64,000 nucleotides of DNA. Origin: Saururus chinensis. Taxonomy: Eukaryota > Streptophyta > Magnoliopsida > Piperales > Saururaceae. A program made the position numbers and the translations under genes. A model generated the notes under the pieces. The model had not been told where the DNA came from and did not search any database. It worked only from the letters and a program-made list of their open reading frames with translations. Location: assembly GCA_035235625.1 (NCBI GenBank), contig CP141148.1, positions 35,527,057 through 35,591,056 of the forward strand. The letters run 5' to 3'. The stretch's first letter is position 1, and each line of letters begins with the position of its first letter. Shown piece by piece: positions 1 through 64,000 of this stretch.

Positions 1-950
1 ACAACCCAAAGATCATTCTAGATCTATCACAATAGATCTCAATCCCTATGACATAACTTATTTATAGCCATTAGTGTTTGAACAAAGCTTTATCCCCATT
101 AATGAAGATTTTTATCTGCTAATCTTCTATAAATCCTTACAATGTATTTCTAGTTTAGAATTTAACTGAGATTAATTCTCGCTTAAGGCACCGTATTAGG
201 ATGAATATGGTGTATTTATAACTAAACAAGAACACCATTGTTAAGAACCTTAAAATCTTGACCCTCCATCTAGAGATTAGGTAACGGTCCAGATTCGCCA
301 TTAAAACCACAACTTTAGTGAGTATTTTGACTCAGGACCAATACCCAGACAGTTTTGAAAGCCCAAAATATGTATCAATTGAGACAGTTGGGCCACCTTT
401 TGTTTTAACTTAAAACAAGCCCAACAAGAGGAAGTACTTTATAATTTATTTTATATACTTATCATCTAATAGTTGTCCTCTCATTTCTTTTCCCTTTTTA
501 TTTGATGGATATAGCCTTCTCCGAAGTTTAATATCTTTCCATGACTTTATTCCATATTGAAACTAATGCACTTGACTTTTTTTAGCATCGATTATCTATC
601 CAACAAAATTATACTTGGTTCTTGATTGGACTAAAAAGTGGCTCTCATAAAATAAGAAGAGGTCCACTTTTTTTATCCAAGAAAATCTAGGTGTAAGGCT
701 TTGTTGGACAAGTTTTTGTGTAGGAAAGTCATTTTTTTCTTTTTTCTTCTTCAATTACAGTTGGTTTGGAATAGTACGTCCCTACCTTAAAGTAACATAG
801 TATGTGCCACACACTAGATATGTTACTTAGGTACGCTGTTATAAACAAACAAAAAATTAACATGAAAACGTAATTTCAGGGTGTACCATTGTGTACAATA
901 CACGATAAACTAGTTTTTCTCTCTCTTTCTGTAACACGAGAGAATTTTCT
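1..950. other. AT-rich intergenic DNA
   Basis: No open frame of useful length, RNA gene or clear transposon end was seen here. The stretch is AT-rich and looks like decayed intergenic plant DNA. Confidence 0.5.
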
Positions 951-1510
951 AAATTTGTTAAACTTGGCTACGTGAAAATTACTGAGTTTGATCCTTAGGT
1001 CTTCTCAATAAAATAATTTTCTTTGTAAATATAATTTAGAAATAAAATTTTAGTACTAAAAAATAGACAAAAAGAGCTTCAAAGTGCCACTAAGAAATAC
1101 AAATTGAATATGGATGAGAAAGTTATAGTAGATGTAATATTGGGAATTTTCTGAGTCCACGTGAAAAATATTGAATATGAGCCTTGGACATTCTTAGTAT
1201 AATAACTTATTCATTAATTATATTTTCAATATGAAACTTTGGCGATACAAACTTAACATAGATATTTTCAAAACACTACTAAAAATTTATGAATCAGAGT
1301 TAAGATAAAGAAATTATAATAATTTAAAGATGAACCTAAAGCGTTGTTGACACCTAAAGATATGAACCTTTGATCTTTTTAATATCATAACTTTTTCTAT
1401 AGATAGGGTTTGATTTGAAATTTAGGTTATAAAGTAGACATAAATATATTCACAATGCTACTAACATATAAATTAGAGTTTAGATGAGAGAGATATAATT
1501 GTTCAAAGTC
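950..1510. repeat. Three degenerate tandem units of about 185 bp
   Basis: Similar landmarks recur near 1006, 1193 and 1377, namely a segment resembling TCAATAAAATAATTTTC followed further on by ATTTAGAAAT-like and CACTACTAA-like blocks. The spacing is about 185 bp. The units are strongly diverged. They could be an old satellite-like array or internal repeats of a retroelement; the sequence does not decide. Confidence 0.45.
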
Positions 1511-2186
1511 AAACTATTTTTTACTGACACTGTAACGCCAGAGATTTTTCACACATTTTCCTTAAAATTCAAGGAAATTTTTTGCAATATAACGTCCGTA
1601 AATCGGAGGAAAAATGACGAAATCAAAACCTGATAAAACAGTTTATAATTTAAAACAGTAAACATCCATTTTCCATCTAAATATTTTCATCATACGGTCA
1701 AACATCGTACGGCCAAAGCAAATATCATCAGGCGCTACTCAAAAACACACGTACGACTAAATTGCTATGATCATAGACTTTAAATACAAATCTCTCCCAG
1801 GCATCCCTGAGTACAAGTCCCATAATAGTCCACAGACTAATCTAAATGAAAGTCCAGAATATAAACATCTTAAAGTCTCGTCTCACCCAATACATTGGAT
1901 CATGACACAAATAAACTCGCAGTGAGTGAAGCATATACCTGAGTCAACGGGAATCAATCCACCGTTGAAATGAGCGTCCATCTCCAGGAGCTCTCCGTAC
2001 CACCTGCAAAACCTCCCGTACAACGGGGCTAAAAAGTAGGGTAATGAGTATTTTCATACTCAGTAGAAAAATACCTAGTAGGGGAAATCCCAAACGGTGA
2101 ACTCACAAGTTCATAAATACATGCGTTCATGCAACTCAAACGTGAAGCAGATAGGCATATCAATATCATGCTCATACGTATACAAA

Positions 2187-2293
2187 CATACCAAATGCAC
2201 CATCATGCCAAAGTCATACCAAATGCACCATCGTCCCAAAATCATACCAAAGGCACCATCATGCCAAAATCATACCAAAGGCACCATCGTGCC
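2187..2293. repeat. Tandem repeat of about 33 bp inside the solo LTR
   Basis: About four units containing ATACCAAATGCACCATC or ATACCAAAGGCACCATC follow one another, separated by ATGCCAAAATC-type linkers. This is a minisatellite inside the LTR at 1531-6093. Confidence 0.7.
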
Positions 2294-2824
2294 ATCAAAT
2301 TAAACTTACACAAACACCCTTATCTAGGGTCATACACACTTACTCGTACCACCATATGTATACTCGTACAACATACGCATACTTGTAAGACCTTACTCGT
2401 ACAATCATACTCGTACGACCTTACTCGTACAACTTACACATAATTACACTTACTGTTTTACCCAGATACATACTCTCACAAACGTACTCATACACATACA
2501 CTTACAGTCATACTCATACTCATACACTTACAGTCATGCTCATACTCATACACTTACAGTCGTGCTCACACTCATATGGTCGTACTCATAATCGTACACA
2601 TATCAACGACCACTGAAGCTCATTACAACTAATAAGCTTCAACGTCGAAATGGAAATGAATGCCACTGGGGCAACACCTTAACCTCCGGGGAGTGACTAG
2701 ATGCCATGGACTTTTCTGAAGGTAAGGCACACCAATGCTCATGGGGCACTGGATCAAACAGGTAAGAGTATATCCATGATACTACTTACCTGAGCGCGCA
2801 AACATAAACACCAACACATAAGGG

Positions 2825-3185
2825 GTCATACAGTTGCCCACCATAATGGGTCTTATAGTGCCATAGAATCGCCCACCATAATGAGTCTTATAGTGCCAGA
2901 GAATTGCCCACCATAATGGGTCTTATAGTGCTAGTGCTACTCTTGGGCAGAAAACATATAGTGCCACTTGGGCAGAAACGTATAGTGCCACTCTTGGGCG
3001 GAATCATACAACGCTCTCAACAGAGCATCAAACGTCTGGGCTTCATACAGTACACAAACAAAGTCAGAAACGTACATTGCTCTCAATAGAGCATCAAATG
3101 TCTGGGCTTATATAGCACGTAGACCAAATCAGAAACATACGTCGCTCTCAGCAGAGCATCAATCGTCCGGTGCTCTATATAGCAC
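2825..3185. repeat. Diverged short-repeat block inside the solo LTR
   Basis: Units such as GCCCACCATAATGGGTCTTA with TAGTGCCA, followed by units containing GCTCTCAACAGAGCATCAAA, repeat several times. The related LTR at 37697-43686 holds the same motifs in fewer copies, split there by an inserted DNA transposon. Confidence 0.6.
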
Positions 3186-3879
3186 ACAGACAACATCCCG
3201 CTGGATAAACACCATGGCAAGACATGAGAAATGCTTGGCCGACTCATTATCGGCTAGCTCAAACACGGAACTTAATCCGTCGAACCCTCAGGTCTCAAAC
3301 TCACAACGCTATCATTAGCTGTGCTTATAATTCAAATTTGAATTAAGTATATTATGTGGTACAATTATACCACACAAACTCACAGTCCTTGACTGATCAA
3401 ACTGAAGCTAAGCCCGATCGAAACCCTAGTTCGTTAGGGCAACAGACTTCACTTACCCGTCCACATCATGGACAAAACTCATCGTACATCAAACCCTTAC
3501 AGTCTTACATACTTTGTCATCCATCTTATGGCCAAATCATCTTACACTGACCTCATCAAATGAAGCTCCTTAGAGCTAACCCAGTTGTCGCCCTCTTACT
3601 TATATCTCACTTATTATGCTTACTTTTTACTTTATAATGTGTATGTTATGCTTGTACAATTATGTACACTCTTACTGTCTGACAATCGCCCAACATACAA
3701 TCCAACCCAAACCGATCCATTCTAATCCCTGCCCGTCATACTCATATCCTAGTGCATAGTCTAATCCCTGCCCACATACACTTACACATATCCATAGCAT
3801 AGTCAAATAGTCATCATACATACGTATGTATATCACACATACATATAATATATACATACAGTTATACATACGTAACTTA

Positions 3880-4355
3880 CAAACATGCTCACTAGCCATC
3901 ACTAGTGCATACATACATACGTCAAACATATACGCTAGCCATCACTAGCACATGCACACATACGTCAAACATACACGCTAGCCATCATTAGCACATGCAT
4001 AATCCATACATACTCCAAACATGCACACTAGCCATCACTAGCACATGCATAATCCAAACATACTTCAAACATGCATGCTAGCCATCACTAGCACATGTAT
4101 ACATATGTTAACATACACGCTAGCCATCACTAGCACATACTCAATCAACATACGAAACTTACCAACAAACACGCTAGTCATCACTAGCACATGCATAATT
4201 CATACATACTCCAAACATGCATGCTAGCCATCACTAGCACATGCATACATACGTCAAACATACACGCTAGCCATCACTAGCACATGCATAATTCATACAT
4301 ACTCCAAACATGCACGCTAGCCATCACTAGCACATGCATAATTCATACAATCCTA
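3880..4355. repeat. Minisatellite with CTAGCCATCACTAGCACAT core
   Basis: About nine units of roughly 45-60 bp share the core CTAGCCATCACTAGCACAT, joined by variable CATACATACTCCAAACATGC-type linkers. A shorter version of the array lies near 41.65-41.85 kb in the sister LTR, so it belongs to the LTR family and expanded at different rates in the two copies. Confidence 0.75.
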
Positions 4356-6151
4356 GCATGCTACTACTCAATCAAAGCATGCTATCATGAATTTACGAGT
4401 TCAAAGCTCCCCTACCTCGTAATCATGACGTTTGATGGCGAGCACGCAATGGTGGCGGCGTCAGCGGCGGAGTTGGCAGTCAAAACCATTGCCTGGCTGA
4501 GAGAGCTGCTGTCTTGAGGATTTTAGGAGGCGCCAGAACTATCACGGCCAAACAGGGTGTCAAAAATCAATGCGGTAAAATCCGCGATCCACGGCGGCAC
4601 ACTAGGGCGGCCGGGAGAAAAGTCAAGCCAACATATGTGGCGGTGCAACCAGAAGTCGATGGTGTACTCACTGAAGGTCGGCCGGTGGCTAAGCTATACT
4701 CAGCCGGTCACAAGACGTCGAAATCGGCCGTGGACAACACCCAACAACGACGATTTAGGTCAACAAAGGCCCACATAAGGGCGGAGAGCGTGGGGCAACG
4801 CTCGAGGACAGAGGAGAGGTGGAGGAGGGCTGTGTCAACTCCACTCGGTGGCAAAGCCAACCGATAGTCAGGCGGCGTGAATGCGGCGCCTAAACCCAAA
4901 AACACATGCGTGGCCACATGCACATGCGACCCAAAGGGGCGGAGAAGAGGGCTGAACAGATGCAAACCAAGGCCCACAAAAGCCAACAGGGCCAAGGCCC
5001 TAGCTATGGCCAATCCAAGCGGCGACATCGCCGATAGTCTCCCACAACCAAAACCCATGGTGTGGGTGGCTAGGCATCTTGCACGGTATAGGGCAAATAG
5101 CAAGCGGCCCATTCCGAGGGGAGTGTATAATCGGGCTATGTGGGGCTGACCCTCACTGTTGCCGAGCTGAGGCAGAGCCCACGATGGCCAAATGGCCCAC
5201 GGCTCGCCGATGCCAATGACCCGAGACGCACCCAAAGCGTCTAATTGGGCGGAGCAAGATAATAGGGGCGAGGCAGGGTCGGAAACGACAAACCCCTACT
5301 GACACCGGGTCGAGGTAGGCTGGACGGAGTCCTACCGGTGGCCGGAGACAACCGAAAACCCACCGGCATCCAAAAAATCCCACGGACAGTGAGATGGAAT
5401 AGTAGAAACAAAACCCGACCAAAGTGCCGATAGCTCACCACGGAGTGAAGAAAGCATGGCGGTGGCTCTAGCCAGCGCCTATGGGTTCCTAGCGGCCAAC
5501 TAAACATAAGTTTAGTTGAAAGCGGCTGCAAACGATGTCAAAATCGTATACCCATAGTTCAAAAACGGGATTGAAGAAGAGTAAAACCCGAAAAAAGGTT
5601 TGGTACCTCGTGGAGGAGCGAAGAGGCCGTGGCGGCGGTCATAGCCGGTACCTATGGACTTGTGGCGGTGAGGCAAAGCAGATCCTGACAAGAATTGATA
5701 GAATCCGACATCAGAGGAGGGAGAACGGAGCGACCGGAATCGAGCTCGGGTTTCTCCAAAAACTACTGGACGTCGTTTCTTATTTTCTGGATGTCGGTTC
5801 TGTGAAAACAGATGGGTGGAAAGATATATATAGTTAATCTTTTTAATTTTTATATCCACGTCCCTAATACACGTTCACCTCCTGGTTACGTGTCGTAGCT
5901 CCAAAATTTGCACTGTAAGCGCGCAGCGAGGCCCACGGCCTGCGACTAAGCCCCACACCTGACTCTATGGGTATAAATATGGGATATGATACATAAATAT
6001 GAATACGCTGAAGCGTCACATTTTCCTGCCGAAAATGACCAGAAAAATAGCAGGAAAATCACAGAAAATCGTAGAAAAATCATGGACCTTACAGACACCT
6101 TGACTAACATGTTGATGAAAGTTGATAGTTCTAACATTGGTTTGGAAACTA

Positions 6152-6687
6152 GTATCGATGTTTGAAAAACCAGCCCGACCATTGACCCAAAATGGTTGTC
6201 GGGCCAGGTCAACTAGGTTCAACCATGGGTTGACTCGGGTTGACTTGGTTTTTCTATATTTTAGATTAAATATAAAGTTACGTAAAATATTTGCACAAAA
6301 ACGCTAGTAACTCAATTGGTAGAGTCAGGAATAACAATTGTTTTGGGTTCGAATCCCACCTTTGAAGGTTTAGGAGAACTATAAAGTACATAAGGATACA
6401 TTAAATAAAATAGTTGCATAGGATATGAAGTAAAACTGTTGTAGCCTAGTGGGTAGATATGGTCAAAGTTCTTTGAGAGTACAATTATGAATCCTGTATG
6501 AAAATTTTTCTTCAAAAGGTTGATCTGGTTTGACCTGGTTAGTGGTTCACCGGTTCAACCAGCCAATCCATCATAAACCGTTAAACCAAATGAACCGGCC
6601 CGGTTTATCCTAGATCCGGTTAAACCAGGTCTGACTGGCTGGTCCAGTTCGGTTCTTAAACCACTACCTAGTAGTTCTACCTGGTTC
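6152..6687. mobile_element. hAT-like non-autonomous element, 8-bp GGAAACTA duplication
   Basis: A 536-bp segment rich in GGTTTAACC- and GGTTCAACC-type motifs is flanked by the identical 8-bp sequence GGAAACTA (6144-6151 and 6688-6695), the duplication length of hAT transposons. The terminal inverted repeats are weak, with only partial matches around GTTTGAAAAACC, so the superfamily call rests mainly on the flanking duplication and small size. There is no coding capacity. A tRNA-like Pol III promoter sits in its middle. Confidence 0.6.
6303..6420 (+). repeat. tRNA-like (SINE-head-like) segment with A and B boxes
   Basis: The segment contains TAACTCAATTGGTAGAGT, resembling a tRNA D-arm/A box, and about 30 bp later GGTTCGAATCCC, a near-perfect B box and T-arm. 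The 5' and 3' ends cannot pair into an acceptor stem, so it is not a functional tRNA gene. It is best read as a tRNA-derived sequence inside the hAT-like element. Confidence 0.55.
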
Positions 6688-6709
6688 GGAAACTACCTAG
6701 TTTGATTAT

Positions 6710-7990
6710 TATATACCAAAATTTTGTCCTATCTCCTTTTATAAATACCTTTAGAGGCCCCTTAGAGTTTCAGTTCTCCAAAAACGTCTTAAAATTAAGA
6801 GGAAGAATATCAATAGCTTTCCAAATGAAGAAGAACAAAGGGAGGGAGCAAATTCTGCAGAGATTGACCGACAACACAAGTGAGATTGGATTTCTATTTC
6901 TTGAAAGTTGGATTGCTAATATTGAATCCGCTATGATCTTAAAACTTAGCAAATACATGATCTTATAGGTTGTAGTCTTCTGTAATCATTGTGAATTTTT
7001 TATTCTCTATCAGAATGCTAACCCTGTTACTATTTAATGATTTAAATAGATGATCTGATCTGACTATAAGCTTGTTAATGTGTTTTACAACATGTTTTAG
7101 TTATTTATGAGAATTATGCCATGCTTAGAATAACTGATGATATTATCGATTCATGAAGATTAAATGAAAGTAAAATCATGGTTTTTATGGTTCAAGTGAG
7201 GAAAGAATCATGTTGATTGTATGTGAGCATTGGGTGAACCAGTATGGTCTCTGTCATTTTCTTCCCGGTCATTGGCATGATTGCTGACACACTGATATTT
7301 GGAGGAAGATGAATAGTACCATCATCAACATGTTCTGCTACGTAGGTGTTTAAGTCTGACCATCAGCAGTGTGATCAACATGTTGGTGGGAGCATCGGTA
7401 AGGTGGGCTTCCATAGCTTATTCATTATTGGTAAGGGTGGTTCGACACGTCATTGTGATGTCGGTAGCCACTGACATCATGGCCAACATGTCAATGAGGT
7501 CACTGATTATGCATCACTCATGTAATTCAAGTACATTTTTTGGTGAAGTATATGCTATTTATAAGTTATATAATAAAATATTTTTCATGCATTATGGATG
7601 TATAGATGCATGATGATTTACATATATTGTATTGGTGTAAGTAAGCCCTATTCATGAGTGAATCCTTGTAATGGATTGACACCCCTTGACTAATGCATTT
7701 GACAATTAAGGACAAAGGGATCCTAGTGTTTCATTAACTCCAAAAGCGAGTCGTCTTAGCCATGTAGAGGAATGATATGGTATGAAACATGATTATAGTT
7801 TTTCATCTCTCCAAAAGTGGGAGTTTGTTTGTAGAGCTACTCTCTTGGCTTGAGAGTTAGGTTTGAACATATCATGACATAAAAAAAGGAATGGTCAAGC
7901 ATATGCAAGCAAGAGGTCATGGCTCGATGATCATAGTAGTTGATATCTCGACCACTTGGGTCCATAAGCACTTGTTGGCCTTTGCTTTAT
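6710..7990 (+). repeat. Diverged copy of the 52.3-54.2 kb LTR family
   Basis: Stretches near 7.25-7.95 kb match 52.86-53.57 kb in the same order and orientation. Shared landmarks include GGAAGATGAATAGT, GTATGAAACATGAT and AAGTGGGAGTT. No ends or target duplication were resolved for this copy. The short open frames inside it are not genes. Confidence 0.6.
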
Positions 7991-9520
7991 AGCGTGGATG
8001 GTGTCACGGCTAGGTACATGCCACCCCTAATCCGAACCCTGTCTAAGGAGGAGGTACGCGTTGCGACGAAGTGAAGTGTAAGGAGTTGCGAAAGACTTAA
8101 CCCAACCTTGGGTGAAACACATTGAAATGCGTACATGTGCCCTTTGTGCAAAAGCAAATAGAGGAATATAAAAGAGATTAACAATCTTAGTCCACACATA
8201 CCCACATCATCTAGATAACACATAATAGCAAGCCTCAAGGGCTACACAAGTCTAAGCCAACACTGGTTATCCATAGTATGAGGTAAAAGTAAGTATAAGT
8301 TCAACACGTCATAAGACAAATCTAACATAACCCAAATAACTCTCGCCCCTCTCATTGTGTGTATCTATCCTCATGATCCACATAGAGACCATCCTGAGCA
8401 CCTGTTAGCATAACATACAACCCCAAAACAAAAACCACAAACAAAGATGGGTGATTTTAGCTTAGTAAGGGTTTTGAAACAGAATATAAACTCATGAAAA
8501 ACACCACATGCATTCTTAATCTAAACATGCATTACAAATCCATTCCCTAGACTTGTGCATCATGAGATACATTACATTCCATATACATATTTATGCCACT
8601 TGTGCATCATGATGTAAATCACATTCTATAAACACATTCATGCTACATGTTTATCATAGGTTAATTCATAAATCACAATACACATGTAGACCATGTGCAA
8701 TTATATTAAACTCATTATAGTATTCACATCCTGCATAAGCATGTCTAAATATTCACATTCACCATGTATAACCAAGTGCATCAAACATGTCCCATTTTGC
8801 ATATTCAAGTATAACCATTTTATATACACCACGTGTAACATTAGCATCATTGTTCCTTTACAACCTGTGTCAATGAGCATCATATACTGCACACATGCAT
8901 AAATCATCTAGTGAATGTTTCACAATTGAAAAAATAACACTGCTTAATCAACTGAAATAGAAGCAGACTTGCTCACCCAGAGCAAACACTAACGGGGAAG
9001 GTCCGAACTATCTTAACAAGCCAAATAGATAAACAGAAAAATAAAGCATATTTTAAATAAGTGACTGCCAACAATCAATTCCTGACAACCAACTATCATA
9101 TCATCTGACATCAGAGACCACCTTTTTCTTTGTGCCAGCCTTCGAAAACCTCCTTTTTCAGCATTGACAACTCCTTTTAATGATGCATGATAGTTAACAA
9201 TTAACAATCAATAGTTGTGTGTTTAAAATTTGTATTTTCTATTTATTTATTTGGTTTGTTGATATAGTTTATTATAAATGCTGAAGGAGGAGCTACCACT
9301 TATAATGTTGTGTTACTTCCCCTATATTGTAATAAATATGCATGTTAACTATCGATTGTGATTGTAGGTTGCTAGTACAAGGTTTGTTTGGCATTAGAAA
9401 AAAACTTAGAATCAAGTAAAAATACAACTTACTTTTGGTTTTGAGTAGTTTAACATATTTATGAGTTCATTTTTTTAAGATTTGAGTTGTAGAAAGAAAA
9501 AAAAATAATAGCCCTACCAG
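7990..9520. other. Unassigned intergenic DNA
   Basis: A TGTCACGGCTAGG string near 8000 resembles the start of a plant LTR, but no matching end or duplication was found. The short open frames show no recognisable domain. I see no gene here. Confidence 0.4.
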
Positions 9521-9534
9521 CTAATTTGTGGATG

Positions 9535-9735
9535 ATCAAGGAGGAGAAGGTAAGGCGGATAGAGAGGAGGGGAGGAGAAAGGGAGGAGTAAGAGGAGGAG
9601 GAGGGGGAGAGGAGGAGGAAGAAGCAGAGGAGGATGAGGAGGAGGTGATAGGGGAGGGGGAGGTGGTGGCTAAGGAGGGAAGGACGAGGAGGTGAAGGCG
9701 AAGCTGGATGAAGGAGAGATGGTGGTGGAGGCAGT
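9535..9735. repeat. Purine-rich (GGA)n tract
   Basis: About 200 bp of almost pure A and G on the plus strand, with GGAGGA and GAGGAGG units. The long minus-strand frame across it encodes only Leu/Ser/Pro low complexity and is a composition artefact. Confidence 0.75.
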
Positions 9736-10548
9736 AGAGTTGATAAAGAAGGTGACAGAGATACTAACAACAGTGGCGGAGTGGGAACCAGAACTACTAG
9801 CAAAGAAAAACAATGAGTCAGTAAAGTTAAAATGAAGATAATAAGGGACAAATATTTTAGACAATTCTTGTTACATGTGTGAGAGTTCACATGTACATAT
9901 GACCCTTTTTTGTATTACATTGAAGTTGGTGACATCATGGTGTATTCTAGGGCTATTTTAATAAATTGTTTTTTTAGATTCCTTTTCTTTTCCTTCTCAT
10001 GGAGTCATTGTATTGTGTATGTTTAATTTTGAATCCAGCAAAAAAAAAATGACCGATTTCGATTTTTGCTTTAGCCAAATGGTGGGTTACCATTGTCACC
10101 TCCCCCCATTTCAGCCCCTTATTAAAAGGGCCCACCATGAGTTTGGATCCGGGCTGTGCCCACCACCAGGGACCTCCAAGATGGAAAGGGATCCCCTTGG
10201 AAATCACAAAATTTCACCTTATTTTAAGGTTCAGGGTCCAATTAATAATACTTTTGAATTTCGGCCTTTGGATTACAAAATTGAAATGAAGAAAAATGCT
10301 TAATTTATGGGTTGTTTGATACGGTTTATAGATTCATCTTTTTCGTGAATTAAGTATGCAGGGCCCATATGGACCCGGCGAATAACCGATTATATATACA
10401 AAGCTGGAATGTTCTTTGCATATAAAACCTAACATCATTTTAACGTGGTTGTGAGATCAAAGTGCTTAATGAAGTAGACTCCACACATCAGGATAATGTG
10501 CCATTTTGCGAACTTCTTCCTTAACTAGAAGCTTAATGCCTATATATT
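9736..10548. other. Unassigned intergenic DNA
   Basis: Nothing recognisable was found. A frame at 10013-10303 has no domain and no gene-like context. Confidence 0.4.
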
Positions 10549-10549
10549 A

Positions 10550-10902
10550 CTCTCTTTGTCCCCTTTTAATAGTTTGATTCATAAAAATACTGACCCATTT
10601 CAATGAAAAATAATATTTTTACATAAAAAATTTACACATGAGTTTTGATTAGTTTAGATAAGTGAGTCCATGTGAACTTTGTGTGGGGTTTACTTGTAAA
10701 GTACAATCAAACTCTTGTGTGAGTTTTTGTTATAAGAATATTACTATCCATATTAGTAGTCCTATTTCATGTTATCCTTCTCATTATAATTAATGGATAG
10801 AGTAAAAACAATTCGTAGATGGCGTAAAAAGGTTAATTAATTGGCTTTCTTAAATATCATTGTTTTTCAAATTAGTAGACTATTAATATGAGACAAAATG
10901 AG
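10550..10902. mobile_element. Stowaway-like MITE (Tc1/mariner type), TA duplication
   Basis: The left end reads CTCTCTTTGTCCCCTTTTAA and the right end, on the opposite strand, CTCATTTTGTCTCATATTAA. These are imperfect inverted repeats of the CTCCCTCYGTCC type known from plant Stowaway MITEs. The element is 353 bp, non-coding and flanked by TA on both sides (10548-10549 and 10903-10904). Confidence 0.65.
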
Positions 10903-10984
10903 TATATTTTTATTGGCTTTCTTAAATATCATTGTTTTTCAAATTGGTAGACTATTAATACGGGACATAATAAATATATTTTTA
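10841..10984. repeat. Tandem duplication, 72-bp unit, across the MITE right end
   Basis: A block starting TTGGCTTTCTTAAATATCAT is repeated directly after 72 bp (10841-10912 and 10913-10984), with a few mismatches. It copies the right terminus of the Stowaway-like element, so the element carries two right ends in tandem. Confidence 0.8.
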
Positions 10985-11035
10985 CTTCCCAAAATATCAT
11001 TATCGTATAAAGGGTAGTTTAATTTGGGATCCTAG

Positions 11036-11205
11036 CATCCAGGGATGGAGCCCAAGGGGGCTAGGGTCCATGGCCCCCCGAGCCCATGAAATTTTTATAT
11101 AATCCATTAGGTGGGGTCACATGACCCCTTTGATTTGCTCTTTTAAGTGGGGCCAAGTGGCGCCCCAAGGGGCCTCCTTTAAGGTAATTTCCTAGCTCCG
11201 TGCTT
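11036..11205. repeat. Possible MITE remnant, GGATGGAGC...GCTCCGTG ends
   Basis: GGGATGGAGCCCAAGG near 11041 and CTAGCTCCGTGC near 11190 form a loose inverted repeat around a G/C-rich centre that includes CATGGCCCCCC. This resembles a common plant non-autonomous element type, but I could not define a clean duplication. Confidence 0.3.
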
Positions 11206-12841
11206 CCTTGCATTGTTGTGTTTTGGTAAGAGATCAAATTATTACTTTATAGAAGTGGAGTTGGGGGACCTTCTTTCCTCACTATCTGGTCAACCTACTT
11301 GCTAACATCCCATATTTATGCATTGAAGTGACCATGATAGTCCTATTTAATAAAAGCTTAAGATTTAGTTTTTTATGCCGACAATTTATGCGTCTATTAT
11401 AAGGAAAAATAAGAAAGCAATAAGTCACGAGCCATGACGTATCACCCATACTTATTCAATACAGGAACAGCCCGGCTCAGCCAAATGAGGAAAAAAGCAG
11501 TCCTTTGATTGAACATCAAAGATGGCCTGGTTCTACATTTTATTTTACAATCTTTGTGGACAAAAACCTTCCAACTTTCAAAACTTATTTTTGTATTCAA
11601 TACAATGATCTCTATGATTTCCACTTTGAAAACAGAAGGTCAGCCGGCAGTCATTAACCAAATGAATGCTATCAACATAGTGTCAAAAGGCTTGATCCAT
11701 GACTGCTTATGGCCCTTCCACCACATTTTAATCTAAACAAATGGAAGCCAGGAAAGAAAATTGATTTTCTTCGCATCTGCCTGTGTATTTTTTAGGAGCC
11801 CCTAATCCAATTTTGAGCTTGATTTTTTTGTTCATGTCCTAATGGGTCGGTCAGTCTTTGATTTTAGGTGGGAATGATGGACTAATGAGACAAGACCTCT
11901 CTCTCCTTCTTTGGTTCTTGGTGAGAGTTTGGTAGGATCTCCATGTCTTTGTTAAGTTGGTTGAGCTCTTTTTGTGACATCATACTTATGTAAGATGAAC
12001 GTGGGCTTAGAAAAAAAAGAAACAAAGGGCACACAAAGTGGACAGCCTTATCAAGAGTAATAGAGAGTCCTTGGATACTGGAATCGGCAGGGCAACGAGT
12101 CTCTTTGAGTACCGTATCTTGCTGTTTGTTTCCTCGGGCATGTACAATACCCACAGCTTATTCCTATACAGTAATATATTGTGTCTCCAGCAACTTTAAA
12201 TCCTAGATGAAAGTCAGGGTGTATGACTGGTCTAGATGCTAAAAACCAATGATTTCAATGCGTAATATTGAATTTTGCCACATTATCCAGACAAGAATCT
12301 AATGTGGGGTCTCAAGTGCAACTTGCTCTTTTATCCTGGAATGATTTTGATGCCCATCTTAATGGCTACTTGCTCAAGGAGATTAGATGGTTTTTTGGCA
12401 AAAAGGGAGGAGGATAAGGTGCTTCTTTTCTTTCTAATCAACAGACAATGAGCTTTTTGAAAGTGTTAATTAACTCACATCACTTTTAGCAAAGTTGTCT
12501 CCTCAAACGATTTGGTAAGTTTTGGCACCTGCCTTGGATGAGAAGCAATATATTGAGAGAGCAAGGCTCAGCTTCTGTACATCTCAAATGAAAGGGATGG
12601 TGTTTGTTGTGTCGGCAGGATGCTGCTGGTGGGGGTCCATGAACCATGGGGCACTGAATAACATGCACGCTCATGCCTTTTTCTCTCGTTTCCAAGTACC
12701 TAATATTTTGGGCTCAAAAGGTAAGCTAGGCCATGCCCGATAGGTACAAGCCCAACAAAAAGATCTCATTGGTGATCCATTTTATGGAGTACTTCGGAGG
12801 CCCATGACCAATGATTCCATGTTGGGGGGCACTGAAGGCCT
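11206..12841. other. Unassigned intergenic DNA
   Basis: The short open frames at 11509-11736, 11882-12154 and 12486-12743 show no domain and sit on both strands. No promoter, splice structure or transposon end could be defined. Confidence 0.4.
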
Positions 12842-12931
12842 TTTAGGTTTAGGAAGTCCTTTGCTAACTACAAGATAACAGGTTTGTTTAGGTTTAGGAA
12901 GTCCTTTGCTAACTACAAGATAACATGTTTT
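12842..12931. repeat. Direct tandem duplication, 45-bp unit
   Basis: Two nearly identical 45-bp units sit side by side, each containing GGTTTAGGAAGTCCTTTGCT followed by AACTACAAGATAACA. The near-identity suggests a recent duplication. Confidence 0.85.
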
Positions 12932-12939
12932 TAATGAGT

Positions 12940-13555
12940 AAGGCTACACTTACGTTAAGTTCTATACGTTAAGAATCTATTTCATCGTTTAAACACTATT
13001 AATTAGTGAAGTCTAAAAAGATAGATCCCACTTATCAGCGGTGTTTGGATGATGAAGAAGGTTTTTCACCTATAAAATTTAACGTCACTAACAAAATTTT
13101 CTTTGTTTGTTTCTTTATTTTTTCTGCCAAAGCTTAAATGTATCTATTACGAGTTACGACACCAATAGTTACATGAGAAGCCTGCTATATAAGGCACGCA
13201 GCTGCTTGGAGCCAGTACATAAAATAATGCATAGTAAAAAATAGAACGTCACAAAACAGCATAACAGTGAATACAAGATCACAAAACAACATAAAAATAG
13301 GAAGTGAATCCCAAACTTAGTAGTAGGATGAAAAATGAACTGTACAGCCGTCAAGGACCACAAACATTACGAACATCGATCACCACCACCGTCTCACCGT
13401 CTCAGTTCTTCCAGTACAGAGCATGAGGCCTGTCACCAATGGGTGAACTCCAATGATTCACAAAGTGAACTCTGAAAGAGAATTACTGCCCATGCACCGA
13501 ATTGTTAAAGTTTACTCTTTTTTGGATGAAAATTACTTAGAGCTTATTTGAATTG
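12940..13555. other. Unassigned intergenic DNA
   Basis: No supported gene. The minus-strand frame at 13169-13363 is rich in Phe/Leu/Cys, with no recognisable family. Confidence 0.4.
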
Positions 13556-13565
13556 GTGGAAATTA

Positions 13566-13616
13566 GAAGAAAGGGAAAGAGAAAGAGAAAGAGAAAGAGA
13601 AAGAAAAAGAGAAAGT
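13566..13616. repeat. (GAAAGA)n microsatellite
   Basis: A run of about eight imperfect GAAAGA hexamers on the plus strand. Confidence 0.85.
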
Positions 13617-13705
13617 GACTAGGTGAAAGAGAAATGAGATTTTTAAAAATTTCTATTATTTGGTTGCACTAATAATGCTATAGGAAATTGAAACTTAAAT
13701 TCACT

Positions 13706-14025
13706 AATAGTGGTAGTGGTAGTGGTAGTGGAATTAATCACGGTGGTAGAGGTGGTAGTGGCGATAGAGGTGGAGGCAACGATAATAGTGGCAACAACAA
13801 TAGAAGTAGTGGTGGTGGTGGCATGGGTGGTAGTGGCAGTGACATTGGTGGTGACAGTGACAGTAGTAGTAGCAGTGACAGTAGTGGTAGCGGCTATGAC
13901 GGTGGTGGTGATAGTAGCGGCAGCGGCGGTGGTGATGACATTAAAGGTCATAATAGTGGAGGTGGTGGCGGCAACAATGGTGGTAGTAGTGGTGGCGGTG
14001 GCAGTGGTGATGACAGTGAAAAATC
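13706..14025. repeat. Imperfect (GGT/AGT/GGC)n trinucleotide tract
   Basis: About 320 bp of GGT, AGT, GGC and GAC triplets, open in several frames on both strands: Gly/Ser in one frame, Val-rich in another, Thr-rich on the reverse. Openness in every frame comes from the triplet repeat and does not indicate a protein. Confidence 0.8.
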
Positions 14026-14577
14026 GATACTAGGAATATTAAAGGTGTAAATATTTGACATGCTGGTTTTCTCCTAAAATCCATGAGTTGAGGGGTAAAA
14101 AATTTTAGAGCTAAATTTTCACTTTTTTTCTCTCAGTTTTCACTCGTTACAGAACCTTTTAGGAAAGACTTATGATACATAGAATTCATAGCATAAACTC
14201 CTTGTAGAGTTTATCAGGATAACACGTCATGGCCATGCGTTGGTATCTTGATTTTAGAGTATATTTTTTATAGAATTAACACTTAATCCTCACCAACTTT
14301 TGGCCAAAGTAACACTCATATAGGTGAGAATCTCTAAGGGTATTTTTGTAAAAAAACACCCTGCCTTTTTGTCATTGATCTCATTAAAACAAGAGTTAAC
14401 GTTTTATTTGTAGTAGAGAATGTATACCATAGGTATGAGAACACTATAAAAGTGCTCCTTCTAGTTACTAGTTAGCTAATTTTTCCCATTAAATCTACTT
14501 TGTGGGATCTCCACTATCCCTATAATTCTTCTTTAATTTAACACTAGAGACATATGTGGTATTATAGGTTTGAGGTT

Positions 14578-16905
14578 GAAATAGTTGTACTTCTTTAATA
14601 TTTTTTTCACATAATGTGACTGACTCAACATTATACCTTCAAGAGACCTTTATCTTAATTTCCAACACAACATTACAACTCTAAGATCTTTCATATCAAA
14701 ATGCTTATTTAGAAACCTTTTGTCTTGCATGATTTTACCATTATCATGGTCAAAAATAAGATTGTCATCAACATATAGACATAAAATAATATAAATATTG
14801 CCAACATTTTTTTAATAAAGATATTTATTAGATATACATGCAACAAAACCATAAAATAATAGAGTTGAATTTTCATGCTATTGTATAGGAGCTTGTTTTA
14901 GATCATATAAAGATCTAATTAACTTGTACATTTTCTTCTCTTGACCAAGCACTACAAATCCCTTTGACTGATCCATATATACTTCTTCTTCTAATTCACT
15001 ATGTAAGCATGTTGTCTTGATATCCATTTGGTGAATCTCAAGGTTGTAATGAACACCCAGTGCTAAAAGTATGTTAATAGTAGTTATTCTAATCATAAGA
15101 GAATATATGTTAAAGTAATCTAGACTTTCTTTTCAACTATACCCTTTGGCGACTAGCATTGCTTTGTACTTTTCAAAGGATATATCCGAATTCAATTTCT
15201 TTTTGAATATCCACTTGTACTCAATGGGTTTGCACCCAAATGGTAGATCAGTTAAGATCCATGCCTCATGTGCAAGTATGAAGTCCATCTCACATTGCTA
15301 TAAGTCATAGGGTCATCTCCAAGCAAGGTGTAAAAGTCATCCCCAAAGGTCTTCTCTATCCTTAGTCTTTTACTTATCCTAAGTTCACAAACTTCATAAT
15401 TTTCTATCCTAGGACTAGTTGATAATGTTTTTTGGTTATGCACAATCACTTCACATTTTTTCTTAAGAGGGAAGATGTGCTTAAAAAATATTGCATCATC
15501 AGATTCCTTTATGGTATTAGGTGCATAATTTGAGTGATTAGACCTTAATACTAAGAATCTATATACATTACTATTGTGTGCATTACCGATGAATATTTTA
15601 TCATAAGTCTTAGGTCCTAATTTATTTACCTATATATTGAGAATTTTAACCTTGGCAAGGCATCCCCACACTTTAAGAGATTAGACTTTGTTTTAGTTTG
15701 ACCTTTGTATGAAACTCTATTCAGAATAAGGAGAGAAAATTGCTTCTCTCCCATATGTTTTTGAGTAACTATAAAGATGATAATGTAGAGTTTATCATAT
15801 TTAAAAATGTTTTATTTTTCCTTTCAGCCATGCCATTAGATTATGGAGATGTGATTTTATGAATTTCGCAAAACTTGATAAACTCATGTGAACAATATTC
15901 TCCACCACATCTTAACCTTTTGATTTTCAAATTAGTTTGGTTCTGAACCTTATTCTTGAAAATTTTAAACTTTTCGAAATCATCGTCTTTTGATTTAAGT
16001 AAAAATACACAGTAATATTTAGAATAATCATAAATAAATATAATGAAGTATTTCAAACCTCCACAAGTTATTACTCCATTCATTTCACAAATATCATTAT
16101 GAACAAGCTTAAGAATAGAAGAAGCATGATAGTTAAATTTATAAGGTTTTCTAGGCATTTTAGATTGAACTCATATTTCACACTTAGAACAAATCTCAAC
16201 ATCATATTTAGCAATCAAATCAAGACTCATAATTTTCTTTAAAATGTTAACATTCACATGTCCAAGTCTTATATGCTACACATCACAAGCATCAATATTG
16301 AAAACAAATGAACTATTATCATTAAAAGAGATGTCATTATAACTAACAACATTCAACTTAAACAAACCATTGCTAAGATAACACTTTCCTACATACACTC
16401 CAAATTTAGAAATTATAACTTTATTTAACTCGCACTAATTTAAAACCCTATTGACTAAGAAGTGCTACATTGACTAAGTTCTTCCTAACAATTGGCACAT
16501 GCTGCACCTTAAGGAGAGTCAAAGTGTTTCCTGATGTGAATCTCACATCCACCTTTCCTTCTCCAACTACTCTTGTTGTAGAGCCATTCCTCATTATTAC
16601 TGCTCTCTCTTTTACCTCCTAATACAAAAAAAAAGAAGATAGATTAGAACAAATGTGGACACTAGCTCTTGTGTCTACCCACCAATCAATAGCTGGACTA
16701 GCCAAATTAAAAACTAGGTCAATGGATTCAAACAAGTTATTGGGTTTAGTTGAGTTGTTCCTTGTGATTGCCACAATGACTTGAGAGTTTTGACCTTCAT
16801 TGTTAATTCCCTTCCTTTGGAAGTGGTCTTGCAAAGTGTATGAGTTGACCACACACAAAACAAGCTTTATTTTTCTTGGATTTTTTTATCTTCCCTTTAG
16901 GCTTG
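14578..16905 (-). mobile_element. Ty1/copia retroelement fossil, truncated
   Basis: On the minus strand, pieces of a copia polyprotein occur in the expected order: a gag CCHC knuckle with protease-like sequence at 16.6-16.9 kb, an integrase piece at 15.84-16.16 kb, and reverse transcriptase with the QMDIKT and LYDLKQAP motifs at 14.88-15.10 kb. The copy is broken at many places and no LTR was identified at either end. Its 5' side abuts the 3' border of a germin-like exon 1, so it was inserted into, or joined to, a second germin-like gene. Boundaries are approximate; it looks old. Confidence 0.8.
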
Positions 16906-16912
16906 GTCATGT

Positions 16913-17033
16913 TGGAGGAGTTGCGGTCAGCAACACAGAATTCCTGAAGTGGACTTGGATCAGATGCAAAGGCAAGTGAAGTAGCCAATGAGAGAAGAGC
17001 AAACACAACAAGAGTCAGAGAGGAAGTGGCCAT
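16913..17033 (-). pseudogene. Exon 1 of a second germin-like gene, remainder lost
   Basis: On the minus strand an ATG at 17033 opens a signal peptide and mature start (MATSSLTLVVFALLSLATSL, then [18 protein letters not shown]) that closely matches exon 1 of the intact germin-like gene at 44915-45035. Homology stops after exactly 121 nt, the length of the intact gene's exon 1. Beyond that border lies a copia fossil, and no exon 2 with the metal-binding cupin boxes is present. The homology continues upstream through the promoter to about 17340. This is therefore a duplicated 5' module whose downstream part was replaced or displaced by the retroelement. An open frame runs past the exon border into element sequence, but nothing shows it is expressed. 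Confidence 0.85.
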
Positions 17034-17345
17034 CTTCTTATTTCTTAGGACTGTAACTATAAGAAAGTTGTGGAGTATTTTTGGATTGAAGAACATATTA
17101 GGGATGAGGAGCTATTTATAGTTTGCAGAGACAATTCCTACCTACTCATTCGATAAAATAACCATGAGAATTGATTAAGTAGATGTTTTACTGACTCAGT
17201 TCTTCAAATTAATGACTACCAACTGAAGCCAGACATGATTTCCTCTTTTTTTTTACCCTCATTGCAAATAATAAATGCAGTCCATGCAAGCGCTTTTCTT
17301 CCCATCATCCCATGCTTGGTTGCTTCTTAGCTCTTCCAATTTTTT
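17034..17345 (-). promoter_or_regulatory. Duplicated germin-like promoter
   Basis: This stretch aligns with the promoter of the intact germin-like gene (about 45036-45375). It has the TATA region CTATAAATAGCTCC (minus strand, near 17110-17124), a TGAGTCAG-related element (here ACTGACTCAGT near 17190-17200) and the shared block ATCCCATGCTTGGTTGCTTC/CCCATGTCTGATAGCTTC. Homology ends where the CACTA-type terminus begins at 17356. Confidence 0.7.
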
Positions 17346-17375
17346 TGTCCTATGATACTACAAAAAAATTGATTA

Positions 17376-17830
17376 TTAGCGGCGTTTTATAAATGCCGCA
17401 AAAAGTCCATTAAGCGCCGCTATTACAATTAGCAACGCTTTTCGTAGCGCCCCTAGAAAAAGTGCCGCCAAACATTATTAGCAATGTTTTTTGCAGCACT
17501 TTATTAAAGTGCCGCATCAATCTGATTTTTCAGGTCATTTAGCGGCGTTTTTAAACAACGCCGCTAAATAATTTTTAAAAAAATAAAAAAATAAATATAG
17601 ATTATCAGTGGCGCTTTAAAATAGTTTTTGAAAGCGCCGCTAATAGTTTTCATTATACAGAATTCTTTTAAAAACTTAAAATTATTAGAAGTGCTGCTAA
17701 AAGTTTTTAAATTTAAAAAAAATTAGTAGCGGTGCTTCTAAGAAGCGCCACTAAAAGTTTTTAAATTTTAAAAAAATTATTAGCTGTGCTTCTTAGAAGC
17801 GCCACTAATTATTTTCTTTTAAAAAATGAA
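17376..17830. repeat. Left subterminal repeats of the CACTA element
   Basis: Direct and inverted copies of TTAGCGGCGTTTT, AAGCGCCGCTAA and diverged forms occur every 30-60 bp. In CACTA elements such repeats are binding sites for the element's DNA-binding protein; that role is known for the superfamily and inferred here. Confidence 0.8.
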
Positions 17831-18207
17831 ATGTTACCGGTTGAAAATTTTAAAACCCTGATTTTATAGCATATATAATTTTATTAAAATTAAAAAATAT
17901 TAAAAATATATTTTATCTCTTTAACTTCTTCCACAGCACAATACACAGCTTTCACTGAAAGTTGAATGTGGCTATAAAAAGGTTTGCCATTAGAAATTTA
18001 AATACATGCCATCTAAATGAACATGTAAAATGAAACAACCAAAGTATCTCTCTAAAACCAATTTGACCAACCAGACCAAATTGATTGTCAAATCCAAGTT
18101 TTCATGTCTATAACATATAAATCGGAATGGAGAATCAGTTGAAATGCTACAAGCAAATGCACAGGGAGAAACTTACAAGCACATGCAACTTTTGCTATTG
18201 AATATAC

Positions 18208-18360
18208 CTGCTTAATTGTATTTCTGAGATGCATTTCTGCTTGGCCAAGTTCACGACGACTTCCTGTTGATGAAGCAATTTCCATGTATACTCGATAAAG
18301 TTGCAAAGATGCTTGTGAAAATTTCTTAAATTTATCACAATTATGCCATAAATCAGACCC
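18208..18360 (-). pseudogene. Captured host exon, 51 codons, gene unidentified
   Basis: On the minus strand a 153-nt exon is fully open, in phase 0 on both sides. It is preceded by a TTATGTTGTAG acceptor and followed by a GTATATTC donor. It encodes GSDLWHNCDKFKKF, then SQASLQLYRVYMEIASSTG and SRRELGQAEMHLRNTIKQ, which looks like helical repeat protein sequence. I do not recognise the gene. It lies downstream of the 18827-19102 exon in the same orientation and phase, so both may come from one captured gene. The lack of stops contrasts with the decayed transposase nearby. Confidence 0.6.
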
Positions 18361-18826
18361 CTACAACATAAGGAGTGCAATATTGCGATCAAACAACATA
18401 GCATGAAGAAATAAGAATGAATACTCGACATGAAGTATGATGCACAACATACTGAGGAAGTAATTACTACCTGCTAATCCACTTACCGGACACAGTACTA
18501 ATGACATTAAAAAGCCAAGAAATAGTTTCAAATCCAACTATCGTTACCTGATATGACCTCTTGCTTCAAAAGGGCTTCAGCACACATCACATTATCACCT
18601 TTCATTTTATGCTACCTAGTGTATAAACCCCATATATTCTCTCCTTTACCACTTCGGACAATCTATCATAAAGTAACAAATGGAAAGGTATACAAAAGAG
18701 AAGTTGACGTCCATAAAGCACTCTAAGCACATAAACAATCCTCAAATTTTAAAAAAAGCCACATGAAACTCAAAACTCATCCTTCATCATATCAACAAGG
18801 AAAAATTGTAAAAAGTACTTGGGTAC

Positions 18827-19102
18827 CTGCTGCAGGACCTTCCCAAGTGAGCCCATTAACATCTCAACCTCTCTTCCGTTTGCCATTCCAAATTCAGAAA
18901 AGCCTAGGGCACCAATATTGGTAGTCAGAGAATCAGCTGGGTTATTTGCTTTCACATAATCAGAACTTTTAGTGACAGCAGACACAGGTAAACTCGTCCT
19001 CCTGGCTTTCAGCTCCATCTCAACTATCAACCTCTCCAATAATTTAGCATCTATTTCTTTATTGTCAGTCAACTTTAACACCATTCCAATAGCTTCAAGA
19101 GC
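18827..19102 (-). pseudogene. Captured host exon, 92 codons, gene unidentified
   Basis: On the minus strand 276 nt are open in phase 0 between a TTTTTTGTAG acceptor and a GTACCC donor. The product starts ALEAIGMVLKLTDNKEIDAK, continues LLERLIVEMELKARRTSLPV, and ends with EMLMGSLGKVLQQ. Clean borders, full openness and protein-like composition make a real exon likely. I cannot name the family. A 5' exon of the same gene is not obvious, because the next upstream host-type exon (20265-20354) is from a callose synthase. Confidence 0.6.
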
Positions 19103-19166
19103 CTACAAAAAACAGCCATTGTTATTTTCAGCAAATTGAGAAATAATTATCATCTTTACTAACTGG

Positions 19167-19542
19167 TATGATGGATTGCCATAATTAGATATTTATTAGG
19201 AAGTTTCTTACTTTGTGATTCATTAGGCAGTCTTTTATTCTTCAGGCAGTTTCCTATTATAGGTATAGGATTTGATTAATGGAGATTCATGTAATAAAGC
19301 CTTATTAGGCTTAGATTATAGGCCTAGGCCCATAAAGGGGCCAGAATTATGTAAAGGGAGATATCGCTCTTTTTGGCTTAAGCAGAAATTAACCCTTAAT
19401 CTCCCTTCCTTCTCCCCTGCCTTCCCTCTTCTCTGGCTCTTTCTCTCGTCCCTGTTGAGGTTCAGACCAACAGAGTTTTCCCCCCTCCTTTCATCACACT
19501 TTCCCCATTGACTTGCCTGTGTAAAACTTGGGGTTTACAACA
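19167..19542. mobile_element. Solo LTR-like insertion, 376 bp, ACTGG duplication
   Basis: A segment beginning TATGATGGATTGCC and ending GGGTTTACAACA is flanked by ACTGG on both sides (19162-19166 and 19543-19547). Its right end is CA; the left end would be TG with one change. It contains a pyrimidine-rich stretch (TCTCCCTTCCTTCTCCCC), as seen in short copia LTRs. No internal region is present. It sits between the captured exons of the CACTA element, so it arrived after or together with the capture. Confidence 0.55.
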
Positions 19543-20264
19543 ACTGGGTTCAATATGAGGCTATAAGGGATAAATCCCACTCGATCATATGACCACATTA
19601 ACATTCAAACCATTTCTTTGGCTGTCTTCTCTCACAAACTCTATCCACATTCATCATGGCTTTCCTTTGCCATTAATTAAATATCACACATTAATAAATT
19701 AAGATTTTCTAAATTCAACTGGCAACAAAAGTAAGTGATATATGATAGATAGAAAACAGAATCTATTTTGTCTTAAAGGTGCACATACAAGGCAGCAACC
19801 TCCCTGTTGGGGTCCTCTTATCTTTCAGCAGCAGAAAGGTGCACGCACAGCTTGTAGGGGTCCAGAATTTTTTTTTTCTAGGAAAGAATGCATGCCTTCT
19901 AGAACTGCCAGTAGTTGCAATTGCAACCTCCCTGTTGTTGCAAGTTTAAGAAATCCTGATGAAGCTGAAAATCAACTTGGTTATAGAGGAGAGTCAGTCT
20001 GGACCAGTATAGATTAAAAAGCTCCAGGCATAGACTTATAGATGTGACAAATACCCAGAATATTCAGTTTCATAGTGCTTTGAATGAAGACAATAATGCA
20101 TGCCTGTATTTTTTAGTCTTTTAGCTGGGGCTCATGAGCAAAGAATGATAGACAGTTAATGTTCAAAATTTGATCTAAATACATAGACAAAAGCAGGGAA
20201 GTATAAAAAAGGTAAAAGTTATATAGCACATCTGTCTTAATGTTTGGAAAGATATTTTCCTTAC

Positions 20265-20354
20265 TGGTACTAAATGATCAGGTATGCCAGGTCTAGATTG
20301 TTCATTTGCCAAGAGGTGCACAATATGCTCCCTTTGATTGGCAACATTGTCTTT
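20265..20354 (-). pseudogene. Captured callose synthase (GSL/CalS) exon
   Basis: On the minus strand a 90-nt exon in phase 0, between a CTTTGGGACAG acceptor and a GTAAGG donor, encodes KDNVANQREHIVHLLANEQS followed by RPGIPDHLVP. This closely matches the conserved segment of plant callose synthases (glucan synthase-like proteins) that follows the FGFQ motif in the N-terminal cytosolic part, and in those genes an intron commonly falls at the same Gln/Lys border. Callose synthases make beta-1,3-glucan at the plasma membrane. Only this exon was found; the neighbouring exons (MLDFLQYxFGFQ before, KLDEAAVQ after) are absent. It is a transposon-borne fragment, not a gene. Confidence 0.8.
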
Positions 20355-21074
20355 CTGTCCCAAAGTAGAAACAAATATTCTGGTATATTCAAATACAAAA
20401 GAGTAAATGCAACCTGTAAGTCTAGCAAATGAGAGAGAGGGAATGACATCTGAAGGTCAAAGCTTATTCTCTCTGTTTCATTATCAATATGTAAAACCAT
20501 CAAAATTAGCGAAGTTCCATCCACCAACACAGGTTTGTTTGACACTACATAGAAGGAAGAAAGTATGTGCCTTTGCAAGGTATAGCTGAGCATAATATGC
20601 CTCATTAACTCTTTTAGTAACTCAAACTAGATGTACCTATAAAAAGCAGATCCATATAGGAACAATATTTAGGTAAAAAGTAACCAGTTGTAAAGAAAAT
20701 ATAAAATTTCATTACTTATTTAATGTGATGGACTTACAACATATCCCATCTTCTCACTCATGCCCTTTACAATTTGATACAGATTTGGCCTAGTATGTAG
20801 TGATATTTAGCAATACACATTAGTTAGAACATATAAATATAACTCTTACATGTATACCATCTTGCATCTTAATTAAGGAATGACAAGCAAAAGTTTATAT
20901 AGTTCATTATGATAAAGAAGTATGCACAATATATAAAATAGACAAACAATATGGAATACCAAACCAACAAAAAATATTGTTGCTTGTCTCAACACACCAA
21001 TACTAACACATTGTAACAACTAAAATGAAATATATATTTCAACTTGTCATGACTTTTCCCTTTAGAAGTCTGCC

Positions 21075-22223
21075 TCAGTTGTCGCCACCCTATAATAAGA
21101 AAAAATAATTTAATTATTGATTGTTCTAACTTAAAATTAAACATTAAAGTTATAATCACCTAAGTTAGAAATAAAATTTTTAATTACAAAAATAGGATGT
21201 TTATACCTGTCCCATGTAAGATTGCATAAACTCCATCATTTGTTCCATTCTTGCTTCTAATTGTTTGAATCTTTCTTTGTTCTCCAATGACTCTTCTTTG
21301 TACTGGGTAACCTCTTCCAGAAGTTCTATAATCGTATCCTTCATTGTGTTATACTCAGTACTTGAGGAACTCTTCCCATTACTAGATGAACCCCACAAAC
21401 TAGTGAGAGTAGGGCCAACACCATAGCCACGAATTTGACCAGGTCACTTTGGTCCCATTACCTTAGAATATGCATCATTTGGTGTGGAAAATGGTGTGTC
21501 CTCAAAATTAGGTTGCGACATAAGTGCAGTCATACTTGCCTATAATCCATACAATTTTTCTTTAATAAAATATGACATATATATAGAAAATTCAAATAAT
21601 TAAACTTTATGTAGGCATAATTATTTAAAAGTACTAAAGGAAAATGACTTACTTACCATAGCATTATCTGTCTCTTCATTTCCAAATGAACCATCTTTAT
21701 GTTTATGAGTCTTCAAAAATAGCTTTAATCGAGATGGTTCAACACCTGTTTCACTTTTCTTTTGCTAAAACATAAATAAAGAACTCATAATTTCCACAAA
21801 ACATAAATAAAATAAAACTTACTAAATATATCAAATATATATACCTCCTCATAGTAAATTTGTAGAAAGCTTTTAGTCCCAGATGTATGGACTATGTTTT
21901 GCTTAGAACGGTGTCTCTTATTATTTGCACACAAATCCTGCATGAAATTATCATCGTAAATCTATGTGTAAATCTAAAAAGTTATGAAAAAATAAACATT
22001 ATAATATATATACCTTATTATTTTGATCTTTCCATAAAGTAATTAGCGATCTCCACTGTGCAATAAAAACACCTTCACCTTCAGGAGGTGATATGTGATT
22101 TTGTTCTTCTTCGGTGCATACATCAAAATATTATTTTTTTAATTCACATTTGAAATCTCTCCATTTCTTTCCAATTGATTTTAGTGCTACATTTTTTGCT
22201 GCCTCATCAATGTTGAATAATTC
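21075..22223 (-). pseudogene. CACTA-associated Transposase_24 (Ptta/En/Spm) gene, 3' part
   Basis: Five minus-strand exons with GT/AG borders: 22014-22223, 21845-21937, 21657-21764, 21207-21539 and 21075-21089. All are in phase 0. They encode KSIGKKWRDFKCELKK and WRSLITLWKDQNNK, then NNKRHRSKQNIVHTSGTKSF, then EPSRLKLFLKTHKHKDGSF, then RGYGVGPT with a C-terminal coiled coil (VTQYKEESLENKERFKQLEA), ending GGDN and a stop. This order is typical of the plant Transposase_24/Ptta family carried beside TNP2 in CACTA elements. Two in-frame stops are visible, one after FKCELKK in the first exon listed and one before PGQIRGYG in the fourth. The N-terminal exons upstream were not found. It is a decayed copy. 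Confidence 0.85.
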
Positions 22224-22702
22224 CTGAATATGGTTCACAAAGAAATTTCATACTAGTACAAATAAAATGTAATAAATAACAATATACCAAAGTTTGGTTA
22301 ATTACCTTAACATGGTTCCATATCTCTGTCTTTTTGTTTGGGCGGTTAATTACCTTAACATGGAAATCCCTCTCTTTTTGTCGTGCGGTTCCTCTTCATC
22401 GTGCGGCTCCTCTTAGTCGTGTGATTCCTTGTCTAGTTAGGTTAAAGTAGCCGAAGACGTGAGACACAAAACGCGGGAGCGAGAGAGCTGGTCTTTTGGC
22501 GGGAGACATGGCCGGTTTATTTTTGGGATTTTTTAAGAAAATGTTGCATGAGCAACTGCATGTATTATAGCCCGCCCATATATCATCATATAAAAATTTA
22601 ACTTTTGATCAAATTCAACGGTTTATGTTGCTGAGCTTAATTTAATATAAGTGAGTCGTGGGTCATCTCACATTGAAGTTATGTGTAAGCTTGGTCTTTA
22701 TG

Positions 22703-23019
22703 TAGGGATGTCATTCGGGTTGGGTAAATGGTAAAACCTGATGCGTCCCAACCCTAATGGGTCGGGTTTAGTTTTTGAAAATTGACCCGAATATCAGGTT
22801 AGGATTTTAAGTGATCTAACCTTACCCGACCCCAATATAATTATAAATATAAATTTTAACTTTTTTACTATTATTTTTATAAAAATTTAAAAATAAATAA
22901 ATAATATTTTTTTATTCTATTTGGTTTAAACAAGTTGGGTTTGGGTCGTGTTCGAGTTACAATTTTCTTAACTAGTATTGGGTTCGGGTTTGGCAAAATC
23001 CGACTTGGTGGCATCACTA
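22703..23019. mobile_element. hAT MITE, perfect 8-bp TCTTTATG duplication
   Basis: A 317-bp non-coding segment starts TAGGGATGTCATTCGGGTTG and ends, on the opposite strand, TAGTGATGCCACCAAGTCGG, forming imperfect inverted repeats. It is flanked by identical TCTTTATG (22695-22702 and 23020-23027). Length, ends and the 8-bp duplication fit a hAT-type MITE. It lies inside the CACTA region and is therefore a later insertion. Confidence 0.82.
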
Positions 23020-23759
23020 TCTTTATGGGTAGTCAGATTGATATTTAACTATGGTAAGTTAAAGGTTTTTAATATGCCACTACTCAACTAAATATATTTA
23101 GGTGATTTTGGGCCAATGTGCAGTTGCTTGAGCCCAAGCTATGTAGCTTGTCGAATTTAGATCAACGACACACGTTACTTTAAGACTTGAGAAACAGTAA
23201 ATCAATGCAACAACTCACATAGCCTACGACACTCACCTAAAATTTTCTTTCAAAATTTTATATTTTTAGTTTAAAATTTTATCTTATAAACTTTTCATGG
23301 ATAATAAAATTTGTATTTATTTTGGTAATTAGTCAATTACTTTTTTAAAAGATTTAAAAAAAATAAAACCTGACCCAAACCTGGAATGTGGTTCATCACC
23401 TATCAAATTAATCTCATGATACAAGTGAACAGCACGTATGAACTCATGCTTTCTTTATGAGTCATTTGATCTACGTTTGACAACATAAGGGATCATAACT
23501 GCATGCATAACACACTATTATATTTTACATTTAACAATTAACTAATTATTTTAAGCGAACCCCCCAGTTGTCATCCACATCCAAGAAATCTTTTTTTGTT
23601 ATTTAAATTAAAAAAATATAATTTGATCGTACAAGGAAGTGAAAATGTAGTTGGGTCTTGTTTTTATCTAAAAGTAACCCAATACCTATTAAAAAATGCT
23701 AAACAAGCTCGACATGAACTGCTTATACCAAACCCTCACCCAATCCAATTATAGTTGAC

Positions 23760-24381
23760 TCATTTATAATAATTTTATTTTTAATTATTTTTTAAAAATC
23801 ATTAATGACATATAAAAATGTATAAACATTTAAAATAATTATTTATTAATTTATATATCTTACCCATTAAAGAATATTAAGATTTATTATATATCATAAT
23901 ACAAAAAAAAGAAAATATTCATAATAACTTTATTTGGGTCAGGTTGGGTTGCATTACCTAAAACCCAAACTGAATAGCTATTCGGATTTTACCGTATACC
24001 ATACTCAAGAGATAACCCTTCAAGGTAGGTTTATGATTGTTATAGTTATATGTGATTGAGTAAAAAAGTCATTTGTATCTAAATTTATAATTTTTATAAT
24101 TACTTTTTATTTTGATAATTACTAGCTCTAAGAATTTTTATAAGTTAATAAATAAAATTATATAATTATTTAAACTTTTTTGTATTTATTTTTCATAATA
24201 AGGTTATTTTTTAAATTTTCTAAATATTTGAATTGGGTCATGTTTAGGTATGCATGGATTAGATCGACAAATTATTATTTCTAAAATAGAAACATATTTG
24301 GGCTTCAAATAACCTAACCCGAGCTCAACTACCCGACTTTCTCAGCTAACATTAAGTGTTGATAACAATGCCTTTGATTTA
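23760..24381. repeat. Diverged repeat unit shared with 26.0-26.8 kb
   Basis: A landmark reading AATTGGGTCATGTTTAGGTA with TGCATGGAT, followed by CCCGAGCTCAACTACCCGAC and AACAATGCCTTTGATTTA, recurs near 26.30-26.40 kb, and parts recur near 26.5-26.75 kb. These are several diverged copies of one non-coding repeat inside the CACTA region. Confidence 0.6.
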
Positions 24382-25986
24382 CAGGGGGTTAGTCAATTAG
24401 GATTTGAAATACTGAATTTAAAATATGAGATTTTAGAATATAATCCAAATTCTTGGATTTGAACTGCCAAATTTTAAAATATTTGGATACCCAAATCTTG
24501 TATTACTAGAATCCCGAGATTTGCATTGTTGATTTCAAAATAATTAACTCCTAAAATTTTTTTTATCTCCAATTTTAAAATTTGACTAATCCATAATTTG
24601 GAGGGTGAGATGAGACGTTACCTGGCCACAATGGTTTATCTGGCAAGGATGGTGGCCTCCGCCAAGCTCCAGTCGCCGCATGAAAATGGCAACCTCCTCC
24701 AAGCCATGGAAGGCAGTATCGATCATGGAAGGCCGTATCGGCCGATATGGGTGCATATCAGCCGATACCGGTACAGAACGGGGGGCGATACGCCCCCCAC
24801 TATAATTATCGATACGTAATGGCTGTATCAACCATACCATATCAATACGGTCGATACGTATTGATATCATATTTTTAAAATAATTTTTTATTTAAAAAAT
24901 TAATTTTTTTATAGTCATCGATATTCTCATCTGTATCGATACAGCTTTCTATAGTATCGATACGGATTATAGTATCGACAATCACAGATACGGGTACGCA
25001 TCGATGATATGCTTTGTACGCTCCAAAACGGTCGTAAACCCTTTGATATACAAAAAAAATATTATAACTAATAATATATCATTATAATACTTCATTTTAG
25101 AAGGTCATATAAACTGATACGAGTGCTCTAAAATTATTTTATTTTAGAACCATACACTTTACTCCCTCTGTCCTCTACAAACTATTATTCCCTCCGCCCC
25201 ATATTAAGTGTTCTAAAATTAATTTATTTTAAAATCAAATAAGATATTTAATGAGTTATATGAATATTATTGAGAAACTCATACGGTAGATGTTTAAGTA
25301 AATGCATAATTGTGGAGCACTATATTTTAAAAAAAATTATGTAAACTATATAGACCCACTTATATTGATATCATATAATTTTTTTTAAAATATTTTTAAT
25401 ATAATAAAAACATAGTCATTAGAAGAGGTTGGATTGGAATTATATTTTTGTTTTTAAGAAAAAAAAAATATTTTTTTTAAAAATAAAAAAAATTATTTAA
25501 TTTTTAAATAAAAAAATATTAAAATATTAGAGATCGATACGTATCGGCCGTATCGATATCATATACCCGATACGGCCAATACATATAGATGATACGTGTG
25601 GGGGGCGTATCGCCCCTTGTACTGTATTGGTATCGACCTCTAGTGCGTGTCGACCTTCATTTTCTAGTGCATGTCAGTCTCCCTTTTCCGGTGCTTCTGT
25701 CATTTTACAATACCACCTCTAGAGGTGGTGTTGTAAAATCTCACTTTTATGTTATAAGTTTCCAGCAAAATCCTCTCAAATCACAATCCTAAGATTTTTA
25801 ACTAACGTTGTATTTCAAATACAAGAATCAATTGTTTAACCACTAACGCGATATTTAAAATATTGTAATTTAAATCTTAATGTAATAACGCTAGATTGTA
25901 AATATGGCATAGACAATTCTAAACGACTAACAGGAAATTTTAAAATACTAGAATTTATTTTCAAATCCTAATTGACTAACCCCCTG
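24382..25986. mobile_element. Inverted-repeat DNA transposon, TTA duplication (PIF/Harbinger-like)
   Basis: The left end CAGGGGGTTAGTCAATTAGG and the right end, on the opposite strand, are identical over 20 bp and similar further in (ATTTGAAA). The element is 1605 bp and flanked by TTA on both sides (24379-24381 and 25987-25989). An empty-site paralogue exists in this window: near 26390-26415 the same flanks read GATTTAGTGTCAT without the insertion. A 3-bp TTA duplication fits PIF/Harbinger, which is an inference. There is no transposase; another element is nested inside at about 24758-25640. Confidence 0.8.
24758..25640. mobile_element. Nested element with GGGGCGATACGCCCC palindromic ends
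   Basis: The left part reads CCGATACCGGTACAGAACGG and then GGGGCGATACGCCCCCCAC. The right part repeats this inverted (GTGGGGGGCGTATCGCCCC and TGTACTGTATTGGTATCG), giving an inverted repeat of about 40 bp that itself contains a GC-rich palindrome. More CGATACG and GTATCGA motifs lie near both ends. No clear duplication was found, so exact ends and superfamily are open. Confidence 0.6.
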
Positions 25987-25989
25987 TTA

Positions 25990-26780
25990 GTGTCATTGGA
26001 ATTTAAATTTTATTGTGCCATTAATGAACATAAGCAGCACATGCCATAGATGAACGAGACCCGACCCAACCCTAATAATTGGCATGGGTTTGCTGCTCTA
26101 AATTCAACCTGAATAATTATTCGAATTAGGTTCAGGATTTATGTGTGATCCAACTCAACCCAATTAAACTCATCAAATATAGTTTTATATTTTCGTTTTG
26201 AAATTAACCCAATAATTTTTTATTATGTAAGTTATTTAAATTATTTATTTATTTATTTTCATAATAAGGTTATATTTTAAGTTTTTCAAATATTTGAATT
26301 GGGTCATGTTTAAGTACGCATGGATTTTGTCGATAACCCAACTCAAGCTCGACAACTAGACTTTGTCACTAAAGTCGAGTGTTAATAACAATGCATTTGA
26401 TTTAGTGTCATATGCATTTCAATTTTATTGCACCATTTAGGGAGACAAACATCACGTTATAGATGAACTAGGCTTGGGTTAGTTTAGTTTTCTAAATTCA
26501 ACCTGATTCAAATCGAGTTCATGTTTTATGTGTTGATCCCACTCAACACAATTAAAGCTGCGTTTTATATTTTTATTTTGAAATTAACCCATTAAATTTT
26601 TATTATGAAAGTAATTTTTTTACAAAGAGAAAAAAATATGTTTTAAAAAATTAAAAATTCTAAAATAATAATTTAGGTTAGTTTCACGTTATGCCTATTT
26701 AGGTCGGGATCAAGCTTAATTAATTGGCCTATTCATCAGGTAGAGTTGGAGTTACTATTTCTTAAATGGTATCAGATTTA
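25990..26780. repeat. Two further copies of the 23.8-24.4 kb repeat
   Basis: Blocks with TTGGAATTTAAATTTTATTG, ATAGATGAACGAGACCCGAC and TTGGGTCATGTTTAAGTACG repeat with divergence near 25995-26390 and 26395-26780. They preserve the uninterrupted site (GATTTAGTGTCATATGCATT) that is split by the TTA-flanked element upstream. Confidence 0.6.
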
Positions 26781-26864
26781 CTAAAATCTAATGGCATCCA
26801 TGACTAGGTAATTTTATTTAAATATATAAAACACCGCATAATTGTACTCATTGTTTTAATTAAC

Positions 26865-26868
<4 letters not shown>

Positions 26869-26954
<86 letters not shown>
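26869..26954. repeat. (TA)n microsatellite, 86 bp
   Basis: A perfect TA run followed by a short CACATACATACATA tail. Confidence 0.95.
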
Positions 26955-26960
<6 letters not shown>

Positions 26961-27289
26961 CATACATATATGAAGGTAAGCATTATGTGTAACCCTCATA
27001 TTTGATCGGTCCAATATTTGTCTCAATTAATATTGTTAGTATCATAAAATTAATGTGCACACAACACGTGTAAATTTTATATTTTTTGTGACTCAAACTA
27101 AGGTATTATTAATGCATAAATTTTATAGAAAAATAAAAAATACTTATTCATTGTTATACATTCACATGTTTTTTTGTTATTTTTTCTTAATTTAAGTTTA
27201 GATTTATTTTATATATTAAATATATTACTCACATTTTTCCAACAAAAGCCTCTAAATTATTTATTATTATTTAAAAATTAGTGTTGCTT

Positions 27290-27660
27290 TAAATTATTTA
27301 GTGGTACTTTGCAATAAAGCGCCGGTGATTGTATTATATTAGCGGTGCTTTCTAGCAAAGCAGCTCTTTCTGGCAAAGCAGCTCTTTCTAGCACAGCGCC
27401 ATTGATGATATTGTTTATTATTATTTAAGAAAATAGGGTTTAAATTATTTAACGGTGCTTTCTGATAAAGTGCAGTGGATGATAGCATATCAGTGGCGCT
27501 TTACATAAAAGCGCCGCTGATAATATGTTAGTAGTACTTTTATAAAGCGCCACTGTTATATTAATTATTAACGATGATTGTATAATAGCGCCGCTGATAA
27601 TTCATCATTACTAGCACTGTTACAAAAGCACCAATATTTATGTGTCGCTGTTGCTCCACT
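27290..27660. repeat. Right subterminal repeats of the CACTA element
   Basis: Repeated TAGCGGTGCTTT, AAAGCGCCGCTGATA and related units occur in both orientations up to the CTCGTAGTG terminus, mirroring the left-end array at 17.4-17.8 kb. Confidence 0.75.
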
Positions 27661-27671
27661 TTCTCGTAGTG

Positions 27672-28408
27672 GACAGTATTGTCCACTAATTGACCATTTC
27701 TCAAGAGTTCCTATTCACGTTTAGTCCAAGATGCTACATCATCAACCTGAAACCACCCGCTAGTGCATTAAAATTTGTTACTTGCACGTGAAATTGTAGG
27801 CAGTGGATCGAATTATTTCGCTACACGAGACATTTGTGCAATTTCTTAATTTTGAAACTATCAACCGCGATTAAACATTAATATCTGATGTAATTATAGT
27901 CTTCTTGCAAAGAATGGAGGCAGTCCAATTAACAACTGCTTTTGATCCTGTCAACATGTTCTGAAGCATTCCTGTGTTGCGATACCTTATTAGCTTTAAC
28001 TTGTTAGGTTTTCCTGAGCGTTTTCCATATGGAATCCAAATTCTTCTGCTAGAATCAAATGTGCAAGAAAAGAGGAGCAAAACATTTCGATTAAATGTGA
28101 AAGAATTAAAGAACAACGCATCAGGTAAAATTCACAATGGTATTTGACACGCAGTGTGATCCCATCAGGTATTAGGCTGATGCCTTAAAAGAAATAAAAA
28201 ATCATGGGCTATATTTTATATTTATCCAAAGAATAAAATCAGATATCAAGCTAATGCCATAATTAGTTTAAGAGAAAAATTATCGTGCCAAAATAAGATA
28301 GGACAAAAATTAGTTTAAGCTTAAGTGTAGTCCATTGCTCACTAACTGGAGAGAGAACATAGTGTCAATACACACTTAAAGAAATAATATAATTACAAAC
28401 TCCATCTT
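27672..28408. other. Unassigned DNA right of the CACTA element
   Basis: A minus-strand frame at 27871-28116 (containing KPNKLKLIRYRNTGMLQNML) looks protein-like in composition but matches no family I recognise and has no gene context. It could be a gene scrap. Confidence 0.3.
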
Positions 28409-28770
28409 GTTGAGTTGACTTAAATATTATATTGACCCTTTTCCAATAGCTCGAGCTTTGGGGAACTTTGTTATCTTAACACGGTCTTAAAGCTTGGGTT
28501 CATATCCCTGCCGGGAGCAACTTTCTTCCTATTTGTGTTTTGGGGCACATTTCCCGAGATCTTATTATATTCTCCTCTTTCCTCTTGATATTACTGTCGT
28601 GTCCCCACATATGGACCCTATTAGAAACCCAAAAGTCATAAGTAAATAAAAAGTTATATTTTATATTAATTAAAATAAAAAATTTAAATTAACTTGGTCA
28701 GTTATAAAGGGGTGTGAGACAGTGTGAAGTCATTTATTGGTGTTATTTTAATAGGAGGGGTTCCATGAAG

Positions 28771-28921
<151 letters not shown>

Positions 28922-29113
28922 TAGTCTCTTTACTTGTTATTTTTAAGATTTCTCATCCATTCTTGACAAGAAGAGTAAGGAAGACTTAATATTATTCATA
29001 TATATTTGGTAGATTTTCTCTTATATATTTATGCCAAGTGAGCAAGGTATGCTTCTTGTCTTTAATTTTATGTTATTTGCCTTATGCTTTATCCCTAAAT
29101 AATAATCCTATAA

Positions 29114-29253
<140 letters not shown>

Positions 29254-29792
29254 GTTATGTGTCCACATGCTAAGCTTTGGTGGGTGCTTGCATATGCCGG
29301 GGGAGTGTTAACTTGAGTTAAATATTATAATGAGCCTTTCTCAATAGCTTGAGCTTTTGGGAAACTTGGTTATATTAACACGTCTTAATTTCAATAAAGG
29401 GAATTCGTTTAAGACCTTGTAAAGATGAGATGAACAAGAGATATAAATGCACTTCCGATTCACAATGCTTGAAAATCTGAGATCTTGAAGATGTACATTG
29501 TTTTTTTTTGTTGAAGTTTTACTTTGTTAAAGAATCTTTCATTCCTGTCATTGTTAAAATAAAATATGAGATCTTCAATAGAAAATGCAATCTAAATTTC
29601 TACATGCTGTTGGTAATGGATGGGGTCAAGGGGAATTGAAAAGAAGCCACAAAAAATAGTGGTTTATCCCTATTTGGACATGTTGAACCCTTTCATCGCT
29701 TCATCGTAATCTCACATTCAAATCAATGGTTGAGATGAGCACCACCTTCTCTTGCACTAGCCTCTCTATCTAGCATGCATGACAAGTAGAGA

Positions 29793-30480
29793 TATAACAA
29801 CCCAAAAATTTCTAAAGATTTTAAAAATTAAACTTTTGGGCCTAATAACCATTTTTCTTAAATTTAAATTATTTTAAGCTCTATTCATTCAAAGGAGCTT
29901 TAAGGTATTTGGTAAGTCTATGAGAGACAAATGTATCGAACCGAAGTGCGCATAAATCTAATATTGGGATCGTAGGCTACGGACTCGAGAAGCACGTAGT
30001 GGGGAGGGGGAGACTTCTAAATTATGAGATAACATGCCCTTTCATAGTATTATTTCGTAGGGCTTGTCAATACAAGTCCAACGGTATGATGAATGCACAA
30101 GTTCAAGTTCAGGGTAGTAAGTTATAGTCATTGGAATTTCAAAATTATTTTAGATTTAATACAAAATTTGTTTCATCAACGCCTAACATGGCACTGGCAC
30201 ACTGCATAGACAGGCTGCCAGCCACTTGGGGCTTGCAAATGTGCTACACATGGCCCAAATCCAATGGCCCCACCCCCTATAAAAGGTGGGTGTTGCCCCA
30301 TTTCTTTTTCACGCCTCATTCTTCTAATTTCTGCCTTGTCTCTAAACCTTCTCTCTTCCATTTTGAAGTCTTTTATGACCCGATTTTAGTCATTCAAAAG
30401 GAGAACTTAGCTAAATCGAGGGTGTGCTGTAGGAGGGTTTGCTTTTAGAGATAACCTTTTTAGAGAGTAAAAAAATTAGG
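29793..30480 (+). mobile_element. Possible LTR fragment with TATA box
   Basis: The stretch starts TATAACAACCCAAAAATTTC, similar to the TGTAACAACCC start of plant Ty3/gypsy LTRs, and contains CCTATAAAAGGTGGGTG (TATA near 30278) followed by a pyrimidine-rich leader (TTCTTTTTCACGCCTCATTC). No partner LTR, duplication or coding part was found, so this is tentative. Confidence 0.35.
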
Positions 30481-30765
30481 GGTAAGGGGAGGTTCTTATT
30501 TATCAAATTCTGTGAATGAATGATTTATTTGATTATATGAATTATTCATTGGATTTAGTGAATGAACTATTTACCTGATTTGTCGATGCTTTTATTTTTC
30601 TAAGTTGACTTTGACATATGAACTATGTGTGATCCAATCTTCCTTACTATAGTCCTCCATTTTGATTGTTCCACCTTCTTTTTGGAGTCTCTATAAAACC
30701 AACACCGTTCATGCAGCTCTGCTAGTGTCTTTTATAACCCAAGCCTTTTGAGAAGTGGGTGCACA

Positions 30766-31263
30766 TAAGGGTGTAAACGGTGTCCGGTGTCCGTTCGCAC
30801 TAAAATGAACAACATTGATTTTTGTCTGTCCTAAATACGGACGGACATGGACAAGGGTTAGCCGTGTCCGCAGCCATCTGTGTCCGCCAACTATATATTT
30901 TATTATTTTTATTTTTACTTTATACTAAGTTACTAACCTATGTCACATAGTTAATCTTCACAACAAGATTGTAAAAAATACATATTATACTCTCACATGT
31001 CTTTTATAACATCATTATTTATTTATTTTTTAGATTAGACTATCTTACTATTATTATAACTTATTTTTTAATTAATTTTTTACTAACCACCCTTAATTTA
31101 AGAACAAAAGAGTATATGTTAAACTTTCACCTTTATTCTGTCCGTGTCCGTCTGTTTCTATCCGTGTCCGTCATGGACAAATACGGACGGACAAGCACTT
31201 GGTCCGTGTAAAAACGGACGGTTGCGGACATGCCTTGTCCGCGTCCGTCCGTTTACACTCCTA
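30766..31263. mobile_element. hAT MITE with GTCCGTGTCCG repeats
   Basis: A 498-bp non-coding element has inverted ends TAAGGGTGTAAACGGTGTCC (left) and TAGGAGTGTAAACGGACGGA (right, opposite strand), with GTCCGTGTCCG and ACGGACGGACA subterminal repeats. It is flanked by 8-bp sequences GGTGCACA and GGTGCATG (6 of 8 match). This fits an older hAT MITE. Confidence 0.75.
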
Positions 31264-31271
31264 GGTGCATG

Positions 31272-32033
31272 CTAGCATCCCATTACAAAAAAAGGCTTGT
31301 GTGTGCAAAAGAGGCTTGCATAGAATGGATGCTCCCAAAAGATGAAAAATGATTAATTCTTATAAAGAATATGGTTATTTGCACCTCGTAAAAATCCCAT
31401 GTCACTCATTTTCTATTTGCCCTAATTTCATCTACTAAATTTCTCACCCATCCCCTACATCCAAACAAATTATTTTAACACTTCTTTACCCCATGCCTTC
31501 TCTTCTCCTTCTTCTTTGGCTCTAGCAGTTGGCACAACTACCACCACTGGTGGCCCAACCTCTACCCCCCTCTTCCTCCTCTTCTTCTTTCCTCTCCTTT
31601 CTCGTCCTTCTCACAGCCCATCAGCCCCACCTTTAAGGGTTGCAACAAAAGCAAAATTGGTTGCTGGCCCAACCAATGGCACATTTGAAGCTGCTTGGCA
31701 TGCAGGCTGGCTGCGGCTAGCAGCGCTTGGCAAGGGTGGGCTAGCACACAACCTGGACACAACCAGATTCGAGAAGGAAAAAAAAGGAGGAAGGGGGAAG
31801 AGGAGTAGGGTTGTCGTCATTTCCCCTAGTGTTAGAGTTGGAGAAATTAAGAGGATTTTTGGGGGAGGATGAGAGGGGTAAGGTCGTGGGGAAGTAAAGG
31901 AAACTGATGGAGAAAGGATGTGATACTAGAGCAAAGAAAAAACTAGAAGTTTTTTGGCATTATTTTGGGGACAGAGGAGTTTACTGAGATGCAAATAGCC
32001 AAATTTTTACTCAAAAGCATGTGAGAAATTGGA
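31272..32033. other. Unassigned intergenic DNA
   Basis: A plus-strand frame at 31516-31872 covers a CT-rich then GA-rich stretch and has no domain. I do not support a gene. Confidence 0.4.
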
Positions 32034-32348
32034 GGCCTCTTTAGGGGTGGGAGTGGGCCGTGCCGAGCCAGGCCTATAACTCCCCGACCCGAACTGGGGC
32101 CTAAAAAATCACTTAATAAAATTTTTCTTTCCTTAAGCCAAGAATCATCATCTGTCTGAGAGAAGTACAACATTCATCTATGCACTACGGAACTTCAAAG
32201 CTTCCCCGTTCATAGACTTAGGTTGTAGCGACTACATACACACAACGAAGCTTCATAGTTCATCGCGTGTAAACCAAAATAAAACTTATTATTATAATAC
32301 GATTAGACTTGAAAGTAGTTCTACCTAACGGCTACTGCATACATAAGG

Positions 32349-35300
32349 TGTAAGGACCCTCATCTTTGAACCGGTTTTGGTTTTCTTTAATTATGGGTTA
32401 TCGTGAGATTTGCGCGTTTTTTGATCTTATCCGGTGATTTCGTAAATAAATAGTGTTTGTGATAGTTTTAACCAAAATTAACTTCAATATTAGTGGTTTT
32501 GAGTGATTTTAAACCAAATGTGAATTTTTGAGATTTTTTGGAATTTTCACTATTTTCCCAAAAATTAGGGTTTTGGCGGGACCCCTGTGGGCCCCACCGT
32601 TGAAAATTTTATTTTTGTGTCAAATGAACTTAGACATACACTTAAGGTCCCACAAAAATTTTCAGAATTTTATTAGGCTTAAATTGTGCTTAAATTTGCA
32701 AAATACCCACTTTTAGCCTACTTTTCATATTTACACCCCAAAACTTACCTATGCCTACCCCAACCCTTACTATAAAAGGGCAAACCTGAGCCATTTCCAT
32801 TTTTGGGAATAGGCTAAGGAAGGAGGGCTGGCCTAATCCCCACTTAGGCCCGAATTAGAAGCTGATTAAGGTAAGCTTACTCTAATTAAGCACTAATCCA
32901 TGACTTTTATCTTAATTTCTTCCAAATCTACCATTTCCCCCTTGATTCAATTCGTTTTTTACCATCAAAAGCTACTGATTTGTGTTTTACTACAAACCCT
33001 AACATTCAAAATTCGATTTTTACTACCAATAAGCCCTAGATCTAAGGTTTAATTAGGGATTTCTTGGGTAAATCGATTTCTATTAGAGTTTAATTCAAAC
33101 TCATTGTGTTTTCAAGGATTTCAAGAAGGGTGACTCTTCAATCCGAGCTTAATCAAGTGCTGAGGTAATGGGTCTTCAAAATCTCTGTTTATCCATGGTA
33201 AAACTCTTCATTTTTGGCTTATTTCGAAATGGTTTGCTTGATTTAGTGTGTTAATGGTAAGATTAGAAAATGGAATTATTTAATCCCGATTTCTTAGGGT
33301 TTTGTATTATTATGGTTTGGTTTGATATTCTGGAAGTCAAGGAGGACTTTTGATGATGATTAGGGTGTTAGATGTGGATTTGAAGTGTTATCTATGGTAT
33401 TTCGGTTTGGATTTGCGAAAGGAAGAAGATGACTGTTCTGCCGTGTTGGCGATCGATCGGCTGAACTGAAAATTTCAGATTTTTGCGTGTAACCGATCGA
33501 ACGGCCTGAAGGGCGATCGATCGGCTACACAGAAAACTGTATGTTGTGTGTATGATGCCTATTTTGATGATTCCACTTTAGCTTGCCAATTTTATATGAA
33601 TGTGGAGTGTTTTAAGCTATGTTAGGCTACTGGAAATGCATGCTATTGAGTTTATAGAGTTGAGACATATGCTTAGAGATGGTGGGATGACTTATGTTTT
33701 GTGGCATGATGTTGGAATCGTTATCTTGAAATTATGAACGGTTGGTTCCCTTTGGATAAGCATATATTTTTAGTAGGACTACAATCATTGTTGGACTGAT
33801 TTGTCATGATAAATTGTGATTAATGGTGTGTGAATGTTGGTGATTGCCATGACTCAATGATGAAATGAGTGATGTTATAGGTGTTTAGCTTTTGTGGTTG
33901 AGTTTTGAATTTAACTATGATTTCAACGATTCTTCTACTATGATTTCCGCTGGAATTCATGTTTAGGTAGAAATTCACATGTGTAGTATGGTAGTGAGTT
34001 GATTTTTCAAGCATGTTAATGTGCATTATGTGAAAGGCTTCTACTAGTTACGCACACACACATGTGGGGGTTAAATGATGATGTTGAAGCTTAATATCGT
34101 GATTATGAATGATGCATTAGGGGCTGGTGAGAGCACTTATCATGATTAGGATTCATGTATGCTTTGCCCACGCATGTACTATGTTGCACGCATCATGAAA
34201 ATGGATTTCCAAGTGAGGCCTTAGCGTGATTAATCAAATTTGACCGATTGGATGCAATGTGATGGAATTGTGTGCCGGGTTTATCGGTCGTGGATTAATC
34301 GCAAGTTGATTGGTCCGAAAGGACATATTTTGATTTGAAGTTCCTGTGTAGAACGATTTGAAGTTCCTGTGTGGAACGAGTGCACTCCCCGGGTTGAGTC
34401 TTGTTTAATGGAATGATGTGGGGACGAGTTGTGTACTTGTCTTGCGGATATGTGAGAATGTTATTATGTATGTCATCTGGACCCTGAGAATCCAGTGTGG
34501 TATGCCGTGTGCACCCCGCTACCACGTGTTCTAGGGTTCTCTGTGTGAGAACTCGGGCTCTTCCCTCCGCAGGAGATGTCCCTGGGCGAACACCCCTGCT
34601 CTAGATTCTCTGTGTGAGAATGGGACATCCTTGGGCAGGATCGTCCAGGGCGAGCAGTATTAGGGATTGACAACCCCGATCTTTCTTGAATTCTTGTGTA
34701 GAATTTTGTACCCTGACACGCCTTCGTGGCCTTGTCTATGCTCCCGTCTGTGTGACGTTAATGTGTGATTACTCCTTGATGGAGGTTGATTGTGATGACA
34801 TTATGCATGTGGGAATATGTATGTTAGAGATACATCCATGCATGTTGATTTTGATGTTATGCATGTGGAATATGTATGTTAGAGATACATCCATGTATGT
34901 TGATTTTGATGTTATGCATGTGGAATATGTATGTTAGAGATACATCCATGCAGGTTGTGATGATGTTATGCATGTGGAATATGTATGTTAGAGATACATC
35001 CATGTAGGTTGTGATGATATTATGCATGTGGAATATGTATGTTAGAGATACATCCATGCAGGTTGTGATGCTATTATGCATGTGGGAATATGTATGTTAG
35101 AGATACATCCATGCAGGTTGTGATGATGTTATGCATGTGGGAATATGTATGTTAGAGATAAATCCATGCGGGATTGGTATGATGTGAATGCATGTGGGAA
35201 TATGTATGCTAGAGATACATCCATGCAGGTTGAATTATGCATTATGATGCAGTGTTAGGTGATATGAATGTATGATCAGAAAGTGATGCACCACGTAAAT

Positions 35301-35864
35301 CTTTGATCTGAACGATCTCATTTCTAAGCTATCATATTTTCTGCGTTGACAGTGATATTAAAAACCATTGTTGAGTGTTAAAACTCACCCCTCTTTTGTG
35401 TTTTGATTTGGGGCTGCGTGGTGCGACACGCAGACGGACAGGATTGCCTTTTTTAGGAAAGGTCAGAGGTAGCTTGGGTATGATGATGGAGATCGTTGCG
35501 TGACTTATCATCGTTTATTTCATGCTTTATGTTCGAACCTTTGTGTAGGGTTCTTGTTTTGGATTTATGTCGTATACTACAGTGGTGATGCTTATGACTT
35601 ATTTTGAGCTGGTGTGGGCTTTACTTAAACTAAGCTTGTGGGTTTGAGATTGTTGTTTACTTTGTGTTAAGCAACACCTTTTTCTTCCCTTTTAGTTACT
35701 CTTGCTCAAAGGATTGTGCGCACTCCGTGTTGCTGTTAATCGCCCGTGGTTAGGGTTAAGTCTTCCGCTAGATCGTTTTCTCAATGTTCACTTCGTCGCC
35801 CCCGCACGCTTGACCGGCCCTTGGACTGGGTTCGGCTCGGGTCGGGCATCGCCGGGGCGTGACA
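32349..35864 (+). mobile_element. Nested solo LTR, 3.5 kb, TAAGG duplication
   Basis: It starts TGTAAGGACCCTCATC and ends GCCGGGGCGTGACA, with the duplication TAAGG on both sides (32344-32348 and 35865-35869). The host LTR resumes directly with CATCACAAAAT, as seen in the uninterrupted copy near 54840. The GGGGCGTGACA ending is typical of plant Ty3/gypsy LTRs. It contains a TATAAAAGGGC promoter-like site near 32771 and a minisatellite at 34.8-35.2 kb. There is no internal coding region. It is younger than the LTR it interrupts. Confidence 0.85.
34800..35235. repeat. Minisatellite, about eight units of roughly 55 bp
   Basis: Units contain ATTATGCATGTGGGAATATG and TATGTTAGAGATACATCCAT, with GAATATGTATG recurring near 34812, 34867, 34922, 34976, 35030, 35085, 35141 and 35198. 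The units are highly alike, so the array expanded recently within the nested LTR. Confidence 0.9.
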
Positions 35865-38831
35865 TAAGGCATCACAAAATTATGTACATTAAAATACGTA
35901 TATACTAACATTCAATCAAAATCATACCGAAATTTGTAATATATTGTAGTTAAGCAGAACTTAATAAATCAACAAAATCACACATCTCGGTCTACCACAG
36001 AGCGGGAACAAACATATTACACGTCTCGCTCTATCATTGAGCCGATACCGAACATAACACACCACATGTTTCGCTCTACTCTAGAGCGAGATGAAACATA
36101 ACAAGTCACATCAAAACATAGTAGATCATAACACAAAGGATTAAAGTATAGCAGGACACTTCAAATCATATCAGATAAAGCATAACAAAGTAATTCATAT
36201 CAGAACATATTAAATCATAATAATTTATACATCTTAATAAGTACATTATTATCAATAATTAAGATGTGTAAGCGTATAAATAATTTAACATCTTAAGTTA
36301 ACTACTTAAGATATATACATATTCTCATACAGAAGATTAGGTATACTTACCTAGAGAAGACATCGGAAGTGGCAGCGTTTAGGGCTATTCATTTCTTCTG
36401 AGCATCCTCCTTTTAGATGTGGATATGTCGGGCATAATCTCCTTAGAAGTAGGTGGACGTAGCATCCCTTAACTTATAGATGTTCCATACTTTCCGTACT
36501 TGGAGTTGACAGATAGGACATCCTCTTTTCGAAGACATCTTTCTCCTTCCGTGCTTGTGAACTATGGACAGAGTCTCCCCTTAGTTTGAGGATGCCTCTT
36601 TAACTGGGTGGTGGAGGACAGTGCCTCCCCGACTCTGGATTAATTATCTTGTTGTGACCTGGCAACTGTAGACAGAATCTCGTCTTATTCGTGGCCTATT
36701 TTTCTTTCTCTGGTGCTCGAGGATGACGGGTAGGGCCTTTTCTTATATTGGGGCATTTCCTCCTCATATATTCTTCAACTTGAAGAAATGACCCCTCTAT
36801 TGCATAGAGCACACTTGATTTAGTCAAATGCCTCTTGAATGGACTAAATCGGAGTTAGGATGCTCAGAAACAGAGAAAAAGAAGTTTGTCGGTGCTCGCG
36901 GACAATGGGCAAGACCTCTCCTTCTTTGGAGGCGTTTCCTCCTTATACGGTCTCCAACACAAAGAACCCCTCCATTGCATAGAGCACACTCGAATTACTT
37001 TTGAACGCCTCTTGAACGGCCTTAATCGGACTTATAACACTCAAAAACGGAGAAAATGAAGTTCTGACTAAAAAATAGCTCAAATGGGGTATTTATAGAC
37101 CCCCGGCGTGCCGAAATAGTGGTGCCTCCAGCCAAAATGTAGCATGCCCGCGGTTTCACGGGCGCATGCGCTGTGGGGCACGCATCTGCCCCGCTCATTG
37201 CGCTTTCCAATTTCCTCTTTCTTCTTCTTCTTATTATTTTATATAAACTAATCTTCAAACGCGCGTAACTTCCTATCCCGGATTCAAATTCGCGCATTCT
37301 AGGTATTGTTGGACTCGTATTGACAAGCCCTTAGATACAAGCCCACTTAAAGTAGCATAATGTACTCTTTCCAAGTGGGTCCTGCCTATTTTCCATGCTT
37401 CTCGAGGTCGTAAATTCTGGTCCTGACCTCCGTTTCACCCATTCTTTGATTCATTTTGCTCGCTATTTCAAGCTCTACCCATGTATGAAGGTTTTAACCT
37501 ATGAAAACCTCTAAAATTTTCCCCAAAATTATCCAATTAGGCCTAACCCTTTAGGTTAGACGTAATTGAAAAACAAGTCGTTACAAGGCCCATGGCCCCC
37601 TTTGGGTGGGCTGGCCCGGTTCATGGCCTGCTCCTTGATCAGGATGTGCTAGTCTGACTTGTTGGGCTAAGGGGCAGGCCTGCCCCTGACTATTTTTGTA
37701 ACGCCTGAAATTTTCCATCAGATTTTCTTAAATTTTACGGAAAATTTTTGCAACATAACGGGTATAAATTGAAAAAAATGACGAAATACAAAACCCGTGA
37801 AAGGAGTTTATAATTTAAAAATCACACATCAATTTTTCCCATATAATTTTTTGCTCATTCGATCAAATATCATTTGGCTAAACTAAATATCTTCAGGCAC
37901 TACTCAAAAACAAATGTACAAAATAAATTGTTATGTTTATAGACTTTAAATACAAATCTCTCCCAGGTATCCTTAAGTGCAAGTCCCATAAGCAGTCCAT
38001 AATCTAATCCAAATTACATGTCTAGAAAGCATAAACACCTTAAGTCTCATTTCACCCAATACAACAAATTGTGGCATAAAATAATATTTATAGTGAGTCA
38101 AGGATATATTTGAGTAAAAGGGAATCAATCTACTCAAGGGAACAAATGTCCATCTTTAGGAGCTCCCTGTCAGAAAGCTGCAAAAGCCTCCTGACCATCA
38201 GGGCTAAAAAATGGGGTAAATGAGTATTTTCATACTAAGTAGGAAAATACCTAGTAGGGGAGTTCTAAACAGTGAACTCAGTAAGCTTATACATATATGC
38301 GTTCATACAACTCAAACAAGAAGCAGATAGACATATAATAATCATACACATACACATACAATCATGCTAAATATACCATCAAACCAATCTTACATATACT
38401 CATATGACCTTATTCATATAATCTTACTCATACAACCTTACTCATAAAATCTTACCCATACGACCTTACTCGTATAATCTTACTCATACAACCTTACTCG
38501 TATAATCTTACTTGTACGACTTTACTCGTACAATCTTACTCTTATAGTCTTGCTCAAAGACTTACTTAGAAACATGCATACTTACTCATACAGTCGTACA
38601 CATATTATCAACTACTAAAGCTCATTACAATTAATAAACTCTAATGTTGAAATAGAAAGGAATGTCACTGGGGTATCACCTTAACCTCTAAGGAGTGACT
38701 AGATGCCATAGACTTTTCTGAAAACAAGGCACACCAATGCTCATATCAAACAGGTAAGAGCAATTCCATGATACTATTTACCTGAGTGCGCAGACATAAA
38801 CACCCACATTTTAGGGGTCTTATAGTGCCAA

Positions 38832-40694
38832 CCATGGTTTACCGTCTAAGATCTCGGTCTTGTCTTGGTAAGCCAAAGAGATGAGATCTTGGAGAGATCA
38901 TGTAAAATAATAGCAAGCATCCAGGTGATTATAAAAAAATGGTCAACACATTTTTCAATGTAGGTATATATTATTATTGACAAATATTAATATAAATATT
39001 AAACAATTATAAATTTATAAAAATATAACAAAATTTATGTAAAATAAGTAAAAATATATAATATTAATTAATGATGTAAAATGAGACTGAATAGAGATAT
39101 TATTTATGTAGAAACTAGGTTGTTTTAAGGCATGTTAGGGAGAAGCATAGCCCTCAAATGCCAAATTTCTGGATCTGCTAAAGAGAATCATTTTAGATCT
39201 TGATACCTATTTTCCTTGTTCCTACCCCCTTTGCAAAATATTTTCCATATGCTGAAACATAGATGATACTAGAGCTTTTGTATTGTTTCCACTTTCTCTA
39301 GCAGTTTATCATACTATCAAAATTGACACACTCATATTGATCATTTCAAAATACAGCCCAAAAGAGGAATATGTAAGCACAAGCTGAAAGAACAACCTCA
39401 AATATATGCTCACCTTCAGCAGGGGTAGTATTTGCCAATCCAAATAAAAAACCACTCTGCTGTACTTTTCTACATCCCATACATAAGATAGAACACATCA
39501 TACTTTGCGACAATAGCTTTCATACAGAAAATATCATCATAGTGGCTCAAGCAGCTTTCTACTAGAATCTACAATTCTATTTCAGTAACATGAGCATGCA
39601 AAGCATTTCTCAGTTTAGAATTTCGTCTCTGTTGCTCTTCCACCTAGTGCCCATACTCCATTTCAAATTGAGCAACCCCTGCCAACAATTTTCGGTATAA
39701 AGGATATTCAGAAAGATAATCAGATAACAGAAGAATGGGGTTCCATTCAAAAGATATAATATATGCCACATAATCAAGTAATACCTAAGCTAACAGCTGC
39801 AGATACCCAAAGGCACTAGAGTCTCCTAAACTTCCACCTATAAATACACCCTGTAGTATGGGATTCATTGGCCTATCATACAAGACAATGAAAATAGAGT
39901 TGGCTCCTTGGCCCTTGATATAGCTTCCAATTTACCTCCTTTCTAGCACACTATAGCATAGGTATCCAACTACAAATAACATCTTAATTTCCCAAGACAA
40001 AGAAAACAAGGCTCACCCCACATGCCTGCATGGTGGTTCGCCTCATACTTCTCCAATAGTACTTGCAAGCGTGCTTGATTACCGTATTCTACATCAAACA
40101 CCCAACTAACCAACACCTGTTTCTTAGTTCAAAAATCTAATTGGCTTCCAAGTTAACATCACCCAAACATTGAGCTCACATCTTTCCGATCAACAGAAAC
40201 TGATATGTCCCAGCATAATCACAAGTTAGTAAAAAGAACAAATAAAAAAGAAAGTGCATCACTATCCCGCTCAACTACTGGAAATAGATTGGGAGCATCA
40301 CTGGAAAAAAAATTGAGCTAGACCATCAAAATACAAAATAATTAGCTCAAAAGAGAAGATTAGATTTAGAAAAGAACCAAGAGCAGAACGAGCAATCACC
40401 TCCCAAGTCCCAACCGACTGACGAAGCCCTAACCTATACGGGGCAATTTTTCGGGCCAGACTTTAACAAGCGTGATCTCTGCAGCCTTCTAGTCCATCTA
40501 GGCTCCAATGTCTGGCAAGTGCCACCTCCAACTGATGAATGAAAGAAGATCCCAAAACTGCCTCTCGTAGATCTTGGCTATCTCAGCGAGATCTCGCCGA
40601 TATTATGTAAACAAAGTTTTACCCTGTCTCACGGCTCGGTAAATGTCCCAAGAGAGAGATCTCGCCAAGATCTCACCGAGACAGCAAACCATGG
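38832..40694. mobile_element. Inverted-repeat DNA transposon carrying a TGA-factor exon
   Basis: The left end CCATGGTTTACCGTCTAAGA and the right end (opposite strand) CCATGGTTTGCTGTCTCGGT are imperfect inverted repeats, with further GAGATCTC/GATCTCGCCGAGA motifs just inside. The flanks share TGCCAA (38826-38831 and 40695-40700); the CCATGG palindrome leaves the exact duplication length open at 6-8 bp, with hAT or Mutator-like origins possible. The LTR on either side joins cleanly into TATAGTGCCAACATAGG. The element has no transposase but carries a decayed host exon at 39428-39680, so it is a Pack-type element. Confidence 0.75.
39428..39680 (-). pseudogene. Captured TGA/DOG1-type bZIP factor exon, decayed
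   Basis: On the minus strand, sequence reads AQFEMEYGH then VEEQQRRNSKLRNALHAHVT, EIEL then ILVESCLSHYDDIFCMKAIV, and AKYDVF, ending KSTAEWFFIWIGKY. This is the DOG1 region of TGA-class bZIP factors, where the host form has the pattern FxMEYxxWxEEQ, AHxxDxELRxxV, HYDxxFRxKxxxAKADVFxLxSGMWKTPAERCFxWIGGF. These factors bind TGACG sites in defence and development. Three in-frame stops fall at positions usually occupied by Trp or another conserved residue, so it is not functional. Neither the leucine zipper nor the C-terminus is present. Confidence 0.78.
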
Positions 40695-43600
40695 TGCCAA
40701 CATAGGATGGAATCATATAGTGCCACTCTTGGGCTAAAATCTTATAGTGTCACTCTATGACAAAAATTATACAGTGCCACTCTTGGGCAAGATCATACAA
40801 TGCTCTCAATAGGGCATCAAACGTTTGGGCTTAATACAACATATAGACAAAATAAAAAATATACATCACTCTTAATAGAGCATCAGACGTATGTGCTTAA
40901 ATACAATACACATATAACATCCCGCAAGATAAACACCACGACAAGACATGAGAAACGCTAGCTCAAACACAAAACTTAATCCATCGAACCCTTAGGTGTT
41001 AAACTCACAAGGTTAACATATTAGTTTTTCTTATAATTCAAGTTTGAATTACGTAATTTAGGCAGGTACAATTATGCCACACAATTCTTCCATCTTACAA
41101 TCTTTCACGTAACAATATGAAGCTAAACCCATTTAGAAACCCAAGTTCACTAGGGCAACAAACTTCACTTAACACATCATTTCATAATCATAACTCACCA
41201 CCAAGCATATCCTTACATATTTATATAGTTTTCGCCATCTACCTTGTGGCCAAAGCATATTACTCAGATGTCATCAAACTAAGCTCCTCAGAGCCAACCA
41301 CAATTATCATCTTCTTATTTATACCTCACTTGTTATGCTTACTTTCTACTTCATAACATTATGCTTATATAATTATGAAGCACTCTTACTATTTGACAAT
41401 CCCCCAGCATACTCTCTAGTTCAAACCAAACTAATCAACTTCAATCCTCACCCATCAAACTTGCATCCCCTGTCTTCTGTCATACGACCACACATCTACA
41501 ACAAGTCCATATCAAACCCTCTGTCACCTCTTACCATCCATTGCCCATACTTCTACCCACACACAAATGCACATATCCATCACATAGGCATATAGCCATC
41601 ATACATATATATGTCCATCATACACTTTCATACACATAATTTCATACATAACTTACCAACATACTCACTAGCCATCACTAGCACACACATAATCCAATAT
41701 AAAGCTTACTAACATACTCGCTAGCCAGCACTAGCACATACATATTTCACATACGCAGCTACCAACATACTCTCCAGCCATCACTAGCACTTACATAGCT
41801 TACCAACATACTCACTAGCCAACACTAGCATACACATATTCCACATACATCAAACATACTTATAGCTCACATGCATGTCATATACATTTCAACATAGCAT
41901 ATTTATCCTCTTACATCATGCAAACATATCACGATTTAACATATAATCATCAAATCTCAATCATCATAGCATACTTTTATATATTCAAAACATACTATTA
42001 TGAAATTACGAGTTCAAAGCTCCCCAACCTTGTAATTCATGATGTTTGATGGTGAACGCATGACGGTGGCGGAGTTGGCGGCCAAAAGCATTGCCAAGAT
42101 GAGAGAGTTGTTGTCTTGAGGGTTTAGGAAGCGCCAGAAGCAATCACGGCCAAATAGGGGTGACACAAATCAACGCGGCAAAATCTGCAATCCACGGCAG
42201 CACACTAAGGCGGTGAGAGAAAGGTTGTGGCAATATACATGGCATGTGAGACCAAAAGTTGAGATGGACTAACTAGAAGCCGGCCGGTACCTAAGAGGCA
42301 CTTGACCGGCCGTAAGACACTGAAATCGGTTGTGGACCCAACGATGGCGATTTTTCATCGATAATGGCCTACATAAGGGGTGGAGGGCATGAGTTGATGC
42401 TTGGGGATGAAGGAGAGATGGAGAAGGACTCTGGTAGTCAACTTAAATGGTGACAGAGCCATCCGATGGTCAGGCGGCGCGAATGTGACACCTAAACCCT
42501 AAATAACACGCGTGGCTACATGCACAAGTGGCCACTTGCACACACGACAAATAGGGCCACTCGAGGGGGAAGAGGGCTAGATAGTAGTAGCCCAAGGCAA
42601 AAAAGGGCGATAGGGCTAAGGCCTTGGTAGTGGCCGATTGAAGAGGCAACATCGCCAATTACCACCCACAACCAAAACAATTGGTATGGGCGGCTACACA
42701 TCTAGCATGGTCACAAGGCCCTCTGACAAAGGGATTTGTTGTAGCCGAGCCGAGGCAAAGCGAAGGCCACATGGCTATCACTGTACCAAGGTCGACTAAC
42801 CGGAAATGGCTTACCACATATGCAACACGACCCTATGACAAACCAGTTTGCACTGCAAAAATAGAGAAAATAAACGGGGAAGTGCCTGGCAAATGCACAA
42901 GAAGGGCACGTAGGTGATGGTGGCGGCTCTAGCCGGTGCCATCACATTCGTGGCACCCGTGTTGGGGCAGTGGCTATGCTGTCACTAGGCTATGTGTCTG
43001 GCCCGATGGAGTCCGGCCAGAGCCCACTCGCCAATGCTAATCATACAGAGAACAAAAAGAGGGAGGAGGTGTACTGGCAAGGTGGTCGGGTGCAACAGGC
43101 AAAAAAAGTATAGAGGAGGTGGGGCTAGGCTGGGGTGGCGGCTATGCCTTTAGCATCCCATGGTCGGCCCAAAGGAAGTGGATAGGAGGCTGGGCGATGA
43201 CCAAGAAACTCTGATGGCCCTATTCATTTTGGAACAGTGAGAAACCGGGAAAAATACTAACAGCTCATGGAGGAGCGAGGAGAGGGTGGCAACGGTCCTA
43301 GCTAGCACTACCGGACTCGTGGCTGTAAGGCTAAGTAGATTTCGGCAAGAGGCAAACTTCGGCAACAGAGGAGGCAAGTCGCAATGACCGGAATCATTCT
43401 CGGGTTCACTCTCGTCCTTTTTGGATGTTTTGGACTTTTGGATGTTCCAGAAAGAAATGGAGTTTCTTTCTTTTTATATCCCTATCACTGCCTCTAAACT
43501 TCGTGCCAAAAGTGTGCGTCAAAGCCTGCAGCCTACGACTAAGTCTTACACCTGACCCTATAGGTATAATACTGAGGTTAAGTACACAAATATAAATATG

Positions 43601-44265
43601 CGAAAGTATCATATTTTTTTACTGAAAAATGATAAAAAAATAATTAAAAAATTATAAAAAATTATAAAAAAATGAGAGCCATTACTATTTTTTGCCATTG
43701 GGCCTTAGACTACAAGGTCATTGACTAAAAATTAGCCATTGGGCCTTGGACTGCAAGGCCCAATGAGTCAAAATTAGCCTTTGGGTCCTAGGGCGGGCTC
43801 GTGGAGCTCTGAGCCTAGATACCCAAGCCCGGCATGGCCCGCCCATTAGAGGGCTGAGCCTGGCCCACTTATGTGGGCCCATGCCAGCCCATGGGCTGGC
43901 ACGATCCATTGCCATGTCTAGGCCCCTTGCAGCTTCCTTGGTCATGATAGACGGCCAAATATGTTTTAAGACTATGGCTGATCACGCATTGTTATATTAT
44001 CTATTTGTGGATATCTTTCTTATATCATGTCACTGTTAACTGCTCTGTCTCCCATATGCATGCGACATAATATCATAAGCATGATAATTTATAGTTAGTA
44101 TGTACTAGAATAGAACACATTCTATCATTCATCATCGATTAAATCCCATTAAAATAACAAAAGAATCACAAAATCTTCTTATTCAAACAATAACAAATGA
44201 ACCACAAAATCTTCTTATTCAAAGAAGGATAACATAGAAAGTAGTGATCATCTTCAAAGAGGTTT

Positions 44266-45035
44266 CTAGTTGTTGTCCACCCAAAATTGAGACTGGAGAT
44301 AATCCACCACTTTCTTGTCCACTTGGAATGCTCTAGCTAAGACTTCATCCGAGATTGGTGGTTTCGATCCAAAAACAGCTTTGGCAATGGTGATCACACC
44401 TGGGTTCTGACTACTTAGAGCAGCTATAGCAACTGCGTTGGTGTGGCCTTTGTTGAATTGGAAATGGATTAGCCCCTCTGGGAAGACAAACACATCTCCC
44501 TTGTTAAGGACCTTGCTTATGAGGCGATTATCAGGGTTGGATGTCACAAAGCCAACGTAGAGTGTTCCTTCTAGGACAGTCAGAATCTCGGTGGCCCTTG
44601 GGTGAGTGTGGGGAGGGTTCTGGCCATATGGGGCATAGTCTATCCGGACCATAGAGATGCCCAGAGTGTTGAGCCCAGCTATTTGGTTCACATTCACTGT
44701 TGTCACGTTTGATCCAACTGCGTTATCAGTATTTCCGGGCTTATTAAGCCCCGAGAAGAAGAAGTCCTCTGGTGCAGCCTGCATTGGGTCCTTGCAAACA
44801 AAGCCATTAACACGAACTGAAAAAGAAAAAACCATATACCAAGATGAGAAAAAACAGTAGAAGTAAAAAAGTAAGTTATGTTGCAAAGATGAAGACACGA
44901 GTGCGTAAACATACTGGGGGAGTTGCGGTCAGCAACACAGAAGTCCTGAAGTGGACTTGGATCAGAGGCAGAGGCAAGTGAAGCAGCCAAGGAGAGGAGA
45001 GCAAGCACAAGAAGAATTGGAGAGTAAGTGGCCAT
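44266..45035 (-). CDS. Germin-like protein, two exons, intact
   Basis: Exon 1 is 44915-45035 and exon 2 is 44266-44816. The intron 44817-44914 has a GTATGT donor and a TTTTTTCTTTTTCAG acceptor. Splicing gives 223 residues, close to the usual germin-like length. Residues 1-23 form a signal peptide ([20 protein letters not shown]), so the product is secreted to the apoplast or wall. The N-terminal Cys pair lies in DFCVADRNS and VNGFVCKDP. Germin box 1 is [11 protein letters not shown], with two His and one Glu metal ligands, and box 2 is [16 protein letters not shown], with the third His, so all four metal-binding residues are present. GSNVTT holds an N-glycosylation site. Germin-like proteins are cupins; some have superoxide dismutase or other activities, but the activity here is unknown. 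A broken copy of exon 1 and the promoter lies at 16.9-17.3 kb. Confidence 0.95.
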
Positions 45036-45117
45036 CTTCGTTTCTGCTTAGGCTCTCTGATCAGGAGGAAGTTGTGGAGTATGTTTTGGGTTGAAAAAGA
45101 AACTTGGGATGAAGGGC

Positions 45118-45125
45118 TATTTATA
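45118..45125 (-). promoter_or_regulatory. TATA box of the germin-like gene
   Basis: The minus strand reads ACTATAAATAGCCC, with TATAAATA about 83 bp upstream of the ATG at 45035. That spacing fits a leader of about 50 nt. Confidence 0.75.
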
Positions 45126-45186
45126 GTTTCATTGTGGCAGTTCCTGCCTCCTCCGAATAAACTGAAGGGAATTGATTGAAGTGGTC

Positions 45187-45277
45187 GTTTTACTGAGTCA
45201 GTCCTACTTATATTATTCATACTCGCGTACCATCTGAATTTGGACATGGAATTTCTCGTTTTACTGAGTCAGTCTCT
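45187..45277 (-). promoter_or_regulatory. Two GACTGAGTAAAACG-type boxes (GCN4/AP-1-like)
   Basis: CGTTTTACTGAGTCAGTC occurs twice on the plus strand, near 45186-45203 and 45259-45276, some 150-240 bp upstream of the ATG. TGAGTCA is the GCN4-like core bound by plant bZIP factors. One related copy remains in the duplicated promoter near 17190. The binding role is inferred. Confidence 0.5.
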
Positions 45278-45299
45278 TTGCACTGAATAGACGCAGTCC

Positions 45300-46189
45300 A
45301 TACAAACATCTAAGTTGAACGATTCCCATCGTCCCATGTCTGATAGCTTCTTCTCTCTTCCGAAGTTATTTTATTTTCGCATTGTTTATATGGTGAATGT
45401 TTCAATCGGGTAGAAATAAGGTATTCCGTGTTTGACTTTGCATGGAAGAGAGAGAAGTGCAATTAAGCTCACTTGAACGGCTTTAATTTAAGGGGTTCAA
45501 AAGATGGATCCCCACACAATTTTGAAAGATTGCAGAAGTTCACATACTGAAACTTCTCTGCCCACATTCTATATGGGACCGTGTAGGCCCTGCATATATA
45601 CTTTTTTTAATTGATGAATAATGTTGTATTAATGAGAGTAACTTGAAATGGTCGTATTACCAAAGTTAGTTTGCACAGGTTGATGTAGTTTGGAAAAAAG
45701 TTAATACACACGGAGTGCTTATTTGAAAAATATGTATATGATAGATGTCAATTCATGGTGCAACGTGGTGGTGAAGCATCAGGCACACACACGCATACTA
45801 ACAGGACTCGTATAGTTTGTGTTAAACGTCCATAACCAAACCTAAATGATGCTTCGAGGAGACTTCATCTCACTAACCTTTTGCATGTTGGTCTGAATCA
45901 TTCTCGCTCCTACTCTCCTACTTCTACTTCTAGGGGTGGGTTAGACGTAGTCAAACGCACTGAACAAGTCTGTTGTCTTGCTTGGGAATTTTGGATAGAA
46001 AATGAGAGCAAAGGAGCAAACTGTTCAATGCTAGAACAGTGAAATAAAATAGTGGCCAGGCCCCATGCTTACCTAGAAAAAACATAAAAAAAATAAAAGC
46101 TAAAACATTGTTCTCCTTTGTAGTTGAGGCTGATGAGCCTTAAGCTGAATGTTGATGCTCAACTATCCATTTAAAATTGTTCGGTTTAG
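45300..46189. other. Unassigned intergenic DNA upstream of the germin-like gene
   Basis: No further gene, transposon end or RNA gene was recognised beyond the germin-like promoter. Confidence 0.4.
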
Positions 46190-46740
46190 GAGGCCTTCTT
46201 ACTTAGGGGTGCTAACGATTAGAAACATATACAAATAAATGATTGTCTATGTTTCTTAGTTCACATTATGTTTTGTCCATGTTTGTTCGTCACAAACACG
46301 AACAAATATATACATACACTAAAAAAACTCAACTCTTATGTTTCAATAGCTATATAACATGCTACATAGCCAATGGATTATTTTTTTCACCATTTATTAT
46401 TGTCAAGTAACTATGCAACATGTTAGGCCAAGTTCTAATATAGGATATAATTGCTAATTTTTTATTTTTTTGCTAAATTACTAGGGATGCATCTAGCCCA
46501 ACAAGATTTCATGACCAGAGCCCCATGAGCATGCTTTGAGCCCTATAAAGCATGGTCAAGGGCTCTAGTCAGAGAGTCCCTTAGGAAAATATTTTCAAAT
46601 TTCTAGGATCTATGTTATCATTTACCATTATTAGTAGTCATAACATGCTACATAACTACCAGATCCCTATTTTTATTTTTTTAACTAAATTGAGAGGACC
46701 CAAGCTAACATTTTGCTAAGATCTATATTACTATTCATAA
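46190..46740 (+). repeat. Diverged repeat, partner copy at 56.63-57.06 kb
   Basis: Shared landmarks in the same order and orientation include CAACTCTTATG, CAAGTAACTATGCAACATG, GCTAAATTACTAGGGATGC, TTCATGACCAGAGCCC and AAATTTCTAGG. The type of element is not clear. Confidence 0.7.
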
Positions 46741-48460
46741 CTAAAAGAAGTCTCCATTAAAAAGAACTCAACCGTAATTATGCAAAGGGATTTAGGTTTG
46801 AATAGGGAAAATGGGATGGGTTTGGGCAAGGTAAACACTATTGGATTATTCGGTACTAAATATATGTCCACGTCTGAAGCTGCCATTTAAGGCAGTCAGA
46901 AAAGGTCGGTTTGTGTCTGTATTCATGTTCAAGTCTATTTAAATAAAAAATAATATTTATACACCTATTTTCTCTACATTATAAGTTTTACATCACCTTT
47001 GATTGGATAGAGAAGGTAGGTCCCACTTAACAACATGAGATTTGCTTATTTCTATTCAATCATAAATGGTGTAACACATACGAGTGTAAGAAACTTGGCG
47101 TAAGAATATCAACATCTTATTTAAATAGGCACCCCTACTCTAAAAAGGATCACTCAGTGAAAATAATTTTTGGTCCTTCCACTTTCATCCGTGGGATACC
47201 TTCTAGTTTACAGGAGGCATCGATTACTAGAATCAATAGCGCAATACAAGCGTACGACTTTGACATTGATGTGCACTAGATGTCTTCGAAGATTATATCA
47301 GTGGGAGGAGGAAAAAAATTCCCACTTTGTGGCCCCTAGTAGAACAAGGTACAGATGAGAGTTTTTTCCTTGTCTTGGACCTAACAAACAATAATTCATG
47401 AATTCGAAAATAATTGAGATTTAGTTGTAAGCTAAATTGAAAACTAATGAGTGGCTTACTAGTAGAAGCATGTGGTGGGGAGAACCCTAGGGGTAGCACA
47501 TTTAATAAAAATTATAATTTTATAACAATTTCTTTACACAACCACATAAACAGAGTTATTCATAAGCAATAAACACATGCATGAGTTTATTGATCAATTG
47601 GAATGAAATAAGGGAGTGATACAAACTGTCCTTTGGGGCTCATCGGCCCTTGGATACTTTACTCCTTCACTCTAATACCCGATTTAACAATTGAACACCA
47701 ATTCAATTAAGATAGGAGAGGATTATCTTTGTGTTTGTGTAGAACCCTCTAAATCCTTCTTTTAGATTGTAGAATTCACTTAATGGAGTGCCCTAGCCTT
47801 TGCCTTGAAGCCTTGCAATTCCTAAGAAATATTTCCTCCTTTGTGCCACCATGCAAGAGGGAGAAGGGAAGGAGAGAGAGGGGTGGTCAGCCTCTCTTTT
47901 TCCTCTTCTTTTGAGCAACACACCAAGAGGGAGAGGGGGGCGTGAACGGGTCTCTAATATGAACTCCACCGGATTAACCTAGAGGGTCTGACACAACAGA
48001 CATGGGCTCTGTCTCTCATAGCTCATAGAGGCCTGGATCCCCTGCACACGGCAAAATACACAACAGGGTTGACCCTTCGCTAACCACGGGTTCGACCAAC
48101 AACACTAATTTAAGAGTCGGGTAACACAAAGTAAATATGAGCACCCTAATCATATGCTTAGTGTATGTGTGACAGATGTAAATCCTAATTGAATGGTTCA
48201 TATGAGGTTGGCGCGACTGCCTCCACTGACTTTGGACCCCGTGACCTGTACTGTGTCATCCAAACCACAAATAGTGGTGGATTCATCTAAACCGCGAATA
48301 GTGGTGGACCATATAGACTTGAGCTTATACCATGGTCCAATAAAAACATAGTTCAGCTGATTGCGTAAACAGTAAAGCGAGAAGTAAAGACTAAAGTGAA
48401 TAGTAAACTGCAAAGAAAAAACTGATTTTCTTGTCAAATGAAGTAAAATTTAGAAATTGC
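46741..48460. other. Unassigned intergenic DNA
   Basis: Short frames on both strands (47170-47358, 47293-47499, 48016-48437) show no domain. No clear repeat ends were found. Confidence 0.4.
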
Positions 48461-49031
48461 CAACTTATAAAGCTGATGTGTGGTTCACCCTTCTTGAGCA
48501 GCCATTGATAAGCTCATTTATTTCTTACTGGGTCGAAACATTGGGAGGCCAGGCTGCTAGAAGACATTGTGAGCCTGATCTTCTTGTTTAGTTTCAAGGA
48601 CCATGCCAAGGAAATGTCTCCAGTCCACACAATGACAAGAAAACAGCTCTACAATCACGTCCGAGCTTTCCTTACAAATATGTGGATGCAACTATCGGCA
48701 TATTACAGTATTTGAAGTTTGAAGCAACAGACTACCAGATGTAGGGCACGCTACATGGATCCCATTTCTATGGCTTCTCAAAATAAACCCCATTTCTTCA
48801 TTTCTCAAGCAATCCCCCTATTAAATGTGGGTGCAAAATCCCTGACATGGATCCAATCTTGTAAGTTTCCATTCCACTCAACGGAAGCAAAGCCAAGAAA
48901 TGGCCAAATCTCCCTCGGACTTACCAACAGAAAAGTAAAATACCTGATGTGCTTAAACTCCTTCGAATCTCCACATCACATCCACATTTTCTCAAATGGG
49001 CATCAACTCAACTCCAATCCACTCAGTACCC

Positions 49032-49038
49032 TATAAAG
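49032..49038 (+). promoter_or_regulatory. TATA box of the nonapeptide-repeat gene
   Basis: CCCTATAAAGACACTG places TATAAAG 71 bp upstream of the ATG at 49109, followed by a C/A-rich leader. This fits a plant core promoter with a leader of about 40 nt. Confidence 0.75.
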
Positions 49039-49108
49039 ACACTGCCTCTGCTCACCATCTCTTCACACAAAAACCAAATACTTTCTGAACACCTCATACG
49101 CTCTCAAC

Positions 49109-49756
49109 ATGGCCGTCTCCTTTACCCTGCCCAAGAGCCTCTCTCTCCTCTCCATCCTCCTCCCTCTTCTCCTCTGCTTCACCTCCATCCATGCCACCTA
49201 CCTGCAAGCCTCCGTCGTCCCTGCTTCGGCCTGTGGCAATCTCAACATCATACCTAGTTTGCATGCATTAGTGCCCTTCTGGAGCCCCTACCAAGCCATT
49301 AGCCCATACTGGGCAGCCAGCCCGCCCAGCCCCTACCATGCCGTTAGCCCATACCCCCACCTTGCCATTAGCCCATGCTACGCACCCAGGCCCTACCATG
49401 TCATTAGTCCATACTACGCACCCAGGCCCTACCATGCCATTAGCCCATACGGTGCATACGGTGTTCCTGCCTTTGCTAGTCCAGCTGTGGGTGCGCAGCT
49501 CTTGAACCAGCTGCAGGCCAACCGGCTGTTCAGCCAGCAGCAAGCCAACCAGTTCTTCAACCAGCAGCAGGCCAACCATCTCTTCCAGCAACAGCAGGCC
49601 AACCAGGCCTTCAACCAGTTGGAGGCTAACCAGCTCTTCAGCCAGCAGCAGAACAACCAGTACTACAATGCAGTTCAGGCCAACCAACTGTTGAACGCTC
49701 TCCAAGCTAATTACCTGATGGCCCCTAGAGCCAGCTGTGCTGCGGCTTATGCTTAA
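49109..49756 (+). CDS. Secreted Pro/Tyr-rich protein with eight exact 9-residue QAN repeats
   Basis: An intronless 215-residue protein. The start context AACATGGCC is a good plant start site. Residues 1 to about 29 are a signal peptide (SLSLLSILLPLLLCF core, likely cut after SIHA). Residues about 55-125 are rich in SPY and RPYHxISPY units. Residues 131-202 are eight back-to-back 9-residue repeats without gaps, consensus LFNQQQANQ (LLNQLQANR, LFSQQQANQ, FFNQQQANH, LFQQQQANQ, AFNQLEANQ, LFSQQQNNQ, YYNAVQANQ, LLNALQANY). The tail is LMAPRASCAAAYA. Three Cys remain after the signal peptide. I know no family with this layout; a wall-associated or anther/seed structural protein is possible but unproven. 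The TATA box, leader and poly(A)-like sites support expression. The long reverse-strand frame is a shadow of the repeats. Confidence 0.85.
   Translation: MAVSFTLPKSLSLLSILLPLLLCFTSIHATYLQASVVPASACGNLNIIPSLHALVPFWSPYQAISPYWAASPPSPYHAVSPYPHLAISPCYAPRPYHVISPYYAPRPYHAISPYGAYGVPAFASPAVGAQLLNQLQANRLFSQQQANQFFNQQQANHLFQQQQANQAFNQLEANQLFSQQQNNQYYNAVQANQLLNALQANYLMAPRASCAAAYA
49499..49714 (+). repeat. Coding minisatellite, 8 x 27 bp
   Basis: Eight 27-bp units encode the 9-residue repeats. They share CAGCAGGCCAACCAG-type cores but differ at many third positions and at the two leading hydrophobic codons, so the array is not a very recent expansion and its reading frame has been kept. Confidence 0.85.
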
Positions 49757-49844
49757 CCCACCACAAAGGCTGTTCTAGATTATGGAAACAGCTGCTTCTC
49801 ATGTCCCGGTTAATAGCTTTAGAATAAGTTTGTGGCAGATCTGA

Positions 49845-49850
49845 AATGAA
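49845..49850 (+). terminator. Candidate poly(A) signal of the nonapeptide-repeat gene
   Basis: AATGAATAAG lies about 90 bp after the stop codon; a second AATAAG is at 49822. Plant poly(A) signals are loose, so the exact site is uncertain. Confidence 0.45.
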
Positions 49851-49859
49851 TAAGTTTAA

Positions 49860-50690
49860 AGCTCATAGCTCTTGACTAGTTACTTAACTGTCGTCTTTCT
49901 GCTGGTGACTAGTAAGTACACTTGAAGGTGTCGAAATGAACTGATGAGCCAAATCTGTTTTAAATAGCGTGAATTATAGAGAGTTTATATCTCGTGGGCA
50001 TCCTTTTTCATAAAAGAAATTCATCATTACTACTTAAAATGAACCGGTACTTAATCCTTAACCTTATGAGTCGATTGACTGCACTTAAGCCCATAAAACA
50101 ATGATAATAAATTCTATACTAGAACATATTATGTGGGCGTGATGTGGATATTTTTAGGTAATAGTGCTTGACATTATCATTTAAGGATATCTCTAGATTT
50201 GATTAGGTTCAAATGGAAAATCAGATTAATAATCAATTACCACACGAGTCCATTTTTTAAATGGCAAATCAAGTTAACTATCAAATTAGGCAAGAGGCCT
50301 GATGTGCTTTTTGTTGCTGTAAATGGGTGAAAATGATGTAGCAAAACAAGATATGAGGGCTTTTAATTGACGAAATAGTAGAGAAAAATGGATGAACAAA
50401 TGTAGTTTTACTAATATAAAAATGAGATACAAAGAGAAGGAGTAAGTTTAGATTTGTCTTTTCAAAAAGTTATTGTCAGTACTACCCATTGTGAGGAGAA
50501 TATAAATTACAAAAAGTGACTTTTCCACTTCCATATAGTTAATACATGCAAGCTCGTATGTTAATAAAAATTCCAAATTAGGTCTCATGACTATTTTATC
50601 CACTTTTAATACTCTAGCTTAATTTATAATTTTTTATAAGGTTTCTAAAGTGTATTAATTTCTCAATTATTGTTACCATTTTAGTGAACG
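49860..50690. other. Unassigned intergenic DNA
   Basis: AT-rich flank between the nonapeptide-repeat gene and the copia fossil; nothing recognised. Confidence 0.4.
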
Positions 50691-52260
50691 TATCGGCTAA
50701 TTGATCAGTGGTCTTGAGAAACTCTAAGTCAACTTCACCTTTTTCTACTACCTCTCTTAGGTAGTGATGCCAACTCAACATACTTTATCCTTCTATGAAA
50801 GATTGAGTTTTTCGTTGCTGCAATTGCCGATATAGTGTAAAAAAATTTGACTATTGGGAAACTTGCTCACACTTACGATCTTTGAGAATCTGCCCCAACC
50901 AAACTACTTTACGTGATACACTTGAAGATGAAATGTACTCGACTTCAGTAGAGGAGAGAGTTATTGTGTTTTGCATCTTTGATAACCATGATTTTACTTA
51001 TTCTTTCCAATGACATGAAGTATTTCTTTTATCATTAATGCAACTGGCACAATCAATATTAGAATATCCAATCAAATTATTTTCTTTTTCACATAGATAT
51101 TTTAGCCCAAAATTCTTTATTCTTTTCACATATCTCAAAAATCCTATTTGCAACCTCAAAATGAATTTTACATGGTTTGCTCATGTACATTACAACAATT
51201 TTCATACTATGCACAATATCGTGCCTTGTATTTGTCAAGTAGATTAATAAACCAATAAGACTTATATAAGGTGATTCATCCACCAATTTCTATCCATCAA
51301 CTTTTGATAACTTCTCATTATTGGCCAAGAGAGTAACCATTTCTTTGTAATTAGTCAAATTGAACTTTCTCAACAAATTATCTACTTGAACTTTCTCAAC
51401 AAATTATCTACATACTTCCCTTGAGATAAGAATATTAAATCTTCTTTTTGTTTTACTTGAATCCCAAGGAAATATGTCATGAGACCTAAATTAGTCATCT
51501 CATATTTTTTTTATAGCATATTTAAATTTTGTTATTACTATTGTTAATCATCAATATAAAACAAACAATAATAAAATCATACATACCTTCTTTCTTTGTA
51601 TAAAGAGATGACTCACTTAGGTTTGTTTAGAATCTATTTTGTTCATAGTATTTGCCAATCTTGTTACTTCATGCTCTTAATTCTTATTTGAGTTCATATA
51701 AGGCTTTATAGAGTTGGTGGACTTTGTCTTCTTTACCTTTGATTTTGCATCCTTGTGGTTGTTCAACATAGACCTTTTCTTCAAGTTCATTCAAAAAGGC
51801 TGATTTGACATCAAATTAATGTACTAATAATTTCAATTGGGTGGCAAGTGCAAGTACAAATCTTATGATTTCTTCTCACAATGGGAGTATAGGCTTCATT
51901 GAAATCAATACTAGGTTGTTGTGAATACACTTTTGTAGCTAGCCTTGTTTTATACTTTTGAATTTAGTCTTCTTCATTGAACTTTGTTTTGTATACCCAT
52001 TTCAAGTGAAACACATCTTTGTCTTTAGGCTTGTCAACTAATTCTCAAGTCTCATTCTTATCAATCATATTTATTTCATTATTCATTACTCCATCTAAAC
52101 TTTTTTCAAGAAACATCTTTAAATTTAGTTGGATCACATCAAATTAATATAACATTACATTCATCATGAATTTTTTGAATCGAGAGTACCTTTCTTGGAG
52201 GTGAATTGTTATCCACATTGTTTGTATTAGTTTGTCATATGTTTAAATCTTGTGTTGATC
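50690..52260 (-). mobile_element. Ty1/copia retroelement fossil (pol remnant)
   Basis: Minus-strand pieces include YISLIGLLIYLTNTRHDIVH at 51.1-51.3 kb, matching the copia Y-LVGSLLYLTATRPDI motif after the reverse transcriptase, and degenerate reverse transcriptase sequence at 51.6-52.0 kb. The copy is broken at many places, has no visible LTRs and looks old. Its upstream limit abuts the LTR starting near 52267. Boundaries are approximate. Confidence 0.75.
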
Positions 52261-52266
52261 ATGGTG

Positions 52267-54247
52267 TGTGTGACATCCCGTATTATTTTAAATAAAATAA
52301 AATATTTTATTTTTTATAATTTTCTTTGTCACTGGAAAAACCACTAACACATTGGTTTTTCATTGGTGAATAGTATTTCCTATGTCGGTGTGTTGATGGT
52401 TAGGTCAGTCAAACTGCATGTCTTGGTTATCTCAAAAAATGATGTGGTTATGCAATTTTGGAATTTGGGGATGGTTATTCTTTGCTTAAGAGGAGTGAAA
52501 CTCGGAATTTCGAGTACAGAAGGAGTCTTTGGGGAGTCTTGGCGTGAGTCAAGAGTTCATGAGCAAAATCATGGAGGATTCACATCGAGAGAGAAAGCTT
52601 CATATGAATTTTGGTCGGATTTTATTCTTCTTCCTTGATTAATTGAATAGTTTGTATGAAAATTATTTTCTTCAAGTTCTTGATGTGTGCATGCTGATTT
52701 CTTGAATTATTTTGATGCATCAAAGTGTGACAATAATGGTTTCAAATTGGAATAGTTTTACTATCCATTTTTTAGAATAAAGTGTGTAGAGCTTTCAAAT
52801 TATGGGGGTCTTACTCATTTTGATTAGAAAAAGTGTTCAAAGAACTAATATGGTCTCTTTTCATTTTCTATCGGATCATTGGCAAGGACAACAACACATT
52901 ATTGCTTGTGTCAATGAAGAGGAAGATGAATAGTGCATATTCTTGCATGCAGGGTCATATCATGCATGTTTACTGGTCATGGACAGTGAGACTGACAAGT
53001 TGTGTTGGTGTCGATGAGGTGGGTTGTCCTATCCAACCCACATCAGCAAGGGTTTGACACATAAGTGAACTATCGATGGTCATTAACATTGTGGCCTAAA
53101 ATTATGATATTTCCAACATGATTTATACTAGTATTTAAGCTATTTAATAATTATATAATATCATAATTTTGTTTTATTTGAACGCATGATTAAATATTGT
53201 TAAGCATGTATTATGTAGTGCCAAGTAAACCGTAATGGATTGTTTGAATCTTTATGATGAATGGTCACCCTCAATTAATGTATTAGACACTAAAGGACAA
53301 AAGAACCTGCTGTCGGGTTGGATCCTCAAGTGAGTTGTTTCAGCCATGTAAACGGAAGGGTATGATATGAAACATGATCATGGTATTTTGGCTATCCGAA
53401 AGTGGGAGTTGTATGTAAAGCCACTCCCCTTGACCTAAGAGTTAAGTTCAAATGGATCATTGCATAAAAATATGACTTGGTTAAACACAATGTAATATAT
53501 GAGGTTTCAATAATCATAGAAGTCAGTATCTCAATCACTAGGGTCCATGAGCCCAAGTGGGTCTTTGCTTCATGGAATAGATGGAGTGGGGCAAGTTTTA
53601 GGCAGAGACTGAAGTTGAGTTTGTAGTAGTCTAATATCTAGTATGAGTCATGAATTGCTAAATGAGGCTATAATGTCTAGAGAACCTTCTAACGTTAAGT
53701 TCTTTTTGCTTGTAAGTATGATTGGGGCATCGAAAGGTACACTTGTTTTGACTTGATTTTTATCAAATCTCTTACTTGAACAATTCTTTCTTGACATTCT
53801 TTTATTTTAATCTTTGTTTTGGGTTTGCAATTTCACTGAGTGCACCCATATACTTAGCATCCTCTATGGTGTAGGTTTCCCAAGAAGAAGAGGTTGCGTA
53901 AAGGGTTTAGGAAGGCCATAACAGTAGTTAGGAGTCTTCCCATCCAGCTGTTGATACCCCTTTGTTCTTTCGTAGGTTTGTCTTTAGGCACATGACAAAC
54001 AAGTGTCAACTATAGATCCTGTGGTTATGTTAATGTTGCATAGATATTCTAGAAATGTAATTATGATATATTACAAACCATGATTTGTGAAAGGTGTTGA
54101 TATCATGTCCCCAATTTGACATTTGAGTAATTTTATATTAATGACAATTAAATTTCTCTGTTGCATATTATTCAATGCATTATGGCATGTCTTTCAAAAA
54201 GAAAAATATTTAGAAAATGAATGTGTAACATTGGGAGTGTGATAATT
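52267..54247 (+). mobile_element. Long LTR (about 2.0 kb) followed by a primer-binding site
   Basis: It starts TGACATCCCGTATTATTTTA and ends close to GGGAGTGTGATAAT. Directly after comes TGGTATCA, the primer-binding site complementary to initiator Met tRNA, so this is a 5' LTR of an LTR element in plus orientation. A diverged relative lies at 6.7-8.0 kb. The internal region after 54255 is short and non-coding before the next LTR insertion at 54500. Exact ends are approximate; the element is incomplete. Confidence 0.6.
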
Positions 54248-54255
54248 TGGTATCA
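54248..54255 (+). other. Primer-binding site (tRNA-iMet type)
   Basis: TGGTATCA matches the first bases of the usual plant LTR-element primer-binding site. Its placement just after the LTR end supports both calls. Confidence 0.6.
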
Positions 54256-54499
54256 AATAATTCACATGCTAGCTGCTCACATGTTTGTTAGTAATGCTTT
54301 GGTTAACAGAAATGATATATGGTTGGGTCTAGGGTAGCTTTTAAATTATCAGGTTCATGAAGCCGACAAAATCTTTGTCGCTGATGTGGCTTAGCATCAT
54401 TCGGCAAAGAGAACATAACCTTTAGAGAGAACAACCACCTCTACTATGATATTTTGAATTGAACGTGTTTTTAACAACGCAACCTTTTAAGACATTTGT

Positions 54500-56546
54500 T
54501 GTAAACGCCCCAACCCGAGCCGGAGTCTAGAAAATCTCTACTAAAATTTTTTCTTTCCTTAAGCTAGGAATCATCATCTATGTGTGAGAGGTACAACGTT
54601 TATTTATGCACTATAGAGTTTTAAGGCTTCCTTATACGTACACTCAAGTTGTAACAACCACATACACACAATGAAGCTTCATAGTTCGTTACATGTAAAT
54701 CAAAATAAAATTTATAATTATATTAATTTGGATTGGGCCAATGTTACCTTGTCGTTGGTTGCCAACGTATATATTGGATATTATTCTAATACGATTAGAT
54801 TCGAACGTAGTTTTGCCTAATGGCTACTACATACATCAGGCATCACAAAATCATATACATTAAAATATTTATATATTAATAAAACACCGGCAATACACAT
54901 CTCGCTTTATTATAGAGTTAAGTACCACAGGACCACCACGTGCCTCGTTCTGCCCCAGAGTGGATCTACACATACACATGTCTTGCTCTATCACTAAGCT
55001 GAGACCGAGCAACACACACCACACATCTTGCTCTACCCTAGAGCTAGACGGAACATTACAAGTCACATCAAAGCATAGCAGATCAGAACACAAAGGATCA
55101 AAGCATAGCATGACACTTTAGATCATATCAGATAAAGCACAACAAAGTAATTCAAATCAGAATATGTTAAATCATAATAATTCATACATATTAATTAGTA
55201 TATTATTATCACTAATTAAGATGTGTAAGCGTACAAATAATTTAACATCCTAAGTTAACTACTTAGGATGTATACATATTCTCATACAGAAGATCAGGTA
55301 TACTTACCTCTAGAAGACATCGGAAGCGGCATTGTCCTCCTTTCAAATGCAGATATGGTGGGCAGAATCTCCTTCGAAGTAGGCAGACATAACATTCCTT
55401 AGCTTGGAGACATTCCTTACTTTTTGTACTCAAAGCTGACAGATAGGACACCCTCTTTTCGGAGACATCTTTCGCCTTCTGTGCTTGTGAACTATGGATG
55501 GAGTCTCCCCTTAGCTCGAGGATGCCTCTCTTACTAGGTGGTGGAGGACATAGCCTCCCCAACTCTGGATTGCTTCTCTTGTTGTGACCCGGCAACTGCG
55601 GACAGAACCTCGCCTTATTTGTCACCCATTTTTCTTTCTCCAGTGCTCGAGGATGAGGGGTAGGGCCTCTCCTTATATCAGGGTGTTTCCTCCTCATATA
55701 GCCTTCAACTTAAAGGAATGGCCCCTCTATTTCGTAAAGCACACTCGATTTAGTTAAGAACGCCTCTTGAACAGAATAAATTGGAGTTAGGATGCTCAGA
55801 AACGAAGAAAAAGAAGTTTGTCGATTCTCGAGGACAACAGGCAGGACCTCTCCCTATATCGAGTGTTTTCTCCTTATACGGTCTCCAACTCAAAGAAATG
55901 ACCTATCCATTGCGTAGAGCACACTCGACTTACTTAAGAACGCCTCTTGAACGGTCTTAATAAGACTCAGAATGCTAAAAAACGGAGGAAATGAAGTTAT
56001 GTCTGAAAAACAACTGAAAATAGGGTATAAATAGGCCCAACCAGAGCCAAAAACCTGTGGCACCACCTTTTATAACCTGCACCGCCACAGCCAGAAATGG
56101 CGGCACCCACTGTTATTAACTGTGCACGTGTAGCGCGATGCTCGTGCATAACGCACATGGTGACTGTGCGTGCTTCTTTTTTATTTATTTTTCTCTTATT
56201 TTTTTTCTTTTTTCTTCAAACACGCATATCTTTCTACCCCGGATTTGGATTCACTTGTTCTTGGTACCGTTGGACTCGTATCAATGAGCCCTTTGATACT
56301 AACCCATTTAAAGCAGTATATCCCACTATTTTTAGCAAGTTCCGCCTATATTGCACATTCCCCGAGGTCATAACTTCTGGTCTCAACCTTTGTTTTGTGC
56401 ATTTATTGATTCATTATGCTCATTTCTTCGAGCTCTACTCATATATGGAGGTTTCAACCTTTGAAACCTTCTAAGACTCATTAAAAAGTTATCTAATCAC
56501 CTCTAACCCCGAAGGCTAAATATAATTAGAAAAGCGGGGTGTTACA
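54500..56546 (+). mobile_element. Solo LTR, 2.05 kb, TTTGT duplication
   Basis: It starts TGTAAACGCCCCAACCCGAG and ends AAAGCGGGGTGTTACA, with TTTGT on both sides (54495-54499 and 56547-56551). It aligns along its length with the interrupted copy at 32075-37585, including ATCATCATCT and the TCTCGCTCTA segments. Being uninterrupted, it confirms the insertion point of the nested LTR in the other copy. It is non-coding and probably of Ty3/gypsy type; perfect ends suggest it is not very old. Confidence 0.88.
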
Positions 56547-56629
56547 TTTGTATAAAATGTCTCTGAAAGTAATAATAGCATTTTATATACAAAAGTGACT
56601 CTTTTGAAACCTTGTTGAAGTCTTGTAGT

Positions 56630-57060
56630 GAGGTTTATCTGCAACAAACACAAATGGACACTGGCATACATTAAAAATCCAACTCTTATGGTTCAATAGA
56701 TATATATACATACTACATATCCATTGGAATTTGTTATTTTTGCTACCATTTGTTATTGTCTAGTAACTATGTAGCATGTTAGACAAAGTTCTAACACAAT
56801 ACATTACTATTGATCCCTATTTGTTTGCTAAATTACTAGGGATGCTTCTAGCCTGACAAGACTTCATGACCAGAGCCCTGTGAGCATGTTACATAGGGCT
56901 CTTAGCATTGTCACTGGCTCTGGTCAAAGAGACTGCCAAGAAAATATTTTTAAATTTCTAGGTTCCATTTACCATTTACCATTTACCATTTACCATTTAC
57001 CATTGTCCAATTGCACTAAGATGTTGCATAACTACTAGATCTCATTTTAAAATATTTATG
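56630..57060 (+). repeat. Diverged repeat, partner copy at 46.19-46.74 kb
   Basis: Same order of landmarks as the partner (CCAACTCTTATGGTTCAATA, GCTAAATTACTAGGGATGCT, TTCATGACCAGAGCCC). It differs by a local 7-bp expansion at 56964-57005. Confidence 0.7.
56964..57005. repeat. (CATTTAC)n heptamer tandem
   Basis: About six copies of a 7-bp unit (CATTTAC). The partner repeat near 46.62 kb has a single CATTTACCATT, so the expansion arose after the copies separated. Confidence 0.9.
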
Positions 57061-57807
57061 CTACATATGGAGCAATCGGAGATGATGAACATGGAGGAGA
57101 GCCAAGTACTGCTGATGAAGATACAATATTAGAAAATGGATCGTGCCTTGGCTGTGTCTGAGCTATCTCGTTGGTAGGATAATGTCCATGAACGTCTATA
57201 ATAACCGACTGAAGTAGTGGCAAGCTATGAAGGACATGATCATGTTGCCTGAGCATCGACTAGCATGATGCTATTAAGACCACACCCAAAGTATAAGTGT
57301 TAATTGCATCATTCAAATGCGCATGTGTCCGTCTCACTAAACCAAGCTATAAAAAAATAAACTAAAAGACATATAAATAATAAATGAGAAATAAGAAAAT
57401 ATTATTATATAATTAACTAAGATATACTTACCAAAGCTGCCTCAGACGCACCCCTAGGCTGATATGTCATCTCCTCTACATCATCGCGTGGTAAAATATA
57501 TCTGCGTGTAATGGGTAAATACCATTACATATATAGGTTGCGAACATCTTGAGGTGTTGTAGCCATCTCCCCTCGGATAATAGTGGTTCTCCTATTATCC
57601 CATCGAGCGATATATGTTGCATGATGCAGAGCCCAGTCGGTAATATGGTAGCCTTGTCGAGTGATCCGATGGAATAACTCTACGGTATAAGGAGGGACCT
57701 CTTGCTCCAAGTTAAATTGGAGCATCACATGATCCAGCACATTCAGCTCGACAATCTCAAAACAGATCAGCGGCATTCGAGAGAGCTACCACTACAACAA
57801 AATTGGG

Positions 57808-58320
57808 TATTAGCGACGCTTATATAAGGTCGCAATAAAATACGTCGCAATAAAATATGTCGCTACAAAGTGGTAATAACGACATATACAAAAACGTCGC
57901 AAAAAAAAACCAATATTAGCGACGCATAATCTTAAGCGTCGATAATGGTAGAATATTAACGACGCACATATACAAACGTCACTAATACTTAATCTTTTAG
58001 CGACGTTTAAGTTCATGCGTCGCTAATAGTTAAGTTATTAGCAACGCTTGCATAAGCGTCACTAAAAGATATATCTATTATTTTTTTAAAAAAAAATTAA
58101 AACTATTAACGACGCATTTTTTGAAACGTCGCTAATAGTTTCAACAATAGCACCGTTTATAAATAAGTGTCGCTAATATTTATCAATTTTAAATAAAAAA
58201 ATTAAAAATTATGAACTATGCGTCGCTACTACCTGGTAGTAGTAGCGACGTATGTAACTATGCGTCGCTAATACCCTTGGTAATAGCGACGCATAGTCAC
58301 ATGTGTCACTAATACCTATT
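57808..58320. repeat. Left subterminal AGCGACG repeats
   Basis: Units such as TTAGCGACGCTTATA, AACGTCGCTAATA and ATGCGTCGCTAATA occur in both orientations about every 40-60 bp, some as short hairpins (for example near 58215-58255). These are presumed binding sites for the CACTA DNA-binding protein. Confidence 0.85.
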
Positions 58321-58340
58321 TTTTAAATAAAAAAATTAAT

Positions 58341-58858
58341 GACAAAGAGAGAGGGGGAGGGAGGGGAGAGAGTGTAGAGGGAGGGAGGAGAGAGAGGGGA
58401 GGGAAGAGAGAGTGAGAGGGGGAGGAGAGAGAGAGGAGATAGGGAGGGGAGAGAGGGGGAGGAGGGGAGATCTTTAGAGTGAGAGAGAAAGAGAGAGGGG
58501 AGGGAGGAGAGAGATAGAGGAGTGGAGAGAGAGGGAGAGAGGAGAGAGAGAGGAAGAGAGAGAGGGAGAGAGGGAGGGAGAGGCAGATGGGGAGAGAGAG
58601 AGAGAAGGAAGGAGAGAGAGGGAGGGGAGAGGGAGGGGGAGGAGAGAGAGGGGGAGGAGAGAGAGGGAGGGGAGAGGGAGGGGAGGGAAGAGAGAGATAA
58701 AGGAGAGGGAAGAGAGAGATAGAGGAGAGGGAGGAGAGGGAGAGAGGAGGGAGGAGAGAGAGAGAGGGGGAAGAGAGATAGAGAGGAGAGGGAAGAGAGA
58801 GAGAGAGGGAAGAGTGGAGAGAGAGGGGATAGGGGGGGGAAGAGAGGGAGGGTGAGAT
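58341..58858. repeat. Polypurine (GA)-rich tract 1
   Basis: About 518 bp almost only of A and G on the plus strand (GAGAGGGGAGGGAGGAGAGA types). Confidence 0.95.
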
Positions 58859-59029
58859 GAATTCTATTTTAATTTTTTTAAAAAATTATTAATTTTTTTT
58901 TATTTTTAAAATAAAAAAATAAATTAAAATAAAATACTAATAGCTACGTATAAAGCTATATATTGCTATTAGTATTTTTATTTAATTATTTTTTTACTTT
59001 TAAAAAATAAAAATTCTAAAAATTTGAAA

Positions 59030-59283
59030 ATAGAGGAGAGAGAGGGGAGAGAGAGGGGAGGGAAAGGGTGGAGAGAGAGAGGGGAGGGAGGGAGAGGGAG
59101 GAGAGGGAGAGAGAGAGAGCGGAGAGGAGGGAAGACAGAGAGAGGGGGAGGGAAGAGAGAGAGAGGATATGTAAGAGAGAGAGGGGGAAGAGAGAGAGAG
59201 GAGAGTGGAGGGAAGAGAGAGAGAGGGGAGAGGGGAGGGAAGAGAGAGGGGAGAGGAGAGGGAAGAGAGAGGGAAGAGAAGAA
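59030..59283. repeat. Polypurine (GA)-rich tract 2
   Basis: About 254 bp of purines, preceded by an AT-rich TTTTTTAAAAAATAAA-type block and an AATAGCTACGTATA spacer. Confidence 0.95.
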
Positions 59284-59500
59284 TTTTAGTTTAATTTTTT
59301 ATTAAATTTTTTTATTTTTAAAATAAAAAAATTAAATAAAAATAAAATACTAATAGCGACATATAAGAGTATACATCGCTAATATGTGCACTAATAGCGA
59401 TGTATATACCTATACGTTGCTATTAGTGTTTTTATTTAATTTTTTTATTTTTTAAAATTAATTTTACAGAATAAAAATTTTTAAAAATTTGAAATTAGAG

Positions 59501-59882
59501 GATAGAGGGGGGAGGGAAGAGAGAGCGAGACGATAGGGAAGAGAGAGGAGAGGGGAGGGAAGAGAGAGTGAGACGATAGGGAAGAGAGAGGAGAGGGGAG
59601 GGAAGAGAGAGGGGGAAGAGAGAGGAGGGGAGAGTGAGGGGAGGGAGAGAGAGAGGGAGTAGAGAGAGGGGGAGAGGGGAGAGAGAGGAGAGAGAGAGAG
59701 AGGAGAGAGAGGGGAAGGAGAGGAGAGAGGAGAGAGAGGGGAAGGAGAGAGAGGGGAGAGAAGGGAGAGAGAGGGGAGAGAAGGGAGAGAGAGGGGAGAG
59801 AAGGGAGAGAGGGGAGAAAGAGGGGAGAGAGGGAGGAGAGAGGGGAGAGAAGGGAGAGAGGGGAGAAAGAGGGGAGAGAGAT
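59501..59882. repeat. Polypurine (GA)-rich tract 3
   Basis: About 382 bp of purines with internal duplications such as GAGAGAAGGGAGAGAGAGGG. The same AT-rich and AGCGACATATA spacers flank it. Confidence 0.95.
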
Positions 59883-60113
59883 AAAATATTATTTATATTT
59901 TTTTATTTGTTATTTATTTTTATAAAATAAAAAAAATAAAAGAGTATTAGCGACATATAGTCGTATACGTCGCTAATACTTAAAGGTATTAGCGACGTAT
60001 ATGCCTATATGTCGCTAATACACTTGAGTATTAGCGATGTATAACTCTATTAGCGACATATATGCCTATACGTCGCTAATACTCTTTTATTTTTTTAAAT
60101 AAAAAATATAAAA

Positions 60114-60812
60114 ATAGAGAGAGTGGGAGAGAAGGAGGAGAGGATAGGGAGGGGAGAGGGAGGAGAGAGAGGGGGAGGAGAGAGAGGTGGAGAGAGAGAG
60201 GGAAAGGGAGGAGAGAAAGAGAGGAAGGAGATAGGGGAGAGGGGGGAGAGAGAGAAGAGAGGGGAGAGGGAGGAGAGAGAGAGGGGAGAGGGGGGAGAGG
60301 GAGAGGAGAGAGAGGAGAGAGAGAGGGGAGGAGAGAGAAGGGAAAGGGAGGAGAGAAAGAGAGGAAGGAGATAGGGGAGAGGGAGGAGAGAGAGAGGAGA
60401 GGGAGGAGAGAGAGAGGGGAGGGAGGAGAGAGAGAGGGAGAGGGGGGAGAGGGAGAGGAGAGGGGGGAGAGGGAGAGGAGAGAGAGGAGAGGGAGAGGGA
60501 GAGGGGGGAGAGGAGGAGGATAGAGAGAGGAGAGAAAGAGGGAGGAGAGAGAGAGGAGAGAAAGAGGGAGGAGAGAGAGAGAGGAGAGAAAGAGGGAGGA
60601 GAGAGAGAGAGGAGAGAAAGAGGGAGGAGAGAGAGAGAGGGGAGAGGGGGGAGAGGGAGGATAAAGAGAGGGGGAGAGGGAGGATAAAGAGAGGGGGGAG
60701 AGGGAGGATAAAGAGAGGGGGGCAGAGAGAGGAGAGAAAGAGGGAGGAGGGAGAGAGGAGAGGGAGGAGAGAGAGAGAGGGGGAGGGAGAGAGGAGAGAG
60801 AGAGGAGGGATT
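60114..60812. repeat. Polypurine (GA)-rich tract 4
   Basis: About 699 bp, the longest tract, with higher-order duplications (blocks of GAGAGGAGAGAAAGAGGGAG). The minus-strand frame of 260 codons is only Ser/Leu/Pro and is not a gene. Confidence 0.95.
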
Positions 60813-61040
60813 TTATTTTTAAAAAATAGTATTTGCGACGATTATAAGTAAGCGTCACAAATATATGCCTTAATTGCGATAGAATAAGTGAAACGTCGTA
60901 AATTAAACGTTATTTGCAACACTTAGTTACAAGTGTCGCAAATACATTACCAATTGCAACGTTATGAGGAAAGCGTCGCAAAATGGCATATTTAGTGACT
61001 CAAACTATGCGTCGCTAAAATTAACACATTTTTTTTTAAT

Positions 61041-62046
61041 TTACCCGCGCGGGCGAAATTTTGCCCGCACGGCCAAAGTAAATTACCACGGGGGGGAAAT
61101 TTCACCTGCGCGGTATTTATCCCCTCCCCCCCATGTTTCTGTTATCTCTTCCCCCGGCCAGCTCCGACTCCGCCCCCCGTCGCCTCCTCGTCCTCCTGCT
61201 CCAACCCGCCGCCACAGCCTCCCCCTCTTCACTGGATCCTCCTCCAGCTCCGCCCAGTTGCCTCCTCGTCTTCCTGCTCCAACCCGCAGCCTCCCCCTCT
61301 GCGCCGGATCTTCCTCCGGCTCCGCCCCATTGCCTCCTCATCCTCCTGCTCCAACCCGCCGCCGCAGCCTCCACCCTCCCCTTAAAAGTTGGATCTTTAC
61401 CCTGGACCCCCCCCCCCGCCAAAGCCGCCTCCGCCCCGCCACATTCTTCTCCGCCCCTCCATCCTAGTTCAGAGCCACCCCCCCCCCCCCGGCCTCTCTC
61501 CTCCCCCCTTCTCTCCCCGGGTCCTCCTCCATTCCCCTTCTCTGTTTCAGAGGAGGGGGGCGGGTTCGGTGGAGATGGGGCAGCGTGAGGGAGGCCAGGA
61601 CTATGGGGGGGCAGAGTCCGGTGGCCTCGCCGGAATCTGGCCCTCTCTCTCCGGCCTCCTCTTTCCCATCTCTCCCCCGGGTCCGCCCACCTCCTTCCCC
61701 TCCTCTAGAAACCAGAGGAGGGGGCGGACCAAGGGGAGAGAGAGGGGCAGCCGGCCATCCCCCTCCCGCCCACTCCCCTTCTCACCGCAGGTGGTGGACC
61801 TGGGGAGAGAGGGGGTGGCCAGCCCTCCCACTCCCCCTTCTCCTCTCTCCCCAACCCCCCCCCCCCTTGCACTCAACGGAGGGAGAGGGGGGCGGACTGG
61901 ATTCCGGTGAACCGGAATCCAGTCACCCAGCCCACCTCCTCCCTCTCCCGCAGTCCCCCTCTCTTCTCCCAGGTCACCACATCCCCCCATGCCCCAACCT
62001 CCCACTGGCGCTGGATTTGGCACTTCCGCCGGATTCCGGTGCCAGT
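61041..62046. other. GC-rich core of the CACTA element, possible captured sequence
   Basis: About 1 kb with strong GC and CpG content in an AT-rich element. It opens with ACCCGCGCGGGCGAAATTTT and a GGTATTTATCCCC motif near 61110, followed by Pro/Ser/Leu-rich open frames in several phases (61117-62088, both strands), runs of C and G, and GCCGGAATCTGG/CCGGATTCCGG motifs. Frames are open on both strands because stop codons are rare in such composition, so I do not call a protein. It could be a captured 5' gene end with promoter, or a sequence amplified within the family. Confidence 0.55.
61181..61372. repeat. Three tandem copies, about 65-78 bp, in the GC-rich core
   Basis: Units share CGCCTCCTCGTCCTCCTGCT or TGCCTCCTCGTCTTCCTGCT, then CCAACCCGC, GCAGCCTCC, and CTCCGCCC. 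They start near 61181, 61259 and 61331. Confidence 0.8.
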
Positions 62047-62054
62047 TTTTTTTT

Positions 62055-62530
62055 AATTTTTCTAAAGCTATTAGCGACGCTTTTATAAGAATCGCTAAAG
62101 CTTTTTTATTTATTTTTTATTTTTACAAAGTATAGCGACGCTTAATAAAGCGTCGCTAATACATAAAAATATTTTTTTATTTTTTTTATTAATGAGGTTT
62201 TTTAAAAAAATAAAATTTTTAGCGACGCTTATAAAGCGTTGCTAATAAGTTATAATATTTTTTTACATAAATTTTTATATTAGCGACGTATAGGAAAGCG
62301 TTGCTAATAAGCAAGTATTAGCGACACTTTATTATTATACGTCGCTAATAATTATACTATTAGTTATGCTTTCGATGCGTCGCTAATACTAAAATTAGTA
62401 GCGATGTATATATAACTATCTCTAATGTGCACTATTAGCAACGCTTTCCATAAGCATCGCTAATGATCAATAGCGACTCAGTTTTTAGCGACGTAAGTAG
62501 CAACGGCTTATAAGCGTCGCTAATAGTCTT
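62055..62530. repeat. Right subterminal AGCGACG repeats
   Basis: Mirrors the left array: TTAGCGACGCTTTTATA, AAAGCGTCGCTAATA, TTAGCGACGTATA and others up to the TTTTGTTGTAGTG terminus. Confidence 0.85.
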
Positions 62531-63490
62531 TTTTGTTGTAGTGTACACATCTCGACCTTCGGTACAAAGAGGAGGTAACTCAGCCAACACCTCAGACAAG
62601 TACGGCTGCCAAATGACCTACACATTTAATAAGCATAATTAAGTTTTAATGAACTTACATAGCTTATAATCATTATATGAAATTTGATAATGAAATGAAA
62701 TTACCTGATAAGGCCACTGTGGTCTAACTCTCATCTATACAAATGGATGACTCCTTGTGGATTTTCGGTTTTTCTCCTCTGAACATTCCGCCTTAAGGAG
62801 TCAAATTTAAAACATAAGTTCAGCACATCCAAATAAAACTATTCTATAAAAAAAATAAGTGTAAAAAAATACCCTACCTGACTCCTAATGAAGCACCCTT
62901 GACCACATGACACATCTCAATAGTTGGTCGGCCGATATCTAAATGCTCCCACAACCATAGTTGTGTCACAAAATATTATAAAGGTTATTAAAAAACACAA
63001 AGTAATTATGCAAGTAAAAAATATTAACTTCAATGAATTCATTTACCTGAAGAAGGGTTAGACAGCCTACAATCCCCGAGGTCATGGCCTGACATGCTTT
63101 CCCTAACTATAGGTATAAAAATGCGAGAATGGCAATGCCCCATGCATAAGTGTTTTCCATGTCAAAATCCCCAAGGAGGGAGAGATATGCAACATGAACA
63201 TGACTACTCATGTTATCCGTAAATGTCGTAGCCCCTAGTAAATATGCTCATGCATGCTGCTTGACATATTTGTGCGTAGAACTTTGTATTGGGCATGATT
63301 CTTAATTGAAAACTCCCTCAATACTCTTCTTCACCTCTAGCATCTCCGTTCATGTTGTACTCTTCTTCACTTGCTTCACCAATATTATCTTCACCTTCCT
63401 TGGCCTCATTTACATCAGCATCATGGACATAGGCGCCCCTACACATAAATATCACACATGTACTGAATTTCATATTACTTAAACACTTCT

Positions 63491-64000
63491 TTAAAACCTA
63501 AAAATGTTAGATTCATTTATAAATATATATATTTTACCTTGGATTGGATGGTCTATCATCAGTATGTCCAACACCTGTGTAGGGGTAATAAATGCCCATT
63601 GAGCTTTGAGTTTCATACCATGCACCGCTTTGAGACATTTGAAGGCTAAATGTCTCATGTGCATACGATGTGTACCTTCCACATTACGCACAAAATTCAT
63701 AATTCAATATCCTACTGCCCCCTTCACTAGGCACTACACCTTCTTTTTCGAAAAATAACTCAAATATAAATAAGTGAGATGAATGGTGAAACATTTGTCT
63801 AAATGATGACTCATCATCTACACATAGTAGTCCTGATCTTGATCCAAATATCGGAAGGTTACATTGTATAGTAATTTTCTATCTCCTTCGATCCCATCCA
63901 ACTCTGCTTGCTATTGCATCTCAAGTTCATCATAAGTAGATGGTTTCTTAATGAATAATCCATATGTGGATCCTTCATGGTGAAGTATAAAACTAACTAT
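63491..64000 (-). pseudogene. Possible 5' part of a Mutator-like or PMD-associated gene, decayed
   Basis: Minus-strand sequence from the window edge reads STYGLFIKKPSTYDELEMQ, QAELDGIEGDRKLLYNVTFR, YLDQDQDYYV and DDESSFRQMF, with at least one stop and one frame change between these pieces. TYDELxxxxxxxLGIDxDR...YxxxxxxYYVDDExSxRxMF is reminiscent of the N-terminal region of plant Mutator-like proteins. It lies upstream of the PMD exons on the same strand, so both may belong to one PMD-bearing Mutator-like element, but the window ends here. Further 3', a frame containing HRMHMRHLAFKCLKAVHGMK is of unknown origin. Confidence 0.35.

Follow-up and report, generated by a model that had tools for sequence, protein, structure and literature searches.

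A plant gene family encoding secretory-type proteins with a strict nine-residue Q/N-rich repeat

The window analysed here, a 64,000-nucleotide stretch of plant DNA, contains a repeat gene that is real and belongs to a small plant gene family. Counting the window copy, at least 20 places of its genome carry a member; 11 of these have open frames and nine are broken or partial. Constraint on the protein is strongest in the repeat block, the units are position-specific and about 95 bp of promoter are conserved, indicating that the family is real. A chance ORF is ruled out by the paralogues, by selection and by promoter conservation. As a repeat-rich secretory protein the family is ordinary in kind; what makes it unusual is the strictness of its nine-residue Q/N repeat, together with a sorting-like tail that is lost in some copies. 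It is apparently undescribed and is known here from one genome. What an initial annotation of the gene had observed was confirmed in part, and its interpretation was partly supported.

The reading we tentatively favour is a storage-type protein with helical repeats that enters the secretory pathway and packs with copies of itself, zein-like but arisen independently. It appears the most likely reading on the signal peptide, the low charge and lysine content, the abundance of Q, N and A, the probable helix, the tandem amplification and the sorting-like end. Seed expression of the family is a guess.

Layout of the gene and its product

In window coordinates the gene has the following parts:

48949 to 49043, plus strand: conserved proximal promoter (CCAAT at 49014-49018, TATAAA at 49032-49037), from a 10-member upstream alignment
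49109 to 49756, plus strand: ORF of 215 codons, the window copy
49109 to 49195, plus strand: signal-peptide-like start of 29 residues with the cleavage-type site IHA|TY, read by eye from the sequence
49280 to 49450, plus strand: SPY / RPYHxISPY-rich middle, a subclade expansion present in the window copy, L009 and L010 and shorter in the seven other aligned members
49499 to 49714, plus strand: eight uninterrupted nine-residue Q/N-rich units, amino acids 131-202, from lag-9 identity
49715 to 49756, plus strand: Ala/Cys tail and stop codon TAA, shorter than in most paralogues, from the alignment

The ORF was found where the initial annotation had placed it, and with it the signal-peptide-like N-terminus, the TATA box and the good start context (ATG context CAACATGGCC) that the annotation had described. 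The hydrophobic core of the N-terminus is kept across the 10-member alignment. The SPY / RPYHxISPY-rich middle is likewise present, but its limitation to three of the ten members indicates that it is not the conserved part of the protein.

Mature family proteins are small (about 140-190 residues), nearly charge-free, usually lysine-free and rich in Q, N and A. After residue 29, a cut that is only approximate for L020-L022, nine of ten members have 0% lysine, and the ten contain 13-17% Q, 8-11% N and 13-19% A. Whole precursors carry 2-5 cysteines each (10 members); outside the signal peptide, only two are nearly invariant.

Family copies and their germin-like neighbours

The genome searched, of which the window is part, comprises 516 Mb in 11 contigs, and its germin-like and thaumatin-like genes mark it as that of a plant. 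Searching it in six frames with the window protein returned 32 matches, which fall into 20 places, one of them the window copy itself. With the divergent member L022 as query, 28 matches were obtained and a further fragment came to light, at C7:32.92 Mb. These are minimum counts, since scoring covered the best candidates. The frame is open from signal peptide through repeats in the window copy, L009, L010, L012, L013, L015, L016, L017, L020, L021 and L022, and L011, L014, L018, L019 and L023-L027 are broken or partial. L012 and L013 encode an identical protein and lie 100 kb apart. Their surroundings (L004 and L005, at C9:35.728 and 35.829 Mb) are 99.6% identical over 3.57 kb, the result of either a recent duplication or an assembly duplicate.

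Twelve of the 20 family places fall within 345 kb at C9:35.576-35.922 Mb, among germin-like genes. One of these neighbours lies in the window:

44266 to 45047, minus strand: germin-like (cupin) gene, Pfam Cupin_1 at E 9.3e-57

By eye, its exon 2 lies in 44266-44898 and its exon 1 upstream in another frame. Relatives of this gene are interleaved with the repeat family over C9:35.57-35.92 Mb: all 12 repeat-family places in the cluster lie no more than 22 kb from a germin-like match and seven of them no more than 3 kb, although several of these arose by duplication from each other. At C9:19.1-19.6 Mb, and again at C4:39.29-39.32 Mb, remnants of the two families are found close together. By contrast, the intact copies on C10, on C11 and at C9:26.9 Mb have no nearby germin-like match among the matches listed, indicating that the pairing is not obligatory.

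Repeat units keep their identity by position

In the window copy, 34 of 63 residues of the repeat block are identical at lag 9. Shuffled sequences averaged 11.1 with a maximum of 24, and none of 20,000 shuffles reached the observed score; the period is thus far beyond chance. The initial annotation had described eight exact repeats. Their length is indeed exact, without gaps, but their sequence is not: the window copy never shows the consensus LFNQQQANQ itself, any two of its units have 3 to 8 of nine residues in common and the sole residue invariant over all eight units is Asn at position 8.

Units were compared across the seven members with eight units, one L020 unit being shortened by one residue. 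Same-position units were 0.81 identical across paralogues, against 0.61 for different-position units and 0.61 within genes. With one member per subclade (the window copy, L016 and L020) the corresponding values were 0.76, 0.62 and 0.63. The fifth unit, for example, reads [AF]FNQ[LI]EANQ in the window copy, L010, L016 and L020. Each position in the array has thus retained its own unit sequence, which marks the array as old rather than recently homogenised. The comparison of repeat number, suggested in the initial annotation and made here within the one genome, gave seven or eight units per member with the nine-residue spacing kept (alignment read by eye); the last units are irregular in some copies.

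Selection is strongest on the repeat block

Nei-Gojobori counts were made on 45 pairs of 10 distinct members, leaving out L013 and the broken copies. Pooled over these non-independent pairs, pN/pS was lowest in the repeat block, at 0.28, and came to 0.50 for the middle, 0.52 for the tail and 0.59 for the signal peptide. Repeat-block dN/dS was below 1 in all 45 pairs, with a highest value of 0.66. Nine-residue spacing is kept across whole-CDS synonymous distances of up to 0.84 from the window copy (to L020) and 1.1 within the family. The distance to L020 predicts that orthologues occur in other plants. The proposal that selection acts on the period was thus supported by the spacing retained in same-genome relatives and by the lowest pN/pS lying in the repeat block.

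These values also bear on the possibility that, in an otherwise functional family, the window copy is a duplicate in decay that serves no role; this is compatible with the other readings but in our view unlikely. Its TAA comes earlier than in its sisters, and nine of the 20 family places are broken or partial. The rest of the gene is intact, however, its promoter aligns with those of its sisters, and against the two closest of these its repeat dN/dS is 0.14 and 0.08 (0.37 and 0.28 overall).

Among the youngest copies (L015, L016 and L017) whole-protein dN/dS was 1.16-1.37 at a dS of about 0.03, reflecting few changes or relaxed selection. Such values also speak for a role in defence, the protein being encoded in a rapidly evolving tandem cluster shared with germin-like genes, a reading to which tandem amplification, copy turnover and the germin-like neighbours lend some weight. 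It is nonetheless improbable. Older pairs are under purifying selection, most of all in the repeats; beyond the signal peptide just two cysteines are nearly invariant, and searches of Pfam and the PDB gave no known defence fold; and the C10, C11 and C9:26.9-Mb copies stand apart from the germin-like matches listed.

Comparison with known protein families

No Pfam family reached its cut-off for the window protein and none was convincing over the 10 members. The weak Pfam matches, to TFIIA (best E 0.3, three of ten members), DUF5454 (E 0.02, one of ten) and five others, were rejected as composition-like. Among PDB sequences the window protein matched nothing, and the family profile gave three matches at E 1.4-2.6. 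Pattern matches in GTDB (148) and IMG/VR (204) were in no case borne out by tblastn. A literature search with the repeat motifs found no related protein, its sole match being an unrelated vaccine construct, and searches by topic found no described family with such a layout among the matches listed. The initial annotation had recognised no described family with this layout, and had named membership in a known repeat-rich family as a finding that would count against it; across Pfam, PDB, GTDB, IMG/VR and the literature motif searches its statement held and no such membership was found.

The closest known systems are similar in layout or composition. Zeins are nearly lysine-free and tandem-clustered, as is this family, and the alpha-zeins (PF01559, maize seed prolamins) share its order of signal peptide, less repetitive N-terminal segment, Q-rich repeats and short C-terminal segment. 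Homology to them was not detected: none of the 10 members matched the Zein profile PF01559 at E <= 1, and the Zein model gave no match in the whole genome in a search run without a positive control. The prolamin superfamily is defined by an eight-cysteine fold, and this skeleton is absent from the 10 members with their 2-5 cysteines per precursor. One account of alpha-zeins describes a signal peptide, an N-terminal turn, repeats of about 20 residues and a C-terminal turn, with only two cysteines, both in the N-terminal region; the degenerate Q-rich repeats number 6-9, according to how they are defined (PMC11078433). The present family differs in its unit of nine rather than about 20 residues, in having Asn besides Gln, in its consensus and in its Tyr/Pro-rich middle.

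Extensins and other hydroxyproline-rich cell-wall proteins are secreted and carry Pro/Tyr/Ser-rich repeats, extensins being defined by Ser-Pro3-5 blocks. They resemble the subclade of the window copy, which is secreted-type with Pro/Tyr/Ser-rich middle repeats. This likeness bears on a second reading, nearly as likely as the storage one although we would not call it probable: an extracellular structural protein of the cell wall, pollen wall, cuticle or mucilage, whose Tyr/Pro-rich middles would become cross-linked or bear O-glycans and whose Q/N repeats would associate. The signal peptide, the many SP/AP dipeptides of the Tyr-/Pro-rich middle and the cluster shared with genes for germin-like proteins, which are usually apoplastic, are consistent with it. 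Against it, no extensin-type Ser-Pro3-5 block was seen on reading the 10 member sequences, and the SPY-rich middle is confined to three of the ten, so that conservation lies elsewhere than in this Pro-rich region. The family also differs from extensins in its near lack of lysine.

A predicted helix over the repeats

AlphaFold2 was run on the mature window protein as a single sequence without alignment. It predicted one 79-residue alpha-helix over mature residues 96-174, thus spanning the repeats (mature 102-173). Block pLDDT ranged from 81 to 90 across mature residues 101-170 and from 42 to 64 in the rest of the protein, with a mean of 62.8 and a pTM of 0.27. Single-sequence predictions readily give helices for Q/A-rich sequences. 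Structure prediction of the repeat, which the initial annotation had proposed, thus yielded one continuous helix over the units in a single-sequence model of low pTM.

Nine residues make 2.5 helical turns, so the Leu/Phe pairs of successive units would face opposite sides of a straight helix. A clean amphipathic alpha-helix was rejected, because an exact 9-period gives zero net moment at 100 degrees; harmonic moments at 40, 80, 120 and 160 degrees were none of them unusual against permutations. The opposite-side geometry predicted by this model suits lateral helix packing but does not prove it. Lateral packing of helices is a feature of published alpha-zein models (PMC11078433).

In the storage-type reading, the signal peptide would direct a small Q/N/A-rich protein into the secretory pathway, where the 72-residue repeat block would form a long alpha-helix. 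Its Leu/Phe pairs and Gln/Asn side chains may then pack laterally with other copies into dense bodies, within the endomembrane system or the storage vacuole, in the manner proposed for alpha-zeins. Zein-type repeat-rich secretory proteins are known; a strict short period under measurable selection is unusual, and the family would lend itself to testing how the repeat period determines assembly.

Alpha/beta coiled coils, too, can have a period of nine residues (PMC4786415). We scored 65 regular units, kept by pattern, in the nonad register a-b-c-b1-b2-b3-e-f-g with rules from that source (PMC4786415). Several preferences agreed: b1 and b2 were hydrophobic in 65/65, b3 was D/N/T/S in 59/65 and g was D/E/Q in 65/65. 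Others failed, with a small residue at b2 in 0/65, Lys/Arg at e in 1/65 and a large aliphatic residue at a in 0/65. The register was picked with the units already known; of 7560 letter permutations, 216 (2.9%) did equally well. Tcar0761, with 14 MATKDDIAN repeats, resembles the family in its gap-free nine-residue repeats, hydrophobic pair, N-cap residue and Q/E in register; compared with its nonads, the plant repeats have Phe rather than a small residue at b2, Gln rather than Lys at e, and Ala at a, and Tcar0761 is prokaryotic. A trimeric alpha/beta coiled coil, with L-F-N forming beta-layers and Q-x-Q-A-N-Q helical turns, would explain the period of exactly nine and the partial fit. The failed positions, the post hoc register and the one continuous helix of the monomer model make it very improbable.

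The C-terminal tail

The Ala/Cys tail noted in the initial annotation is present in the window copy but is not the usual end of the family. Eight of the 10 distinct members run on to end in RAVIV, RAAIVY, RAIFV or GAILV, and the window copy and L015 stop early, both ending in AYA. The continuation in the closest sisters is nine residues, and the window copy has TAA at the site where L009 and L010 have TAT. L015 stops at TAA after GCTTATGCT, and its downstream sequence is unlike that of the window copy. Judging from these sequences, L015 possibly lost its tail independently.

Vacuolar sorting receptors prefer hydrophobic residues at -1 and -2 and no Pro at -1 or -3, and phaseolin AFVY is a known C-terminal vacuolar sorting case (PMC12796998). 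The eight members with the longer tail agree with these preferences. Their short hydrophobic ends, which begin with Arg or Gly, resemble the determinants of phaseolin (AFVY), cruciferin (RVAAA) and vicilin-like proteins (SDRFV). Such determinants are signals and not a family, the window copy stops before its tail, and a sorting role here is putative. Tail pN/pS indicates constraint no greater than in the middle, the short end AAAYA is fairly hydrophobic as well, and it is not uncommon for a protein to end by chance in a pair of hydrophobic residues.

For the storage-type reading, the hydrophobic end could act by analogy as a C-terminal vacuolar sorting signal leading to the storage vacuole; the window copy, stopping short of it, would be sorted differently or be a declining duplicate. 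An extracellular structural protein would fit the window copy and L015, which lack this end, but not the eight of ten members that keep it. The family would also lend itself to testing how losing a few C-terminal residues may send a protein elsewhere.

Promoter conservation and motifs

The roughly 95 bp of upstream sequence through the TATA box had a mean pairwise identity of 0.76 among the 10 members, compared with 0.48 for alignment columns further upstream, which are probably in part not homologous. Sixteen motifs were tested in the 400 bp upstream of the 10 genes against 200 shuffles. The endosperm elements among them, the prolamin box, GCN4 and AACA motif, occurred in none of the 10 promoters (400 bp each), whereas endosperm expression and deposition in protein bodies are characteristic of alpha-zeins. 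The seed RY motif was present in three of the 10, not including the window copy (7 seen, 3.2 expected, 11/200 shuffles with as many). ACGT cores, which are bZIP-type elements, numbered 13 against 3.2 expected (0/200 shuffles with as many) and occurred in seven of the 10 genes, again not in the window copy.

The pollen-type motif AGAAA was seen 31 times against 16.1 expected (0/200 shuffles with as many). This excess is consistent with an extracellular structural protein, although 22 of the 31 sites lie in four copies of the C9 cluster and the second pollen-type motif, GTGA, was not in excess over the 10 promoters (30 seen, 36.8 expected). Nor was the W-box defence motif (2 seen, 4.6 expected), arguing further against a defence role. 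As the upstream sequences are related and 16 motifs were tested, motif excesses are weak evidence, and those of ACGT and AGAAA would point different ways as to tissue.

Other features of the window and genome

Fragments of a reverse transcriptase and gag, which we take to be Copia-like, were seen by eye at 14878-17111 on the minus strand. An isolated germin-like first exon lies beside them (16803-17111, minus strand), which looks as though the element inserted into a germin-like copy. At 28708-29324 and 58316-60909, long low-complexity mechanical ORFs point to extended runs of TA-type dinucleotides and to a 2.5-kb stretch of purine/pyrimidine bias. Elsewhere, the genome gave 54 thaumatin-family matches, among which the three clustered osmotin-type proteins compared, L038, L040 and L041, are identical at 158-161 of 195 residues to PDB 1z3q, a banana protein.
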